Shown here piece by piece: positions 1-64,000 of a stretch of DNA of 64,000 nucleotides (position 1 is its first letter; the number at the start of each line of letters is the position of its first letter). The notes beneath the pieces are model-generated. The model saw only the letters and a program-made list of their open reading frames with translations, ran no database searches and was not told where the DNA came from. A program made the position numbers and the translations under genes. Source of the stretch: an uncultured Anaerolineae bacterium (GTDB taxonomy: Bacteria; Chloroflexota; Anaerolineae; Aggregatilineales; Phototrophicaceae); contig CALKJO010000003.1 in assembly GCA_937995825.1 (NCBI GenBank), positions 186,001-250,000 of the forward strand, in the 5' to 3' direction.

Positions 1-55
1 GCAGCGGGGAGAATGTGCAGGCTTCGATATGCAGTCCAGCGATGGCAATGCGCAT
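1..55 (-). CDS. N-terminus of an M81 (MlrC-like) metallopeptidase, cut by window edge
   Basis: Only the first 18 codons are inside the window. They begin at an ATG on the minus strand (53-55) preceded by an AAGGGA-type ribosome site. The peptide starts MRIAIAGLHIEACTFSPL, which resembles the N-terminus of the M81/MlrC (microcystinase) metallopeptidase family: a short beta strand followed by a His-x-Glu and a T-F-S/A-P motif. The gene is divergent from the CutC-like gene, so 56-125 is their shared promoter region. The call rests on this short N-terminus alone. Confidence 0.55.
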   Translation of the reverse strand, partial: MRIAIAGLHIEACTFSPL

Positions 56-125
56 GTCTAGGCTTCCCTTTGTTTCATGGATAGATTCATGATGTGAGTG
101 TATCATGCTGATGGAGTCTATGCCG

Positions 126-827
126 ATGATCAAACTGGAACTCGCCGCGCTCAGTCTTGACGATCTGCGGCTGGCTGAAGAAGGCGGCGCGGACAGCGTT
201 GAGCTTTCATACAATCTTGCGGCGGGCGGACTGACTCCCTCGCTCGACCTCGTGCGCGAAGCGCGCGAACACGCGCGAATCGATCTGTATGTCATGGTGC
301 GTCCTACCGCCCGCAGTTTCGTCTATACATCCGGCGAAATCGCGCAAATTGAAGACTCTGTGCGCTGGTTCCGGCAGATGGGTGTGACCGGGATCGTCTT
401 TGGCGCGCAGACTGAGTCGGGTCGGCTGGATATCGATCTGATCGCGCGTATCGCCGCGCTTGCTGCGCCCATTCCGATCACGCTGCATCGCGCCATCGAC
501 ACCTGCGCCAATCCCAGCGAGTCGCTCCGCGAGCTGAAGGGCATCATCCCCCGCGTGCTGACGGCGGGACCGGCAGAAGATGCCTGGCAGGGTCGCTTCG
601 GACTGCGCGAGTGGGTTCAGCAGTTCAGCGATGACATGCGCTTCGTTGCTTCAGGAGGGATCAAACTCGACCAGGCGGGCGAGATTGCGCGCACCAGCGG
701 CGTGCATGAACTGCACATCGGCGGTGCGGTGCGCGTAAACGGGCGCGTCAATCCGGGATTAGTCCGCCAGTTTCGCCGTATACTCGATGACCTCAGTCCG
801 CTATCGCTTGAATCAGAAGACGAATGA
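126..827 (+). CDS. cutC: CutC family protein (copper homeostasis family TIM barrel)
   Basis: A protein of about 233 residues, the usual CutC length. It shows the family's opening pattern: a KLELAA strand, GGADSVELSYNLAAGGLTPS near residue 20, the MVRPTARSFVY segment, and a C-terminal GGA-VRVNGRVNPG phosphate-loop-like region. CutC proteins are cytoplasmic TIM barrels linked genetically to copper tolerance, but their biochemical role is unsettled. In-frame ATGs lie at 105, 111, 120 and 126. I chose 126 because GGAG at 113-116 is well spaced from it and the family usually begins at MIKLE. The 3' end overlaps an antisense histidine-kinase remnant. Confidence 0.8.
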   Translation: MIKLELAALSLDDLRLAEEGGADSVELSYNLAAGGLTPSLDLVREAREHARIDLYVMVRPTARSFVYTSGEIAQIEDSVRWFRQMGVTGIVFGAQTESGRLDIDLIARIAALAAPIPITLHRAIDTCANPSESLRELKGIIPRVLTAGPAEDAWQGRFGLREWVQQFSDDMRFVASGGIKLDQAGEIARTSGVHELHIGGAVRVNGRVNPGLVRQFRRILDDLSPLSLESEDE

Positions 828-1036
828 TGAAGCGCATCTGGCATGGTTCGAGACGCATTTCAATCGTGCCGCTGTGTCCACATATCCTCCGATAGACAAT
901 GTCCAGTCCTAAACCAGTGTGACTCGCCGGCTCTTTGGTGGTGAAAAATGGCTCCTAAATGCGCTGCTCGATCTCGGTCGAAGTACCAACCCTATCATCG
1001 CTCAAGCCATCGAACAGCGGCATGGCGTACAGGTCA
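793..1036 (-). pseudogene. decayed histidine-kinase ATPase domain
   Basis: In one minus-strand frame this stretch keeps the 3' end of a HATPase_c domain. There is an N-box-like DLYAMP, a degraded G1 box (DDRVGTS where DxGxGI is expected), EIEQRI followed by an in-frame TAG at 955-957, then EPFFTTKEP, the G2 box TGLGLDIVYRRI, and GHSGTIEMRLEP, ending at TGA 793-795. The TAG stands where histidine kinases have the Phe of R-I-F-EPFFTTK. The gap between N-box and G1 box is about 25 residues shorter than normal, so both a deletion and a nonsense mutation are present. Nothing of the sensor or dimerisation domain survives, because the KDPG aldolase gene stops immediately upstream at 1037. Confidence 0.75.
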
Positions 1037-1687
1037 TCAACGGTCGTCCTTCACGCTGTCCCATGCGGTGCGCAGAGTCTTGCCCCGCTGTCGGAGCAGT
1101 TCCGGCGTCCAGTCCTTTGAGACTAGCGAACTACCCAGCCCAACGCCGACTGCACCTGCTCGCGCATACTCAGCGATATTCTCAATGCCGATCCCGCCAG
1201 TTGGCACAAAATCGATGTCGTTCAGTGGGGCGCGAATAGCTTTCAGATAGGCTGCCCCTCCCAGCACATCCACTGGAAACAGTTTCAGCATCCGGCATCC
1301 GGCATTAAGGGCATTCTGCGCTTCAGTCGGAGTCGCAACACCTGGCAAGTGCAGCACATCATGCGCCATTGCCTGCGAGACCGATGGAGGATCAAAATTA
1401 GGGGACACCAGAAACTCCGCGCCGGCGTCGAGCGCAGTTTTGACCTGCTCCATCGTCCGCACCGTGCCAGCGCCGACCATCATCGTGTCACCAAATCGCT
1501 TGCGCAGCATCGGGATCGATTCCAGCGCGCCGCGTGTATTCAGTGTAACTTCGATCAGGGTGATGCCGCCTTCGAGCAGCGCCTCGCCCATCTGCAGTAT
1601 CTCATGCTCACTATAGTCACCGCGCACGATGGCGACGATGCCTTCAGCTTTCAGGCGCGCAGTGGTCTTTTCAATGTTGGATGCCAT
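1037..1687 (-). CDS. eda: 2-keto-3-deoxy-6-phosphogluconate aldolase family
   Basis: A 216-residue cytoplasmic class I aldolase, the standard KDPG/KHG aldolase length. The proton-handling Glu46 sits in LIEVTLNT and the Schiff-base Lys135 in CRMLKLFPVD. The phosphate-binding end carries PTGGI and GVGLGSSLV. The family cleaves KDPG to pyruvate and glyceraldehyde 3-phosphate (Entner-Doudoroff), or related 2-keto-4-hydroxy acids and DgoA-type substrates; sequence alone cannot separate these. No edd, kdgK or sugar-acid gene is adjacent. The ATG at 1687 follows an AGGAGAG site, and the gene lies 32 nt downstream of menH on the same strand, so the two may be cotranscribed. Confidence 0.85.
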   Translation of the reverse strand: MASNIEKTTARLKAEGIVAIVRGDYSEHEILQMGEALLEGGITLIEVTLNTRGALESIPMLRKRFGDTMMVGAGTVRTMEQVKTALDAGAEFLVSPNFDPPSVSQAMAHDVLHLPGVATPTEAQNALNAGCRMLKLFPVDVLGGAAYLKAIRAPLNDIDFVPTGGIGIENIAEYARAGAVGVGLGSSLVSKDWTPELLRQRGKTLRTAWDSVKDDR

Positions 1688-1719
1688 AATTCAATTTCTC
1701 TCCTAGGTTGACGTGTATT

Positions 1720-2529
1720 TTAACCAAGCTCTCTTCCTTTAGCACCTCGCAAAAAAGCCTGCACAACTGTCCTAAAAGCTTCAGGCTTCTCAAGATGTGT
1801 TGTATGTCCTGCATCAGGGATGACAATCTGCTTTGCAGAGGAAATGAGTGCCGCCATGCGCTCCCCAACAGCGCAATATTTTGCGTCAAGCGCGCCATTC
1901 ACGATCAATGTCGGGACGGCAATCTCACTCAGTCTCCCCCAAAGCGATGGCTGCACCCCCACCCCCATCCCGCGCAGGCTGTTCGCCAGCCCGTGCGGAC
2001 GCTGCGCCAAGCGGATCGGGCGCAGGGCCGCGCGCTGATCGCAGGTCTGTGTGGCAAAGAGGGGCATTCGCTCCCACTGATCGACAAAAGCAGGGATGCC
2101 GTCACGCTCAATCGAGTCTGCTAGGGCAGAATCGGATGCCGCACGCGCAGCCCGCTCCTGCTCAGACTCTAAACCCGGTGATGTGCTTTCGAGGATCAGC
2201 CCACGTACTTTTTCAGGATAGTGAAGCGCAAAATACAGCGCGAGTCGTCCGCCCATGGAGTAGCCCAGGACGAAAGCGGGCTGCGCGCACATTTCCGCGA
2301 GATCTGACGCTGCATATTCAAGGCAATAACGCGCTGGGGCGGCTGGAGCGTCCGTGTCTCCATGCCCTAATAGGTCAACTGCGCTAATCCGCCACCCTGC
2401 AAATCGAAGTCCCTGCCAAACGCGACCGCTTCCTGAAAAGCCATGCAGCATCAGCAAGGTTTTGCCTGCTCCTGATGTCCTGACGCAGTATCGAACCTCA
2501 TCCGAGGCGACAAAAGTTGTGGATTCCAT
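1720..2529 (-). CDS. menH: alpha/beta hydrolase, MenH-type SHCHC synthase
   Basis: A 269-residue alpha/beta hydrolase. The oxyanion segment LMLHGFSGSGRVW is near residue 27, the nucleophile elbow GYSMGG has Ser91, the acid is in NGALDAKY, and the catalytic His is in DAGHTTHLEKPEAF. GYSMGGRLAL followed by ILESTSPGL is the pattern of MenH, 2-succinyl-6-hydroxy-2,4-cyclohexadiene-1-carboxylate synthase. It lies divergent to a TetR gene that heads menF-menD-menB-menE, which strongly supports the MenH role over a generic esterase. The 125-bp divergent region holds an imperfect palindrome that could coordinate both directions. Confidence 0.78.
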   Translation of the reverse strand: MESTTFVASDEVRYCVRTSGAGKTLLMLHGFSGSGRVWQGLRFAGWRISAVDLLGHGDTDAPAAPARYCLEYAASDLAEMCAQPAFVLGYSMGGRLALYFALHYPEKVRGLILESTSPGLESEQERAARAASDSALADSIERDGIPAFVDQWERMPLFATQTCDQRAALRPIRLAQRPHGLANSLRGMGVGVQPSLWGRLSEIAVPTLIVNGALDAKYCAVGERMAALISSAKQIVIPDAGHTTHLEKPEAFRTVVQAFLRGAKGRELG

Positions 2530-2629
2530 CCGATTCTCAATTCGCTTTGTTCACAACATTCAATTTGTGATAAAATTAACGATAAGTCAGAAAGCGCACA
2601 CAGCGCAACTTTTTCAGTGTATATTATAG

Positions 2630-2643
2630 ACTGACCAGTCGGT
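2630..2643. promoter_or_regulatory. candidate TetR operator in the menH/tetR divergent promoter region
   Basis: The 14-mer ACTGACCAGTCGGT is a near-perfect inverted repeat (ACTGAC-CA-GTCGGT, one mismatch in six arm pairs). It begins 2-5 nt after an AT-rich -10-like stretch (TATATTATA, 2620-2628) and ends 12 nt before the tetR start codon. Autorepression through a palindrome at this position is typical of TetR/AcrR regulators. Binding is inferred, not shown. Confidence 0.5.
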
Positions 2644-2654
2644 TTTGTGGGTAC

Positions 2655-3323
2655 ATGATGAATACGGTGCGTAGAAAACCCAATCGTCCACTCGCCGCGC
2701 AGCGCGAAACTGCCAGTCGTGACCCGGATGCAACGCGAAGCCGCATTCTAGACGCTGCGCTTCAGGTCTTTGCACAAAAAGGCTACCATGAAGCCAGTGT
2801 CGATGAGATCGTCGCTGAATCGGACACATCGAAGGGAGCGGTGTATTTTCATTTCCCGAACAAACAGGCACTTTTCTTCGCCCTGATCGACAAATTCGCC
2901 GCCCTCCTAGAGAAGCGCGCGAATGAAGCTATCAGCCGCGAAAAGGCGGGCATCGACCGTGTGGACGCTGCGCTGCGCGCCATTCTGGAAGTCTTCGGGC
3001 AGTATCGCCCGCTTGCCAAAATCATGCTCGTGCAGGCAGTCGGGCTTGGGACTGCCTTCGAGCAGAAACGCATGGAGCTTCACGACCGGTTTGCCGCGCT
3101 GATCCAGCGCTACCTGGAAGAAGCCGTTGCTGTTGGCGATGTCCGCGTGCTGGATACGCGGCTGACTGCATATGCCTGGATGGGCGCGATCAACGAAATT
3201 GTGATCCGCTGGGTCTACACAGGTGAGCCGAGCGCCGAACATATCATGAAAACGCTTCGCCCGCTGCTGCTGCAAAGCATCGGGTACACACTCGAACAGA
3301 ACGAACCGGAGAATGACCGATGA
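2655..3323 (+). CDS. TetR/AcrR family transcriptional regulator
   Basis: A 222-residue one-component regulator. After a basic, probably disordered 25-residue lead, a TetR helix-turn-helix runs from about residue 27 to 74 (RSRILDAALQVFAQKGY, then VDEIVAESDTSKGAVYFHF and NKQALFFALI). The helical C-terminal ligand and dimerisation domain is not diagnostic of the ligand. Its stop overlaps the start of menF (ATGATG at 3320), so it is the first gene of the menaquinone operon and very likely controls it. A second ATG at 2658 is an alternative start; neither has a strong ribosome site. The operator-like palindrome just upstream suggests autorepression. Confidence 0.9.
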   Translation: MMNTVRRKPNRPLAAQRETASRDPDATRSRILDAALQVFAQKGYHEASVDEIVAESDTSKGAVYFHFPNKQALFFALIDKFAALLEKRANEAISREKAGIDRVDAALRAILEVFGQYRPLAKIMLVQAVGLGTAFEQKRMELHDRFAALIQRYLEEAVAVGDVRVLDTRLTAYAWMGAINEIVIRWVYTGEPSAEHIMKTLRPLLLQSIGYTLEQNEPENDR

Positions 3324-4735
3324 TGTCAGGACATGCGGCGTCCGTCATGCATCCCATTAGGACCATGCGGGTTCAGCCAGCCCTGGACCCGATCTTAATT
3401 GCGGCTGCCCGTCCGATCCCGCACATGGATTTGCTACATGTGCTGCGCGCAGCGCCTTCAGCGATGCAGCGCGTCTTCTGGCAGCAAGCTGATCAGCCTA
3501 TCGCCTTCGCTGGTTTTGGCGTCACAGCTGAGATCGTCGCCTATGGACGCGACCGGTTTAGCAGCATCCATCAGCAAGCAGATAACCTGTTTGAAAATGC
3601 CATTTTGGGGGATATGCCGCGCTTGGCTCAGCCGCGTTTGGTCGGAGGCTTTGCGTTTCGCGATGACTTCTCTGCTGCATCTGGCATCTGGTCGGCATTC
3701 CCATCGTCATACTTTTTACTGCCCCGTGTCCAGGTCACGCAAGCGAACGATGAGACCTGGCTGACACTCAATGCCTATCTCGATCAGGCTGCCCATCTTG
3801 ATGAAGCGTGGGAGCGGCTTCATGGCGAACTCGCTGAGATCATTCGCCGATTGGAGTCGCTGCCCGCTGTCGTTAATAAACCGCGCGCAATCCAGTTGGA
3901 AGACTCTCTACCTTACCCGGTGTGGCGGGAGCAGGTCATTGAAGCAACAAGCCGCATTCGTGCCGGCGAACTGGAAAAAGTGGTGCTGTCGCGGTTCAAG
4001 GATGTCCGATTTGATGCCGCAGTTGATCCAGTGGGTGCGCTTGACTGGCTGACTCAGAGTTATCCGCAGGTATATCGATTTCTAATCGAAGTCTTCCCCG
4101 GACATGCTTTCTTCGGCGCGACGCCGGAACTGCTCGCCTCCAAAGAGGGGAACCACATTTACACGGCAGCTCTGGCAGGGTCGCGTCCGCGCGGCGGATC
4201 GACGGCGGAAGATGCAGCACTCGCCGCTGAGATGTTCGCTTCTGCGAAGGAACGAGCCGAGCATCAAGTGGTTGTGGAGGCAATTGAGCAGCTTTTGACT
4301 CCATTCGTAGAGCATGTCTATCGTGCTGAGCAGCCAGATGTGATGCGACTGCGCAATATTCAGCACCTCTACACGCCGATGATGGGAACGCTCCTTCCGA
4401 ATGTCAAGCTGCTTGACGTAATAGGCGCATTTCATCCGACGCCGGCGCTCGGCGGTTACCCGCGACATGCTGCAGTCAATGCGATTCGCCGCATCGAGAC
4501 TGATGATCGAGGCTGGTATGCTGCGCCTGTCGGCTGGATCGATGGGAACGGCGATGGGGTGTTCGCGGTCGCGATCCGATCAGCCGTCAGCGTCAAGGAT
4601 CATGCCCGCCTCTACGCTGGCGCAGGGATTGTCGCAGAGAGCGATCCGGCTAAGGAATGGGACGAGACAGCGCTGAAGTTCAAGCCGCTGCTGAATGCGT
4701 TGGAGATCGAAGATCATGTCCGCGCCGAATCGTAA
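3320..4735 (+). CDS. menF: isochorismate synthase
   Basis: A 471-residue chorismate-binding enzyme that converts chorismate to isochorismate, the first committed menaquinone step. The N-terminal 180 residues are variable. The conserved C-terminal half shows LEKVVLSR with the likely general-base Lys220, FFGATPELL (264-272), TAALAGSRPRG (282-292), HPTPALGGYPR (372-382), GWYAAPVGWID (398-408) and YAGAGIVAESDPAKEW (432-447), which carries the Mg-binding Glu residues. Siderophore isochorismate synthases look similar, but the flanking menD, menB and menE settle the role. It overlaps tetR by 4 nt and menD by 20 nt, indicating translational coupling. Confidence 0.93.
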   Translation: MMSGHAASVMHPIRTMRVQPALDPILIAAARPIPHMDLLHVLRAAPSAMQRVFWQQADQPIAFAGFGVTAEIVAYGRDRFSSIHQQADNLFENAILGDMPRLAQPRLVGGFAFRDDFSAASGIWSAFPSSYFLLPRVQVTQANDETWLTLNAYLDQAAHLDEAWERLHGELAEIIRRLESLPAVVNKPRAIQLEDSLPYPVWREQVIEATSRIRAGELEKVVLSRFKDVRFDAAVDPVGALDWLTQSYPQVYRFLIEVFPGHAFFGATPELLASKEGNHIYTAALAGSRPRGGSTAEDAALAAEMFASAKERAEHQVVVEAIEQLLTPFVEHVYRAEQPDVMRLRNIQHLYTPMMGTLLPNVKLLDVIGAFHPTPALGGYPRHAAVNAIRRIETDDRGWYAAPVGWIDGNGDGVFAVAIRSAVSVKDHARLYAGAGIVAESDPAKEWDETALKFKPLLNALEIEDHVRAES

Positions 4736-6500
4736 TCTGCTTTGGGCAAGCATCATCGTCGATGAGCTGGCGCGGTCTGGGCTGCGCGCAGTTTGTATTG
4801 CGCCAGGTTCCCGCTCGACTCCGCTCGCAGTCGCTTTTGCTGAACACGCAGATATACAAGTGCACTCGATCATTGACGAGCGCAGCGCTGCGTTCTTTGC
4901 GCTCGGTCTGGCGCTGGCATCGGAACGTCCGGTCGCAGTTGTTTGCTCATCTGGCACAGCGACAGCAAATTTCTATCCCGCCATTATCGAGGCGCATTAT
5001 GCGGGTGTGCCGCTGCTGATCCTGACGGCGGATCGCCCGCCAGAACTGCGTGACTCTGGCGCAAATCAGACGGTCGATCAGATCAAGATGTATGGCGATC
5101 ATGTCCGTTGGGCAGTGGATGTTGCGCTGCCAGAAAGCAATCCGGCACATCTGACGATACGCAGTCTGCGGACGCTTGCCTGCCGCGCTTATGCCGCTGC
5201 CAATGGCATGAACGGGACGCAGCCAAAAGGTGCGGTGCATCTGAATTTTCCATTTCGTAAGCCGCTTGAGCCAATCCCTGTCCCAGATGATAAGACTGAT
5301 GATCCGACGTGGGCGGGTCGATTATGCAGCCAGCCGTTCACTAGGATCGTCGGTGGTCGTGTCCAGCCACCAGCCGCTGCAATGGAAGCCCTCTTGGACA
5401 CTTATCAGCGCAGTCAGCGCCCGATGATTGTCCTTGGACCCAACTATGATCGTGCGCTTGCGGATGAGTTGATCACGCTAGCAAAAGTTGGCTGTATACC
5501 ACTCCTCGCCGATCCGCTGTCGCAGGCGCGCTACACGACCCATTGGCGAGAGATGGAGGGCAGCGTTATTGGTGGGTATGACTCATTTCTGCGCAGCCTT
5601 TCCGACTTTGAACAGCCTGATCTGATCCTGCGCTTTGGCGCGATGCCTACCTCGCAGTCGCTGATTGACTATCTGAATGCAAATCAGGGTGCATATCAGA
5701 TCGCATTCAGCGCGGATGCGGTATGGAAAGACCCTAACCATCAGCTCGATGAATTATTCATTGCTGATCCAGTTGAAATTGTGCGGAGTCTGGCTCACTT
5801 TTCCTTGGATGATCCACGCGCTGAGTCGGTTTGGTATAAGCAGTTAACGATGGTAGAGATGAAGACTTGGGAAGTCATCGATGCAGCGCTGGATGAGGAT
5901 TTCTTTGATGGTGTTGTTATCGCTGATACTGTTTCGATGATGCCGAATGGTGCGTCGCTGTTTATTGCCAATAGCTTACCTGTTCGTCATCTGGATCAGT
6001 TTGCGCAACCTACTCCAAAGGTAATTCGTGTGTTTGGCAGTCGTGGTGCGAGTGGGATCGACGGTATGGTCTCAACAGCAGTAGGCGTTTCTCAGGGTGT
6101 GAGTGCGCCTTTGGTGTTGATTATTGGCGATTTGGGCTTCTATCACGATATGAATGGACTCCTCATGTTGAAACGGTATGGTATCTGCGTGGTGATTGTT
6201 GTGATCAATAATGATGGTGGTGGGATTTTTCAGCGGTTGCCAATTGCCCAGTTTGATCCTCCTTACACTGAGTTGTTTCGTACATCTCATGGTATGACTT
6301 TTGAAAATGCGGCAGTGTTGTATGGTACTGACTATGCGAAAATATGTAGCCGCACCGAATTTCAAGCCGCGTTCGCGCGCGCATTGAGCGCAGTCAGCTC
6401 ACGTTCCACCATCATTGAAGTGCCAACCGATCCGGTTCACGATTTACAGCGGCGAAATGAGATTGTCCAGCGTGTAATGGAAGCAGTGCGAGGATTGTAG
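4716..6500 (+). CDS. menD: SEPHCHC synthase (thiamine-diphosphate enzyme)
   Basis: A 594-residue enzyme that joins isochorismate with 2-oxoglutarate-derived succinic semialdehyde to give SEPHCHC. MenD marks in the N-terminal domain are APGSRSTPL (29-37), [11 protein letters not shown] (54-64), the [12 protein letters not shown] loop and [16 protein letters not shown]. The thiamine-diphosphate/Mg domain has [14 protein letters not shown] and [14 protein letters not shown] chose the ATG at 4716, inside the 3' end of menF, because GGAG lies 10 nt upstream and homologues begin at S-x-x-N-x-N. From about 5,850 to 6,340 the third codon positions become unusually T-rich compared with the rest of the gene and its neighbours. 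Confidence 0.94.
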
Positions 6501-6508
6501 GAGCAGCT

Positions 6509-7381
6509 ATGGAGACTTCGATCACCGAAAATACCAACCTGATCCGCCAAGCGGCGGACTGGCAGACGGTCAAGACCTATGAAGACATCACTTATCACAA
6601 AACCGACGGGATCGCCCGAATCGCGTTCAACCGACCGGAGGTGCGCAATGCGTTCCGTCCTGAAACAATTAATGAGATGATTGATGCCTTCAATCATGTC
6701 TGGGATGATCAAGATGTCGGCGTCATCCTACTGACCGGTAATGGACCCGCCAAAGATGGTAAATGGGCGTTCTGTTCCGGGGGCGATCAGAAGGTGCGCG
6801 GGGATGCTGGTTACGTGGGCAAAGACGGCGTTCACCGTCTGAATGTCTTGCAGCTTCAGCGCATTATTCGTACCATCCCGAAGGTGGTGATCGCACTCGT
6901 GCCGGGGTACGCCATTGGCGGCGGTCATGTCCTACATGTGATCTGCGATCTGACAATTGCCGCCGACAACGCGGTCTTTGGGCAGACAGGCCCGCGCGTC
7001 GGCAGCTTCGACGGCGGCTATGGATCGAGCTATCTGGCTCGAATCGTCGGACAGAAAAAAGCGCGCGAAATCTGGTATCTGTGCCGGCAGTATAATGCTG
7101 CTCAAGCCCTGGACATGGGCTTGGTTAACACAGTTGTACCGCTGGCTGACCTGGAAGCGGAGGGCGTCGCGTGGGCGGAGCAGATTTTGCAGCACAGCCC
7201 GCTGGCGATCCGGCTGCTGAAGGCGTCGATGAATGCCGATGTGGACGGTCAGACGGGCTTACAACAGCTCGCCGGCGATGCCACTCTGCTCTTCTACATG
7301 ACCGAAGAAGGTCAGGAAGGGCGCAACGCCTACGTCCAGAAACGCAAACCGAGCTATCGAAAGTATCCCTGGCGTCCATGA
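6509..7381 (+). CDS. menB: 1,4-dihydroxy-2-naphthoyl-CoA synthase
   Basis: A 290-residue crotonase-fold enzyme that closes the second ring of the menaquinone nucleus from o-succinylbenzoyl-CoA. MenB-specific marks are [17 protein letters not shown] (oxyanion loop plus the mobile active-site loop), [35 protein letters not shown], and the C-terminal [13 protein letters not shown] tail that reaches into the neighbouring subunit. The start is 8 nt after menD, preceded by an AGGAGC site. The stop overlaps the menE start (ATGA). The protein is full length, with all the motifs expected of an active enzyme. Confidence 0.95.
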
Positions 7382-8829
7382 CGCGGACATGGATCGACCA
7401 CTGCGGCGCAGCGAAAACGGATCATCCGGCGTTGATCTGCGAGCAGGAAGCCTGGACATTTGGAGAGCTGAACGCGCGCATCGACACCACTGCAGCGCGG
7501 CTCGCTGCCTGGGGCGTCAAGCCCGGCAGCCGTGCTGCGGTTCTTATGCTGAATGGAGCAGCCTACGTGTTAGTCGCGCACGCGCTGCTGCATTCAGGCG
7601 CGGCGATCATCCCGATCAACACGCGACTGAGCGCTTCGGAAGTCCGTTATCAGCTTGAAACTGCTGCGCCCACCCTGCTGATCGACTCTCCTGATACAGA
7701 GTCGATCAGTGCGGCGGCACTGTCACCATCTCAGCCGTCATCGGCGGCATTCCCATCATATCGATCAACCGATTATGACGCTATGCCTGTCGATCCAAGC
7801 GCAGACGCGGCGATCCTGTTCACGTCCGGCACGACCGGACGTCCAAAAGGAGCGCGGCTCACAGTCGGCAATCTGGTGTTCAGCGCACAAGCATCCCGCG
7901 AACGGCTTGGCGTAAACGACGGGGATCGCTGGCTGCTGACGCTGCCGCTGTATCATATCGGTGGGTTGTCGATCCTGTATCGCAGTTATCTGGACGGCAC
8001 AACGGTAGTCCTATATGAAGGAGCGTTTGATGCTCAGCGCGTCGCTCAGACGCTGACTCAACATCAGATCACCCTCATCTCGCTCGTCCCGACTCAGCTT
8101 CATCGAATGCTCGAAGCTGAGGTAGAATTTCCGAAGTCGCTGCGTTTGATCCTGCTCGGCGGCGCTGCCCCATCGACTGATCTGCTGCAGCGCGCATTTG
8201 AGCGCGGTTTGCCCGTCGCCATAACCTATGGTCTGACCGAGGCAGCATCGCAGGTCGCGACGATGCTGCCCGAACAAGCACGCTTCAAACCTGGCAGCGT
8301 CGGCAAACCACTTAAAGGCATTACAGTGCGCATCATCACCGAGGATGGGCGCGAGGCTCCGTCGGGCGAGATCGGCGAGATCGCCGTTTCGGGTGGAAAT
8401 GTCATGCGCGGGTATCTCACGCACGCTGATCTCGATCCGCCGGGAACATTTCACACAGGCGACCTCGGCTATCTTGATGCGGACGGCGATCTGTGGATTG
8501 TCCAGCGTCGAAATGACCTGATCATCTCCGGCGGAGAGAATATCTACCCGGTCGAGGTTGAAAATGTGCTGCGGTCGCATCCGGCGGTTGATGATGCCTG
8601 CGTCGTAGGACTGCCCGATGCCGAGTGGGGTCAGATCGCTGCCGCTGCGATTGTGCTGAAATCAGGCACATTCGTGACGCCGGATGAACTTGATGCGCAC
8701 TGCAAGGCGCATCTGGCGGGATACAAGCGTCCACGCCGCTATATCTTTGTGGATCAGCTACCGCAGACGGCTTCAGGTAAAGTCATTCGGCGCGATGCGG
8801 CGGCGCTCTTCAGCGGCGAACCGAGCTGA
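7378..8829 (+). CDS. menE: o-succinylbenzoate--CoA ligase
   Basis: A 483-residue ANL-superfamily adenylating enzyme that activates o-succinylbenzoate with ATP and CoA. The P-loop [17 protein letters not shown] is at about 146-162, followed by [10 protein letters not shown], the hinge-region [33 protein letters not shown], and the C-terminal catalytic Lys in [13 protein letters not shown] chose ATG 7378 because it overlaps the menB stop by 4 nt and gives the family N-terminus; the reading frame stays open upstream inside menB but that part is not homologous. The 3' end overlaps a convergent secreted-protein gene by 20 nt. It is the last gene of the tetR-menFDBE operon. Confidence 0.93.
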
Positions 8830-9592
8830 TCGCCAGCCCTAAGACACCAATGCCACCCAAGACCATAATCGGGACAATCGGCGGGATGCCGCCGGTCTGA
8901 TTGCTGCTAACGGGCGCGGGCGGCTCACTGATACCGTCTGGCGCTGGCTGAGTCGGCATGAAAACCATGCCCGCCGGATACGTATAGGTTGGCAGAATCA
9001 TCCCTGGTTCACCGCTCTCGCTGCTGAGCGCCGCACCGCCCGCGCTTGGCGGCGCCGCAATCACGCGGGCATTCGCCGTTGCGGTTAGCAAACCGCCCGG
9101 TGTAAGGGTGACGGCGGCAAGGGTCTGAGTCACAGCAAGGATAGCGGGATTGATGGGCGGCTGAGCGCTTAGATCGACCACTGGAATCGCATTTGCATCC
9201 CCATAAATGGTGACCAGATCGCCGTAAACCCAGCCGCGTCCATTGGGCGAGTCTGGATACTGAAATTGATACCAGTTGACAAACCGCCCAGTCACATTGT
9301 AGACCTCGCCAACGCGAATCTGCCCGATGATGTTGCCAAATGCCCCTGAGGCATCCGTTGATGGCAAGTCACGCACATTAGCCGTCTGAAGCGGCTCTAA
9401 GCGCACCGATGGCGTCGGCTGAGGCGTCCATGTCGCGGTTGACTGAATGGAAAACTGCGCCTGAGGCTGCTGCTGAAACACGCCAGAGAGATCGACAGGA
9501 GCCGGCGTTGAGGTCGCAATCTCCTGCGCGCTCACATTAGCTGTCCACATCAGCGCACTCACGATCACAAGCGCGATAACAATCGATTTCAT
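8810..9592 (-). CDS. exported SH3-domain protein with C-terminal membrane anchor
   Basis: A 260-residue protein with a signal peptide (MKSIVIALVIVSALMW..., cleavage likely after VSA), a Thr/Pro/Gln-rich spacer, and a bacterial SH3-like (SH3b) domain at about 68-130 (TANVRDLPS..., IIGQIRVGEVYNVTGR, WYQFQYP, GRGWVYGDLV). A low-complexity region follows, then a C-terminal hydrophobic helix ending in SSVRR (about 235-260), a membrane anchor with a positive stop. SH3b domains often bind peptidoglycan, so a wall-associated role is inferred. It is the last of three minus-strand envelope genes (8,810-12,481). Its 3' end overlaps menE by 20 nt. Confidence 0.7.
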   Translation of the reverse strand: MKSIVIALVIVSALMWTANVSAQEIATSTPAPVDLSGVFQQQPQAQFSIQSTATWTPQPTPSVRLEPLQTANVRDLPSTDASGAFGNIIGQIRVGEVYNVTGRFVNWYQFQYPDSPNGRGWVYGDLVTIYGDANAIPVVDLSAQPPINPAILAVTQTLAAVTLTPGGLLTATANARVIAAPPSAGGAALSSESGEPGMILPTYTYPAGMVFMPTQPAPDGISEPPAPVSSNQTGGIPPIVPIMVLGGIGVLGLAISSVRR

Positions 9593-9625
9593 CGTCTTAG
9601 CCTGAAAGCCTGAAACTCAATCAAC

Positions 9626-11161
9626 TCACCAAGAAACCCGATTCTCCAGCACGCCGCGAAACTGCTCGGCAATCCGTTCTGCCCCATCTTTGACCAGAAA
9701 GCCCTGATATTCCTGATTGGGCAGTGCGACCACTGTCCATCCGTTCAGCACAAAATCTGCCCTTGCATAGTCGGAGGGACAATTCGGGCAGGAAGCGGGA
9801 ATCCATTCGCCATTATACCGCCGCGCGATGTGGATATGAGTCCCATTCGAGAATCCGCCTTCACAGCTTGGTCTGCCGATACGATCTCCAAGATTGACCT
9901 GAGTTCCTGGAGCGATTCGATCCTGAGCCGCGATATGCAGATACAGCACCGACCAGCCGGTCGATTCGTCACCATCACCATCCAGATCGAGGATGACAAT
10001 GCCTTCATCCGTCCGCGCAATGATACCGGGGGCAACCGCCGTGGCGAAGTAGTCAGAGACGTAACATGAGCTGGTTTTATTTGACAGTTCATCCGGCGGC
10101 GCGAAGTCGATGGCAGCCCAAGCGCTTCCTGAACCCCATCCCCCATGTGCGCCGCCGGTGAAAAACCACGTCTCACCCTGCGCAAAGGGCAGGCCGAAGG
10201 TCGGCTGCTGGATTCCCAACGGGACAAGCGGCTCGGTGGCATCGAGAAATGGATCGCCAAAGAGCTGAAAGTAAGTCTGATACAAGCCTTCGGCGCTGAC
10301 CTGGCTTTGCCAAGATACTGCGTCATTGTTGAGCGCCAGCATGAACTGAACGCCAACTGTGCCTGCGTTCAAATCGCGCGCGATCAGCAAGCGAGTCCCA
10401 TCAGTGAATTCGAGGCGGCTCAATGTCCCTTGTTTCCAGCCGTAATAGCCGCGATTGAGATTATCCGCCGCCCAGATGAGCTGACGATATAAACCCTTGC
10501 GTTCGATGCCGGATGCAGTCGCTGGCGCGCCGAGCGGAAAGTTGCGGCGCTGCTCATTGGGAAGAATTGTAGTCAGCCAGCCCGCCTTGAATTCCAGCAG
10601 CGCCAGCAGCAGCCTGGGATCGACGCTGTATTCTAATGAAACGCGCCGCACAACCGCCGCGCCTGGTAAGATCGCGCCATTGACATTATCAAAGGCGACG
10701 CGGATATAGCCGATCTGAGAACCCACAAAACGATCTATGTCAAACTGCGCACTCCCCGGCGCGCGCACGAGCCGGCTGTCCGGGATGATCCTGAAGCGGC
10801 TCCCCTCCTGCGTTGGCTGCGCAGGCAGTATGATCTGCTGACCCACAAACAGCATATCGGGATTGGCGATGGAGTTCAGACGCAGCAGCGTTTCTAAAGT
10901 CGTTCCAGCGGAGAGCGCGATTCCGGTCAGCGTATCGCCAGGGCGGACAGTGTAGATTTCGCCTGCTGCTAACGGACTGCCTACGCGCGTCGGGTCAGGA
11001 ATCGGCGCGGGAGCCGATGTCGAAGAAGGTGTGAATGTCGCTTGAGCGAGCCGCGGGGTCGAAGACGGTTCCGGCGTTGCGGTGATGTAGATCACATTGG
11101 GCGCGCTCTGAAGGCAAGCGGTCAGTGCCAGCGCGCTCAAGATCAGCCAGATACGTCGCAT
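9626..11161 (-). CDS. lipoprotein with LysM and M23-type peptidase domains
   Basis: A 511-residue lipoprotein with a lipobox LTAC at Cys16, a Pro/Thr/Ser-rich linker, and a LysM domain at about 70-116 (IYTVRPGDTLTGIALSAGTT... GQQIILP). A middle region of unknown fold precedes a C-terminal LytM/M23-like domain. In that domain the second zinc motif is present (THIHIARR) and YLHIAA matches the usual Y-x-H strand. The first motif, normally H-x-x-x-D, reads AWAAIDFAP, with Trp in the His position. The nearby HGGWGSGS segment could supply another ligand, so activity is uncertain. The protein probably acts on or binds peptidoglycan at the outer face of the membrane. Confidence 0.75.
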   Translation of the reverse strand: MRRIWLILSALALTACLQSAPNVIYITATPEPSSTPRLAQATFTPSSTSAPAPIPDPTRVGSPLAAGEIYTVRPGDTLTGIALSAGTTLETLLRLNSIANPDMLFVGQQIILPAQPTQEGSRFRIIPDSRLVRAPGSAQFDIDRFVGSQIGYIRVAFDNVNGAILPGAAVVRRVSLEYSVDPRLLLALLEFKAGWLTTILPNEQRRNFPLGAPATASGIERKGLYRQLIWAADNLNRGYYGWKQGTLSRLEFTDGTRLLIARDLNAGTVGVQFMLALNNDAVSWQSQVSAEGLYQTYFQLFGDPFLDATEPLVPLGIQQPTFGLPFAQGETWFFTGGAHGGWGSGSAWAAIDFAPPDELSNKTSSCYVSDYFATAVAPGIIARTDEGIVILDLDGDGDESTGWSVLYLHIAAQDRIAPGTQVNLGDRIGRPSCEGGFSNGTHIHIARRYNGEWIPASCPNCPSDYARADFVLNGWTVVALPNQEYQGFLVKDGAERIAEQFRGVLENRVSW

Positions 11162-11167
11162 CGAACC

Positions 11168-12481
11168 CTAACTGAAACTCCAAATGCCGATGAAGCCATC
11201 CGCGATATTGAGCGGGATAGAAACCGCGCGCGTCGTGTCGAGGATGCTGACAAAGCTCTGCCCATCCGGCGCAACCTCTCCATATACCAGATGCGTGCTG
11301 CTTGGCGACCAGAGCCGATGGCTCTGGGCAAACTGATCGTAAAAGCTGAGCAGGTAGATCATCTCGCGCGTCGGGACAAAAGCGCCATATCGCCACGTTT
11401 CTTGAGTGTCGATGTCGATGACAGACCAGGCTAAGCCGGGAGTCTGCCCTTGCACCAGCGTTTTCAACAGTTCCGACTTGTTTTCGAAAGCATTGAACGA
11501 GCCGGGCGTGTTCGCGAGCGTGATGTAGGCGATGCGCTCACTGTTGGGCGACCAGAAAAATGCCAGCACGCCGCTCACCACCGTGCGCGCGAGGCGTTCT
11601 CCGCTGACTGCATCGATAACCACTAAGGCGCCCTGACGATCCACATAGGCGATCCGGTTGCCATTCGGTGACCAAGCGAAATAAACGGGTCCGCGCAGCC
11701 CAAAGACGAGGGTCTCTATCTCGTCACCCATCGCGATGACGAGATCGGTGGTCGTGGGGTCTGCGCCATCCTGACCGAACAGCAAACGATCATCTACTGG
11801 AGACCATGCTGGCGCCGCAAATGCCCCCGGCATGTCTGACACTGCGCTGATCACCTGTCCCAAACTGCGATCATGGACTTCAATGCGCGCTTGGTTACGA
11901 TGCCACAGTATCCGTTCACCGTTCGGACTCCAGCTAAAATAGAAAGGTGCCCCCTGTCCGATAGTGCTGACTTGGGCGTCGCTCTGTGGTATATCGCGCA
12001 CAACGTCGATGTTGAAGCCGTTTGGCGTCCCCATCAGCACAGCCAATTCACGGCAGTCACCCTCCCCACTACAGCTCTGCGGCGACCAGTAAGCATAGGT
12101 GAACGATTTATCTGAGGTCTCATAACGCAAAACACCAGGCGTCTGCGCATCCGGTGAGATAAATACCGATGTTGTGGTTGTACCGGCGCGCGTCAGGCGG
12201 GTCTGAAAGTAGGCGAGCCGTCCATCGGTTGACCAAGTGGGCCACTGGTAAATCAGGGCGCTGTCTCGTTGGATGCCCGCATCGGCAGTCAGTTGAATAA
12301 CAGCGTTGGTCTCGCGTGCAATCGTATAGACATTCAGATCAGCGCCGATATAAGCGATGTATCCGGGAAGCTGCGGGAACGTCGGCGTGCGCTCACTTTG
12401 CGCGCCTCCACGCTGAGCCGACACACTGAGCGTCAGCAGCCCAATCCAAACCATCATTAAAAGACGGTTTAAGTAGTGCAT
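11168..12481 (-). CDS. exported TolB-like beta-propeller protein
   Basis: A 437-residue protein with an N-terminal signal peptide (YLNRLLMMVWIGLLTLSVSA, cleaved before Q). It has repeated WD40-like/TolB propeller blades, each with a W-S-P-N/D-G or similar turn: YQWPTWSTDGRLAY, FYFSWSPNGERILW, APAWSPVDDRLLF, VYFAWSPNGNRIAY, LAFFWSPNSERIAY and LWSPSSTHLVY. No catalytic signature is visible. It is the first gene of a tight minus-strand set with the LysM/M23 lipoprotein (6 nt downstream) and the SH3 protein, suggesting joint action at the cell surface. The substrate or partner is unknown. Confidence 0.75.
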   Translation of the reverse strand: MHYLNRLLMMVWIGLLTLSVSAQRGGAQSERTPTFPQLPGYIAYIGADLNVYTIARETNAVIQLTADAGIQRDSALIYQWPTWSTDGRLAYFQTRLTRAGTTTTSVFISPDAQTPGVLRYETSDKSFTYAYWSPQSCSGEGDCRELAVLMGTPNGFNIDVVRDIPQSDAQVSTIGQGAPFYFSWSPNGERILWHRNQARIEVHDRSLGQVISAVSDMPGAFAAPAWSPVDDRLLFGQDGADPTTTDLVIAMGDEIETLVFGLRGPVYFAWSPNGNRIAYVDRQGALVVIDAVSGERLARTVVSGVLAFFWSPNSERIAYITLANTPGSFNAFENKSELLKTLVQGQTPGLAWSVIDIDTQETWRYGAFVPTREMIYLLSFYDQFAQSHRLWSPSSTHLVYGEVAPDGQSFVSILDTTRAVSIPLNIADGFIGIWSFS

Positions 12482-12559
12482 GAAGTGACCCCTATCTCAT
12501 CTTATTTGAAACTCGATTTTACGATTGATATGCAGATCGGTCAAAGTCTTGTTTTTCAG

Positions 12560-12588
12560 TTGAGCGACGCGTCCCATTACGCTAGAAT
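12560..12588 (+). promoter_or_regulatory. sigma70-type promoter for the DsbA-like gene
   Basis: TTGAGC (12560-12565) and TAGAAT (12583-12588) are separated by exactly 17 nt, a good housekeeping-type -35/-10 pair. They sit 38 nt upstream of the start codon at 12627, between divergent genes. Confidence 0.6.
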
Positions 12589-12626
12589 GGACGGAGGTTT
12601 AAAGTTAGGAGCGTCTGCGCAACTCC

Positions 12627-13313
12627 ATGAACACAAAACAGAGGCAAAGCACAATCATACTCGGTGTGGTCGTGATTACCGTGATTGCGGTCGGGATCGC
12701 GATTGCCGCATCGGGTCAATTCAACACTACTGCGATCAATCTCAACACTATTCCGAAATCGCGCGGCGCCGATGGGGCGTTTATGCTGGGCGATCCAGAC
12801 GCGCCAATCACAATTATCGAATTCGCGGACTACGCCTGCCCGCATTGTCAGACGTATCATTCGGAAATCACGCGCTTTATTAAGAATTACGTCGAGACGG
12901 GGCGCGCCGCTTTTGAATATCGCAGTTTTCCGACTGCGGGCGGCACACTGACCGTGTTCACATCTCAGATCGCTGAGTGCATCGACAACGAACGTCCAGG
13001 CGCTTTCTGGGAAGCCTATAAACGCTTCTATGATCTGGCAGGGACAGCACGCTATAACCAGGATGCGGCGCGCATTGTCGCCAACGAACTTGGCATGAAT
13101 TACACTGCGCTTTTGCGCTGCCAGCCCAATGCACAACAGGTGAATATCGATACTCAATTCGGTCAAACCTATGGCGTGAGCGGAACGCCAGCGGTGATGA
13201 TGCGTGTCGGCAGCGGCGCGCCGCAGTGGATCACACATAACGGCGTGACGTACAATCGCGGACCCGTCCCCTATGATGTTTTAGCAGCGGTCGTCAGCAG
13301 CTTCAGTTCATAG
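12627..13313 (+). CDS. membrane-anchored DsbA-like thiol-disulfide oxidoreductase
   Basis: A 228-residue protein with one N-terminal membrane helix (about 9-29) and an extracytoplasmic thioredoxin fold of the DsbA/DSBA_2-4 type. The active site is ACPHC (Cys71, Cys74) after IIEFADY, and the cis-proline loop is GVSGTPAVMM near residue 190. The inserted helical domain contains two further cysteines (AECIDNE and LLRCQP). It probably forms or isomerises disulfides in exported proteins. No DsbB or VKOR partner gene is adjacent. The ATG lies in a region with only a distant GGAG, so the start is less certain than the fold. Confidence 0.85.
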   Translation: MNTKQRQSTIILGVVVITVIAVGIAIAASGQFNTTAINLNTIPKSRGADGAFMLGDPDAPITIIEFADYACPHCQTYHSEITRFIKNYVETGRAAFEYRSFPTAGGTLTVFTSQIAECIDNERPGAFWEAYKRFYDLAGTARYNQDAARIVANELGMNYTALLRCQPNAQQVNIDTQFGQTYGVSGTPAVMMRVGSGAPQWITHNGVTYNRGPVPYDVLAAVVSSFSS

Positions 13314-13393
13314 CGCAGTTCGGATCACCGTAGGGTGCTGCCTTGCATCCTCCGGCGCTCAATAAGCAGTGATCGGCTGAGGAATGAAGGCTC

Positions 13394-14095
13394 ATGACGC
13401 ATTCGGCTACATCCCCATGCTTTCCGGTGACCGTTGAGACCGCGATTTTCACCTTGTTTCAGCGCGATCTAAAAGTCTGTCTGTTTCCGTGCAATCAGCC
13501 GCCGTTTGAGGGAAGCTGGATGCTCCCGTCTGTGATGCCTGCCGAGACCGAGTCGCTGGATGATGCTGCACAGCGCTGCATTTTCAGTATTATCGGGGCG
13601 GGCAGCGACTCGGAGAGCGATCCCTTTTTTCAGCAGCTCTACAGTTTCGGCGCGCCTGATCGCGACCCGAGAGGACGCACCATCAGCATCGCCTATTTCG
13701 CGTTGGTCGCTAAGGATCGTCTGCCCGAACACATATTGGACGGCACAAATGCGCCGCTAGCGTGGCACAGCGCCTACCGTCCGCCGCCGCTGGCGTTCGA
13801 CCACAGCGAAATTCTAAGCTATGCCCTCACCCGACTGCGCTACAAGATCGAATATTCCGCTGTCGCTTTCCAATTGATGCCGGAGGAATTCACCCTACGC
13901 GAGCTTCAGGACGCCTATATGATCATTCTCAATGATCAAAAGCTCGATAAAGCTAATTTCCGTAAGAAAATCCGTGAGGCGAACATCGTTGAGCCAAGCA
14001 ACCGCTTTCGGGAGACCGGCGGACGCCCCGCCAGCCTGTTTCGCTTTCGCAAAGATGCCAAACTGGAAATCAAGACACGCCGCTTTTTCCCATAA
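13394..14095 (+). CDS. nrtR: NrtR-family Nudix/winged-helix transcriptional regulator
   Basis: A 233-residue protein combining an N-terminal Nudix fold with a C-terminal winged helix. The Nudix box is degenerate: [23 protein letters not shown] lacks the R-E-x-x-E-E core, so hydrolysis is unlikely. NrtR marks include [49 protein letters not shown] and [10 protein letters not shown]. NrtR proteins sense ADP-ribose-type ligands and regulate NAD metabolism genes. No NAD biosynthesis gene is adjacent, so its targets lie elsewhere or it controls itself and downstream mtnA. The gap of 80 bp upstream holds no clear site. Confidence 0.78.
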
Positions 14096-14157
14096 TTCGA
14101 GGCGCAGCCGCTCAAGATGGCGTTCAACAGCCAAGTATTGCAGAAAAGAGACCGAAC

Positions 14158-15210
14158 ATGAGAACTGTAGAATGGATCGATAATCACGTCGCCATGATCG
14201 ATCAGCGTCAGCTCCCCTGGGAACTGACCATGGTCAACCTTTACACCTATCAGGAAGTGGCGGAGGCAATTGCCAACATGACGGTGCGCGGCGCACCTGC
14301 TATTGGCGCATCCGCTGGCTTTGGCATGGCGCTGGCTGCCATGACGAGCAGTGCGACAACCGTAGAGGCGCTCCTTGCTGATTTACGGGAAGCTGGGCGT
14401 GTTCTGAAGGCATCGCGCCCGACGGCTGTCAATCTCGCCTGGGCAGTTGATCGGCTTCTTGCGCTCGCGCACAACAATACTGGCTCACACCTGGATGATC
14501 TGCGCGCTTCGCTTCTGCGCGAGGCGCAGCGGATCGCCGATGAAGATGTTGAGATCAACCGACGTATGGGCTATATCGGCGCTGAGTTAGTGAAAGATGG
14601 CGATACCATCCTCCATCACTGCAACACTGGCGCACTGGCAACCGTTGATTTCGGCACGGCGCTCGGCGTGATTCGCGCTGCTCATGAGCAGGGCAAGCGC
14701 ATCCATGTCCTGCTCGACGAGACACGTCCGCGCTTACAAGGCGCGCGGCTGAGCGCCTGGGAGCTGGAGCAGCTCGGCGTTTCATACGACATTATCCCCG
14801 ACACAGCGGCAGGTTTCTATATGCAGCGGGGTGAGATCAAGCTGTGTCTGGTCGGAGCGGATCGGGTGGCAGCCAATGGGGACTTTGCCAACAAGATCGG
14901 CACATATCAGGTGGCGGTGCTGGCAAAAGAGAATGGCATTCCATTTTACACGGTCGCGCCCACGTCAACCATCGATCTGAGCCTTGCCAGCGGCGCTGAA
15001 ATCCCTATCGAAGAACGGGATAAAGGCGAAGTCCTGCATCCGTATGGCTTAGCGCTTGTGCCAGCGCACTATCATGCGCGCAACCCCGCCTTCGATGTCA
15101 CACCGCACCGTTATTTAAGCGGAATTATCACAGAAAATGGGATTGCGCGCCCCGATTTTGTCGAGTCGCTGCGCGCGATAGTCATGGCAGGTCAGACTCA
15201 GGTTGGCTAA
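14158..15210 (+). CDS. mtnA: methylthioribose-1-phosphate isomerase
   Basis: A 350-residue enzyme of the eIF2B-related family that isomerises 5-methylthioribose-1-phosphate to the ribulose form in methionine salvage. Seen are [17 protein letters not shown], the active-site Cys in [27 protein letters not shown], the catalytic Asp in [18 protein letters not shown], and the C-terminal ITENGI. The length and motifs match MtnA rather than aIF2B or ribose-1,5-bisphosphate isomerase. No other methionine-salvage gene is in the window. The spacing to the Nudix regulator is 62 bp, so cotranscription is possible. Confidence 0.92.
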
Positions 15211-15245
15211 AAGCGGGCTGCAAGTAAATTAGGTAGGTCTTCTGA

Positions 15246-16805
15246 ATGCGCATAACGGTCTGGATACTCGGCGATCAACTTCTTGAAGATCATGTTGCCC
15301 TTGACTATGCGAAGGGATATGGCGATCACGAACACATCCGTGTGCTGATGATTGAGAGCCGAAAACAGACCTCCCGACTGCCCCACCAGCGCAAGAAGCT
15401 TGTGCTGCTGTTCTCTGCGATGCGCCATTACGCTGAGAAACTGCGGCAAAACGGGATTGAAGTCGATTACCGAAGCGCAAACACAACCACAGACGCGCTT
15501 GAAGCGCATCTTGCTGACTTTCAGCCTGACCTGCTAGTCACTATGTCCGCATCGACTTACGCCGGCAGACGGTTTCAGCGCAATCTCCAACAGCGGTTCC
15601 AGACCAGGATGATCCTGCTGCCAAATACGATGTTTCTGGTCGAGTTGTTCAATCCGTATCCCGATCCGCAAGCGGGCAAACGCTATGTGATGGAGAATTT
15701 CTACCGCGAAATGCGGCGGCATCATCGTATTCTGCTGGACGACAGCGATCAGCCCATCGGCGGCATCTGGAATTTCGATCAGGACAATCGAAAGCCGCTT
15801 CCGCGCTCCGTTGTGCCTCCTGAGCCGCTGACTTTTCCCCCTGATAAGCTGACGCAGCAGGTCATGCAGGCAGTCGCGGCACTCGATAACCATGTTGGAA
15901 CAGCTGACGGCTTCGCGCTAGCCGTCACGCATGATGATGCAGAACTTGCTTTGCAGGACTTCATCAATCACCGGCTGGCGAACTTTGGCACTTACGAAGA
16001 CGCGATGAGCGCGCAGCATCATGTCCTGTTTCACTCCGTGCTTTCACCGTATGTCAACATTGGGCTGCTGACGCCGATGCAGATGGTCGAGGCGGCGCTG
16101 CGCGCCTATGAAGCGGGCAGCGCTCCGATCAATGCCGTCGAGGGCTTTATCAGGCAGATCATCGGCTGGCGCGAGTACATCTACTGGCAGTATTGGCGTC
16201 AGATGCCAGCCCTTCAGGATGCCAACGGCTGGCATGGGACGCGCACCATGCCGCGCATGTTTTGGGACGCTGACACGCCGATGAACTGTGTGCATCATGT
16301 CGTCAAGCGCCTGATCGACACAGGTTATACCCACCATATCGAACGGCTGATGGTCATCTGCAATTTCTGCCTGCTGGCGGACGTCGATCCTGGCGAGGTG
16401 GCGGACTGGTTCCTGACCTTTTACGTGGACGCCTATGAATGGGTCGTCTATCCGAATGTGATCGGGATGGGTATGAATGCCGATGGCGGGCAAACCGCGA
16501 CAAAGCCGTATATCGCGTCCGCTAATTACATCCACAAGATGAGCGATTACTGTGGGGACTGCCCTTTCGATCCTAAGCAGCGCATAGGTGAACGCGCCTG
16601 CCCATTCAACTATCTGTACTGGAATTTCATTATCGAACATGAAGCCATGCTTCGTTCCAATCCCCGCCTGGGTAAAAATGTCCTCGGACTGCGCCATCTG
16701 GACGCACATGAGCGGGAGCGCGTTCAAGAACAGGCGCAGGATTTCCTGAACGGATTGGAGCTTTATGAATCCGTGCGCCAGAAGCGCAGGTTAACGCTAA
16801 AATAG
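15246..16805 (+). CDS. iron-sulfur bacterial photolyase/cryptochrome
   Basis: A 519-residue flavoprotein of the FeS-BCP class (CryB/PhrB type), which repairs (6-4) photoproducts or acts as a photoreceptor. The Rossmann-like antenna domain begins MRITVWILGDQLLEDH. The helical FAD domain has FIRQIIGWREYIYW and VYPNVIGMGMNADGG. Candidate [4Fe-4S] ligands are Cys372 or Cys375 in ICNFC, Cys436 and Cys439 in YCGDC, and Cys452 in RACPFN; the 3- and 13-residue spacing of the last three equals that in Agrobacterium PhrB. The start lies 35 nt after mtnA. Light use in this organism is suggested but not shown. Confidence 0.88.
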   Translation: MRITVWILGDQLLEDHVALDYAKGYGDHEHIRVLMIESRKQTSRLPHQRKKLVLLFSAMRHYAEKLRQNGIEVDYRSANTTTDALEAHLADFQPDLLVTMSASTYAGRRFQRNLQQRFQTRMILLPNTMFLVELFNPYPDPQAGKRYVMENFYREMRRHHRILLDDSDQPIGGIWNFDQDNRKPLPRSVVPPEPLTFPPDKLTQQVMQAVAALDNHVGTADGFALAVTHDDAELALQDFINHRLANFGTYEDAMSAQHHVLFHSVLSPYVNIGLLTPMQMVEAALRAYEAGSAPINAVEGFIRQIIGWREYIYWQYWRQMPALQDANGWHGTRTMPRMFWDADTPMNCVHHVVKRLIDTGYTHHIERLMVICNFCLLADVDPGEVADWFLTFYVDAYEWVVYPNVIGMGMNADGGQTATKPYIASANYIHKMSDYCGDCPFDPKQRIGERACPFNYLYWNFIIEHEAMLRSNPRLGKNVLGLRHLDAHERERVQEQAQDFLNGLELYESVRQKRRLTLK

Positions 16806-16836
16806 AGGTATCAGCTTTGTATTGAGAGCAAAATCT

Positions 16837-17496
16837 ATGCAGCGTCTACCTCTGTTTCCGCTCCATTCCGTTCTGTTCCCGGGAATGCCGATCACACTGC
16901 GGATTTTTGAAGAGCGCTACAAGCTCATGATCAATGAGTGCATCGATCAACGCCAGCCGTTTGGCGTTGTGCTGATCAAAAGCGGCTCAGAGGTCAAGGG
17001 ATTGGGGGCAGATGCCGTGCCATACCCGATTGGCTGCACTGCGCAGATCACGCAGATGCAGCCCCTAATCGCTGGGCAGATGAACATCGTCGCGGTTGGG
17101 CGCGAACGCTTCCTGATCCACCGTTTGGAATTCGACCAGCCATATCTAGTGGGTCAGGTGGAGATGCTCCCCCTGCCCAACAATACGCCCATCGAAGTCA
17201 CGCAGGTGGTGCGACAGCTGCGCCCCTGGGTCGAGCGCTACCTAACGCTGCTCGGTCGCGCCGAAAACATCGAGTTCGACTTCAGTCAGCTTCCGCAGGA
17301 CGCGCTGATGCTCACGTATCTATCCGCGTCGCTGATCAAAGTGGAGCTTGAGCAGAAGCAGGCGCTGCTTGAAGCAGAAAATGCACTTGCGCTTGTCCAG
17401 AAAGTACGCAATCATTATCGTAAAGAAGTAACGCTCTTGTCCGCGTTAATGGAACAGGAGACGCAGACCGATCAAGGTCCATTTTCCATAAATTAG
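16837..17496 (+). CDS. LON substrate-binding (PUA-like) domain protein
   Basis: A protein of about 219 residues made only of the N-terminal LON domain: RLPLFPLHSVLFPGMPITLRIFEERYKLMI, GVVLIKSG, VGRERFLI, and a helical tail rich in Leu, Glu and Gln. There is no AAA+ or Ser-Lys protease part. Stand-alone LON-domain proteins are common in Chloroflexota, Cyanobacteria and Actinobacteria; their function is not established. I chose ATG 16837; a TTG at 16822 in the same frame would add five residues. The 88 bp downstream, before the amylosucrase gene, contain only its ribosome site. Confidence 0.85.
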   Translation: MQRLPLFPLHSVLFPGMPITLRIFEERYKLMINECIDQRQPFGVVLIKSGSEVKGLGADAVPYPIGCTAQITQMQPLIAGQMNIVAVGRERFLIHRLEFDQPYLVGQVEMLPLPNNTPIEVTQVVRQLRPWVERYLTLLGRAENIEFDFSQLPQDALMLTYLSASLIKVELEQKQALLEAENALALVQKVRNHYRKEVTLLSALMEQETQTDQGPFSIN

Positions 17497-17584
17497 CGCT
17501 TTTTCGACAAAGCTTCCGTTTTTCCAATGAGCTTGTGCAGCGCAGCCAAGTGGACAGCGCTGGTGTTAGTGATAGGAGGCAGCT

Positions 17585-19537
17585 TTGTCAAATCAGAACT
17601 CAGTCTGGTTAGCTCATGAAGCAGCGCTGACCCAAAAGAGGCTGATACCACATTTGAAGCGCGCTTTAGGTACGCTTGCAGACACCGAACAGCAGATTTT
17701 TCTTGATCGATTAACAGCGCACTTCCCCTCTCTATTCAGCGCGCTTTTTGAGCTTTACGCTTCACGATACGACTTCTTCTACCATCTTGAAACCATCCTG
17801 ACGACTGCCGCTGAGATGTACGCCGCGCGACCGGATGATCTGAAGGCGCTGGATGGACTGCGCGAAACCCACCCTAACTGGTATCTGAGCGAAGTCATGA
17901 TGGGCGCGGTCTGCTATGTTGACCGTTTCGCAGGCGACTTGGTCGGTATTCGCGGACGCTTGCCCTACTTTCGCGAACTTGGCATCACTTACCTCCACTT
18001 GATGCCGCTTTTCCTATCACCAGAAAAACAGCATGATGGCGGTTATGCCGTGAGCAGCTTCCGTGAGGTCAATCCCGCGCTCGGCTCGATGGACGATCTG
18101 GCAGAGCTAAGCCGCGAACTGCGTGCAAACGGGATCAGCCTTGTGCTGGATTTTGTCTTCAATCACACATCGGATGAACATGAGTGGGCAAAACGGGCGC
18201 TGGCGGGCGATCCGGAATATCAAGATTTCTATCTGATGTTCGATGATCGGCGGCTGCCCGATCAGTATGAGGCAAGACTGCGCGAAATCTTCCCCGATCA
18301 AGCGCCAGGGAGCTTCACATACCGCAGCGAGATCAAGAAGTGGGTGTGGACGACATTTCATCGCTATCAATGGGATTTGAACTACGCCAATCCCGCAGTT
18401 TTCCACGCGATGTTGAGCGAAATGTTGTTCCTTGCTAATCAGGGCGTGGAAGTGCTGCGCCTGGACGCAGTGCCTTTCATCTGGAAGCAGCTTGGAACAG
18501 ACTGTGAGAACCTGCCCCAAGCACACACAATCATTCGCGCTTTCAACACCCTCGTGCGTATTGCTGCGCCTGCCCTACTGTTCAAATCTGAGGCAATTGT
18601 CCATCCCCAAAAGGTTCGCAGTTACATCGATGAAGCGAAATGCCAGCTCTCATATAACCCGATCATGATGGTGTCGCTGTGGGACGCGCTGGCAACACGG
18701 GATGTGCGCTTTATGACTCATACCATGCAGAAACGCTTCACAATCCCGCACGGCACATCCTGGGTCAATTACATCCGATCTCACGATGATATTGGTTGGG
18801 GCTTCGCGGATGAAGACGCGGTCGAGATTGGAATCAATCCCAACGATCATCGCTATTTTCTGAATATGTTTTACACTGGGCGCTTTCCTGGCAGCTTTGC
18901 AGCGGGTCTGCCATTCAACTACAACCCGCGCACCCAGGATATGCGTATTTCTGGCACAACTGCCTCGCTGGCAGGTTTGGAACAGGCGCTCGAACGCGAT
19001 GAAGCCATCCTCAAAGAACACGCCATCCGGCGCGTCCTGATGCTGTACGCGATTGTCCTCAGCGCTGGCGGCATTCCCCTGCTCTATCTGGGCGACGAAC
19101 TTGCAACGCTGAATGATTACAGCTACCGCGAGAATCCCGATCTCGCTGACGACAGCCGTTGGGTGCATCGACCGCATCTGGATGATGAGCGGCTTTCAAA
19201 GCGGCGCGACCCACGCACGATTGAGGGGCGAGTCTTTCAGACGCTCAGCAACCTGATCTTTATTCGCAAGCGCACGCCGGCATTTCGTACAGGCGAGACC
19301 ACATTTTTTGATACGGGCAGCCCGCATGTGCTGGGATACACGCGGCATCAGCAGATCATGGTGCTGGCGAATTTCTCGGATTTCGCGCAGACAATTCATC
19401 TGCCGGCGCTGATCAAAAGTCAGCTTTACGCGCCGGTTCTGCATCTGATCGACCTAATCACGGGAAGCGATTACACCCCAGATCAGCCGATCACGCTTGA
19501 GCCATACACCATCGTCTGGTTGGAACGGCGCGGTTAG
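17585..19537 (+). CDS. amylosucrase-like GH13 enzyme
   Basis: A 650-residue glycoside hydrolase family 13 protein of the amylosucrase type, which makes an alpha-1,4-glucan from sucrose and releases fructose; a related sucrose hydrolase cannot be excluded. It has the N-terminal helical domain, the barrel with YLHLMPLF and DFVFNHTSDEHEW, nucleophile Asp294 in VLRLDAVPFIWK, acid/base Glu336 in FKSEAIV, and Asp401 in RSHDDIGWG. These match Neisseria amylosucrase Asp286, Glu328 and Asp393 in order and spacing. The start is TTG at 17585, chosen because a consensus AGGAGG lies just upstream and no nearby ATG fits. The 3' end overlaps a convergent methyltransferase gene by 4 nt. Confidence 0.87.
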   Translation: MSNQNSVWLAHEAALTQKRLIPHLKRALGTLADTEQQIFLDRLTAHFPSLFSALFELYASRYDFFYHLETILTTAAEMYAARPDDLKALDGLRETHPNWYLSEVMMGAVCYVDRFAGDLVGIRGRLPYFRELGITYLHLMPLFLSPEKQHDGGYAVSSFREVNPALGSMDDLAELSRELRANGISLVLDFVFNHTSDEHEWAKRALAGDPEYQDFYLMFDDRRLPDQYEARLREIFPDQAPGSFTYRSEIKKWVWTTFHRYQWDLNYANPAVFHAMLSEMLFLANQGVEVLRLDAVPFIWKQLGTDCENLPQAHTIIRAFNTLVRIAAPALLFKSEAIVHPQKVRSYIDEAKCQLSYNPIMMVSLWDALATRDVRFMTHTMQKRFTIPHGTSWVNYIRSHDDIGWGFADEDAVEIGINPNDHRYFLNMFYTGRFPGSFAAGLPFNYNPRTQDMRISGTTASLAGLEQALERDEAILKEHAIRRVLMLYAIVLSAGGIPLLYLGDELATLNDYSYRENPDLADDSRWVHRPHLDDERLSKRRDPRTIEGRVFQTLSNLIFIRKRTPAFRTGETTFFDTGSPHVLGYTRHQQIMVLANFSDFAQTIHLPALIKSQLYAPVLHLIDLITGSDYTPDQPITLEPYTIVWLERRG

Positions 19538-20565
19538 CGCCGCTGAAGCACATAAATGCGCGGATGCAGCCCGCGCAGGATGATCGGCAGGACGCGCACA
19601 GGCTGCCAAACGTGAGCGTGTTCCAAAGCTGCGTCCATAAGCCGAATTTCGTGTGTGATGACGACAAAGTGCGCGCCTAGCTTGGCAAGGCGCGCCGCTT
19701 CAGCCAGTGCAGCCGGATAGAGCGCGCGATTGTCAGCATGACTGCCAACCCGCTGACCAAATGGGAGATCAGCCAGGAGCGCATCGGCACATGAGTCTGG
19801 CAGTGGTGACTGGCGCATGTCTGCGCAGACGAGGCGGAGACAGCGCTGACAGCCAGACGCACGTACATTTGCCAATGCCAGATCGATGACGACCGGATCG
19901 CGCTCAATTCCGATCACTTGGTGCGCTGCGCCAGCAAAACCGCGCTCGATCAGCAGCGACCCCGACCCACTGCCCAAATTTACAACGGTATCGCCTGGCT
20001 TCGGCTGCGTCAGCAGCGCCATGCAGTATGCCACCACGCCGTTGAGCGCGCCCTCATAGTTTGCGACTCGCCAGGATCGCGTCGCCAGGGGGCGCGGAGT
20101 CAGTCTGACCAGCGTGCGCCACCCGCCGTCATCCGGCAAGATGCGGATGAGCAGATCGCCGCTTTCAGCATGAGGAATGCCCGCCGATGCCGCGATTTCG
20201 CGTTTGATGCGCTCCATAACCGATGAGTCCGACCCCGCCGCTGCAATTTGAAATGTGGTGAACTGATCGGGCTTTATCTGGCGGACTGCCTCGATCTGGG
20301 CGAGCAGACGCCGAAAATGAGCATCGCCAAGCAGCGCGCGCGGGCGCGGCACTGCGAACCATTCGACACGGTAGACCGCCTGCACCGTCCGCAGTCCGCG
20401 CAGCGCATTAGGATCGCCGGCAAACCGAAAGCGCACCGCACCCTTGTATGTCCGAAGCTGGGAAACCGCGCCAGCGCGCAGATGGCGCAGTTCATTAGCG
20501 GCGAATTCCTCTAGTCCGGGTATCGTCTCGGCTTCATACTGCAGCGGGGTCACTCGTCTATTCAT
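19534..20565 (-). CDS. THUMP-like RNA N2-guanine methyltransferase
   Basis: A 343-residue protein with an N-terminal THUMP-like region (EAETIPGLEEFAANELRHL, then a ferredoxin-like segment) and a Rossmann methyltransferase domain. SAM motif I is VVNLGSGSGSLLIERG and motif IV is DLPFGQRVGSH. The DLPFG catalytic motif and SRSW-like LATRSWRVANYEGAL point to the Trm11/Trm14/RlmL group, which methylates guanine N2 in tRNA or rRNA. The exact target is unknown. I used ATG 20565 (GAAGG upstream) rather than an upstream in-frame start inside the divergent anmK promoter. It is convergent with the amylosucrase gene. Confidence 0.75.
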   Translation of the reverse strand: MNRRVTPLQYEAETIPGLEEFAANELRHLRAGAVSQLRTYKGAVRFRFAGDPNALRGLRTVQAVYRVEWFAVPRPRALLGDAHFRRLLAQIEAVRQIKPDQFTTFQIAAAGSDSSVMERIKREIAASAGIPHAESGDLLIRILPDDGGWRTLVRLTPRPLATRSWRVANYEGALNGVVAYCMALLTQPKPGDTVVNLGSGSGSLLIERGFAGAAHQVIGIERDPVVIDLALANVRASGCQRCLRLVCADMRQSPLPDSCADALLADLPFGQRVGSHADNRALYPAALAEAARLAKLGAHFVVITHEIRLMDAALEHAHVWQPVRVLPIILRGLHPRIYVLQRR

Positions 20566-20636
20566 ACAATTTACCTTCAACACTGCGCCGTTTACAATGT
20601 ACTTCATTCGCAGACTCAACAGGAAAACACACGCTC

Positions 20637-21815
20637 ATGTTGATCATCGGCTTGATGTCCGGCACGTCAGCGGACGGGATCGACGCGGCGCTGTGCGACA
20701 TCTCCGGCAAACCGCCGCGGCTGTCAGCGCGCATCGTCAAAACACTTGGCATCAGCTATCCGCCGGAGATGCAAGCGCGGATTCTGCGGGCGTGCCAGCC
20801 CTCGACCGGGCAGGTCGATGAGCTGTGCCGCCTGAACGCCGCACTCGGAGAGCAGTTTGCCGATGCAGCACTGCGCGTGATCGCAGCTGCCGATCTGAGA
20901 CCGGAAGATGTCGCGCTGATCGGCTCGCACGGTCAGACGGTCTGGCACGATGTGGACACAGCCGGTCAGGTTACATCCACCTTGCAGCTCGGCGAAGCAT
21001 CTGTGATCGCCGAGCGCACCGGCATCACCACCATTCACAATTTTCGAACACGCGATGTCGCATCCGGCGGTCAGGGCGCGCCGCTGACAGGTTATGCCGA
21101 TTGGCTGCTCCTGCGCCACGCTGAGCATTGGCGCGCCGTGCAGAATATCGGCGGCATGGGCAATGTGACAGTGCTGCCGCCGCTGTCAGAGACGCAGTCT
21201 GCGCCCATCGCCTTCGATACCGGACCCGGAAATGCGCTGGTCGATGGCGCGGTGACCCGCGTCACCGATGGCATGATGCGCTGTGACTACAATGGACACA
21301 TCGCGCAGGGTGGGCAAATCGACTCGAATTGGTTAGACGCGATGATGGAACACCCCTATTTCAAGCGTCAGCCGCCCAAGACCACCGGACGCGAACTTTT
21401 CGGAGCTGACCAGGCGGCACGACTGGTCGCTGAAGGACGCGAGCGCGGTCTATCCGACGCCGACATCATCGCCACGATCACTGCGCTGACCGCCGCGAGC
21501 ATCACCGACGCCCTTCGGCGCTTCACGCCTCATCCGGTTGGGGAGATCATCATCGGCGGCGGTGGAGTCCATAATCCGGCACTAATGAAGATGCTGCGCC
21601 ATTTTCTGAGTCCAATCCCAGTAAAGACGTATGAGGACATCGGCATGGACAGCGACTTCAAAGAGGCACTGGTGTTCGCACTGCTGGCGCATGAAACCTG
21701 GCACGCCCGACCCGGCGCGCACCCGTCGATCACAGGCGCGCGCCATGCCTCCATTTTAGGTCAGATCACCCCTGGGGAGAATTACCGCGATCTCATCTGG
21801 CGCACATGGCGCTAA
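20637..21815 (+). CDS. anmK: anhydro-N-acetylmuramic acid kinase
   Basis: A 392-residue ASKHA-fold kinase that opens and phosphorylates 1,6-anhydro-MurNAc recovered from cell-wall turnover. Seen are the N-terminal phosphate loop LMSGTSADGIDAALCD, GSHGQTVWHD, QNIGGMGNVTVLP, FDTGPGNALVDG, and the C-terminal IIGGGGVHNPALM. The protein is full length. No murQ, nagZ or other recycling gene is adjacent. The 3' 60 nt overlap the convergent M14 carboxypeptidase gene, an unusually long antisense overlap that may couple their expression. Confidence 0.95.
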   Translation: MLIIGLMSGTSADGIDAALCDISGKPPRLSARIVKTLGISYPPEMQARILRACQPSTGQVDELCRLNAALGEQFADAALRVIAAADLRPEDVALIGSHGQTVWHDVDTAGQVTSTLQLGEASVIAERTGITTIHNFRTRDVASGGQGAPLTGYADWLLLRHAEHWRAVQNIGGMGNVTVLPPLSETQSAPIAFDTGPGNALVDGAVTRVTDGMMRCDYNGHIAQGGQIDSNWLDAMMEHPYFKRQPPKTTGRELFGADQAARLVAEGRERGLSDADIIATITALTAASITDALRRFTPHPVGEIIIGGGGVHNPALMKMLRHFLSPIPVKTYEDIGMDSDFKEALVFALLAHETWHARPGAHPSITGARHASILGQITPGENYRDLIWRTWR

Positions 21816-23516
21816 ACTCTGTTCGAGCTTCAAAGTCGCTTTTACCACGCCAGCGCGGGGATGGCGCGCCGACACTTTGACCTCCCCACCGTTGGGTGCC
21901 TGAATGACCCATTCGGCTTTAGCACGGTCGAGCGTGAATCCATTCCCCATCAGCATCCCCCACGGCGTCAGCGATGAAGCCGTGTAGGCGCGCCCTTCAA
22001 GCTGACCGATGTCCTGGCGTGGATCGCCGCTCCTGATGGTTGCGCCGTCGGGCAGCCCAATCTCAGCGATCACGCCGCGCACCAATCGTTTTTCAAGCGC
22101 TTTTTTGGACACATACGACGGCAGCCAGCCTGTATTCTGCACGACGAGTCTGATCTGGTAAACATCGCTGCCGAGCCGCGTCACTTTGGCTTCATAAAGT
22201 TCGAGCAGCGGCGATACCAGCGCGTGCCAGATCAGCCAGTCAGCGAAGGGCGCGATCTCCTTCTCGAGAAACTGCGGCGGCGGATTGCGCCACGCATACT
22301 GCATGTTCCAACCACCAAGTTCGACCTTGCCCAACTGCGGATGATCAAAAGGATACCAATCGACATACCCTTTTCCATCCAGCGCGTCATCGCTCCACTT
22401 GAGCATCTTCAGCGCATCCTCGACCGGATGCTCGCGGTACCAGTCGATGAACTTATACTCAGTAATGCCCGCCTGACGCTGCGGACTCCAAAGCTCAACC
22501 GTCCAGGCATATGCGCCCAGATGATCGTAGACCCAATCGTCGAAGACGCCAGTGATGACCTGTTTCGGATGGTATTTGAAGTCGTGGAAGACCGAAATGG
22601 TCGGATAACCCGTGAGCTGCGTGCCTTTCTCGCCGATGCGCTGGAATGTCCACAGGTCTTCGGCGGGAAAATTGTCATCGCTCTGCGTTCCGTAAGGGCG
22701 CAGGATGACGCCGCTCCAGGTGTGAAACGTGACCGCGCCGATGATGTTCGGGTGGCGCGCGATGAAATCGACGACAGCGCGCACTTCTGGCTCTGAAGTC
22801 GGATAGAGTCCGGCTCCGGGCTGCTCATACTCCTGACGCCAGTGCGACGGAAAATTACGGTTCAGGTCAAGCCCTTCCTTAGTGGGCTGGGGACGAATGG
22901 TAACTCCATCAAAATTTTGTATCGTCCCCTCGGACATAACACGATAGTACATCCCGCCGGTCTCGACCGGGTCGCGGCGGATGAGCAGGCGTGGTTCCTC
23001 AGGATGCGGCTTCCACAGTCCATTGGGATCGGGAATGCGCATCATCAGCATTCGACCATCCCCGTCGATGTCCTCATTGATCAGCCCATCAATCGGGTCT
23101 TCATCGAAGGGATACGGGCGCGTGCTGGAACGCACGATCTTCGGCTTATCCGCTAACGCCCATTCCGCCCCGTCCGGGCTGATGCGCGGACAGACATAGA
23201 AAACGCGCGTTTGCAGACTGCGCGTTACCGAGTCGTCGCTGCCGAATCCCTTCACCAACTTTTCGATCAGATAGAGACAGGCGCTCGATGGAGACACCTC
23301 CGAGGCGTGAATGTTGCCATCAACCCACAAAGCAGGTTTATCGGCTGGCTCTCCGGAAGCATATTCCGTGAGCGTAACCAGCCAGATATCGCGCCCTTCA
23401 TAGCTTTTGCCGATACTGCCGAGCCTGACCAGGTGCGGATACTCAGCCGCATATGCCTTCAAGATCGCGGTCAAATCCGCGTACCGATAATACCGATCAA
23501 ACGAAACCTCTGGCAT
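21756..23516 (-). CDS. M14 family zinc carboxypeptidase
   Basis: A 586-residue protein whose first 400 residues are an M14 metallocarboxypeptidase domain. The zinc pair is in GNIHASEV (His70, Glu73), the third ligand His is in GAVTFHTWSGVI, the substrate-binding segment is DLNRNFPSHW, and the catalytic Glu is in AWTVELWSPQ. A C-terminal region of about 190 residues is beta-rich and unassigned. There is no signal peptide, so a cytoplasmic location is likely. It directly precedes nothing on its own strand except the molybdenum hydroxylase gene 10 nt upstream, so these genes probably form one transcript. Confidence 0.85.
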   Translation of the reverse strand: MPEVSFDRYYRYADLTAILKAYAAEYPHLVRLGSIGKSYEGRDIWLVTLTEYASGEPADKPALWVDGNIHASEVSPSSACLYLIEKLVKGFGSDDSVTRSLQTRVFYVCPRISPDGAEWALADKPKIVRSSTRPYPFDEDPIDGLINEDIDGDGRMLMMRIPDPNGLWKPHPEEPRLLIRRDPVETGGMYYRVMSEGTIQNFDGVTIRPQPTKEGLDLNRNFPSHWRQEYEQPGAGLYPTSEPEVRAVVDFIARHPNIIGAVTFHTWSGVILRPYGTQSDDNFPAEDLWTFQRIGEKGTQLTGYPTISVFHDFKYHPKQVITGVFDDWVYDHLGAYAWTVELWSPQRQAGITEYKFIDWYREHPVEDALKMLKWSDDALDGKGYVDWYPFDHPQLGKVELGGWNMQYAWRNPPPQFLEKEIAPFADWLIWHALVSPLLELYEAKVTRLGSDVYQIRLVVQNTGWLPSYVSKKALEKRLVRGVIAEIGLPDGATIRSGDPRQDIGQLEGRAYTASSLTPWGMLMGNGFTLDRAKAEWVIQAPNGGEVKVSARHPRAGVVKATLKLEQSLAPCAPDEIAVILPRGDLT

Positions 23517-23526
23517 GATTCCCCTT

Positions 23527-26325
23527 CTATTTTACGTCGTGCCAGGCGGTGAAAACCTCACGATCCCCGCGCTGCATCGCCCGATAAAGCGCGTCCTGAT
23601 CGACCGGGATGCTGTAAACCCGCACGCCGACCGCATTGTAAATCGCGTTGCAGATCGCTGGAGACGTGTTGATCGATGGAATTTCACCGACGCCCTTCGC
23701 CCCATAGGGTCCGTCTGAGGAACGATGCTCGACCAGATAGGATTTGATCTCCGGCGTGTGCTTGATGCTCGGCATCTTATAGCGCGCCAAGTAGCGCGTC
23801 CACGGGACGCCTTCCTCGACGATATAGCTCTCAGACAGGCAGTTGCCCATCGCCATGACGATCCCGCCCTCGATCTGCCCCTGCACCAAAAGCGGGTTGA
23901 TCGCCCGACCGATGTCAGTGGCGGAGATGATCCGGTGGACACGCACAACTCCCGTGCTGAGTTCCACCGAAACCAGCGCCGCCTGGGTCGCGTAGGAAAA
24001 GGCAAAATGCATATCGCCGCCCGTCCCCAATGGCTGCGTCTTGGGTCCGTAGTATTCATGCAGGATTTTAGTCGCCAAGCCCTGCCCTTTTGCCAACCTA
24101 ACCACTTGGTCAAAGCCAATGCTGTGACCATTTTCTCGGATCAACCCCTCCTCAAATCGCAAGCGATCCGGGGGGGTGTCCAGCTCCTCCGCCGCAACCT
24201 TGCTCAGCAGCGCGCGCAGACTGCCTGCCGCATAGCGCACAGCATTGCCGCTCATGAAGGTCTGACGGCTGGCAGTGGTCGGACCGCCGTTCGGCGTTTT
24301 GTCGGTGTCGGAGAGCAGCACACGGACTTTCTTATACGGCAAACCGAGTTCTTCGGCGGCGATCTGCGCCAGCACCGCGATCAAGCCCTGTCCCATATCG
24401 GCGGACGAGGTGCGCACCTCAACCGTGCCATCTTCAAAGGCTTCAACTTCGGCATCCGAGCGATCCGGCGCGCCACCGCCCAAGCCCGTATTCTTATAGG
24501 CACAGGCGATACCCCATCCATAGGCGTAGCCGCCGTCGCGCCAGCTCCACTTGAAGTCGCCGGCGCGCATATCAGCATTCACTTTTTCGATGCTCTCGAT
24601 CAAGCCGACACTTTCGCGCAGCACCTGCCCGGTCGCCGTCGCAACGCCGACGCGCTGGGCATTCTTGAGGCGAAACTCAACCGGGTCGATTCCGAGCGCT
24701 TCCGCCACCAAGTCCATATTCTGTTCGACAGCAAAGGCACTCTGTGTGACGCCGAAGCCGCGAAATGCGCCGGACGGCGGATTATTGGTATACATGGCAT
24801 AGCAGTCGATCTTGGCATTCGGCACGTGATAGGGTCCCGTCGCATGGGTAGTAGCGCGGGTCATGACCTTGTCGGACAGGCTGGCATACGCGCCGCCATC
24901 GCCGTAAAGCTCCGCCTCGACCGCCGTCAATGTGCCATCGCGCTTTGCGCCAGTCTTGATCCGAATGACTGTTGCGTGGCGCTTGGGATGAAACAACAGC
25001 GACTCCGAACGCGAATAGAGCATCTTGACCGGCTTGCCCGTCGCGTTCGCCAGCATTGCAACATGAATTTGCCCGGCAATGTCCTCTTTGCCGCCAAATC
25101 CGCCGCCGATCAAGACACCCTTGACGCGGACCGCTTCATCTGGGACGCCCATCGCGCGCGCGATCTGGTTGCGATCCTGATAAGGTATTTGCGAACCAAC
25201 ATAGACAGTCAGCTTGTCATGTTCGGAGTCATAGCCAGCCGGAACGCCAATTGCGCATTCCGGCTCAAGGAAGGCATGTTCAGTCGTTGGCGTGTGATAG
25301 GTGCGCTCGATGATCACATCGGCTTCGGCAAAACCCTTATCGATGTCACCGTGACGCACTTTGATATGCTTGAGCAGGTTGCCAGCCTCGCGCCCTTCAT
25401 GCACCAGCGGCGCGTCGGGTGTCCGCGCATAAACCGGATCGGCAACGACAGGCAGCGGTTCATAGTCCACTTCGATCAGCTCAACTGCCTGATCGGCGAT
25501 CTCCTGCGTGTCCGCTGCGACAATCGCGACCGCATCGCCCATATAGCGGACTTTATCCTTGCACAGCACATCCCAGTCCAGATAAACCAGCCCATGAACG
25601 TTTTCGCCTGGCACATCGTCCGCAGTCAGCACGGCGCGCACGCCGGGCAGCGCCTTCGCCCTAGATGTGTCGATGCGCAGAATGCGCGCATGAGGATAGC
25701 GCGCTCGCAGCGTGCGTCCGAACAGCATCCCATCAAACACGTAATCATCAGTGTATTTCGCCCGTCCAGTCACGCGATCTTCGATGTCCTGAACCGGCTC
25801 ACTGACGCTGATGTGCTTGAGCGGTTCACTGACCTCCGGCTCGTTCGGCGGCAACGGCTCTTCGCCGCGTTTGACCGATGCAGCGGAGCGAATCGCGTTG
25901 ATCACGCTGGTGTAACCTGTGCAGCGGCAGTAGGTATCTTTAAGAGCAACTTTGATATCGTGTTCATCGGGATCAGGGTTTTCTTCAAGAAGCGCTGCCG
26001 CCGTCATGATCAAGCCGGGTGTGCAGAAGCCGCACTGCACCGCGCTGTGCGCGATGAACTCCCGCTGAAGGGGGTGCAGCGAACCATTCGCCAGCCCCTC
26101 AATCGTAGTAATGCGCCTGCCCTCCGCCCGGAACACTGGATAAATACACGAATTGACCGGCGTCCCATCGACATGCACTGTGCAGATGCCGCATTCCGCC
26201 TCATTACAGCCGATTTTTGTCCCGGTCAGCTTCAGATCATAGCGCAGGACTTCCGCCAGCGTCCGCGACTCCGGCACATCCAGCACATGCTCAACCCCAT
26301 TTACAATCAGCCTGATCTCACTCAT
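23527..26325 (-). CDS. fused 2Fe-2S/molybdopterin hydroxylase subunit (XdhD-like)
   Basis: A 932-residue fusion. Residues 1-160 are the [2Fe-2S] subunit with the plant-type cluster motif in CNEAECGICTVHVDG and the second cluster in CGFCTPGLI...YCRCTGY. The remainder is the molybdopterin-cytosine-dinucleotide subunit with GGGFGGKEDI, GAFRGFGVTQ and the active-site Glu in YGAKGVGEIPS. This two-domain fusion plus a separate FAD subunit is the layout of E. coli XdhD/YgfM and related purine or N-heterocycle hydroxylases; the substrate is not predictable. The ATG at 26325 lies 4 nt after the FAD-subunit stop with GGAG upstream. It is not CO dehydrogenase, since the AYRCSFR loop is absent. Confidence 0.87.
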   Translation of the reverse strand: MSEIRLIVNGVEHVLDVPESRTLAEVLRYDLKLTGTKIGCNEAECGICTVHVDGTPVNSCIYPVFRAEGRRITTIEGLANGSLHPLQREFIAHSAVQCGFCTPGLIMTAAALLEENPDPDEHDIKVALKDTYCRCTGYTSVINAIRSAASVKRGEEPLPPNEPEVSEPLKHISVSEPVQDIEDRVTGRAKYTDDYVFDGMLFGRTLRARYPHARILRIDTSRAKALPGVRAVLTADDVPGENVHGLVYLDWDVLCKDKVRYMGDAVAIVAADTQEIADQAVELIEVDYEPLPVVADPVYARTPDAPLVHEGREAGNLLKHIKVRHGDIDKGFAEADVIIERTYHTPTTEHAFLEPECAIGVPAGYDSEHDKLTVYVGSQIPYQDRNQIARAMGVPDEAVRVKGVLIGGGFGGKEDIAGQIHVAMLANATGKPVKMLYSRSESLLFHPKRHATVIRIKTGAKRDGTLTAVEAELYGDGGAYASLSDKVMTRATTHATGPYHVPNAKIDCYAMYTNNPPSGAFRGFGVTQSAFAVEQNMDLVAEALGIDPVEFRLKNAQRVGVATATGQVLRESVGLIESIEKVNADMRAGDFKWSWRDGGYAYGWGIACAYKNTGLGGGAPDRSDAEVEAFEDGTVEVRTSSADMGQGLIAVLAQIAAEELGLPYKKVRVLLSDTDKTPNGGPTTASRQTFMSGNAVRYAAGSLRALLSKVAAEELDTPPDRLRFEEGLIRENGHSIGFDQVVRLAKGQGLATKILHEYYGPKTQPLGTGGDMHFAFSYATQAALVSVELSTGVVRVHRIISATDIGRAINPLLVQGQIEGGIVMAMGNCLSESYIVEEGVPWTRYLARYKMPSIKHTPEIKSYLVEHRSSDGPYGAKGVGEIPSINTSPAICNAIYNAVGVRVYSIPVDQDALYRAMQRGDREVFTAWHDVK

Positions 26326-26329
26326 GAAA

Positions 26330-27250
26330 TTACGCTCCCACTCCTTCAGCCTTCGCTTGCCCGGTCGCGGCGCGCTCAAACGCGCGCGGAAGCGCGCCGC
26401 GCAGCAGCGTGCCGATCATTTCCCGGCGATATTCCCCTGTCGCACGATATTTGCTGGTGCGCGGATGCAGCGTCTTGTGCGCCACTGCGACAGCGCGCTC
26501 AATGGTCTCCGCATTTGCCGGCTGACCGCGCAGCGCCGCCTCAGTATCCGCTGCCCGTGTCGGCGTCTGCGACACCGGCGCGAGGCATATCCGCGCATCG
26601 CGGATCGTCTCGTTGTCCGACTCCAGCGCAATCCAGACGGCGCAGCCTAAGATCGGCAGCGCGACTCCCTGCGGGCGCATGATACGTTTGAAGGCGCAGC
26701 CCTCACCTGCTTTACATGCATTGAAACGAAATGCGATCAACAGATCGCGATGCGAGTCCAGCGCAGACACGCCTGCTCCTTTGAAAAGCGCCGTGATCGG
26801 CAGCCACTCGCGCCGCCCGTCGCCCCATCCAACAAGCGCCTGAGCATCAAGCGCCACCAGTGAAGTCGTCCCGTCACCTGCTGGCAGCGCGTGCGCCACA
26901 TTGCCGCCAAGTGTGCCGACATTGCGCACCTGGGGACCCCCAACAACGCCGCAGCTCTCGACCAAGCAGGTCGCGTAGCGCTCCAGCAGTGCCGATTTCA
27001 CAACTGCTGCATGAGTGACCGCCGCACCGACGGTGAAGATGCCATCCTCAAGCTGGATGGTGTTCATATCCGCAGCACAAGTCACGTCAATCAGCGCTTT
27101 CGGGCGCTGATGCGCTTTTTCCGGCTGCTGCAAATCGATAAGCAGATCGGTGCCGCCTGCGACAATCTGCGCTTCGCCGCTGTAATTCGATAGCAGCGCC
27201 AGTGCTTCGTCTGCAGTGCGCGCCAGATGATATTTTTCCCAAAGTTTCAT
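26330..27250 (-). CDS. FAD-binding subunit of molybdenum hydroxylase (CoxM/YgfM-like)
   Basis: A protein of about 306 residues with the FAD-binding PCMH fold: AQIVAGGTDLLIDLQ near residue 35, GAAVTHAAV, VGGPQVRNVGTLGGNVAHALPAGD split over the second FAD loop, and a CO-dehydrogenase-flavoprotein C-terminal domain. It passes electrons from the 2Fe-2S/Mo subunit encoded 4 nt downstream to an unknown acceptor. ATG 27250 is preferred because homologues start MKL/MKP; a GTG at 27277 would add nine residues. No molybdenum cofactor insertion gene (XdhC-like) is in the window. The 192 bp upstream, to 27442, hold no feature I recognise. Confidence 0.85.
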   Translation of the reverse strand: MKLWEKYHLARTADEALALLSNYSGEAQIVAGGTDLLIDLQQPEKAHQRPKALIDVTCAADMNTIQLEDGIFTVGAAVTHAAVVKSALLERYATCLVESCGVVGGPQVRNVGTLGGNVAHALPAGDGTTSLVALDAQALVGWGDGRREWLPITALFKGAGVSALDSHRDLLIAFRFNACKAGEGCAFKRIMRPQGVALPILGCAVWIALESDNETIRDARICLAPVSQTPTRAADTEAALRGQPANAETIERAVAVAHKTLHPRTSKYRATGEYRREMIGTLLRGALPRAFERAATGQAKAEGVGA

Positions 27251-27442
27251 GGCTTTAAATCCATCAAAATACTGCACATGTCTAGCATAACAGATTTACG
27301 CTGTCCGAGTCACTGATCATCACCAGCTTCAGATCGGTTATTTTCGACAATCCCGCCGCATCCGACGCGCTGAATTGGCGCGCCGAGTTTATTCTGAGTT
27401 ACCATGAGTTTTGAATTTAACCTGTAAACAGAAGAGTCAGCC

Positions 27443-28627
27443 ATGAGTCTCACTGAACTTTGGAACAGCCTGATACGCGAAAAAACCTTTACAACCGCTG
27501 CATTCAGGATCGCCTCTGATCGGGTTCTGCGCACCGATACATCACGCGAGACGCGCGGTTTCGTGCCGCGCGCAACCTATTTTGAACTTCGGCTGTCGCA
27601 GATGTTCCTCCAGTATCAGCGCGAATACTGGCGAGATTTCATCCCCATGGCGTCGATGATGACGGAATTCATCTTCAACGGCAGCCGCACTACCATTCCG
27701 ATCATGATTGGGCCGGAACGCCTCTCCAGCGCGCAGCAGGTCGCACGCGGAGACATGGTCGATTATTTCAATACCCGCGTCGCAGGTCCGTATCCCTATC
27801 AGGGGGATGATATTTCACTGTTTGCCGGATTGTTTCGTGTTGAAGTCAACAACTGGGCAAAGAGGACACTCTCCCTGATCGAAACGGTTGCCGAAGCCTT
27901 TGATCCAACTCGGCTGTCGTCCTATATCAACATCGCGCGTCCACTGCTGACCGGATTAGAGGGCTTTCTCGGCATGAAGGAAGTCGAGATGCGAATGGGG
28001 CGGCAGAAAGCCTACATGCAGCAGATGGAGAGAACAGCGCCCGCTGACAATGCTGCAGCCGACGTGCTTCAGCCCGCGTTCGAAGTCCATATCCGCGCAG
28101 AGAGCAGCCAGTTTTCTCCGGCTGAACGGCGCAAGTTCTGGATTTACGAAAATCGGCTGTTTTATGGGGACAACGAGAACACTATCCGACCGTACAGCAG
28201 CGCAGATTTTATGCTGCTCCGTTTTGTGCCGCTGGCAACGCGCAACGACTTTGTCACCTTCGATTTCCACAAAATTCACTGGAAAAAGACGGAGGAATTT
28301 CTCGCTCAGGGCGATGAAGAGTCAGCGCGGCAGGAGTTTCGGCTGCTGGCAGTTGCGCTGGCGCGGTCCGAGGATATTGTCGACTCCCAGCGTCGGCTGC
28401 TGGCACAGCAGTACCGAAAAATGTTCTTAGAAGCCCGCGAGACTTACGCCAACTTCTTCGATCTGGATGCAACCACACGGGAGAGCGCGCTTCAGCCTGC
28501 GCCTGCACCGATCAGCGATGTCGAGATGGAACGGGAGCTGGAGAGAGCAGCACTCGCAGCCAGCGCACAAGCCGCGCCGGAACCGCCCGCAAAGCCAGAG
28601 CAGATTTTGCGCATACTCGACATCTGA
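27443..28627 (+). CDS. protein of unknown function, 394 residues
   Basis: I do not recognise a family. The protein has no signal peptide or clear membrane helix and looks cytoplasmic. It is predicted mostly helical, rich in Arg, Glu, Phe and Tyr, with an N-terminal part containing FELRLSQMFLQYQREYWRDF and a middle ISLFAGLFRVEVNNWAKRTLSL segment. The C-terminal 60 residues are Ala/Glu/Pro-rich and probably disordered before a short LRILDI end. Codon use matches its neighbours and the frame is uninterrupted over 1.18 kb, so it is a real gene. It stands alone: divergent from the molybdenum hydroxylase and convergent with ccdA. Confidence 0.75.
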   Translation: MSLTELWNSLIREKTFTTAAFRIASDRVLRTDTSRETRGFVPRATYFELRLSQMFLQYQREYWRDFIPMASMMTEFIFNGSRTTIPIMIGPERLSSAQQVARGDMVDYFNTRVAGPYPYQGDDISLFAGLFRVEVNNWAKRTLSLIETVAEAFDPTRLSSYINIARPLLTGLEGFLGMKEVEMRMGRQKAYMQQMERTAPADNAAADVLQPAFEVHIRAESSQFSPAERRKFWIYENRLFYGDNENTIRPYSSADFMLLRFVPLATRNDFVTFDFHKIHWKKTEEFLAQGDEESARQEFRLLAVALARSEDIVDSQRRLLAQQYRKMFLEARETYANFFDLDATTRESALQPAPAPISDVEMERELERAALAASAQAAPEPPAKPEQILRILDI

Positions 28628-28638
28628 CCGTAAATCAA

Positions 28639-28659
28639 CTGCCCAGGACTGTTGGGCAG
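28639..28659. terminator. hairpin between convergent genes
   Basis: CTGCCCA (28639-28645) and TGGGCAG (28653-28659) form a perfect 7-bp stem with a 7-nt loop, 12 nt after the unknown gene's stop. There is no U-rich tract on either side, so it is at best a weak or factor-assisted terminator serving both convergent transcripts. Confidence 0.35.
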
Positions 28660-28692
28660 ATCAATTAGGCTGTGTCAATAACAGCAGGTTGA

Positions 28693-29364
28693 TCAAGTTA
28701 CATTTGGGACAATTTCGGTCACAAACCCGAAAATGCCAATGCCGATCAGCAGCAGACCTGAAATACGAGTCAATGCCTGGTGATTACGCGCAAGCCGCCT
28801 AACAAGCTGCCGCTGGACGGGGAGCGCCACCAGCGGCAGAAGCACCAGGGGCCAGCCAAATCCAAGACCGAAAGCGAGAAAATACAGGATTTCGCCGGTC
28901 AAGGCATCCGCGCCGGCGGCGCCGCGCAGAAACGCCGCTGTCACGACGGGTCCGGTGCAAGGTAGAGTCATGGGAGCGAACAACAGCCCATAGACATATG
29001 CCGTCAGATAGGGACTGCTAAAAACTGGAGACTGGAGCTGCGCCAGACGCGCAAATGGACTGCGCCCGAACAGCATCAGTAGACCCAGCCCGATCACGAC
29101 CAGATAAATCATCGGCAGCAGCGTGGTGAGCAGACCGCCGAACGGCTGCTGTAAAAGATGCAGTGCCAGCCCGATCAGCAGCATCATCGACAGCACGCCC
29201 AGCAGGACGAGCGCGCCGAGCCATTTTGAAGCGCGGCGTGTCCGTTCGTTATCAGCATTGGACGCCATAAACGCGATCAGCCCTGGATAGAGCGGCAGCA
29301 TACAGGCATTGGTCAGAATTGCGCCGCTGCCCAAGAGAAAACCCGTCCACAATTCCGCCAGCAC
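28693..29364 (-). CDS. ccdA: CcdA/DsbD-type membrane thiol transporter
   Basis: A 223-residue polytopic membrane protein with about six helices and the two CcdA cysteines: Cys21 in LTNACMLPLYPG and Cys136 in MTLPCTGPVV. CcdA passes reducing equivalents from cytoplasmic thioredoxin across the membrane to exported thioredoxin-like proteins. Its likely partner is the TlpA-like lipoprotein encoded 4 nt upstream. Cytochrome c maturation is one possible use, but no ccs or hem genes are near, so methionine-sulfoxide repair or general thiol reduction are equally possible. Confidence 0.88.
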   Translation of the reverse strand: MLAELWTGFLLGSGAILTNACMLPLYPGLIAFMASNADNERTRRASKWLGALVLLGVLSMMLLIGLALHLLQQPFGGLLTTLLPMIYLVVIGLGLLMLFGRSPFARLAQLQSPVFSSPYLTAYVYGLLFAPMTLPCTGPVVTAAFLRGAAGADALTGEILYFLAFGLGFGWPLVLLPLVALPVQRQLVRRLARNHQALTRISGLLLIGIGIFGFVTEIVPNVT

Positions 29365-29368
29365 GATG

Positions 29369-29971
29369 TCACGCCGCTGCTTCGGTTAAAAGCTGCACCA
29401 ATTCATCTGTGGACTCGATCCCGCCAGCCGCCAGTGGCGAAACCGAACCATCCGGATAGATTAAGAAATGCGGTGAGGACGGTGGGACGGTCACGCTGCG
29501 TCCAAACGTATCGGTCAGCGCGGAGACCAGCTCCGGCGTCATGACTGCAAACGTCCAGTCGAATCCATGTGTATCAGCATATCTAGCCAGATTGCCGCGA
29601 TCCAGCGTCGTTTCGACGCTCAGCCCGATATAGACGATGTTGGGATTATTCAACTGCTGTCGTGCCTCAGCCAGATTGCGCATCTGCGTGCGGCAGTTGG
29701 TACACCAGGTCGCCATCGGCTCGACGAACACCAGTTGTCCCGAAAAGTCGCCCAAGGTAAATGTCTCACCAGTGCGCGCATCCACCAGCGGCAGACTGAA
29801 CCAAGCTGGACGATCCGCCGCGGGCGCGGTAGTCGCCGCAAGCATGGGCGACTCCGGCTCGTTGGTCGTCGGGAGTGTAGGCGGCGCAAGCGTAGCGACA
29901 CTAGATGATGTCGGCGCGCACGCTGCAAAAATCAACGGGAGCAGGACGAAAAGAACGGTTAGCTTCGGCAT
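29369..29971 (-). CDS. TlpA/ResA-like thioredoxin lipoprotein
   Basis: About 200 residues: lipoprotein signal with lipobox FAAC (Cys18), a Thr/Pro/Ser-rich spacer to residue 55, then a thioredoxin-like AhpC/TlpA fold. The active site is ATWCTNC (Cys90, Cys93) after the strand QLVFVEP, and the cis-Pro region is SSPHFLIYPDG. WCTNC differs from the commoner WCxPC, and the missing Pro should make the pair less reducing or alter partner choice. I chose ATG 29971, preceded by GAGGG at 9 nt, over an upstream start. It is cotranscribed with ccdA, which would keep it reduced. Confidence 0.85.
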   Translation of the reverse strand: MPKLTVLFVLLPLIFAACAPTSSSVATLAPPTLPTTNEPESPMLAATTAPAADRPAWFSLPLVDARTGETFTLGDFSGQLVFVEPMATWCTNCRTQMRNLAEARQQLNNPNIVYIGLSVETTLDRGNLARYADTHGFDWTFAVMTPELVSALTDTFGRSVTVPPSSPHFLIYPDGSVSPLAAGGIESTDELVQLLTEAAA

Positions 29972-30071
29972 GTGATTCAACCCTCGAGTGGACAAGTCGG
30001 TCTCGACATGGAAGCGTTGAACAAGCGCACCCTTACCTAACTGAGGGTGAGCTAATGATGAGAGACCGCAT

Positions 30072-31070
30072 TTAGAACTTCCATGATCGCAGTGTTTGCA
30101 TCAGATCATAGAGGCTGCTGCAGTAGACTGCACATTCGCATCCAACAGCAGCCCAGTTGTCCTGGTATACGGTCACAACAACGGGCGCATTATCTGCGTC
30201 ACTGACTTGAAATCCGGATCGCGTTAGCGCTCGCTTTGTCCAGAGGAGGCGGATCGGGTCAGAACCGCGCAGCGAAACCGTCGATGCAGCGTCCGGCGGT
30301 GTGATCGTAAAAGTAGCGGACTCCGCGTCAAAAACAGCGCCGACACTGCAGAAAGCGTCGTCAATGCTGCCATTCAGCACCAAGTCTTCCGGCGCGCCAA
30401 CGGTCACCGCGCCGCTCGGATGGATGAGCCAGAGGCGATCTGCGCTCCGCAGCGCGAGATCGAGATCGTGCGTGGAGACCAGCACGGCAGCACCGCGCTC
30501 CGAGGTGAGCTTGCGCAGCACGCGCATGACCTCGACGCGGCGCGGCAAGTCGAGAAAGGCGGTAGGTTCGTCGAGGATCAGCAGCGACGGGGACTGCGCC
30601 AAAGCGCGCGCGATCATGATCTTCTGGCGTTCTCCGTCGCTGAGATCGCGAAACGGGCGATCTGCCAGCCCCGCCGCGTCAACGGTGGCAATCGCATCCT
30701 CAACCACTGCCTGATCGCGGTCGGTTAGCCGGGCGTCCCAGCCGGTATGGGGATGCCGTCCCAATGCGACCACCTCCCGCGCGGTCAGCATTCCAGGGTC
30801 GATCCGATCTGTCAGCACCACGCTGAGCATTCGCGCCAGCGCCATCGGCGTCAACTGGCTGATGTCGTGACCGCGCAGCAAGACGCGACCTGACAGCGGC
30901 TTCTGCATCCCTGCCAGTGTCCGAATCAGCGTGCTTTTGCCCGCGCCGTTGGGTCCGATTAGACATACCAATTCCCCATCGGTGAGCGAAAGACACAGAT
31001 GGGCGGCAACAACCACTTCTCGACGACGGCGATAGCCGATAGAAAGCTGGTCTGTCTCAACAGCGATCAT
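30072..31070 (-). CDS. btuD: vitamin B12 ABC importer, ATP-binding protein with C-terminal extension
   Basis: A 332-residue ABC ATPase of the FecE/BtuD type. Walker A GPNGAGKST is at 39-47, the signature LSDGERQ is near 143, and Walker B LLILDEPTAFLD is near 160, followed by the switch His in VSTHDLDLAL. After the ATPase (about residue 250) there is an extra domain of about 80 residues with ITPPDAASTVSLRGSDP and WAAVGCECAVYCSSLYDLMQ, containing two Cys in a CEC motif and a third in VYC. The start overlaps the permease stop by 4 nt. The B12 assignment comes from the riboswitch upstream of the operon. Confidence 0.87.
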   Translation of the reverse strand: MIAVETDQLSIGYRRRREVVVAAHLCLSLTDGELVCLIGPNGAGKSTLIRTLAGMQKPLSGRVLLRGHDISQLTPMALARMLSVVLTDRIDPGMLTAREVVALGRHPHTGWDARLTDRDQAVVEDAIATVDAAGLADRPFRDLSDGERQKIMIARALAQSPSLLILDEPTAFLDLPRRVEVMRVLRKLTSERGAAVLVSTHDLDLALRSADRLWLIHPSGAVTVGAPEDLVLNGSIDDAFCSVGAVFDAESATFTITPPDAASTVSLRGSDPIRLLWTKRALTRSGFQVSDADNAPVVVTVYQDNWAAVGCECAVYCSSLYDLMQTLRSWKF

Positions 31071-32176
31071 CCTGATTCGCCAAACGATGCACGCTGCGTG
31101 CGCCCATTCAGGACGATCCAGATCACAACCGGCGCGCCGATCAGCGCCGTGATCGCGTTCAGCGGCAGCACCGTACGCGATCCCGGCATTTCAGCGATCA
31201 ACGCGGCGATCAGCGCGGCAAGCGCGCCACAGATCAGCGCCGCTGGCAGCAGGACACGGTGATCCGCCGTGCGCAGAACACCTCGGCAGATATGCGGAAC
31301 CGCGATCCCGATGAAACCGACCGGACCGCAAAATGCGGTCACTGTCCCTGCCAGGATCGCCGATGCCAGCACGATCAGCGTTCGCGCCTGCCGCATGTTG
31401 ACGCCCAGGCTGCGGGCATAGTTTTCGCCCAGCAGCAGCGCATTCAGCGCTTTTACCGTTGCCGCAGCCAGCAGCAGCCCAATGCCGATACAGACCGCAA
31501 ACGTCGGCATCTGCCCTAGGCTCACTCCAGCGAAGCTCCCAAACGTCCAGTTCGTATACGCCTGAATGCGCTCTGGCAGCGCGGTGTGCATCAGCAGCGT
31601 CACCAGCGCACTGCTGATATAACCAAACATCAATCCCAAGAGCAGCAGGGTGACACTGCCAGATACCCGGCGTGCCGCTCCCAGCGCCAGCAGCATGACG
31701 AGCGCCGCACCTGCACTGGCAGCCGCCGTGATCGCGATGTCACCCACCAATCCAAAGCCAGCCAGCAGGGCGCCGCTTGTCGACCCCGCAGACAAAACGA
31801 TCAGTGCAACACCCAGACTCGCGCCGGAGCTGATGCCCAGGGCAAACGGGTCTGCCAGCGGGTTGCGAAACAGGGTCTGCATGAGCAGACCGGCGGCGCT
31901 CAATGCCGCTCCAGCTAGTGCCGCCGTGACCGCCTTCGGCAGCCGCACCTTGAGAATGATGTTCGACCACGCATCCCGGCTCGCTTCTCCGCCGGTCAGC
32001 ACCATCAGCACCTCATGCAGCGGTATCGTGACCGATCCGAGCAGCAGCGCCAAGAGAAACACGCCAACCAAAATGGCTGCCAAAGCAGCTAAGATCGCCG
32101 CACGCGTAAGACCACGCGGACGCTCCAATCTGGCGTGCCTAGAGGCAGTTATCGCAGCAGAAGCGCGCTGAAGCAT
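31067..32176 (-). CDS. btuC: vitamin B12 ABC importer, FecCD-family permease
   Basis: A 369-residue permease with a basic N-terminus (residues 1-28, LERPRGLTRA) and about ten transmembrane helices. FecCD marks are RLPKAVTAALAGAALSAAGLLMQTLFRNPLADPFALGISSGASLG (split over helices 2-3), GENYARSLGVNM (the coupling helix) and GFIGIAVPHICR. The family serves siderophores, heme and cobalamin; the operon's cobalamin riboswitch decides for B12 or cobinamide. It lies 14 nt after the binding-protein gene and overlaps the ATPase gene by 4 nt. Confidence 0.88.
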   Translation of the reverse strand: MLQRASAAITASRHARLERPRGLTRAAILAALAAILVGVFLLALLLGSVTIPLHEVLMVLTGGEASRDAWSNIILKVRLPKAVTAALAGAALSAAGLLMQTLFRNPLADPFALGISSGASLGVALIVLSAGSTSGALLAGFGLVGDIAITAAASAGAALVMLLALGAARRVSGSVTLLLLGLMFGYISSALVTLLMHTALPERIQAYTNWTFGSFAGVSLGQMPTFAVCIGIGLLLAAATVKALNALLLGENYARSLGVNMRQARTLIVLASAILAGTVTAFCGPVGFIGIAVPHICRGVLRTADHRVLLPAALICGALAALIAALIAEMPGSRTVLPLNAITALIGAPVVIWIVLNGRTQRASFGESG

Positions 32177-32190
32177 CGAAGTTATCTGCC

Positions 32191-33390
32191 CTATCTCGGC
32201 ATCTGACGGAAGAAAACAAGCTCGTGATCAGGCAGCAGACTGGGGTGCAGAATCGCAATCAAGTCTGCCAGGATAAGATGGGGATTGGTCACGCCGGTCT
32301 CAAAATAGTCGATAGCGCCATTCGCGTTCCGTCGTCCATCGTTGTTATAGACCGCGCCAGACTGCACAGCCGCCAGATCGGCATAGCGCTCGTTCTGCGC
32401 GATCAGCGCACCGATGGTATCAGTCGCAAAGACATTGGCAAACCAGACATCGGCATCCAGACCCGCCTCATACACGACTTCAAACGAGAAAGGGACGCTG
32501 CCGATCTGCCCGGCAACTGCCGGATCATCGCCCAACACCTGGATCGCGCCTGCGTCGCGCAGAAGCTGTGCGGCATAGCTGCTCCCGCCGGAGATATACC
32601 AAGCTTCACCCCATGTGCTGTATGCGCCCCACAGCACGAGCGGCTTTTCCTGCGCCGACGCTGCCAGCGCGACCAGCGCTTGATAGTCATCGACAATCGC
32701 GTCAAAGACAGCTTCCGCTCCCGCTTCGGCATTGAAGAAGGCAGCAGTGAACTTGATCCACTCTGCGCGACCGAGCGGTGATGTCTCTGTCCAGTCTGCG
32801 CTGAGTACCACTGGAATGCCCGCCTCGATCAGAATAGGATGCGCATCGTATTCGGGCGAACCGCTTCCATAAGTCATGACAACGTCCGGCTCAATGTCCA
32901 GCATGACCTCGATGTTCACACTTGATGAACCGCCGGTTTCAGCGACCAACCCCGCTTCAATCCGGTCATTGACCGCCTGCGTATTGATATAGCGGAAGCT
33001 GTCAACCCCCACCAGCGTATCCAGGCGATCCAGCGCGACCAGATGAGGGAGATACGTTGTGGACAAGGAGACCACACGCCGAACCGGAATTTGGATGATT
33101 TGCTCCGGGCTGAATCCATCTGGGATCGGCGCGCCGCACTGCACGAGCGCATATGAAAAGGCTTCTGATGCGCCCACCCAGGGCGAACTGACCGTAATCA
33201 CCTTGTAGTAGTTGAAATAATCGATAGCAAGGTGCGATGCATAGTCAATCGTCGCTTTGTCCGGGAAATAGTCCACAGAGGGGTCGAAGCGCTCAATGCA
33301 GCCATCGAGCACTGCGTCTGACTGCGCAAACACAGGCTGAAACGTGAGTGAAACAACCAAGAGAAGCAAAAACAGGCAAAATCTACGCAT
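32191..33390 (-). CDS. btuF: vitamin B12 ABC importer, substrate-binding protein
   Basis: A 399-residue exported binding protein with signal peptide MRRFCLFLLLLVVSL... ending FAQ. It has two Peripla_BP_2 lobes: VRRVVSLSTTYLPHLVALDRLDTLVGV, IEVMLDIEPDVVMTYG, EAGIPVVLSADWTETSPLGRAEW, and KPLVLWGAYSTWGEAWYISGG. There is no lipobox, so anchoring in a cell without outer membrane is unexplained. ATG 33390 is chosen because GGAGG sits 5 nt upstream. It is the first gene of the btuFCD-type operon, whose leader carries the promoter, riboswitch and terminator described separately. Confidence 0.85.
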   Translation of the reverse strand: MRRFCLFLLLLVVSLTFQPVFAQSDAVLDGCIERFDPSVDYFPDKATIDYASHLAIDYFNYYKVITVSSPWVGASEAFSYALVQCGAPIPDGFSPEQIIQIPVRRVVSLSTTYLPHLVALDRLDTLVGVDSFRYINTQAVNDRIEAGLVAETGGSSSVNIEVMLDIEPDVVMTYGSGSPEYDAHPILIEAGIPVVLSADWTETSPLGRAEWIKFTAAFFNAEAGAEAVFDAIVDDYQALVALAASAQEKPLVLWGAYSTWGEAWYISGGSSYAAQLLRDAGAIQVLGDDPAVAGQIGSVPFSFEVVYEAGLDADVWFANVFATDTIGALIAQNERYADLAAVQSGAVYNNDGRRNANGAIDYFETGVTNPHLILADLIAILHPSLLPDHELVFFRQMPR

Positions 33391-33479
33391 GATTTCCTCC
33401 AATGTGAAATGCAGTTGTGCCGAACTACAAGATCAACAACTGGAGTCGCAGGCTGAACCAGCGCGGTTACACGGAGGAG

Positions 33480-33503
33480 AAAAAATCCCGCTGGGGGCGG
33501 GAT
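33480..33503 (-). terminator. intrinsic terminator of the cobalamin riboswitch expression platform
   Basis: On the minus strand ATCCCGC-CCCCA-GCGGGAT is a perfect 7-bp stem with a 5-nt loop followed by six U. It lies between the B12 box and the btuF start codon, so ligand binding upstream can decide termination before the operon. Confidence 0.85.
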
Positions 33504-33579
33504 CGCAGTTGAGTCGTTCACAACGACACAATTATCCACGCTCGTCACCTTTGATCTCGAAGGGCAACACGAGCAAAAA

Positions 33580-33712
33580 CCTAGGTGGGCATTCGGGCTT
33601 GGCGGTTGCTCAACCACCCTACCGTTGCGGACCAGCGCCGGACTGATGTCAGAAGACAGTGACCGGACTTCCCCACTTGCGCGCCATGCATCCGGGCATA
33701 AACGCACCCAGG
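33580..33712 (-). ncRNA. cobalamin riboswitch (AdoCbl-type leader)
   Basis: The minus-strand leader carries the conserved cobalamin riboswitch blocks in order: GGTGCGTT (33701-33708), AAGTGGGGAAGTCCGGTC (33661-33678), CCGGCGCTGGTCCGCAACGGT (around 33621-33641), and the B12 box AAGCCCGAATGCCCACC (33584-33600). An inverted repeat GCTCGT/ACGAGC follows and could be the antiterminator arm, then a terminator at 33480-33503. The order promoter-aptamer-terminator-btuF implies that cobalamin stops transcription of its importer. Boundaries are approximate to about 10 nt. Confidence 0.88.
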
Positions 33713-33739
33713 TCCTAACTCTGTTCAGTTGTTAGGGCG

Positions 33740-33768
33740 AGAATAGCATGAGTACAAAGGAATGTCAA
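33740..33768 (-). promoter_or_regulatory. sigma70-type promoter of the btuFCD leader
   Basis: On the minus strand TTGACA (33763-33768) and TATTCT (33740-33745) are 17 nt apart. The predicted transcript start, about 33733, is some 20 nt upstream of the riboswitch aptamer and 340 nt upstream of btuF. Confidence 0.75.
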
Positions 33769-33814
33769 GGCGGGCCGCCGACCATCAAGCTGGATCGGCG
33801 GCACGACGCTGCTG

Positions 33815-35104
33815 CTAGATTGCACCCAGCACAATCGAGGCATTCTGCCCGCCCAAGCCAAAGCTGTTCGAAAGAATGTGACGCAGACCTTTGACCTGCC
33901 GCGCCTCATTCGGGACATAATCAAGATCGCAGGCGGGATCGGGATTTTCGTAGTTGATGGTCGGGTGTAAGACCTGATCGACGATGCTCATCACACAAGC
34001 AATGATCTCCAGCGCCCCAGATGCGCCCAGCGCATGTCCTAACATGCTCTTGCTCGAACTGACCGGAATACTGTATGCCTGTTCGCCGAACACCTCTTTG
34101 ATCGCCATCGTCTCCATCGCGTCGTTGGCTTGGGTGGAGGTTCCATGCGCATTGATGTAGTCGATATCTTCAGGATTGACATGCGCATCTTCCAATGCCC
34201 AGCGCATAGAACGCACTGCCCCCCTACCTTCAGGATCAAGCGCGGCAATGTGATACGCATCCGATGAGGACGCATGTCCGAGGATTTCGGCGTAAATCCG
34301 CGCGCCGCGTTTCAAGGCATGTGCCAGACTCTCAATGATCAGAATACCACAGCCCTCGCTGAACACAAATCCGCGCCGGTCGCGGTCAAATGGACGGCTG
34401 GCAGCTTCCGGGTTATCATTAAAGCCTGTAGCGAGCGCGTCCATCGCTTCAAATCCCGCAATCGCGTAGTCCTGCAGCACCGCCTCGACACCACCAGTGA
34501 TGACCATATCGGCACGCCCACGCTTGATGATTTCGCTGGCTTCGCCGACCGCCTGAGTCCCAGCCGCGCACGCGGTGGAGGGCGTGATCAACGGACCAAA
34601 GGTGCGGAAGAAGCGGCTGACGTAATGCCCTGGCATGTTAGGGAGCGAATTGATCAAGTTGAGCGGATTCGGCTTGCGATAGCCCGTCGTTTTGTACTTG
34701 AAAGTGCTTTGCTCTGCCATCTCATGCGCGCCGAGAGTTGTGCCGATGCAGACGGCGACGCGCTCACCATTGGCTTCAATTTCGGGAATCGTCAGTCCGG
34801 CGTCCTCAACTGCCATATGAGTCGCGGCGACCGCAAAATGAGGTGCGCGTCCCATACGGCGCGCCTCTTTCGGCTCAATGTAGACAGTTGGATCAAAATC
34901 ACGCACTTCACCGGCGATCTTCACCGGAACATGGTCAACATTGATGGTTTCAATCCGGCGAATCCCCGATTTACCCGCTTTCAGGCTCTCCCAAAACTGC
35001 TTGAGAGGCCCAAGCGCGCTGACTGTTCCCATCCCAGTGATTACAATGCGCGGGCGACCATTGCGCAGTAATTCCATGATTTTTTGACAGCGCTCCATGC
35101 ACAT
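33815..35104 (-). CDS. fabF: beta-ketoacyl-ACP synthase II
   Basis: A 429-residue thiolase-fold condensing enzyme of fatty acid elongation. The Cys-His-His triad is Cys179 in STACAAGTQ, His320 in NAHGTSTQAND and His357 in SMLGHALGASG, with the C-terminal SNSFGLGGQNAS. It condenses malonyl-ACP with acyl-ACP in the cytoplasm. The start at 35104 has AAGGAGG 12 nt upstream; the ATG at 35077, closer to the family N-terminus, is possible. It is the second gene after plsX (31 nt), a classic lipid pairing, though acpP, fabD and fabG are not in the window. Confidence 0.93.
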   Translation of the reverse strand: MCMERCQKIMELLRNGRPRIVITGMGTVSALGPLKQFWESLKAGKSGIRRIETINVDHVPVKIAGEVRDFDPTVYIEPKEARRMGRAPHFAVAATHMAVEDAGLTIPEIEANGERVAVCIGTTLGAHEMAEQSTFKYKTTGYRKPNPLNLINSLPNMPGHYVSRFFRTFGPLITPSTACAAGTQAVGEASEIIKRGRADMVITGGVEAVLQDYAIAGFEAMDALATGFNDNPEAASRPFDRDRRGFVFSEGCGILIIESLAHALKRGARIYAEILGHASSSDAYHIAALDPEGRGAVRSMRWALEDAHVNPEDIDYINAHGTSTQANDAMETMAIKEVFGEQAYSIPVSSSKSMLGHALGASGALEIIACVMSIVDQVLHPTINYENPDPACDLDYVPNEARQVKGLRHILSNSFGLGGQNASIVLGAI

Positions 35105-35135
35105 CAGCGCTGCCAGCCTCCTTTCAACATCGATC

Positions 35136-36167
35136 CTATTCCGATTCCGTTTCGCTTATTCTAGTTCCTGACATCGTCCGCTCAAGCTCACTGCGAATTG
35201 TCTCCACGATGTTCGCAGACGCTGCTCGGCGAGCCTGTCCGATTGCGTTCTTGATCGCCTTGGCGTTGGAACTACCATGACCGATGATGACCACTCCATT
35301 GACACCAAGCAGCGGCGCGCCTCCAACTTCCGCTGGATCAACCTGCCGCTGAACACGTTTGAAGGCGGATCGGCTCAACGCTGCGCCTAAAGTCGATAAC
35401 ACACTGCTGGTCAATTCGGTTCGCAGCGTTTCCGCCATTTTTTTCGTTGCCGCCTCCATCGATTTGAGCAGGACATTGCCGACAAAGCCATCAGCGATAA
35501 TGACATCGGCTTCGCCATTGAGCATCTGTTTCGGCTCGATATTACCGACAAAATTTAAGGGCAGTTCGCGGATCAGCTCGGTTGCAGCGCGGATCAGCTC
35601 GTTCCCTTTGCCTTCTTCTTCACCATTAGAGAGAATGCCGATGCGGGGGCTGGACAATGGCAGCGCTGACTTAGCGTAGACATTGCCCATCAAAGCGAAC
35701 TGCGCCAGCCAGTCCGGTTTGCAATCCGCGTTCGCGCCCACATCAAGGATGATCAAGGTCGTGTTAGCAAAGCGGAACATCGCAGTCAGCGCAGGACGCT
35801 TGACACCGGGAATGCGACGCAGGGTGAACAGCGTGGCGATACTGAGTGCAGCGCCAGTATTACCAGCGGTCACAAAGCCATCCGCCTTCCCGTCCTTGAC
35901 CAGTTTCATACCGACATGCATGGAGGAATTGGGCTTTGCCTTGCCAACTATACTAGGCTTATCGGTCATAGTCACCGCCTCTGGCGCATGAGCGATATCC
36001 AGTTTGAGACCCGCGTCTTTATGCTTTTTCAGTTCATCCTGGATCAGGCGCTCATCGCCAATGAGAACAATCGTAGTGTCGGGGAATTCGCGGGCAGCCG
36101 CAACGGCTCCAGCGATGTCAGGGACGGGGTTGTGATCGCTGCCCATCACATCAAGTGCAATCCGCAT
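35136..36167 (-). CDS. plsX: phosphate acyltransferase PlsX
   Basis: A 343-residue enzyme that makes acyl-phosphate from acyl-ACP to start phospholipid synthesis. It begins with the PlsX signature RIALDVMGSDHNPVPDIAGA and carries KPNSSMHVGMKLVKDG, GFVTAGNTGAAL, ILDVGANADCKPDWLAQFA, ILSNGEEEGKG and IIADGFVGNVLLKSMEA. ATG 36167 has AAGGA 8 nt upstream; an open frame continues upstream into the tRNA-Leu promoter and is not coding. The C-terminus has a Thr/Glu-rich tail. It is divergent from tRNA-Leu and heads the plsX-fabF pair. Confidence 0.94.
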   Translation of the reverse strand: MRIALDVMGSDHNPVPDIAGAVAAAREFPDTTIVLIGDERLIQDELKKHKDAGLKLDIAHAPEAVTMTDKPSIVGKAKPNSSMHVGMKLVKDGKADGFVTAGNTGAALSIATLFTLRRIPGVKRPALTAMFRFANTTLIILDVGANADCKPDWLAQFALMGNVYAKSALPLSSPRIGILSNGEEEGKGNELIRAATELIRELPLNFVGNIEPKQMLNGEADVIIADGFVGNVLLKSMEAATKKMAETLRTELTSSVLSTLGAALSRSAFKRVQRQVDPAEVGGAPLLGVNGVVIIGHGSSNAKAIKNAIGQARRAASANIVETIRSELERTMSGTRISETESE

Positions 36168-36246
36168 AGTCTTTGTCCTTGTTTTGGCTGCCACTTCGTC
36201 TCGAATTTTTATGATCGTAACATGAAGAGAATGGCTAGTGAAAGGA

Positions 36247-36274
36247 TTGACACATAGTGACACGAGGATATAAT
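36247..36274 (+). promoter_or_regulatory. consensus promoter of tRNA-Leu
   Basis: Perfect TTGACA (36247-36252) and perfect TATAAT (36269-36274) are separated by 16 nt. The expected start of transcription is a few nucleotides upstream of the mature tRNA at 36287. It is the strongest promoter match in the window. Confidence 0.9.
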
Positions 36275-36286
36275 TGCAAGATAGAC

Positions 36287-36368
36287 GTCCCGATGGCGGA
36301 ACTGGCAGACGCGCCATCTTGAGGGGGTGGTACCGAAAGGTGTGGAGGTTCGAATCCTCTTCGGGACA
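36287..36368 (+). tRNA. tRNA-Leu (anticodon GAG)
   Basis: The acceptor stem is GTCCCGA/TCGGGAC with discriminator A36368. The D arm is GCG-GAACTGGCAGA-CGC. The anticodon stem CCATC/GGTGG encloses loop TTGAGGG, giving anticodon GAG (reads CUC and CUU). A short class II variable arm (ACC-GAAA-GGT) and a T arm GGAGG-TTCGAAT-CCTCT follow. The 3' CCA is not encoded in register: the genome reads A-ACCA after the acceptor stem, so CCA must be added after processing. Confidence 0.95.
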
Positions 36369-36373
36369 ACCAG

Positions 36374-36409
36374 CGCGTGCCGGATCAAAAATCCGGCACG
36401 TGCTTTTTT
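36374..36409 (+). terminator. intrinsic terminator after tRNA-Leu
   Basis: CGTGCCGGAT (36376-36385) and ATCCGGCACG (36391-36400) form a perfect 10-bp stem with loop CAAAA, extended by partial pairing of the flanking GC/GC, and followed by TGCTTTTTTA. It is a textbook Rho-independent terminator that makes the tRNA a single-gene unit. Confidence 0.92.
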
Positions 36410-36510
36410 ACTCTTATGACCGCTTCAAGCCTCATTAGAATACCGCATTTTACACTTTTCAGTCTATAATTAAGAAGCATTCAGCTTTTCAGGAACGTAT
36501 CTTATCGCCT

Positions 36511-37761
36511 ATGACATGGGACACGCAGACCATTGAGCAGGTCTTACAGCGTCACGACTTGAAAAAAGCCGAGCTCTTGATCAGTCGGCGTCTGCGTGCA
36601 TCTTTGTCTCATCAGGAACGCGCCCTAACCTTGATGATACGCGCGCGCGTGCGCCTGTTTCGCGGTCGCGTCGATGATGCACTCGATGATATTGCCCACG
36701 CCGAAAAACTGCATCCTGACCTGGCAGCGCTGCCATCGACGCTCGAACTGCGCGCAGACTGTTATTTTGCGCGTTTTGAGCTTGCCAGCGTCGGCTTCGC
36801 TGATCGCGCGGACACGCTGATGGCGCTGGAGCTTTACAACACCATTCAGCGCATTGACCCAGAGTATGAGAATCTCGGCTGGGTGTTTTATCAGCTCGGT
36901 CGGATCAGCCTGACCGAGAACCGCGTTGATGAAGCGGTTCAGCGGTTTCGGGAGGCGCTGATCGCTCCTACGACAATGCCCAAACTGACCGCATTCTGCT
37001 ATGAACGTCTGGGCTTCATTGCCTTCTATGAGCAGCGCGAGGCAAAGCGCGCCTTAAGCCTGCTCAATCGCGCAGTGGATACCTACCCCGCTGATGAGGA
37101 GCGCGGTTGGTTAGCGCAGGTACACACGCTCAGAAGCCGCGTGCTGCGCGACATGCGTCAGTATCACGCGGCGCTTGAGGCAGCGCAGAACGCGCTGACG
37201 ATCAGCGGCAGAGACAATCGTCTAGGCATGGCGGACGCGCTGTTAAGCGCCGCCGAAATCCTATCCGAAATGGAGCATGGCGAACGCGATGTCATCGCCT
37301 ACTTGCAGCAGTTTCTTCAGATCAGCAAGCGACCGCTGGGGATCGATGTTACCTGGTCGCGGGTACATGAGATGTTAGGAGACGCCTACGCCAAAACCGG
37401 CGTTCACACAGCAGCGATCAGCGCCTATGAAGCGGCGCTGAAGTTTAACCCATATCACCCCTGGGGTCAGTCGCTGTCCTATCGGGCGGCGAAAAGCTGC
37501 TACCATGCCGGTTACTATGATCGAGTCATTGAAATTTTATGCGCTGTGATTCGAGCGGCGGAAGCGGACGGAGAGTCGATCCAGGATTATCGCGTGTATA
37601 GTCTACTTGGGAACGCGCTGTTTGCGCTTGAGCGATACACCGAGGCAGCAGACGCCTACACCAACGCCCTGAAATTAGCGCCAGCGCACTTGGAAACTCT
37701 CTCCACTCTGGAAACCTATTATCAGCGCGCGCTGGACAAAATTGGAGACGCCGCAAAATGA
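36511..37761 (+). CDS. tetratricopeptide-repeat protein
   Basis: A 416-residue all-helical cytoplasmic protein with about nine TPR-like units spanning most of its length, for example [63 protein letters not shown] and [18 protein letters not shown]. There is no enzymatic domain, signal peptide or DNA-binding motif. It is an adaptor of unknown partner. The stop overlaps the trmFO start by 4 nt (ATGA), so it is translationally coupled to trmFO. A TATAAT at 36465-36470 may be its -10 box, but no matching -35 is seen at the right distance. Confidence 0.8.
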
Positions 37762-39110
37762 CGGACGTAATTGTGATCGGCGGTGGTCTGGCGGGGACAG
37801 AAGCCGCCTGGCAGCTCGCTGAACGCGGCATCGATGTGACGCTGTACGAAATGCGCCCTGTCAAAACAACTGGCGCACACACTACCGACCGCTTAGGCGA
37901 GCTAGTATGCAGCAATTCATTCGGTTCAAAGCTGCCGGATCGCGCCTCCGGGCTGCTCAAAAACGAGCTGGATATGCTCGGCTGTCTGCTTTTGGAATGC
38001 GCTGAACGCACTGCGCTGCCCGCTGGCGGCGCGCTGGCGGTTGACCGCGAATTGTTCGCCGATCTGGTGACGAAGGCTGTCGAGGGACACCCGCGCATCT
38101 ACATCGTGCGCGAGGAACTGCGCACTATCCCCGATCTGCCCACCATCATTGCAACAGGTCCGCTGACCTCGCCCGCGCTCGCAGAGCAGATCGCGGCGTT
38201 GACTGGGCAAGAATACTTGTACTTCTACGACGCCCTCGCCCCGATTGTGACGCTGGAAAGCATTGATATGTCCATCGCGTTTCGCGCCAGCCGCTACGGG
38301 CGTGGGGATGAAGACGCCGGCGACTATATCAACTGCCCTATGAACGAAGCCGAATATGACCGCTTTGTCGATGCGCTTTTGAGCGCAGAGCGCACTCCCC
38401 TGCGCGACTTTGAGACTGAAGACCCGAAGTTTTTCGAGGGCTGCCTGCCAATTGAGCAGTTGGCAGCGCGCGGACGCGATGCGCTGGCATACGGACCTAT
38501 GCGCCCCATTGGACTGCGCGATCCGCGCACTGGTAAACGTCCTCACGCCGTCGTTCAACTGCGGCAGGATAACCTGGCAGGCAGCCTATACAACCTGGTC
38601 GGCTTTCAGACCAACATCAAATGGGGTCAGCAAGAAGCCGTGCTGCGGCTGATCCCTGGACTAGAAAAGGCGGAATTCATCCGCATGGGGCAGATGCACC
38701 GCAATACGTTCATCAATGCGCCCACCCTGCTTTATCCCACCATGCAGTATCGTCAGCGCGCCGATCTGTATTTTGCCGGTCAGATCACAGGCGTTGAGGG
38801 CTACATGGGCAATGTGGCAACCGGACTTCTTGCAGGAGTCAACCTACACAGGACGCTGCACAATCAGCCTGGATGGACGCCGCCGCGAACGACTATGCTC
38901 GGCGCGCTGTGCCATTACGTCACGCACGCTGAGGCAAAGCATTTTCAGCCAATGAAAGCCAATTTCGGTATTATGCCGGAACTCCCCACGCCAATTCGAG
39001 ATAAGCGCCAGCGCTATGCGGCATATGCCGAACGCGCGCTCACCGCGATGCGTGAGTCCCTAGTTCAGCTTGCTGACCCCCATTTAAAACCCGCATTTCA
39101 CCAGAATTAG
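37758..39110 (+). CDS. trmFO: folate-dependent tRNA uridine-54 methyltransferase
   Basis: A 450-residue flavoprotein that uses methylene-tetrahydrofolate and FADH2 to make m5U54 (ribothymidine) in tRNA. The FAD-binding fold opens [21 protein letters not shown]. TrmFO marks are [52 protein letters not shown] and [22 protein letters not shown]; the catalytic Cys candidates are in LVCSNSF and EGCLP. Presence of TrmFO usually means the organism lacks the SAM-dependent TrmA for this position. It overlaps the TPR gene and sits 8 nt before the aminotransferase gene. Confidence 0.95.
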
Positions 39111-39118
39111 AGGTTTAC

Positions 39119-40279
39119 GTGTCCCGTCCAGCTGACCGCCTTGCCCATCTTCCAGCCTACCCATTCGCCATCATTAATCAGCGCGTGCGCCAACTGACCC
39201 AGCAGGGCATCGACGTGATCAGCCTCGATGTGGGCAGCCCCGACATGCCGCCGCCAGAATTTGTGATCGAAGCGCTGTCGCGCGCGGCGCATCAGCCTAA
39301 CAAGCATGGTTACTCTGGCTACAAAGGTGCGCCCGAATTCCGCCGCGCGGTGGCGGATTACTATCAGCGGCGCTTTGGGGTGGCGCTCGATCCAGAGAAA
39401 GAGGTGCTGCCGCTGCTGGGAAGCAAAGAAGGGATCGTCAACCTTTGCTTGGCGTATCTAGATCGGGGCGATCTTGCCCTGGTTCCAGAAGTCAGCTATC
39501 CCGCTTACTCAATGGGCGCGTATATGGCGGGCGCTGAGGTGTATTGGGTTCCTGTGGATGAACAGTTTTTGCCCATCCTAGACGCGATTCCAACGGATGT
39601 TCTCAAGCGTGCCAAGCTGCTGTGGGTCAATTACCCGAACAACCCGACCGGTGCAACGGTCGATCTTGAGTTCTATCAACGCGCGGCGGCATTCTGTGCC
39701 AAATATGACATTCTGCTTGCCTCCGACAATCCTTATTTTGAAGTGACATATGATGGCTACATTGCCGGAAGCGCGCTTCAGGTCACGGACTTCAAACCGT
39801 TCACGATTGAGTTCATCTCCATGTCAAAGTCGCACAACATGGCGGGATGGCGGCTCGGCGCGGCAGTCGGTTCCGCTGAAGCGATCACCAATTTGCTGCA
39901 AATCAAGAGCAACATAGACAGCGGGCATTTTCTCGCCATCTACGAAGCGGGCGCGGCTGCGCTCAATGAGACCCCGCAGTCCTGGATCGATGCCCGCAAC
40001 GCAGTCTACCAGCGCCGGCGCGATCTGATTCTATCGCGGATGAACAGAATCGGGCTGACTGCCGCGCCTCCCAAAGGCTCGCTGTATGTCTGGGCAAAAA
40101 CACACGCTGGAACCGGGCAGGACTACGTAGAGGGAGCGCTGAACAATGCCCATGTCTCATTCGCGCCAGGAAGTATGTACGGTCCTGGCGGAACCGATTA
40201 TGTGCGTATCAGCGTCGGTGTCCCCGATGACCAGCTCGCTGTCGCGCTTGACCGGCTCGAAAAATGGCAGAGAAATTGA
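39119..40279 (+). CDS. class I/II PLP aminotransferase, DapL-like
   Basis: A 386-residue fold-type I aminotransferase. The PLP Lys is Lys237 in ISMSKSHNMAGWRLG; other conserved parts are LDVGSPDMPPPEFV, YSGYKGAPEFRRAV, LLGSKEGI, WVNYPNNPTGA and VRISVGVPDDQL. It is closest in pattern to LL-diaminopimelate aminotransferase or aspartate/alanine aminotransferases of that branch; substrate cannot be fixed from sequence. The start is GTG at 39119, 8 nt after trmFO. The stop shares one base with the hflX start (TGATG), so these genes form one operon. Confidence 0.85.
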   Translation: MSRPADRLAHLPAYPFAIINQRVRQLTQQGIDVISLDVGSPDMPPPEFVIEALSRAAHQPNKHGYSGYKGAPEFRRAVADYYQRRFGVALDPEKEVLPLLGSKEGIVNLCLAYLDRGDLALVPEVSYPAYSMGAYMAGAEVYWVPVDEQFLPILDAIPTDVLKRAKLLWVNYPNNPTGATVDLEFYQRAAAFCAKYDILLASDNPYFEVTYDGYIAGSALQVTDFKPFTIEFISMSKSHNMAGWRLGAAVGSAEAITNLLQIKSNIDSGHFLAIYEAGAAALNETPQSWIDARNAVYQRRRDLILSRMNRIGLTAAPPKGSLYVWAKTHAGTGQDYVEGALNNAHVSFAPGSMYGPGGTDYVRISVGVPDDQLAVALDRLEKWQRN

Positions 40280-41607
40280 TGACACAATTACACATTCTTC
40301 AAGAACACGAACCCGAACGCGCTTTTCTCGTCGGCGTATCACTTCGCAGCAGTCAATCACCGCTTACGTCTAAGGACTCGCTGAATGAGCTGGCACTTCT
40401 AGCCGATACCGCTGGGATGGAGGTGATCGGGTGTACCACGCAGAATCTCGCTCATCCCGATCCCGCAACCTTTGTCGGATCGGGCAAAGTGGAGGAAATC
40501 CGCGAAGCGCTGCGGGCGACCAATACCAAGACGGTGATTTTCGACGATGAACTGTCGCCCCGCCATCAGCGCGAACTGGAGAAGCGACTGGGCGAGGACG
40601 TAAAGGTTCTTGATCGTTCCGCCTTGATCCTGGATATCTTCGCCCAGCACGCCCGAACCCGCGAAGGCGCGCTGCAAGTTGAGCTGGCGCAGTATGAATA
40701 TCGCCTGCCGCGCCTGACCCGCCAATGGACGCATCTAGCGCGGCAGACCGGCGGCGGCGCGGCGCGCGGTGGCAGCGGCGGCGTAGGGCTGCGAGGTCCT
40801 GGCGAAACACAGCTCGAAGTTGACCGACGAGATATTCGCAATCGTATCAGCCATCTCAAACATGAGCTTCAGCACGTGCGCGAACACCGTCAGCGTCACC
40901 GCGCTCAGCGTGATCGATCTGGAATCCCTTTGGTCGCGCTGGTGGGCTATACCAATGCCGGCAAATCGACGCTGTTGAAGGCGCTCTCGGGCGCAGATGT
41001 CTACATCGCTGACCAGTTATTCGCAACGCTTGATCCGACGACGCGCCGCATCGCGCTGCCATCAGGTCGGCAGGCGCTGGTGACTGATACCGTCGGTTTC
41101 ATCCAGAAGCTCCCCACCACGCTGATCGCGGCGTTCCGCGCCACATTGGAAGAGATTCGTGATGCCGATCTGCTGCTTGAAGTCGTGGATGCCTCTCACC
41201 CAAATGTTGTGCAGCACATCGAAACTGTGGAAGACACGCTGGCGGAGATCGAAATTCCGCCGATCCCGCGCCTAATCGTCTGGAATAAGATCGATTTATG
41301 CGCGGAGAATACGCTGATGCCTCGGCTTCAAAGCGACGATCAGCGGCATGTTGTTGGAGAAGTTAAAATCTCGGCGGCGCGCGGTCTGAACATGGATAAG
41401 CTGATGGAAACGCTCGAAACAACGCTTTCATCGCTGCTGTATAAGGTCACACTTCTACTTCCGTATCAACGCGGTGATCTGGTCTCACTGCTCCATGAGT
41501 CTGCATCAGTCCAGAAGCAGGAACATATCGAGCAAGGGATACTGCTCACCGTCAAGCTGCCAGCATCGCTTTACAATCGTTACAAGGAATTTCGGGTGTA
41601 CAGTTAG
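40279..41607 (+). CDS. hflX: ribosome-associated GTPase HflX
   Basis: A 442-residue GTPase that splits stalled or heat-damaged ribosomes and hibernating 100S ribosomes. The N-terminal HflX domain is followed by a Gly/Arg-rich GGGAARGGSGGVGLRGPGE linker and a coiled-coil helix pair, then the G domain: G1 GYTNAGKST, G3 DTVGFIQKLP, G4 NKIDL and G5 SAARG. I chose ATG 40279 (one-base overlap with the preceding stop) over ATG 40264, which adds five residues and lacks a ribosome site. The C-terminal 60 residues form the usual short HflX tail. Confidence 0.93.
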   Translation: MTQLHILQEHEPERAFLVGVSLRSSQSPLTSKDSLNELALLADTAGMEVIGCTTQNLAHPDPATFVGSGKVEEIREALRATNTKTVIFDDELSPRHQRELEKRLGEDVKVLDRSALILDIFAQHARTREGALQVELAQYEYRLPRLTRQWTHLARQTGGGAARGGSGGVGLRGPGETQLEVDRRDIRNRISHLKHELQHVREHRQRHRAQRDRSGIPLVALVGYTNAGKSTLLKALSGADVYIADQLFATLDPTTRRIALPSGRQALVTDTVGFIQKLPTTLIAAFRATLEEIRDADLLLEVVDASHPNVVQHIETVEDTLAEIEIPPIPRLIVWNKIDLCAENTLMPRLQSDDQRHVVGEVKISAARGLNMDKLMETLETTLSSLLYKVTLLLPYQRGDLVSLLHESASVQKQEHIEQGILLTVKLPASLYNRYKEFRVYS

Positions 41608-41619
41608 GACTGAGACGCA

Positions 41620-41868
41620 ATGCTCAAAAGAATTGACCGCTCCCCTGCCCTTTCCAGATTGATCGAAAGCCTGTCGGCAGGCTTGGCGCGCAAGCGCGGG
41701 CTGCCGATTGTGTTCGGCGTACTGCTTATCGCGATCAGTTTTGTTGTCCAGTTGATCGACTATGCTGCGCCAGCGCCAGCGCTCGATCTCGTCTGGACGA
41801 TTACGCATCATATCGGTCTGCTGTTCGCGCTGATCGGGATCATGCTGGTCGAACCGCTCGGCAAATAA
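41620..41868 (+). CDS. small two-helix membrane protein
   Basis: An 82-residue protein with a basic amphipathic N-terminus (KRIDRSPALSRLIESLSAGLARKRG) and two probable transmembrane helices, about 29-45 and 60-78, joined by a short loop containing DYAAPAPALDL. The N-terminus would stay inside by the positive-inside rule. It is 12 nt after hflX and 16 nt before the GNAT gene on the same strand, and codon use is like its neighbours, which supports it as real. I cannot assign a function. Confidence 0.65.
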   Translation: MLKRIDRSPALSRLIESLSAGLARKRGLPIVFGVLLIAISFVVQLIDYAAPAPALDLVWTITHHIGLLFALIGIMLVEPLGK

Positions 41869-41884
41869 TTTGCACTTGCAAATA

Positions 41885-42679
41885 ATGATCCACTTTCGCG
41901 TGCTGACCGAAGTTGACGAACTGAAAGAGATCGCTTGCATCGCTGAGGACGTATGGGGTGTCAATCAGGGCATCCCAGTTAATCTGATGCGCGCGCTTGC
42001 CACGCACGCAGGTGTCATCATCGGAGCTTACGAATATGATGATCCCGTAGGCATTTGCGCAGGGTTTGTCTCCCTGCATCCGCGCACGCTGTGGTCATAC
42101 ATGACCGGCGTCCGACCCGACAAACAGCGATCAGGCATCGGCACTGGATTGAAATGGGCGCAGCGTGAATGGGCGCTCCGGCATGGTTTCGAAGAAATCC
42201 ATTGGACATTTGACCCGCTTCAGCGGGGAAACGCCCATTTCAATCTGCATTTGCTCGGCGCAACCGCTGCAAGTTATGTTCTCAATTTCTACGGAATCAT
42301 GAACGACTATATCACGGGCAGTCTGCCGTCCGACCGGATGATCGCGCAGTGGCGCCTGCATGATCCGATTGTGGAGAGCTTATCGCATGGGCGCGACATC
42401 CGCTCACAAATGCCCGTGCCATCATCAGACAGCATCCTCCTGGATATGGATGAGAAGCACCTGCCAATTGTTCACACGCTGATTGATCGATCCTTTGTTT
42501 ATGCGCGGGTTCCGCCCAAGCTGAGCGCTCTTCCACAACATCAGAATGAAGACGCAGCCATCGCTTGGCGGCTGGCACAGCGGAAAACGCTAATGCCGTT
42601 ATTTGAGCGCGGTTATCGCGCGGTTGATTTCTTTTCAAATGACTCGTTTCATGGCTACTTTCTGATTAAACCATCGTAA
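41885..42679 (+). CDS. GNAT-superfamily acetyltransferase (COG3375-like)
   Basis: A protein of about 264 residues. The N-terminal half is a GNAT fold with the acetyl-CoA pyrophosphate loop GVRPDKQRSGIGTGLKWAQRE (around residue 80) and EIHWTFDPLQRGNAHFNLHLLGA. The C-terminal half is an additional beta-rich domain ending HGYFLIKPS. This two-part layout is typical of predicted acetyltransferases often found beside o-succinylbenzoate synthase or N-succinylamino-acid racemase genes, but none is adjacent here. I chose ATG 41885; a TTG at 41870 would add five residues. It ends the trmFO-hflX gene run. Confidence 0.75.
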   Translation: MIHFRVLTEVDELKEIACIAEDVWGVNQGIPVNLMRALATHAGVIIGAYEYDDPVGICAGFVSLHPRTLWSYMTGVRPDKQRSGIGTGLKWAQREWALRHGFEEIHWTFDPLQRGNAHFNLHLLGATAASYVLNFYGIMNDYITGSLPSDRMIAQWRLHDPIVESLSHGRDIRSQMPVPSSDSILLDMDEKHLPIVHTLIDRSFVYARVPPKLSALPQHQNEDAAIAWRLAQRKTLMPLFERGYRAVDFFSNDSFHGYFLIKPS

Positions 42680-42789
42680 TTTCACCAAACATATCTTCTC
42701 AGAGGTTGGTGAGTTTGATCTTTGCGATATTCGAGATTTAACATAGAATCACACTATCCAGTTTATGTAATGTATTAAAGGATTGACAT

Positions 42790-43572
42790 ATGCGCTTTAC
42801 AAAGCCCGCCTTGTGCCTTTTGATAACTCTTTCTTTCGCACTGCTGTCAGTATTCGCCGTCGGCGCACAGGATTTGCCCGATCTAGGCGGGCAGGTGATC
42901 ACGGTGGCGGTCGAAAATGCCTACATCCCGTTCAACTTCATCGATGAAGCCACTGGCGAAGCCATCGGTTGGGATTACGACACCATCGGCGAAATCTGCG
43001 CCCGCCTCAACTGCGTCCCCGAATACATCCAGACCTCCTGGGACGGGATGCTCGTCGCTATCGCCAACGGTGAGTTCGATGTCGCCGCCGATGGCATCAC
43101 CATCACCGAGGAACGCGCCCAAGTCGTCGATTTCTCCATCGGCTACATCGCCATCGACCAGGTCATCCTCGCCCGCATCGACGAGACCCGCTTCAACTCC
43201 GTTGAGGAGTTCGTCGCCAACCCTGACCTGCGCCTCGCCACCCAGCTCGGCACTACCAACTACAACACCGCCATCCAGCTCGTCGGCGCAAGCCGCATCC
43301 AGACCTACGATGTCTTTGGCTTTGCCATCGAAGCCCTCGTCGCTGGCGATGTCGACGGCGTCATCATCGACGATGTCGCCGGACAGGGCTACGTCGGCGC
43401 GAATGCCGACCGCGTCCGCATCATCGGCGACCCGATCCAGTCTGACTTCCTCGGCTTCGCCTTCCCCCCAGGCTCGCCGCTGGTCGCCGCCTTCAACGCC
43501 GCCCTCGAATCCATGATCGCCGACGGCACGCTCGCCGAAATTAACGCCAAATGGTTCCCGCCGGCTGAATAA
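42790..43572 (+). CDS. polar amino-acid ABC transporter substrate-binding protein
   Basis: A 260-residue exported family 3 solute-binding protein: signal peptide to VGA, then VAVENAYIPFNFIDEATGEAIGWDYD, WDGMLVAIANGEFDVAADGITITEERA, and QLGTTNYN. It has no lipobox. An AAAGGA ribosome site is 7 nt before the ATG. The gene shows a strong preference for C-ending codons (GCC, ATC, GAC, ACC) far above its neighbours, indicating high expression. A possible promoter is TTTGCG/TAGAAT (42721-42726/42744-42749). It is separated from its permease by a perfect hairpin. Confidence 0.88.
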   Translation: MRFTKPALCLLITLSFALLSVFAVGAQDLPDLGGQVITVAVENAYIPFNFIDEATGEAIGWDYDTIGEICARLNCVPEYIQTSWDGMLVAIANGEFDVAADGITITEERAQVVDFSIGYIAIDQVILARIDETRFNSVEEFVANPDLRLATQLGTTNYNTAIQLVGASRIQTYDVFGFAIEALVAGDVDGVIIDDVAGQGYVGANADRVRIIGDPIQSDFLGFAFPPGSPLVAAFNAALESMIADGTLAEINAKWFPPAE

Positions 43573-43589
43573 GAATAGAATGAAGCTGT

Positions 43590-43619
43590 GGCAGCGGGGC
43601 GTCGTGACGCCCCGCTGCC
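43590..43619 (+). other. perfect 14-bp hairpin between binding protein and permease
   Basis: GGCAGCGGGGCGTC (43590-43603) and its exact complement GACGCCCCGCTGCC (43606-43619) enclose a 2-nt loop, so the hairpin must open to about 4 nt. No U tract follows. A hairpin of this kind between genes of an importer usually stabilises the upstream mRNA or attenuates the downstream gene, giving much more binding protein than permease. Confidence 0.8.
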
Positions 43620-43644
43620 ATTCTCCGAGGACACTGAAAACAGC

Positions 43645-44532
43645 ATGGATAAATCAAGCGAACTGGTGTGGCAGGAATCAGCAAACAGGGCGAGATCGTT
43701 TTCGCTGAAATTCCTCTACACATTTCCCTGGTGGGCGCTCACGCTGGTCGTAGTGGGTCTGCTGCTGTTCACGCTCATCCTCTCGGAGAGCTTTTACACC
43801 GCAACATTCGAGCAGCTTCGCGGCGGCATCATCATGACGCTGACGGTCAGCTTCATTTCATATGGTTTTGCGATCATGATCGGGCTGCTGATCGGCTTGA
43901 TCCGCTCATCGCCACCGAAAGCGCCGCCAACTATCCTCGCGCAGGCATTGGGCATTCCACACATTTTGCTCTACAACATCGCCACGCTCTATGTCTCGAT
44001 CATGCGCGGTCTGCCGGTTCTGGTCGTGTTGCTGATCGTCGCTTTTGTGATTGTCCCCGCTGTGCGCGACGCGCTCAATCAGCTTTTTTCTCAGGCAGGG
44101 GTTGACCTGCGCGTCACGCTGCGTGGTTCATCACCAGAGTCGGCGATCATTGCGCTGGCGCTCACCTATGGCGCATTTCTTTCCGAAACTTTTCGCGCTG
44201 GTATACAGTCCATCGAGCGCGGACAGATCGAAGCAGCGCGCTCCCTTGGCATGACGACATTTCAGGTCATGCGCCATATCGTGCTGCCTCAGGCGGTCAG
44301 GCGCATTCTTCCGCCGCTGGGCAACGACCTGGTCGCAATGATTAAGGACTCGTCACTGGTCGCGATTCTGGGCATCAACGATGTAACGCAGATCGCAAAA
44401 CTGCGCTCCAGCAACACCTTTCGGTTCATGGAAACATATCTGGTCGCGTCGATGATCTATCTGACCATGACCATCATCGGATCAGTGCTTGTGCGCTGGA
44501 TGGAGCGCCGCCTGCAAACCGCACAGCGTTAA
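43645..44532 (+). CDS. amino-acid ABC transporter permease
   Basis: A 295-residue HisMQ/GlnP-type permease with about five transmembrane helices. It shows LRGGIIMTLTVSFISYGFAIMIG and the EAA motif region SETFRAGIQSIERGQIEAARSLGMTTFQVMRHIVLPQA, where the ATPase docks, and NDLVAMIKDSSLVAILG. The start is ATG 43645; an upstream in-frame extension runs through the hairpin and is not likely. There is no ATP-binding protein gene beside it, so the ATPase must be supplied from elsewhere. The 3' end overlaps the convergent propeller gene by 4 nt. Confidence 0.88.
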   Translation: MDKSSELVWQESANRARSFSLKFLYTFPWWALTLVVVGLLLFTLILSESFYTATFEQLRGGIIMTLTVSFISYGFAIMIGLLIGLIRSSPPKAPPTILAQALGIPHILLYNIATLYVSIMRGLPVLVVLLIVAFVIVPAVRDALNQLFSQAGVDLRVTLRGSSPESAIIALALTYGAFLSETFRAGIQSIERGQIEAARSLGMTTFQVMRHIVLPQAVRRILPPLGNDLVAMIKDSSLVAILGINDVTQIAKLRSSNTFRFMETYLVASMIYLTMTIIGSVLVRWMERRLQTAQR

Positions 44533-45458
44533 AGCTGAGTCCAGAAGATTTCCGGGCTGAACATTGTGTGAACGAACAAGCGCATGTCCGGCGTGATCGT
44601 CAGCCCTGCCAGCGGCACAGCCAGATCGGTATACAGCACAATCTCTACCTGATCGCTGGCGCAGCCGCCGTTTTCGCGGCATATTTCAGGGTTGACTCGA
44701 CCGACCACCCCACGCGTGCCAAGCGAATAAGCGAAGTAAAGATTGCCGTCGCTTGCTAGCTGGATACCGGTTGGACTCTGAATGCCGCTGACCAGGCGCC
44801 GCCCCGCGCTTTCGCTCGCTTCCAGCGCCTCAAGCGCGTAATACTCGATTGCGCGGCGCGCGCTCCCGTTGTTAGCGACGTAAATATAGGTTCCATCGCT
44901 GTCGATCCCCGTCGGCGCGGCGAGTCCCTCAATGATAACCTGCCGCCGCCCATCGCGTTCGATACGCTCAACACTGTTCGCGCGCAGGCTGGTCACCAGA
45001 AAAGACTCCGTATTCAGATCAGTGATGCCCCACGGCGTTTCCAAGTCGCGGACAACCGTCTGAAGACTGCCGCGCACGATTCGGGTCAGTGCATTCGATT
45101 GATAATCCGGTATCCACAGCGTCAGCACATCGTTTTCATCGCGCTCGGCGAACAGCGTGTGCGCATTCATGACACCCCAAAGATAGGTGCGTGTTGATCC
45201 CGTCACGGCATCTGTCTCATAAATCGTGTTATCGCCAGTGCAAGAGATATACAGCATTCCATCCAGGTACGTCAGTCCATTTGGGCGCTGGACATTGCCG
45301 GTTAGCACATTCAAATCCGATTGCAATCGCGGTTCAAACGAAGCAGCGCTGGACTCCGCGCTGGGTGTTGGCGTAGGGATGTCCTGGGCGCTGGAGATGA
45401 AAACAATCCCAAGGATACACACGAACGCAAAAGCAATCTTCTTGAGTAAATACACCAT
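44529..45458 (-). CDS. exported NHL/SMP-30-like beta-propeller protein
   Basis: About 309 residues with a signal peptide (VYLLKKIAFAFVCILGIVFI, cleaved near SSAQ) and a Thr/Pro-rich spacer (PTPTPSAESS). It then has repeated propeller blades: NGLTYLDGMLYISCTGDNTIYETDAVTG, DVLTLWIPDYQSNALTRI, LETPWGITDL, LAAPTGIDSDGTYIYVANNG and QSPTGIQLASDGNLYFA. Two Cys pairs near the ends (SCTGD; EICRENGGCASD) could form disulfides. The substrate is unknown; such proteins bind ligands or are lactonase-like, but no metal-binding set is obvious. ATG 45458 has GGAG just upstream. Confidence 0.75.
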   Translation of the reverse strand: MVYLLKKIAFAFVCILGIVFISSAQDIPTPTPSAESSAASFEPRLQSDLNVLTGNVQRPNGLTYLDGMLYISCTGDNTIYETDAVTGSTRTYLWGVMNAHTLFAERDENDVLTLWIPDYQSNALTRIVRGSLQTVVRDLETPWGITDLNTESFLVTSLRANSVERIERDGRRQVIIEGLAAPTGIDSDGTYIYVANNGSARRAIEYYALEALEASESAGRRLVSGIQSPTGIQLASDGNLYFAYSLGTRGVVGRVNPEICRENGGCASDQVEIVLYTDLAVPLAGLTITPDMRLFVHTMFSPEIFWTQL

Positions 45459-45493
45459 AGCCTCTCCGATATTCGGTTTCACTCAAAAGGCTG

Positions 45494-47719
45494 TTATGAA
45501 CGTGAGATCGCAGGCACTGCCGTGATCGGAACAGCAATATAAAAGGTTGTCCCCCGTCCGACCATGCTGTGAAGCCAAACGCGTCCACGATGATTTTCAA
45601 CGACCGTCTTCACTAAACTCAGCCCTAGTCCTGAGCCACTGACATGCTCAACGCCGCGCTGATTGCCTCGAAAGAATCGGTCAAAGACACGCGGCTGAAC
45701 GTCTTCGGGGATGCCTATACCTGTATCCATGATGCTGAAAACAATTTCGTCGTCCAGACGTTCAGCGCGCACATGGACATATCCACCCTCTGGAGTGAAT
45801 TTAATCGCATTCTCGATCACATTGATGAGCGCGCGGTTAAGTTGATCCGCATCACACGCTAAATAAGGCAGATCATGAACTACCTCATAATCGAGGGAAA
45901 CGCCCTGTTCATCGGCAAAATCGCGCACTTCGTTGATCGCGCGCTCAACGATCTGTTCAGGATGTACTTGTTCTATATACCGCGTGGCAGCGCGCAGCCG
46001 CTCCATATCTAAAATCCCGCTGATAATGCGGAACATCCGCTCTAACTGCCGCTCGATAGTGTCCACTGACCGGATGATCTCGGGGTCTTTCAACTCTGCC
46101 ACATCATCGCGCAGCAGCTCTAGATTAGCAAGCGCGGCTTGAAGCGGGTTCTTCAGATCATGACTGGTCATACGCACCATCTCGCTCTTAAGCCGATCCA
46201 ATTCCATGAGCTGGGTGATGTCGGTCAGCACAGCAACCCATCCACCAATCTTTTTCGTCCCATACTGCGCCAGATGGCAGGAGAAAACACGGTCGTGAAC
46301 TTGGATTTCATACGAGAAAGCGCGATTACGCCGCATGGCGCGCAGCGCGGCAAAGCCATCCTGAGGTAGCGCGCTGGCTGGAAGCAGATCAAAGACCGTC
46401 TTTGTATCGTCCTGCAGGTCAAATAAGGCTCTGGCAGCAGGGTTGGCAAAAATCAGCCTAAAGCGCCTGTCAACAGCGACAACCGGGCTTTCAGTGCTGC
46501 TCAAGACTGTCTCAAGCTGATCGCGCGCAGACTCGATCTGCGCTGTGAGCGCGCGCTGTTCTTCAAAGAGCTGGCTGTGCGCAATTGCAACCGCCGCCTG
46601 CGCGCTCAGCACCTCCAGCGTGTAGACTTGTTCGCGTTCAAACAGCCGTCCCTGACGCCCTGCAATCACCATCAACGTACCAATGGCTTCATGAGCATAA
46701 ATCAGCGGCGCGCACATTACCGAGCCGAAGCGCTCCCGCGCGAGCGGGAGTTCATCCGCGCCGCGCCACCCTTGGCGATAATCATCTATCCGCATCGACT
46801 GACGCATCTGCGCAACTGTGCCTGCAATCCCCTCGCCCAGGCGCGTTTCGCGTCCCAAGTACTGAGGGGGCAGTTGATAGCCAGCCGCAACATGCAGACG
46901 ATCCCCATCTTTCAACCAGATGACAACGCCGTCTCCATCAAGCAGGGACGCGGTTTGCAGCGCGATCTGATGCAGCACCTGATCAAGCGCGGTCTGCCCG
47001 GCAATCGCCCCGCTCAGACGGCGCAGCGCCTCCACCTGAGAATTACGCTGCGCCAGCGGGAGGAAGATTTCCTGCCTGAGCAAGGCGAAACTAAGAATGA
47101 GCGCAGCGACAGCGCAAACAATCAGCGACAGCGAAAAGGATTGCAGCGCCGGATTGATGAAACCCAGCGTTTGTCCGAACACAAACAGGACAATGCCAGC
47201 CATCATGCCGCGCGAGCGGACTTTGCGACGATACCGCCAGATGAGGTAGAGCGCTGCGCCATCAAAGATGATGAAGAAGATCGTTTGCAGCGGCTGCGCC
47301 CGATAGATCGGCGAACCGCCGAGCGGCATCTCGAACAAAATTGGCGCATCATTCAGCAGCAGGAGCAGGCGAAACATCAGCACCAGCGCAAGACTGGAGA
47401 GCGCCAGCGCGCGGAAGCGGCGCGTGCCGGCATTGACCAATACTGCCACCAGCACATACAGCCCAACACTGCTGCCGACAAATCCGAATTCCATCAAGCC
47501 GACCGCCGGTCGCAGCAGCGGTGAAAATGGATCGATCAGCGCGACCGACTGCGCAATCAACGCGCCGCCATTCCAGACCAGAACCAATGTCAGGAACACA
47601 GCGAAGAACTGATTGCGCTCCTTGCGCGAGTCGTTCCATAGAATGACGAACAGCACGCTGAGCGCCAGCGCCAGCGTGAGTCCGTTTCCTAGTAGAGAAA
47701 CTGCGCTCAGCACATCCAC
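45494..47719 (-). CDS. membrane sensor histidine kinase (7TM-GAF-PAS-HisKA-HATPase)
   Basis: A 741-residue kinase. About seven transmembrane helices fill residues 1-215, followed by a GAF domain (about 235-385), a PAS domain (about 405-505), and HisKA with phospho-acceptor His520 in MTSHDLKNPL. HATPase_c follows with N-box NVIENAIKFTPEG, G1 DTGIGIP and G2 GSGLGLSL. The N-terminal membrane part resembles the histidine kinase 7TM sensor family. It is encoded 10 nt after the response-regulator gene, which is its partner. No operon of targets is adjacent except the flanking envelope genes. Confidence 0.92.
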   Translation of the reverse strand: MDVLSAVSLLGNGLTLALALSVLFVILWNDSRKERNQFFAVFLTLVLVWNGGALIAQSVALIDPFSPLLRPAVGLMEFGFVGSSVGLYVLVAVLVNAGTRRFRALALSSLALVLMFRLLLLLNDAPILFEMPLGGSPIYRAQPLQTIFFIIFDGAALYLIWRYRRKVRSRGMMAGIVLFVFGQTLGFINPALQSFSLSLIVCAVAALILSFALLRQEIFLPLAQRNSQVEALRRLSGAIAGQTALDQVLHQIALQTASLLDGDGVVIWLKDGDRLHVAAGYQLPPQYLGRETRLGEGIAGTVAQMRQSMRIDDYRQGWRGADELPLARERFGSVMCAPLIYAHEAIGTLMVIAGRQGRLFEREQVYTLEVLSAQAAVAIAHSQLFEEQRALTAQIESARDQLETVLSSTESPVVAVDRRFRLIFANPAARALFDLQDDTKTVFDLLPASALPQDGFAALRAMRRNRAFSYEIQVHDRVFSCHLAQYGTKKIGGWVAVLTDITQLMELDRLKSEMVRMTSHDLKNPLQAALANLELLRDDVAELKDPEIIRSVDTIERQLERMFRIISGILDMERLRAATRYIEQVHPEQIVERAINEVRDFADEQGVSLDYEVVHDLPYLACDADQLNRALINVIENAIKFTPEGGYVHVRAERLDDEIVFSIMDTGIGIPEDVQPRVFDRFFRGNQRGVEHVSGSGLGLSLVKTVVENHRGRVWLHSMVGRGTTFYIAVPITAVPAISRS

Positions 47720-47729
47720 GCCGCGCTAC

Positions 47730-48467
47730 TCACTCAGTTTTTTCATTCTGAACCGCGTTGTCACTCGTTTTGAGGTCACTGGACGGCTGACGTTCGAAGC
47801 GGTAGCCGACACGATGCTCAGTCAAGATATAGACCGGGTTAGCAGGATCGCGCTCCAGCTTGCGCCGTATCTGGGCAATATAGACGCGCGGATAATAAAT
47901 ATCATCGACGTAACCATGTCCCCACACCTGATCGAGCAGATCGCGATGCGTGACAACTCGTCCCGCATTTTCAAGCAGCACAGCAAGCAGTTTGAATTCA
48001 GTCGGCGTGAGATCAACCCGCTTCCCTTTGACGGAGACATGTCTCCGATAGAGGTCAATGGTTAGATACCCATCATTGTAATATTCTGCTTCAGAGGAGG
48101 ACATCTGCGCCCGCCGGAGCAGCGCATTGACCCGCGCCGTGAACTCATTCAGCCGCACTGGTTTGATCAGGTACTCATCCGCGCCTGCGTTCAGCCCAGC
48201 GATAATATCTTCTTCGGTGATCGCCTGTGCTGAGAGCATCATGATCGGTGTATCGGCAACATTGCGAATCCGTCGGCAAACCGTCAGTCCGTCCACACCC
48301 TCAGGCATGATAATATCAAGAATAATGAGATCGGGGCGTTCAGAAGAGAATAAGTTCAAGGCTGCATGCCCATCCGCGCACAAGACAACATCAAATCCCT
48401 CGCGCCGCAATTTGCGACCAAGGGCGTCGCGAATCGCCTGTTCATCGTCAACGATCATGATTTTCAT
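47730..48467 (-). CDS. OmpR-family response regulator
   Basis: A 245-residue regulator: receiver domain 1-120 with acidic pair DDE (7-9), phospho-acceptor Asp51 in LIILDIIMPEG, Ser/Thr in MMLSAQAI, and Lys in YLIKPVRLNEF. A winged-helix DNA-binding domain is at about 135-228 (KGKRVDLTPTEFKLLAVLLENAG, RVYIAQIRRKLE, VGYRF). The C-terminal 15 residues are polar. It is cotranscribed with the sensor kinase downstream (10-nt gap) and is divergent from the PKD lipoprotein gene, making the intergenic 48468-48583 a plausible target. Confidence 0.95.
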   Translation of the reverse strand: MKIMIVDDEQAIRDALGRKLRREGFDVVLCADGHAALNLFSSERPDLIILDIIMPEGVDGLTVCRRIRNVADTPIMMLSAQAITEEDIIAGLNAGADEYLIKPVRLNEFTARVNALLRRAQMSSSEAEYYNDGYLTIDLYRRHVSVKGKRVDLTPTEFKLLAVLLENAGRVVTHRDLLDQVWGHGYVDDIYYPRVYIAQIRRKLERDPANPVYILTEHRVGYRFERQPSSDLKTSDNAVQNEKTE

Positions 48468-48583
48468 GATTTCAGTGTATCATCAATCACGTTTTCGTCA
48501 CAATAGGGCTAAAGCTTCATTCTTCTCAGTATAATTTCAAGTCGCGACACTGCGCCATCCATCCCGTCGAGAGAGGGTTTTCG

Positions 48584-51500
48584 ATGTCTCGAAAGAAAGT
48601 TTCACTCAATCACTGGAGCCTGCCGCTGGCACTGGCGCTGCTCTTGGTGCTGAGCGCCTGCAACCTGTCCACCAGCAGCGATGCCGGACAATCGGCACTG
48701 ACGCTGGACACAACGATCACGCCGCTTCCAAGCCGCACCCCCGCATCAACCAGCGGCGCACCAACTCCGCTCCCGCTGGGGACAATTTCCACACCTCAGC
48801 TCACCCTGGTTCGCCCGACGAATATTCCGCCAACGGCGGTGGTGATTCTGCCTCCAACCGGCTTTCAGCCGGTCATCCCCACTAATACCAGCCCGCCGGT
48901 GAGCATTGTGATCATTTCCCCTGTTCCGGGCAATGTGATCGCGGGCAATGTCCAGGTGTTGGGCGCGGCAGTGCATCCCCAGTTCTTACAGTATCAGCTT
49001 GAATATGCTGAAGATAACGGCTCGAACATCTGGTTCCCGGCAACCGGAGCCGTTCAGACACCCGTCATCAATGGAGTCCTGGGAGTCTGGAGTACAGGCG
49101 GGCTGCGCGATGGAGCTTACGCGCTGCGGCTGCGGGTTTACCTGCGCGATGGCACGACGCTGGCAACGGTCGTCAACAATATCCGCGTCCAGAATCAGGC
49201 GCCGACTCCTGTGCCTTCGCCTACACCCAATGCTCCGCGTCCAGTCGCTGCATTCACGCAGGATGTCACATCGGGTCTAGTTCCGCTGACTGTCCGTTTC
49301 ACCAATCAGTCCAGCGGGGAGATCACCAGCTATTCATGGAACTTCGGCGATGGCAGCAGCAGCAGCCAACGCGATCCGGTCAAGACCTTCAATGCGCCGG
49401 GCTTATTCAATGTCACGCTCACCGTCACAGGACCCGGCGGCACTGCCAATGTCACACGGCAGATCAACGTCCAGAGTCCAACCGCTCCGATCGCTGCATT
49501 CAGCCTTAATCCAGGGCGTGGAACTGCCCCGCTCACCGTTCAGTTCATCGATGAGTCCACCGGCACGATCACCTCCCGCTTATGGAATTTCAGCGATGGC
49601 AGCGCGAGCAGTGAGCGCAATCCGGTTCACACTTTCGTCAATCCTGGTCTTTACAATGTTTTCCTCACCGTGACTGGACCCGGTGGTTCATCGACGATCA
49701 CCCGGCAAATTCCGGTTGACAACCCAGTTCCGGCGACGCTCCAGCCGACAACGACCCAGACGCCAAGTGAAACCCCATCGGCGACTGCGCTGCCGATCCT
49801 GCCGAGCGCGACGCTTCCGCCAACCCAGACCGCTACATCCATCCCGACGGAAACCGCATCCTTCACGCCGATTCCAACCCACACGGCGACACTTGCCCCA
49901 ACGCTGACAGAAACGCCTACGCTAACGCCAACTTTGACCAATACGCCTGTTCCCCAGCCGACCGCCCTGTTTGATATTCAGCGGCTTGAGGCAGACCCGT
50001 TCACAGTGCAGTTCCTCAATCGCTCATCGGGCGTGATCGACACCACCTTCTGGGACTTCGGCGATGGTCAGACCAGTTTTGAAGCCAATCCGCTTCACAC
50101 CTATGCCAGCCCAGGCGCATTCACTGTGACTCTCACCGTGAACGGACCGGGTGGGTCGAACTCTATTCAAGCCTTTGTCGTGATTGAAGCGCCAATGCGC
50201 GCCAGCTTCACCAGTGCCGCGCTGCCGAACAATCCGCTGGCAGTGCAGTTCACGAACACCTCAACCGGAAATCCAATTGGGTTTGCTTGGGACTTCGGCG
50301 ATGGTCAGACCAGCACAGAAGTCAATCCAATGCATGTCTACAGCGCTTCCGGCACATACACCGTCGGGCTGACCGCGATCAACGCCAGCGGCGGGACGAA
50401 TTACTTCTCGCAGCAGGTGACGGTGCAGGCTCCTGTGATCGCCGCGTTCACAACGCAAGTGATGGGCGCGCAGACGATCCAGTTCATCAACCAATCGAGC
50501 GGCGCAGTCAGCTACATCTGGGATTTTGGCGACGGCACGAACAGCAGCGAGATCAGCCCATCTCATACGTACAGCGCGCCGGGAGTCTATACAGTGACGC
50601 TCCTGGCAAGCGCCGCCAATGGTGTGCAGAACACAGCGCAGCAGCAGGTCACGATCACGCAGCCGCTGAGTGCCAGCTTCGTCAGCAGCATTGTCGAAGG
50701 CAGCCCACTGGCACGCCTGTTCACACCTACTGTCACGGGCAGCGTGAGCGCGTATATCTGGGATTTTGGCGACGGCACGAACAGCAGCGAGTCCAACCCA
50801 CTGCACATTTATCCATCCGCTGGCATGTACAATGTGACGCTGACCGTGATCGGGACAGATGGCAGCAGCGCGAATGCGACAGGAAGCGTGCTGATCGAGC
50901 CGATTGTGGTCGTTGAACCGACAGTCGAGCCGACGCAGGATGTCTCGTTCACTCCAGGGATGGCAGGCAGCGCGCCAGTCATACCAGACATCCGCAGCCT
51001 GCTGGACAGCCTGCAGGGGCGCTTCCGCAACGGTGTTAACCAGGGCGCGCAGGCAGCGGTGTTCGCTCGTCTTGGCGATGAAGTTATGCTGAATGACGGC
51101 TATCTGGAGCCATTCGGCAGTAGCGCGTATCAGCTCGGCGAAAATGGCGATCTACAGTCGATCATCGACTGGTACAGCGCTGTTGGGAGCGATGGCTTCA
51201 ACAGCTTCAACCGTCAGACGGCAGGCGCGGGTCAGGGCTGGCGTCCCGTCGATCTGCTCGATCCGAGCCGCGCTGACAGCGCGCTGTGCGACACGGGAAG
51301 CGGCGAAACGCCGTTGGGCTGCGAACTGCGACGCACACGGGCAGCCGTCGCGCTGATCCAGGTCGGTTACCACAGCGCCAGAGCAGTCGATCCCGAGACT
51401 TTCCGCACGAATATGCGCGCCATTATCGACTCGGTCACCAATTACGGCGCGATTCCGGTGCTGTTCACCATTCGCCCCGGTCAGGACGCAGCGGGGACAG

Positions 51501-51724
51501 CAGCACTCAACGATGTGATCATCCAGCTCGGCGCAGAATACCAAATCCCGGTGATCAATGCGTGGCGCGCGCTCAATGATCTGCCCAATCCAGGGCTGAG
51601 CGCTGCGCCATCTGGAGCGGGCGATCTGAGCGTCAGCGCGACAAACAGCGCCGGGCTGAATGCGCTCAACCTGATCACGCTGCGCACTCTAGAACTGCTG
51701 CGAGCGCTCGTGTTCGATGCGTAG
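48584..51724 (+). CDS. PKD-repeat lipoprotein with degenerate SGNH-hydrolase domain
   Basis: A 1,046-residue surface protein. Lipobox LSAC gives Cys26. A Thr/Pro-rich stretch and an Ig-like domain (PVPGNVIAGNVQVLGAAVHPQ...) lead to six PKD domains with W-N/D-F-G/S-D-G motifs from Trp252 to Trp726. About 80 residues of Thr/Pro-rich linker separate repeats 2 and 3. Residues about 820-1046 look like an SGNH hydrolase, with ALIQVGYHSARAVDP, FRTNMRAIIDSVTNYGAIPVLFTIRPG and INAWRALNDLPNPG. Block I reads LGDEVM (Glu833 where Ser is expected), the block III Asn-Asp is HS and no Asp-x-x-His is seen, so it is probably not catalytic. It overlaps the next gene by 8 nt. Confidence 0.82.
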   Translation: MSRKKVSLNHWSLPLALALLLVLSACNLSTSSDAGQSALTLDTTITPLPSRTPASTSGAPTPLPLGTISTPQLTLVRPTNIPPTAVVILPPTGFQPVIPTNTSPPVSIVIISPVPGNVIAGNVQVLGAAVHPQFLQYQLEYAEDNGSNIWFPATGAVQTPVINGVLGVWSTGGLRDGAYALRLRVYLRDGTTLATVVNNIRVQNQAPTPVPSPTPNAPRPVAAFTQDVTSGLVPLTVRFTNQSSGEITSYSWNFGDGSSSSQRDPVKTFNAPGLFNVTLTVTGPGGTANVTRQINVQSPTAPIAAFSLNPGRGTAPLTVQFIDESTGTITSRLWNFSDGSASSERNPVHTFVNPGLYNVFLTVTGPGGSSTITRQIPVDNPVPATLQPTTTQTPSETPSATALPILPSATLPPTQTATSIPTETASFTPIPTHTATLAPTLTETPTLTPTLTNTPVPQPTALFDIQRLEADPFTVQFLNRSSGVIDTTFWDFGDGQTSFEANPLHTYASPGAFTVTLTVNGPGGSNSIQAFVVIEAPMRASFTSAALPNNPLAVQFTNTSTGNPIGFAWDFGDGQTSTEVNPMHVYSASGTYTVGLTAINASGGTNYFSQQVTVQAPVIAAFTTQVMGAQTIQFINQSSGAVSYIWDFGDGTNSSEISPSHTYSAPGVYTVTLLASAANGVQNTAQQQVTITQPLSASFVSSIVEGSPLARLFTPTVTGSVSAYIWDFGDGTNSSESNPLHIYPSAGMYNVTLTVIGTDGSSANATGSVLIEPIVVVEPTVEPTQDVSFTPGMAGSAPVIPDIRSLLDSLQGRFRNGVNQGAQAAVFARLGDEVMLNDGYLEPFGSSAYQLGENGDLQSIIDWYSAVGSDGFNSFNRQTAGAGQGWRPVDLLDPSRADSALCDTGSGETPLGCELRRTRAAVALIQVGYHSARAVDPETFRTNMRAIIDSVTNYGAIPVLFTIRPGQDAAGTAALNDVIIQLGAEYQIPVINAWRALNDLPNPGLSAAPSGAGDLSVSATNSAGLNALNLITLRTLELLRALVFDA
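50516..50791 (+). repeat. 36-bp direct repeat between PKD domains 5 and 6
   Basis: The 36 bases at 50516-50551 recur unchanged at 50756-50791, exactly 240 bp (80 codons) apart, each covering the WDFGDG motif. A similar 26-bp identity joins domains 3 and 4 (50051-50076 and 50288-50313). It shows recent duplication or gene conversion among PKD units. Confidence 0.85.
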
Positions 51725-53306
51725 CGCGCGTCTCATTCCAGTCATCATCGCTCTCGCAGCCGGCATCCTGGCTGGCTGCGAGGGCAGAACCAGCAGTGCC
51801 ATCGTTGTGTCGCTGGTTGCGGACGGGCGCGAACGCGCTGTTCAGCAGTCATCACCGATGACGGTAGGCGAACTGCTGCGCGCTGCCAATGTCGAACTAG
51901 GCGCGCTTGACGAAGTGAACCCGCCCCTGTTCACACAGATCACAAATGGGATGCGCATTACGGTCGCCCGCGTGCAGCAGACAACGGAATGTCAGAATCA
52001 GGACATCCCGTTCCGCGAACAGCGCATTCTGAACGAAGGACTGCGACCGGGCGAAGAACGCCTGGGTCAAGCTGGACAAAACGGCGTTGAGCAGGTCTGC
52101 TACCGTGTCACCGTGCGCGATGGGCGGCGGCTCGATCCGGTTGAGATCAGCCGGACGCTGGTGACCATGCCGCAAGACCTGGTCATTTACGTCGGACCGA
52201 CGGGCGAACTCGATACGATCCCGATCCCTGGCACGCTGGCATATGTCAGCAGCGGCAACGCCTGGCTGATGCGCGGAAACAGCGCCAGCAAACGCCCACT
52301 GACCAGCACGGGCGATCTCGATGAGCGGGTTTTCCGGCTGTCTGCCGATGGTCGGCAGCTTCTGTTCGCCCGTCGCACACCGCCCGCTGAGCGCGCGTCC
52401 GCCTTCAACCGTCTCTGGCTACTTTCAGACACCACTCGTGAAGCGCAGCCGACGGCGCTCGTCCCGCAGAACGTCCTCTATGCCGATTGGGTTCCTGGCG
52501 CAGAGAACACCATTAGCTACTCGACCGGTGAGCCGCGCGCCGCCGCTCCCGGATGGGAGTCCTATAACGATCTGTGGATCATGCGCCTCGATCCAGGCAC
52601 TGGCGACTCGGTCGGGCTGCGCGAGCTGGTCAGCCGCTCACAGGGCGGGCTTTACGGCTGGTGGGGGACAGAATTCCAATGGTCGCCCGATGGCAGCCGT
52701 CTGGCATGGACACGCGCCGATTCGATGGGGGTGGTCGATCTGAACACGGGCGCGCTCAATCCCCTGCTGACCTATCCAGTTTTCAATACGCGCCAGTCGT
52801 GGTCATGGCGCGCGACAGTCTCATGGACTCCCAACGCCAATTTGCTGCTCACCACCGTACATGGCGATCCGATTGGCAGCGAACCGCCGGAGTCCAGCCC
52901 AGCATTTCACGTCACCGCTGCCGATCCTAACGGGACATTCAGCGTCAACATCGTTGAAAATGCCGGAATCTGGTCGATGCCGCGCTTTTCGCCGCTGCAA
53001 AACATCGGGGATCGAGTGGTTGGCTCTATCGCGTATCTGCGCGCGCGCGATCTCGCCAACAGCATCAATGACTCCGCCGAATATGACCTGATCGTCGCTG
53101 ATCGCGATGGCAGCAACGCGCGCAGGCTGTTTCCAGCCGCCGGTCAGCCCGGACTGACCGCCTCCGCCGGACTCACCTGGAGTCCGGACGGCACAATGCT
53201 GGCGTTTATCTATCAGGGCAATCTGTGGGTGATCGATGCCGCATCGGGAATGGCGCATCAGCTCACCCTGGACGGCAGAGCCTCCCGTCCGGTCTGGACG
53301 CGCTGA
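51717..53306 (+). CDS. lipoprotein with G5/DUF348-like and beta-propeller domains
   Basis: A 529-residue lipoprotein with lipobox LAGC (Cys21). An N-terminal ubiquitin-like DUF348 segment (VVSLVADGRERAVQQSSPMTVGELLRAANVELGALDEVNPP) is followed by a G5-like domain (FREQRILNEGLRPGEERLGQAGQNGVEQVCYRVTVRDG). From residue about 180 there is a TolB-type propeller with blades such as ERVFRLSADGRQLLFARR, TEFQWSPDGSRLAWTR and AGLTWSPDGTMLAFIYQGNLWVID. DUF348 and G5 domains are common in wall-active Rpf/YabE proteins, so cell-wall contact is inferred. It is coupled to the PKD lipoprotein and lies 3 nt before the hydrolase-ligase fusion. Confidence 0.8.
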   Translation: MRSARLIPVIIALAAGILAGCEGRTSSAIVVSLVADGRERAVQQSSPMTVGELLRAANVELGALDEVNPPLFTQITNGMRITVARVQQTTECQNQDIPFREQRILNEGLRPGEERLGQAGQNGVEQVCYRVTVRDGRRLDPVEISRTLVTMPQDLVIYVGPTGELDTIPIPGTLAYVSSGNAWLMRGNSASKRPLTSTGDLDERVFRLSADGRQLLFARRTPPAERASAFNRLWLLSDTTREAQPTALVPQNVLYADWVPGAENTISYSTGEPRAAAPGWESYNDLWIMRLDPGTGDSVGLRELVSRSQGGLYGWWGTEFQWSPDGSRLAWTRADSMGVVDLNTGALNPLLTYPVFNTRQSWSWRATVSWTPNANLLLTTVHGDPIGSEPPESSPAFHVTAADPNGTFSVNIVENAGIWSMPRFSPLQNIGDRVVGSIAYLRARDLANSINDSAEYDLIVADRDGSNARRLFPAAGQPGLTASAGLTWSPDGTMLAFIYQGNLWVIDAASGMAHQLTLDGRASRPVWTR

Positions 53307-53309
53307 AGC

Positions 53310-56300
53310 ATGAATCGGCTGCACCTCATCCTGATCGCCTCGCTGATGGCACTGTGCGGCAGTCTGACGGCATGGGGAACGAGCATTATACAGCGCGATC
53401 ATGATCTGCGCGGCTATGTCGATCCGACGCAAAATCCAGACTTGCCCTACCGTATTCCGCGCTTGGGCGTAAATGCCGATCTGACTCAGTATTTAAACCC
53501 AGAAACTGAGCTGCGGCGCATGGAAGCCGCCGGATTGAACTGGGTGCGTCAGCGCGTTTTATGGCGCGAAATCGAACGCGAACCCAGCCTGTATGACTGG
53601 GATGTCTGGGATCGGATCATTCCGCTGTTTGAAAGCTTTCCATCCCTGCAGTTGGTCGCTGTCCTGGTCGAGTCACCTGAGTGGGCGCGTTCGCGCGGGG
53701 GGACGACTGCGCCGCCGGACGATCCAGCAGATTTCGCGCGCTTCGCCGCTGCCTTCGCTGAGCGCTATGGCGCATGGGTCGATCATTACCAAATCTGGGA
53801 TGAACCCAACCTGATCGATGCATGGGGCAGCTTAGCGCCTGAGCCATCGGCATATCTGGCGCTTCTGGCAGCTTCTTATCGCGCCATCCACGCGGCGGAT
53901 GCGGACGCAGCGGTGATCATGGCAGCGCTCGCCCCGACGACTGAGCGCACTGAGCGCAACATCAGCGATCTGGATTTTCTGTCGCGTCTGTATGCACTTG
54001 GAGTAAGCTCGTTCATAGATGCAGCCGCTGCAAAACCTTACGGTTTCAATGACTCGCCGCTGGATCGGACGGTCTCGGCGGACAGGCTGAATTTCTCGCG
54101 TCTGATCGCGCTGCGCGAGATCATGACCGCGCATGGTGATGGGCGCAAGGCGCTGTGGGCGTCCGAATGGGGCTGGAACGCCCTACCGTCAGATTGGTCG
54201 GGCGTGCCCTCCATCTGGGGAACAGTCACACCCGAACAGCAGATCACTTATACACGGCAGGCGATCCAGCGGGCAGATCGCGAATGGGCATGGTTAGGCG
54301 GCATGATCCTAGAGTCGTGGCAGCCGAACGCGCCGACCGATGATCCGCGCTGGGGCTTCGCGCTGATCGACCCGTCAGGCGCGCCAAAGCCGCTGCTTGA
54401 GGCGCTGGCGGAAGTAGAAACGTCTGGCGCTGTGAACGGCTTATATTTCCCCGCCAATCCTTATGCGCGCTACAGCGGCGTGTGGACATTTGGCGAACTG
54501 GGGGCAGACATCGGCTGGGTGCAGGACAGCCGATTAGCGTTTGATTTCATCGGCAGCGATGTGGCGCTGTTACTACGTAGAGATGACTACTTGGCTTTTC
54601 TCTATCCCACTATCGACGGACGCCCCACCGATGCGACGCCGCGCGATGCCGATGGGCGCAGTTTCATTACGCTGCGCAGCGCCGATCTGACCCCAAGCCT
54701 CGACCTGATCCCAGTCGCGCGCGGACTGCCCTTGCAAACCCACACGCTCGAGATCATCGCGGATCGCGGCTGGGATCGCTGGGCGCTGGCGGGATTTGCG
54801 GTCAGCTCCGGCGATCTGGCTGTGCCGTATAATCGCCAAATCAGCGCCGCGCTCTTCACCTCGATTCTGGCACTGGGAGCCGTAATCGCCTCCGCCGTTC
54901 AGATCGACTGGCGTCCGCTGGGGATGAGTCTTTCAGGGCTGTGGAACGGCATTAACACGGCGGGTCAGCTCGGCATCAGCTTTATAACTTCAGCCGCGCT
55001 AATGCTGGGAATGCTTTTGACCTGGCGCGAGCCAACTCCATCGGTATTCACACGCGAGCCGGCGCAGTTGGGGCTGGCGCTGGTGACTGCCGGATTCATC
55101 TATCTTCAACCGCATGTCCTGGTCGTCATTTGTGCCGCTGTCGTTCTATGCTGGATCATCTATCATCGGCTCGACTACGGGCTGCTGCTGGCGCTGTTCT
55201 ACGCGCCGTTTTTTCTGTTTCCAGTCGAACTCGCCCGCTTCGCCTTCCCGATGACGGAATTGATCATCCTCATCACCGCGCTTGCCGCAGCGCTGCGCGG
55301 ACTGGCTGCATGGGGACGGATTCGTCAGATGAGCGTTTCGGGCTTTACACCTTCAGTTCGCCTGTCCGCAATTGACCTGGGCTTTTTGGGCTGGATCGCT
55401 ATCAGCCTGGTCTCGATCTCGTGGGCGAGTCAGCGCGCCCCTGCCCTGACTGAGCTACGTACACTGATCATCGAGCCAGCCCTGTTTTACGCTGTCTTTC
55501 GCAGTCTGCGGCGTGATACGCGAGTCGATCTGCGGCTGGCGGACGGCTTGATCGCGTCCGGGGCGCTGGTCGCCGTGATCGGGCTGATCATGTATGCCGC
55601 TGGACAAGGCATCATCACCGCCGAGGGCGGATCAGGGCGGCTTGCGGGCGTGTATGGGTCGCCCAACAACGTTGGCTTGATCCTGGGGCGCTGTATTCCG
55701 TTTGCGCTGGCATTTCTGTTGGTCGGTGTTGATCACCGCCGCCGGCTGGTCGCAGGCGCGGCACTGATTCCAATGGCGGCGGCGCTGCTGCTGAGCCAGA
55801 GCGCAGGCGCGCTGTTCGTCGGTGTTCCGATCGCAGTCGGGAGCGTCATCCTGCTGATACACGGTCGGCGCGCGCTTGTCCCGCTGCTTGGACTGACCGC
55901 GATCAGCGCGACATTCATGGTCGCTGCGCTCCAGTCCGCCCGCTTCGAGCGCCTGCTCGATTTTGCGCAGGGAACGACCTTCTTTCGGATTCGCGTCTGG
56001 GAGAGCGCGCTGCAAGCAGTCCGCGATCATCCGATAACGGGTCTCGGATTGGATCAGTTCTTGTACGCCTTTCAGGGGCGCTATATGATACCGGATGCTT
56101 GGCAGGAACCGAGTCTTTCGCATCCCCACAACGTCATCCTCGACCTCTGGACGCGCCTAGGGCTGATCGGTCTCACCGTGTTCGCTTGGATGCAGTTTGC
56201 ATTCTGGCGTTCGATGCGACGAGCCTATCTTCGCGCTCAAAGTCATCCAGTGACGTGTGCGATCCTCATCGGCGCGATGGGCAGCATGATCAATCTGCTT

Positions 56301-56423
56301 GCGCATGGGTTGATCGATAACAGCATCTTCGTTCTCGACCTAGCGGTGATATTCGCGTTTCTGATGGGCATTGCAGCGCGCCAATCCCCACCGTTTATCG
56401 ACTCGACCTCCGACGTTACATAA
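53310..56423 (+). CDS. fusion of glycoside-hydrolase-like domain and O-antigen-ligase-type membrane domain
   Basis: A 1,037-residue protein. An N-terminal signal anchor (LHLILIASLMALCGSL) is followed by a TIM-barrel domain with GH39/GH5-like marks: GLNWVRQRVLWREIE, acid/base candidate Glu165 in IWDEPNL, and nucleophile candidate Glu286 in WASEWGWN. A beta-rich segment (about 390-500) follows, then about a dozen transmembrane helices to residue 1030 of the Wzy_C/WaaL type, with FRIRVWESALQAVRDHPITGLGLDQFLYAF and SHPHNVILDLWTRLGLIG. The barrel would face outside. It may trim and ligate, or polymerise, a surface glycan. The frame is uninterrupted over the junction. Confidence 0.8.
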   Translation: MNRLHLILIASLMALCGSLTAWGTSIIQRDHDLRGYVDPTQNPDLPYRIPRLGVNADLTQYLNPETELRRMEAAGLNWVRQRVLWREIEREPSLYDWDVWDRIIPLFESFPSLQLVAVLVESPEWARSRGGTTAPPDDPADFARFAAAFAERYGAWVDHYQIWDEPNLIDAWGSLAPEPSAYLALLAASYRAIHAADADAAVIMAALAPTTERTERNISDLDFLSRLYALGVSSFIDAAAAKPYGFNDSPLDRTVSADRLNFSRLIALREIMTAHGDGRKALWASEWGWNALPSDWSGVPSIWGTVTPEQQITYTRQAIQRADREWAWLGGMILESWQPNAPTDDPRWGFALIDPSGAPKPLLEALAEVETSGAVNGLYFPANPYARYSGVWTFGELGADIGWVQDSRLAFDFIGSDVALLLRRDDYLAFLYPTIDGRPTDATPRDADGRSFITLRSADLTPSLDLIPVARGLPLQTHTLEIIADRGWDRWALAGFAVSSGDLAVPYNRQISAALFTSILALGAVIASAVQIDWRPLGMSLSGLWNGINTAGQLGISFITSAALMLGMLLTWREPTPSVFTREPAQLGLALVTAGFIYLQPHVLVVICAAVVLCWIIYHRLDYGLLLALFYAPFFLFPVELARFAFPMTELIILITALAAALRGLAAWGRIRQMSVSGFTPSVRLSAIDLGFLGWIAISLVSISWASQRAPALTELRTLIIEPALFYAVFRSLRRDTRVDLRLADGLIASGALVAVIGLIMYAAGQGIITAEGGSGRLAGVYGSPNNVGLILGRCIPFALAFLLVGVDHRRRLVAGAALIPMAAALLLSQSAGALFVGVPIAVGSVILLIHGRRALVPLLGLTAISATFMVAALQSARFERLLDFAQGTTFFRIRVWESALQAVRDHPITGLGLDQFLYAFQGRYMIPDAWQEPSLSHPHNVILDLWTRLGLIGLTVFAWMQFAFWRSMRRAYLRAQSHPVTCAILIGAMGSMINLLAHGLIDNSIFVLDLAVIFAFLMGIAARQSPPFIDSTSDVT

Positions 56424-56463
56424 TATAGACTTATATAACGGGACGATGGGGAGCTGGGTCATC

Positions 56464-57024
56464 ATGAAAGCGAAGGTCAACAAGGTCACCATTCAGATCA
56501 TGCATGGCGATGTCTATAACGCTGGGACTGCCGGGATCGCCGTACAAACCAACTCTGACCTCGAATTGAATGAAACACTGCTGGCGAAAGCCGGACCCAG
56601 TATCCTGCGAGAAACTGCTTTGATCGGCTGGTGCGACGTTGGATCAGCAGTGATAACCGGTAAAGGGAATCTACCTGATCCGATTGAAAAAGTCTTACAT
56701 GTAGTAGGTCCGCGCTGGGGCGAAGGCAGTGAGCGCGGCAAGCTCGCTGGCGCGACCTTCGAATGCTTGCGGTTGGCTGAGTCCAACCGGCTGAGATCGC
56801 TGGCGCTGCCGCCGATCTCGACTGGCGCACTCGGCTATCCGTTGGAAAACTGCGCCAAGACGATGATCGGACAGGTCATCGATTTCACTTTTGAAGACCT
56901 CAAGGCGCTTTCAAAAGTCATCTTCTGCCTGGAAGATGATGTTGCATTCGAGATTTTCAGGCGCGAATTCAGCGCCCAGCTCAACGAACTCAAGTCAAAC
57001 GGTGACGGAAAAGTCCAGGTTTGA
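56464..57024 (+). CDS. macro-domain-like protein
   Basis: A 186-residue cytoplasmic protein with a macro domain pattern: [19 protein letters not shown] as the first strand and loop, [14 protein letters not shown], and [14 protein letters not shown] as the phosphate-binding loop. Macro domains bind ADP-ribose and some remove it from proteins, RNA or O-acetyl-ADP-ribose. The usual NAAN-x-x-L-x-G-G-G-V segment is altered ([19 protein letters not shown]), so activity is uncertain. ATG 56464 follows a GGGGAG site. It sits within the glycan island, 43 bp before the SDR gene and on the same strand. Confidence 0.75.
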
Positions 57025-57067
57025 GCTGATCCGCGCCGCTAACAGCAGTCACAGAGAGGATGAGATT

Positions 57068-58000
57068 TTGCGCGTTTTAATCACTGGCGCGGCCGGATTC
57101 ATCGGCTCGCATCTCTGCGACCGGTTTCTCGCAGAAGGACACGATGTCATCGGCATGGATAATCTGATCACCGGAGCGATGCGCAATATCGCTCACCTGA
57201 CGGAACACCCGAATTTTACTTTTATCCATCACAATGTCACGCAGCATATTCACATCGACGGCACTCTGGACGCGATTCTGCATTTCGCCTCTCCCGCCAG
57301 CCCGGTTGATTATCTTAAACTGCCGATTCAGACTTTGAAAGTCGGCGCACTCGGCACACACAACACGCTGGGGTTAGCGCGCGCCAAAAGCGCGCGGTAT
57401 CTGCTCGCATCGACCTCAGAAATCTACGGTGACCCGCTGGTACATCCCCAGCCCGAAACCTACGTCGGCAATGTCGATGCCATCGGTCCGCGCGGGGTCT
57501 ACGATGAGGCAAAGCGCTTTGCCGAAGCGATGACGATGGCATATCACCGCGCGCACGGGTTGGACACGCGCATTGTCCGCATCTTCAACACCTACGGACC
57601 GCGTATGCGCCTCAATGATGGGCGCGTCGTCCCGAATTTCATCGCACAGGCGTTGAGAGGCGAACCGCTTACTGTCTACGGAGACGGCAAACAAACCCGC
57701 AGCTTTCAATACATTGACGATCTGATCGAGGGCGTGTACCGCCTGCTGCACAGCGCCTACACGCAGCCGGTCAATATTGGCACACCGTTTGAGAAGTCGA
57801 TCCTGGAATTTGCGGAAATCGTTAACGAACTGACCGGCAATTCCGCAGGTATCATCTTCAAAGATGAACGTATTCAGGGTGACCCGCAGACACGGCGTCC
57901 TGACACCACCCGCGCTCGCACTCTACTCAAATGGGAACCACGAGTCGATCTTTACGATGGTCTGCGGCGCACGATCGCCTATTTCCGTGAGGTATTGTGA
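57068..58000 (+). CDS. NAD-dependent SDR, UDP-glucuronate decarboxylase-like
   Basis: A 310-residue extended short-chain dehydrogenase: Rossmann loop [54 protein letters not shown], catalytic Tyr145 and Lys149 in YDEAKRFAE, and [22 protein letters not shown] with [15 protein letters not shown]. This combination is that of UDP-glucuronate decarboxylase (UDP-xylose synthase), so it probably makes a nucleotide sugar for the adjacent glycan genes. The start is TTG 57068 with AGAGGA 7 nt upstream; no ATG fits the fold. It overlaps the next gene by 4 nt (GTGA). Confidence 0.85.
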
Positions 58001-59448
58001 CCAACCCAGCATCGCGACGATGGAATTCGGAATGGCTGCTGATCGCACTTGCGGGCGTGAACGCAGTTGGTTTGGCGCTTCTACCATTAGAAACTGCAGC
58101 GCTGGCGCTTTTTCTGATGACCGCAGCCATCGCCGCTGCCATCACGCCATCCGCCGCGCTGATCATCATGCTGATCGTCGCCCCACTGCGCACGCTGATG
58201 CTGACTGAAGCCCCCGGCTTGCTTCCGCTGGATGTGGGTCAGATCAGCTTAGGAGTCGCAGCGGCATCTTGGATCGCCGCATCCATCGTTCGGGAAAGAT
58301 CCTTCCGGCTGATTTGGTCGCCAGTTTACCTCCCGCTGATCGCTTTCATCGCTGTCACTGGACTAACAGCATTCACCGCCTGGTCGCTGAGTGCCTGGTT
58401 GAGCGAATGGCTGAAATGGATTCAAGTAGGATTGGTCGTTATGATCTGCCTCAGCTTGGCTCCTCAATGGCGAATGCTGGTATTTGGATTGGTCGTCGCA
58501 GGTCTCGCCAATGCCATCATCGGCATTTTGGAATATTTCGGGGTGAGCGGCGCGCTTCATCTGCTGATCAATGAGTTGCATTTTCGCGCCTTCGGCACGT
58601 TCGGTCAGCCGAATCCATTTGGCGGCTTCATGGGGCTGATCGCACCCATCGCGCTCCTGACTGGGCTTGGATATGCCGCGCGTTTCGTGCATCAGCGGCG
58701 CGTTGATACCCTGCTGACAGCGCTGTTCTATGCGATCTCCGGCGCGATTATGGTAACTGCCTTGTACATGTCCTTCAGCCGAGGCGCATGGCTGGCATTC
58801 GCCGTCAGCGCAAGCGCGATGGCGTTCGCGCTGCCGCGCCGCCTCGCTTACGGAGCCGCCATCGCAGCGGCTGGACTGCTGCTCATCGGCGGGCTTTGGC
58901 TCAGCGGCAGACTGCCGCAGTCGATTGTGGAGCGCGTCAGCAGCATCACTCAGGAAACGCTGTCGATCTCGGATGTGCGCGGCGTCGATGTAACGCCGGA
59001 GAATTACGCCAATATCGAACGTCTCGCACATTGGCAGGCGGCGATCAATATGGCGACCGCATCCCCCTGGCTGGGCGTTGGATTTGGGAACTATGAAATT
59101 GCTTACCCCGAATTTCGCCTGCTTTATTGGCATTTCCCGCTCGGTCATGCCCATAATTACTACTTGAATGTGCTGGCTGAGGCTGGCATGATTGGATTGT
59201 TAACCTATCTTGCCCTGTGGGTCGGCGTCGCGCTTGTCATCTGGCAAATCCGCCGTCATCCCGATCCCCTGGCGCGTTGCACTGACGTGGGTTTGTTGGG
59301 AAGCTGGATATATCTGGCAGTTCACAGTCTGACCGACAATTTATATGTTAATAATATATTTCTGCATCTGGGTATTGTGATCGGAGTCGCGGCTGTCCTT
59401 CATTGGCAGGCGCAGAACGGAACACGATGGCACGCGAGGCTCACATGA
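57997..59448 (+). CDS. O-antigen ligase/polymerase-type membrane protein
   Basis: A 483-residue polytopic protein with about eleven transmembrane helices and the Wzy_C motif region: [31 protein letters not shown], then a large extracytoplasmic loop with [36 protein letters not shown] and [17 protein letters not shown]. It probably polymerises or transfers undecaprenyl-linked glycan outside the membrane. It is the second ligase-type gene here, without the hydrolase part of the protein at 53,310. The start is GTG 57997, overlapping the SDR stop; the 3' end overlaps the GtrA gene by 4 nt. Confidence 0.85.
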
Positions 59449-60035
59449 ATCAGAGTGAAACCTTGAGAATTCGCAAGATAGCAGTGCGCAATCCCCTTGA
59501 TCCAATGATCCTCGCGGTCGCCAGTCGATTCGGGAGCCGATCTAAAGAAGTTGAACGTTTCATTAAATTTGCTATTGTCGGCGCATTTGGTGCGATCATC
59601 GACTCAGGAACAGTTTTTCTGCTTCAATGGCTGGTGCTGCCCCCTGTTGAACCCAACAAAGCGCTGAAAGTCGCCGTCGTCAGTACCATCGGCTTTCTGG
59701 CAGCCGTCATCAGCAATTTCATCTGGAACCGAGTGTGGACGTACCCCGACTCGCGGGGGCGCTCGATCCGCCGTCAGCTTGCGCAGTTTGCCACCATCAA
59801 TTTTATCGGTTGGGTTGGTCGCACGATCTGGATCACCATCGCTTACGCCTGGCTCGGCGCGCTGCTGATGCCGATCCTGCTGCCTGAAATTCAGCTTTTC
59901 CGTCCTGGTTACGCCCCATCCGCCAGTGCAGAAGCCAAGCTCGGCACGATGGCAGCGTGGCTGATCGGCGTTACAGTGGTGATGATCTGGAACTTCCTCG
60001 CAAACCGCTACTGGACGTACAACGACGTGAAATAG
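59445..60035 (+). CDS. GtrA-family membrane protein
   Basis: A 196-residue protein with a soluble N-terminal 45 residues and four transmembrane helices: FIKFAIVGAFGAIIDSGTVFLLQW, VVSTIGFLAAVISNFIWNRVWTYPDS, LAQFATINFIGWVGRTIW and the C-terminal VTVVMIWNFLANRYWTYND. GtrA proteins are thought to flip or cooperate in moving undecaprenyl-phosphate-linked sugars; this one has the conserved F-x-x-N-R-x-W-T-(Y/F) repeats. A longer-than-usual loop (ALLMPILLPEIQLFRPGYAPSASA) precedes the last helix. It is coupled to the ligase gene by an ATGA overlap. Confidence 0.88.
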   Translation: MNQSETLRIRKIAVRNPLDPMILAVASRFGSRSKEVERFIKFAIVGAFGAIIDSGTVFLLQWLVLPPVEPNKALKVAVVSTIGFLAAVISNFIWNRVWTYPDSRGRSIRRQLAQFATINFIGWVGRTIWITIAYAWLGALLMPILLPEIQLFRPGYAPSASAEAKLGTMAAWLIGVTVVMIWNFLANRYWTYNDVK

Positions 60036-60036
60036 C

Positions 60037-61161
60037 ATGGCTAAAATTGCCATCGATTACACCCCCGCTTACGAACAGGGCGGCGGCATTGGGCGTTATG
60101 TTCGGGAATTGGTTGCTGCGCTCGCCAATCAAGACAGCGTCACCCAATATCGCCTGTTTGTCGCTGGCGCAAAGGCGCTGCCGTCTCCGCCGGGGGCAAA
60201 CTTCAGATGGTCTTCCACCGAGATTTCGCCGAAGTGGTGGGCGCGCCTCTGGCATCGCGCGCAAATCCCCTTTCCAGTCGAGTTTTTCACAGGCAAAGTT
60301 GATCTTTTTCACGCCACCGACTTCACGCTGCCGCCGACCCTGTGTCGAACGCTCCTGACTGTGCATGATCTGTCGTTTGTGCGCGTCCCGGAAACGACGA
60401 GCCCAACCCTGAGACATTACTTAGATAAAGTGGTTCCACGCTCAGTGCGGCGCGCCGATCATATCCTCGCGGATTCGCAGGCGACTAAAGATGATCTGAT
60501 CGCGCTTTATGGCACGCCGAGCGATAAAGTAACTGTGCTGCTGAGCGGCGTCGAACCGCGTTTTCGTCCGGTCACTGATGTGAATTCGCTTGAGCGTGTG
60601 CGCGCGCGCTATGCGCTGCCGCGGCGACCTTACATTCTCTCCGTTGGAACGGTGCAGCCGCGCAAGAACTACGCGCGGTTGGTCGAGGCGCTTAGTCTGC
60701 TGCGCGGGCAAGGGCTGGATGTCTCGCTGGTCATTGTCGGAGCAGCGGGCTGGCTGGCTAATCCGATCTACGAAGCGATTAAACATCTGCACATGAGCGA
60801 ATTTGTGCATTTCACCGGTTTCGCCGACGATGCCGACCTACCTGCGCTGTACACAGGCGCGATCTGCGTCGCGATCCCCTCGCTTTACGAGGGCTTCGGA
60901 CTGCCAGTCCTGGAGGCGATGGCGTGCGGCACGCCCGTCCTAACCTCGAACGTCTCATCTCTGCCGGAGGTCGCAGGAGATGCTGCGCTGCTGATCGATC
61001 CGCACGAAACGCAAGCCATCGCCGACGGACTGACGCGCCTGATCACTGACTCGACGCTGCGCGAGCAGTTGATCGCGCGGGGCTATCAGCAGGCAGCGCG
61101 CTTCACTTGGGAGCGATCCGCACGCGAACTGCGAGCTGTTTACCATCAGATCCTAACCTAA
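60037..61161 (+). CDS. GT4-family glycosyltransferase
   Basis: A 374-residue GT-B glycosyltransferase. The N-terminal acceptor domain opens with KIAIDYTPAYEQGGGIGRYVRELVAALA. The C-terminal donor domain has ILSVGTVQPRKNYARLVEALSLLRGQG and the EX7E motif in YEGFGLPVLEAMACGTPV. The mannosyltransferase-like form suggests a role in building the surface glycan at the inner face of the membrane; the sugar donor is unknown. It starts 1 nt after the GtrA stop and ends the island; the next gene is 82 bp away with a weak TTCAGT/TATACT pair before it. Confidence 0.9.
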   Translation: MAKIAIDYTPAYEQGGGIGRYVRELVAALANQDSVTQYRLFVAGAKALPSPPGANFRWSSTEISPKWWARLWHRAQIPFPVEFFTGKVDLFHATDFTLPPTLCRTLLTVHDLSFVRVPETTSPTLRHYLDKVVPRSVRRADHILADSQATKDDLIALYGTPSDKVTVLLSGVEPRFRPVTDVNSLERVRARYALPRRPYILSVGTVQPRKNYARLVEALSLLRGQGLDVSLVIVGAAGWLANPIYEAIKHLHMSEFVHFTGFADDADLPALYTGAICVAIPSLYEGFGLPVLEAMACGTPVLTSNVSSLPEVAGDAALLIDPHETQAIADGLTRLITDSTLREQLIARGYQQAARFTWERSARELRAVYHQILT

Positions 61162-61243
61162 ATATTCAGTGCGCTGGAGAGTCGACTATACTGAAAAGAG
61201 TTTTATTATTGATGTTTGACCTCCATTGATGTAAGGATAGATC

Positions 61244-61651
61244 ATGTCACGCCGCTTCACGATTGATCCGAGTAAGCCCTTCTTCATCTATGATACGCCC
61301 GGAGACTGGCAGGGAGTTGTGCTGAATAATTTCATCTTCGATCCACGTGGAGATTACATCGGCTTCATCATCGAAGAAAAACCGGAAATGTATGACGTGT
61401 ACACGACATCGGGTGAATGGATCGGCAGTCTGATTCCGGATGGGCGGATTGTGCGCAAACGCACGTCGGATCGGCGTCCGCTCTTAAAGAAACTCCCGCC
61501 AAAGCCCGCCAAGCCGAATCCCTTCCCAAGCCGCGCGCCGCTCCCGCCGCAAACTGCCGATCTCGGCTTTGATCGAATCGATGTGCTGGAGTGGGACCCA
61601 GAGGTCTTCAAGCGGCTGTCTGACCTGATCCCCGACGCAGGCGAAGAATGA
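61244..61651 (+). CDS. small soluble protein, possible beta-flower-type domain
   Basis: A 135-residue protein without signal peptide or membrane helix. The first 80 residues contain repeated short strands with G-D/E-W/Y-I/V-G turns (DTPGDWQGVVLNNFIFDPRGDYIGFI; TTSGEWIGSLIPDGRIV), resembling the pseudo-symmetric beta-flower proteins seen in many bacteria. A Pro-rich linker follows, and then an acidic tail (LEWDPEVFKRLSDLIPDAGEE). Its function is unknown. The stop overlaps the thioesterase start by 4 nt, so the two are coupled. The ribosome site AAGGA is 7 nt before the ATG. Confidence 0.6.
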   Translation: MSRRFTIDPSKPFFIYDTPGDWQGVVLNNFIFDPRGDYIGFIIEEKPEMYDVYTTSGEWIGSLIPDGRIVRKRTSDRRPLLKKLPPKPAKPNPFPSRAPLPPQTADLGFDRIDVLEWDPEVFKRLSDLIPDAGEE

Positions 61652-62142
61652 GCAGCGCACGCCCTGCTAAGCGTATTGAGGATTCGCGTTCGACGACCAG
61701 CGTCCTGATGAGTCCGCAGGATGCCAACTCGCTCGGCAATGTGCATGGCGGCGTGATCATGAAGATGGTCGATGAGGCGGGGGCGCTGGTGGCGATCAGA
61801 CATTCCAATCGCCCGTGCGTGACTGTCGCCATCGACTCGATGACGTTCATGCAGCCGATCCGCGTCGGCGACTTGGTGACATGCCGCGCCGAGCTGACCT
61901 ATGTCGGGACAACGTCGATGGAGGTGCGCGTTGAAGTGACGGCGGAAACACTGCTGACCGGCGAGGCGCGGCTGACCAACACAGCGTATCTAGTCTACGT
62001 TGCGCTCGATCTCGAAGGCAGGAAAACGGTCGTGCCTGCGGTCGAATACGTCAGTGAGGAGCAAATTTTGCGGGCAGCGCAGGCAGTTGACCGTCAGGAA
62101 TTTCGTAAACGGCAGCGCGAGCATGAAAAGAGGTCGTCATGA
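61648..62142 (+). CDS. hotdog-fold acyl-CoA thioesterase
   Basis: A 164-residue cytosolic single-hotdog protein of the YciA/ACOT7 type. It contains MSPQDANSLGNVHGGVIMKMVDEAGALVAIRHSN (the catalytic N-x-x-G-x-x-H-G-G segment) and TVAIDSMTFMQPIRVGDLVTCRAELTYVG. It hydrolyses acyl-CoA esters, the chain-length range not being predictable. It is translationally coupled to both neighbours, overlapping the small protein gene and the AAA+ ATPase gene by 4 nt each, which is unexpected for such different functions. Confidence 0.87.
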   Translation: MSSARPAKRIEDSRSTTSVLMSPQDANSLGNVHGGVIMKMVDEAGALVAIRHSNRPCVTVAIDSMTFMQPIRVGDLVTCRAELTYVGTTSMEVRVEVTAETLLTGEARLTNTAYLVYVALDLEGRKTVVPAVEYVSEEQILRAAQAVDRQEFRKRQREHEKRSS

Positions 62143-63317
62143 GCGAACCGATCCTGCCTGACTTATCCAAGCAAGGCGGGGAAGGCTCGACGCTGCTTCG
62201 GATTCTCAACCAGGCAGGGGCGCGGCGTGTGCTTTCAGCGCCTCCCGTCGATCTAGGGCTGGCAGATCGGCGTCCATTTCCATTCATGGCGATAGTGGGT
62301 CAGATCGAGATGCGCACCGCCCTGCTGCTGGCGCTGATTAATCCAGCGGTCGGCGGTGTGCTGCTGATCGGGCCGAGAGGAACGGGCAAGACAACAGCTG
62401 TGCGCAGTCTGATCGACATTCTGCCAGATGTAGAGGTGAGCGACTGCGAGGAGGGCGCGCTGCCGGAAGAACTACGAGACGAACGAGCGCGCCTGCTCTA
62501 TCCAGACTGTTACGAAAAATTTCATGCTGGCGAGCCGATCTCGCACTACGAGCCGGTTCGCCTGGTAGAACTGCCGCTTAATGCTCGGCTGGAAGATGTG
62601 GTCGGCGGCATCAATGAACGGGTTGCAGTCATGCAGAGTCGGATCAGGCTCGAAAAAGGGATTCTGGCGCGCGCGGACAACAACCTGCTTTACATCGATG
62701 AAGTCAACCTGCTCAACGACGACATTGTCGATGCCATCCTCGACGCGGCTGCTCAAGGCAGCTATACCGTGCGGCGCGGCGCGGTGGCTGGGACGTATCG
62801 CTCACGCTTCGTCCTGATCGGATCGATGAACCCAGAGGAAGGTCGGCTGCGTCCGCAGATCATGGATCGATTCGGACTGCGCGTGAATGTGCGCGGGCTG
62901 ATGAACCCGACCGAGCGCCTGGAAGTTTACCAGCGCGTGCGCGCATATCGGCAAAATCCGACTCAGTTCGTCCGCGACTGGGAGGAGATCACCGCCGAAA
63001 TCCGCGATGAGATCATTTACGCACGGGAAATTCTCAAATCAACCACGCTCGACGATCAGGCGATCGAGATCGGCTTGAAGCTGGTGCAGCTGCTCGATAT
63101 CGACTCCCACCGCGCAGAATACACGCTGTTCGAAGCCGCTCGCGCCCATGCCGCCGCCGACGGACGCGACAAAGCCGGCATTGCCGACGTGCGCGCCGTC
63201 GCGCCCATGGCGCTGCGACAGCGGCGCAGCGAGTTCATGGTCAATTTCTATGAGAGCCAGCGAGCCGAAGACGAACACATCCGCGCGCAAATTGATAGGC
63301 TTCATGCGCCGACTTGA
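62139..63317 (+). CDS. magnesium-chelatase subunit I-type AAA+ ATPase
   Basis: A 392-residue AAA+ protein. PFPFMAIVGQIEMRTALLLALINPAVGGVLLIGPRGTGKTT carries the I-subunit start and Walker A (78-86). Walker B is LLYIDEVNLLNDDIVD, and the sensor and arginine-finger region is LIGSMNPEEGRLRPQIMDRFGLRV. This is the ChlI/BchI pattern, which drives metal insertion with subunits D and H. No D or H subunit is within the window, so it may serve a cobaltochelatase or a MoxR-like VWA partner. Its 3' end overlaps a membrane protein gene by 14 nt. Confidence 0.88.
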   Translation: MSEPILPDLSKQGGEGSTLLRILNQAGARRVLSAPPVDLGLADRRPFPFMAIVGQIEMRTALLLALINPAVGGVLLIGPRGTGKTTAVRSLIDILPDVEVSDCEEGALPEELRDERARLLYPDCYEKFHAGEPISHYEPVRLVELPLNARLEDVVGGINERVAVMQSRIRLEKGILARADNNLLYIDEVNLLNDDIVDAILDAAAQGSYTVRRGAVAGTYRSRFVLIGSMNPEEGRLRPQIMDRFGLRVNVRGLMNPTERLEVYQRVRAYRQNPTQFVRDWEEITAEIRDEIIYAREILKSTTLDDQAIEIGLKLVQLLDIDSHRAEYTLFEAARAHAAADGRDKAGIADVRAVAPMALRQRRSEFMVNFYESQRAEDEHIRAQIDRLHAPT

Positions 63318-63927
63318 CCACCTTGAGCCGCTGATCCCAGCTGCGTTCGGCGCGGCTGTCCTGGGATACATGCTGCCCTGGCTGACAGGAATAGGCGCGG
63401 CGCTCAGCTTTCACGCCTACGATCTGGCTGAGTGGATCACTCTAATGCCTGCATCGAATGCTGAAACCCCTCCCCTGCTGACTGCCTTCCTGCTCAGACT
63501 TCCGCTGCTGTGCGCTGGCGTGATCAGCGCAGTATTCAGCCTGCATTGGCATGGAAACGGTGGGGCACGCGCGCTGTTCACATCGGTTTGGCTGGCGCTG
63601 GCAGCAGCAAACCTGCCCCCGTTTGAATTCCTGTCCTATCCAGACAACCCAAACTATCGACAGCAGGCAGTCATGGCGGGGTTAACCATCACTATCGGCG
63701 GAGTCGTGATGCTGCCGGTTGTGAGGCGCACCATAAGAATTGAATGGATCAGCGCAGCAGCCGCCTCAATAGGCACTGCCGCTGCGCTGTTCGGTCTGGC
63801 ACGTGGATATACGATCTTGTCGGATTATGGATTAGACATACGCGGGGGCATTGGGGGGATAAGCTGCGCAGTAGGCTTTGTCCTGTGCGCCCTGGTTCAT
63901 CTCAGCCATTCCCGAAAAGCAGGGTAA
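63304..63927 (+). CDS. polytopic membrane protein of unknown function
   Basis: A protein of 207 residues with about five or six transmembrane helices: LIPAAFGAAVLGYMLPWLTGIGAALSF, FLLRLPLLCAGVISAVFSLHW, ALFTSVWLALAAANLPPFEFL, AVMAGLTITIGGVVMLPVV, ISAAAASIGTAAALFGLARG, and ISCAVGFVLCALVHL. A recognisable family is not evident. The ATG at 63304 lies inside the chelatase gene's end, a 14-nt overlap that implies coupling. The remaining 73 bp to the window end hold no clear plus-strand feature. Confidence 0.65.
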   Translation: MRRLDHLEPLIPAAFGAAVLGYMLPWLTGIGAALSFHAYDLAEWITLMPASNAETPPLLTAFLLRLPLLCAGVISAVFSLHWHGNGGARALFTSVWLALAAANLPPFEFLSYPDNPNYRQQAVMAGLTITIGGVVMLPVVRRTIRIEWISAAAASIGTAAALFGLARGYTILSDYGLDIRGGIGGISCAVGFVLCALVHLSHSRKAG

Positions 63928-64000
63928 GGCACAGCCCCACCCCCGCTTGTACTGCTGCCTTAGATCAGCCATTAGTGTGCATCCGGGTTTCGATGTATTC

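Follow-up and report, generated by a model that had tools for sequence, protein, structure and literature searches.

PslG of Pseudomonas aeruginosa, a GH39-type endoglycosidase encoded in the Psl operon (structures 5bx9, 4zn2 and 9g17), is described in two reports as a glycosidase that associates with the membrane and belongs to a system for polysaccharide synthesis (PMC6813494, PMC11912335), and the former groups it with BcsZ and AlgL as glycosidases of polysaccharide operons whose role in synthesis is debated. The O-antigen ligase WaaL (7tpg) and the Wzy_C polymerases form the second point of comparison, and are recognized by a Wzy_C domain with a conserved Arg and His and an HN..L......G..G stretch.

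In a stretch of 64,000 nucleotides from an uncultured Anaerolineae bacterium (hereafter, the window), both types are joined in one protein. As in PslG, this protein has a barrel, a sandwich within the match span and an acid/base Glu with the same number; PslG, however, is a separate protein with Asn164/Glu165/Glu276, whereas here the barrel is fused to a ligase, Asp replaces Asn and 84 of the 115 fused proteins lack Glu at position 286. Similarly, the protein shares the Wzy_C domain, the Arg and His and the HN..L......G..G stretch with WaaL and the Wzy_C polymerases but adds the barrel, the sandwich and one more membrane helix at its N-terminus. The Anaerolineae are held to have one membrane, so a lipid A core is an unlikely acceptor for the fused protein. 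The original prediction took it that WaaL/Wzy enzymes normally stand alone; this has to be qualified, since the genome of the window also encodes Wzy_C proteins that bear TPR repeats (clear in L004, weak in its tandem neighbour L003); these likewise carry an added domain but have it C-terminally and not of a glycosidase fold. In literature searches, by titles and abstract openings, a GH39-type barrel fused to a ligase was named nowhere and no account of such enzymes in Anaerolineae was found.

Table 1. Fused gene, its parts and its neighbours (positions in the window)
Feature	Position	Strand	Basis
PKD lipoprotein with six PKD_4 stretches and a weakly SGNH/GDSL-like C-terminus	48584..51724	+	Pfam; lipobox-like by eye
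G5 + DUF348 + propeller lipoprotein; homologue is commonest upstream neighbour	51717..53306	+	
Fused gene, 1037 aa: TM helix, GH39/PslG-like barrel, beta-sandwich, WaaL/Wzy_C-type membrane domain	53310..56423	+	
N-terminal membrane helix, residues 3-32	53316..53405	+	AF2 helix 3-32; hydropathy 3-24
PslG/GH39-like (beta/alpha)8 barrel, residues 45-372	53442..54425	+	Sequence match, AF2, fold match
Asp164 (PslG: Asn) and acid/base-type Glu165, directly after strand beta4 (157-162)	53799..53804	+	
Glu286, PslG nucleophile position, strand beta7 (281-287); family-variable	54165..54167	+	
Beta-sandwich, residues 377-499	54438..54806	+	AF2; Foldseek
Polytopic membrane domain, residues 505-1025	54822..56384	+	AF2; hydropathy
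Wzy_C domain (PF04932), residues 818-958	55761..56183	+	Pfam
Arg893, invariant (115/115); aligned with Arg265 (chain numbering) of WaaL 7tpg	55986..55988	+	
His940 in HN..L......G..G stretch (115/115); aligned with second His of LEHAHN, WaaL 7tpg	56127..56129	+	
Macro-domain protein, present in some loci only	56443..57024	+	
Nucleotide-sugar epimerase/dehydratase, commonest downstream neighbour	57068..58000	+	
Second Wzy_C protein without barrel (LIG2), clade distinct from fused ligase	57997..59448	+	
GtrA-like membrane protein	59403..60035	+	
GT4 glycosyltransferase	60037..61161	+	

Domains and folds of the fused protein

The fused gene is a single open frame with an ATG start and without internal stops, and the domain matches and predicted structure agree with the original prediction that a glycosidase-like barrel and a Wzy_C-type membrane domain are combined in one protein. 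AF2 returns a barrel and a polytopic membrane domain, while the full-length model (pTM 0.51) does not fix the orientation of the barrel to the membrane. PslG/GH39 is the closest solved structure to the barrel both by fold (Foldseek) and in sequence and profile searches: residues 52-367 match PslG (5bx9/4zn2) at E ~4e-16 in a sequence search against solved structures, the profile of 37 fused barrels has PslG as its best match (1.8e-33), and the Foldseek matches span 452-462 columns and thus exceed the barrel alone, taking in the sandwich. At E 0.01 the window barrel matches none of the Pfam families, and the 37 fused barrels match Glyco_hydro_42 (26), Cellulase (GH5; 13) and Glyco_hydro_39 (4), so that the GH family is not settled by Pfam alone.

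Glu165 and Glu286, originally proposed as the candidate catalytic residues, align with the glutamates of the WNEPN and STEWGW stretches of PslG, its acid/base and nucleophile. In clan GH-A, Asn immediately precedes the acid/base. The window protein departs from this rule, having Asp164 where PslG has Asn, a detail missing from the original prediction; according to PMC11912335, Asn164 of PslG contacts the -1 sugar. Near Arg331-Asp332 of PslG, which bind the -1 sugar, positions are kept in part, with Asp345 in 92 of the 115 fused proteins as aligned by eye.

The membrane half matches Wzy_C (PF04932) with 60.9 bits against a curated cut-off of 31.7, and its sole profile match up to E 10 is the WaaL structure 7tpg (E 3.2e-10), in an alignment that places Arg893 and His940 at the WaaL positions. 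Among 37 members, the ligase half matches RfaL in 26 and PEP_O_lig_1 in 12. The bicarbonate transporter IctB (TIGR00947), matched weakly by all 37 ligase halves scanned, was dismissed at 65.9 bits against a cut-off of 366.4. The Arg and His of WaaL are catalytic.

Occurrence of the fusion and its gene neighbourhood

The fusion recurs within the class and the phylum. It is found as a single match in 73 of 101 genomes, including that of the window, and is absent from the matches in 12; the fused proteins aligned come from 43 family codes, which excludes chance joining. A split of the gene in relatives had been named as grounds for rejecting the fusion. The one near full-length match in each of the 73 genomes rules out a frameshift artefact; G012, counted among them, has an in-frame TGA, and the split case is G071 (L084), in which the frame breaks near residue 490 with an 86-nt frame overlap on a 1.1-Mb contig, by frameshift or genuine split. 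All 11 loci from a contig scan of genomes are titled Chloroflexota or its groups, and a plasmid search beyond the phylum returned one record, covering 15% of the query and lacking the fusion. A GH39-type gene and a ligase gene also exist as adjoining separate genes (L139, L140, L141 and L156), one pair overlapping by 4 nt. Standalone ligases of the fused clade were examined at 12 loci, 7 of which lack a GH39-type gene in the stretch read.

The neighbours are as originally described: a PKD lipoprotein and a G5/propeller lipoprotein, with the lipobox-like sequences LSAC and LAGC by eye, and a second ligase without a barrel that begins 1573 nt past the end of the fused gene. As to the proposed surface-glycan gene set, a recurrent block of glycan-type genes is in keeping with it, comprising the epimerase (35/68 loci) and the second ligase (25/68) downstream on the same strand and the G5 lipoprotein upstream (26/67); the PKD lipoprotein recurs less (11/67).

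Conservation at the catalytic positions

Residues were counted in the 115 distinct full-length fused proteins, including L086 (G025), which has an aberrant beta4 region and is the source of a gap at 164-165. Arg893 and His940 of the ligase half are present in all 115. In the barrel, the acid/base Glu165 is present in 104, position 164 is Asp in 96 and Asn in 8, and the nucleophile Glu286 is found in 31. The three positions read Asp-Glu/Glu in 21 proteins and Asn-Glu/Glu in 7. By entropy, position 286 ranks 239th among the 324 columns of the barrel, and on the tree it switched between Glu and another state at least 12 times, a count that does not separate gain from loss. In another nine proteins from the window's genus, 286 is Glu (3), Asn (3), Ser (2) or Ala (1), and fused proteins outside the class are Asn-Glu/Glu in 6 of 8. 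Given that families f17 and f55 have Asn in place of Glu165 and that L051, a row near the window's genus, is Asn-Glu/Glu, there is no single state and no simple one-way history.

The control was a paralogue that stands alone in f1, the family of the window. In its 30 loci, with frames chosen by similarity, Asn, Glu and Glu are all kept in 30/30, whereas Glu286 is present in 7 of the 36 fused rows coded f1; the control is more conserved overall, with 57-68% identity to the window's copy (other 29 loci) versus 37-63% for the fused f1 rows.

Holding or cutting the glycan

Given that a catalytic residue is lost in most fused barrels, we suggest from the residue patterns that in most of the fused proteins examined the barrel probably grips the sugar chain instead of cutting it. 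The original prediction left open whether the barrel cleaves or holds the glycan; the contrast at Glu286 between the fused proteins (31/115) and the standalone paralogue (30/30) favours holding and weakens cleaving. The window protein has both glutamates and may therefore retain residual cleavage, the Asp-Glu/Glu and Asn-Glu/Glu proteins mean that loss is incomplete, and Glu165 is conserved beyond what binding alone would call for, a point against holding, as is the partial conservation near the residues that contact the -1 sugar in PslG. In the model that we favour, for which we consider the chances about even, the protein is a WaaL/Wzy_C-type surface-polysaccharide polymerase/ligase in which a captured PslG-like glycosidase has turned, or is turning, into a domain that holds the glycan. 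The membrane half would transfer a lipid-linked glycan to an acceptor by means of Arg893 and His940, and the barrel, with membrane helices tethering it at either end, would lie outside, above the ligase active site, where the old glycosidase cleft would bind the growing or accepted chain and position the glycan or limit its length. The ancestor of the barrel may have been a working retaining glycosidase that lost hydrolysis stepwise after joining the ligase, with Asn164 changing to Asp first and the nucleophile then being lost repeatedly.

Alternatively, the barrel could be an active endoglycosidase that, as in PslG, shortens the polymer while it is being made, thereby setting its length or releasing the product. 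Such an activity would fit the two glutamates of the window protein and the Asp-Glu/Glu and Asn-Glu/Glu proteins. According to PMC6813494, a Pseudomonas PslG altered at both catalytic residues fails to restore Psl production; earlier work cited there found no role for PslG. The rarity of Glu286 among the fused proteins and its replacement within the window's genus, together with the Asp before the acid/base here and the full set in the paralogue, make this unlikely. A switch of mechanism has also been considered. Hexosaminidases have an Asp-Glu pair, and their nucleophile is an N-acetyl group supplied by the substrate itself; with Asp164-Glu165 as such a pair, loss of Glu286 would be tolerated. 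These two residues lie just after beta4 and occur jointly in 92 of the 115 fused rows, in which nine different residues are seen at 286, but rows with His-Asn, Asp-Gln, His-Glu, Asn-Asn and Asp-Asp also exist and a 2-acetamido sugar in the substrate is purely hypothetical, so that we regard this switch as very unlikely. The same low probability is given to its fuller form, in which the fused barrel would have given up double displacement for substrate-assisted catalysis and would edit or re-link an N-acetylated surface glycan delivered by the ligase half; if true, the polymerase would contain an editing domain of its own, whose mechanism changed across a bacterial class.

Two further alternatives concern the halves separately. 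The membrane half could be an O-oligosaccharyltransferase that passes glycan to a protein, with the barrel selecting or holding the acceptor, as hinted at by weak matches to TfpM and, in the 12 members named above, to PEP_O_lig_1; given that the TfpM score of the window protein is 22.7 against a model cut-off of 600, that RfaL matches are commoner and that the target protein is hypothetical, we find this quite improbable. The lost nucleophile position would equally suit a barrel that survives as a structural remnant, makes no contact with the glycan and serves folding or stability only. W172, Y182, P209, D237, W289 and W328 do not vary in any non-gap row, however, and the mean column entropy is no higher in the barrel than in the membrane half (1.86 vs 2.01), which leaves a mere remnant the least probable reading.

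Under the glycan-holding model, a widespread lineage in which a glycosidase has been fused to a polymerase/ligase and mostly lacks its nucleophile constitutes a natural experiment, which suggests that the useful property here is holding the glycan near the ligase, not cutting it. Holding and cutting can be distinguished experimentally with single domains of the fused protein, and the protein would offer a molecular handle on the surface of the Anaerolineae.

Architecture of the fused protein

The sole Pfam domain found in the fused protein is Wzy_C, and residues 52-367 are similar in sequence to Pseudomonas aeruginosa PslG. An AlphaFold2 model built from 12 sequences (mean pLDDT 73.5, pTM 0.51) contains a barrel, a beta-sandwich and a helical domain (see table). 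PslG takes the top Foldseek rank with the whole model (E 1.3e-17) and again with a second model, built for residues 40-506 alone (mean pLDDT 78.5; E 5.7e-25; TM 0.56/0.63 at an overall rmsd of 12 A), and since the matches span 452-462 columns they cover the sandwich as well as the barrel. Structure prediction upholds the glycoside-hydrolase-type barrel of the original prediction. Glu165 and Glu286 align with the acid/base and nucleophile of PslG, as named in PMC11912335 and placed by counting along the alignments. At E 0.01, 37 fused barrels match GH42 (26/37), GH5 (13/37) and GH39 (4/37) in Pfam; the GH39 label therefore comes from the resemblance to PslG.

Up to E 10, the 37-member profile of the ligase half finds a single solved structure, the WaaL polymerase/ligase 7tpg (E 3.2e-10); in this alignment Arg893 corresponds to chain Arg265 and His940 to the second His of LEHAHN. 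The best NCBIfam match of residues 679-1024 is the IctB "bicarbonate transporter" model. We reject this identity because the score lies far under the model's cut-off; automatic annotation may mislabel these fused proteins as IctB.

Genes of the window block, in order, and features of the fused protein
Feature	Position	Strand	Remark
PKD lipoprotein	48584-51724
G5/propeller lipoprotein
Fused gene	53310-56423	+	single open frame, 1037 aa
Macro-domain protein	56443-57024
Epimerase
Second ligase (Wzy_C, no barrel)	57997-59448	+
GtrA
GT4
N-terminal helix	residues 3-32		AlphaFold2
Eight-strand barrel	residues 52-~370		AlphaFold2
Strand beta4	residues 157-162		AlphaFold2; followed by Asp164-Glu165
Strand beta7	residues 281-287		AlphaFold2; contains Glu286
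Beta-sandwich	residues 377-499		AlphaFold2
Helical domain	from residue 505		AlphaFold2
Wzy_C	residues 818-958		Pfam

Distribution of fused and separate genes

Other proteins with this domain order are widespread: a single match from residue 77 or earlier to 944 or later is present in 73 of 101 genomes, the window's own included and one with an in-frame TGA. The remainder comprises 16 genomes with the match in pieces, several adjoining contig ends and one (G065) being a long frame partly matched, and 12 with standalone-type matches alone. A frame split in relatives, which had been named as evidence against the fusion, occurs in G071, whereas the 73 genomes speak for an intact gene. At 1e-20, and counting standalone barrels, 279 of 298 genomes in the class give at least one match, and the 19 others belong to three families; outside the window's order, at least 68 of 277 have a single match of ~900 or more residues (from ≤122 to ≥983), three with internal stops, and many further genomes have long frames matched piecewise. 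At 1e-15, 169 of 301 genomes in the phylum give at least one match, and 21 genomes outside the class have a single near full-length one. One genome (G122) carries two full-length fused copies (L107, L106), and the L107 copy sits on a long branch of the ligase tree.

Barrel and ligase are neighbouring genes at L139, L140 and L141 (family f97) and L156 (f76), with overlapping, start-dependent frames at L139 and L140, a 4-nt overlap at L141 and a 54-nt gap at L156; at L143 they lie ~1.6 kb apart. For seven more standalone ligases of the fused-ligase clade (L144-L150) no barrel gene was found in the stretch read. The fused gene is directly preceded by a standalone barrel gene at L142, L151-L154 and L158. 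In a quick ligase tree that carries a long-branch warning, one clade holds fused and separate ligases and another the second ligase. Both folds, PslG and Wzy_C are already known; for the barrel-ligase fusion and its decay we found no report in the literature searched, in which subscription papers are thinly covered.

Catalytic-site residues in fused and standalone barrels

We aligned 115 distinct fused proteins of at least 900 aa, the window's included (reduced from 131 frames carrying both halves; distinctness judged on residues 201-260). Arg893 and His940 are each kept in 115/115. Position 165 is Glu in 104 (N 6, Q 3, D 1, gap 1) and position 164 Asp in 96 (His 10, Asn 8, gap 1). Position 286 is Glu in 31, Asn in 21, His in 20, Ala in 18, Ser in 11, Gln in 7 and others in 7, in an alignment anchored by the next Gly (114/115) and Trp (115/115); by entropy it is 239th among the 324 barrel columns and, on a FastTree tree with the three columns removed, shows at least 12 Glu/not-Glu changes and 44 letter changes. 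In the window's order (52 proteins, six named loci assigned by similarity) the counts are Asp164 50, Asn164 1, Glu165 51 and Glu286 11. Two f17 loci (L088, L089) have His-Asn after beta4 and His at 286, leaving none of the three residues.

The standalone paralogue, present in 93/101 genomes at 1e-60 (in a few the match is a fused or cut frame), has Asn, Glu, Glu in 30/30 of the best-scoring loci, all from the window's family f1, against Glu286 in 7/36 fused rows of f1; because the paralogue is more conserved overall, this contrast is imperfectly matched. Standalone frames beside the loci read or in the window's own genome have Asn-Glu and Glu in 20/22, with several genes counted more than once because their loci overlap; the other two are the split frame of G071 and a fused frame truncated by a contig end. 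Eight fused proteins from outside the class are Asn-Glu/Glu (6), Asp-Glu/Glu (1) and Asp-Asp/Ala (1), and in a midpoint-rooted barrel tree (fork support 94/96) these six group with standalone barrels, the class's fused barrels lying on the opposite side. L051, near the window's genus, is Asn-Glu/Glu and therefore counts against a simple one-way story.

Genomic context and proposed function

By the ORF frames and starts used, neighbouring genes of the window block lie no more than 43 nt apart or overlap. Same-strand homologues (≥50 bits) of window genes alone were sought at 77 loci with a fused gene >900 aa, in which the window's family is over-represented. Several neighbours recur: upstream, in 67 loci with 2.5 kb room, the G5 lipoprotein (26/67) and PKD lipoprotein (11/67); downstream, in 68 loci with 4.5 kb room, the epimerase (35/68), second ligase (25/68), GT4 (24/68), GtrA (21/68) and macro-domain protein (11/68). 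G5, epimerase, second ligase, GtrA and GT4 are all present in 11/11 named loci (L045-L055). At L151 (G484) a standalone barrel, the fused gene, the epimerase, the second ligase, an LPG-synthase-type membrane protein and two GT4 genes follow one another closely, adjoining dnaA and obg-like genes. At its C-terminal end the PKD lipoprotein has weak SGNH/GDSL similarity (residues 921-1003; 19.9 bits, below the cut-off of 32.9), and this part may modify acyl groups on the glycan that the fused protein would handle.

Elsewhere in the window's genome, four PF02397 (initiating sugar-phosphate transferase) and three PF01943 (flippase-type) matches show that the genome has components of a Wzx/Wzy pathway. 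Two tandem Wzy_C proteins (L003/L004, C9 ~512-518 kb) also occur there, L004 with clear C-terminal TPR repeats and L003 with weak ones under the cut-off.

The original prediction had the barrel cleave or hold the glycan. Active trimming of the polymer, as by PslG, is a rival for which PMC6813494 offers both the statement that PslG catalysis matters for Psl yield and a citation of work without any role found for it; in the fused proteins cleaving is weakened by the retention of Glu286 in only 31/115, and holding is the more economical part to keep. Alternatively, the barrel may have switched catalytic mechanism, may be a remnant, or the fused protein may glycosylate protein. Given that the key ligase residues, many barrel aromatics and D237 are retained while the nucleophile position varies freely, we suggest, as the economical reading of these sequences, that the fused protein would be a polymerase/ligase whose barrel holds the glycan. 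Judging by the N-terminal helix and the topology of WaaL, the barrel would face outward. PMC12502699 reports Wzy_C in the majority of Wzy proteins associated with beta-linked O-antigens, and PMC11912335 reports PslG to be an endo-beta-glucanase, from which we infer that a beta-glycosidase-descended barrel would suit the ligase product.
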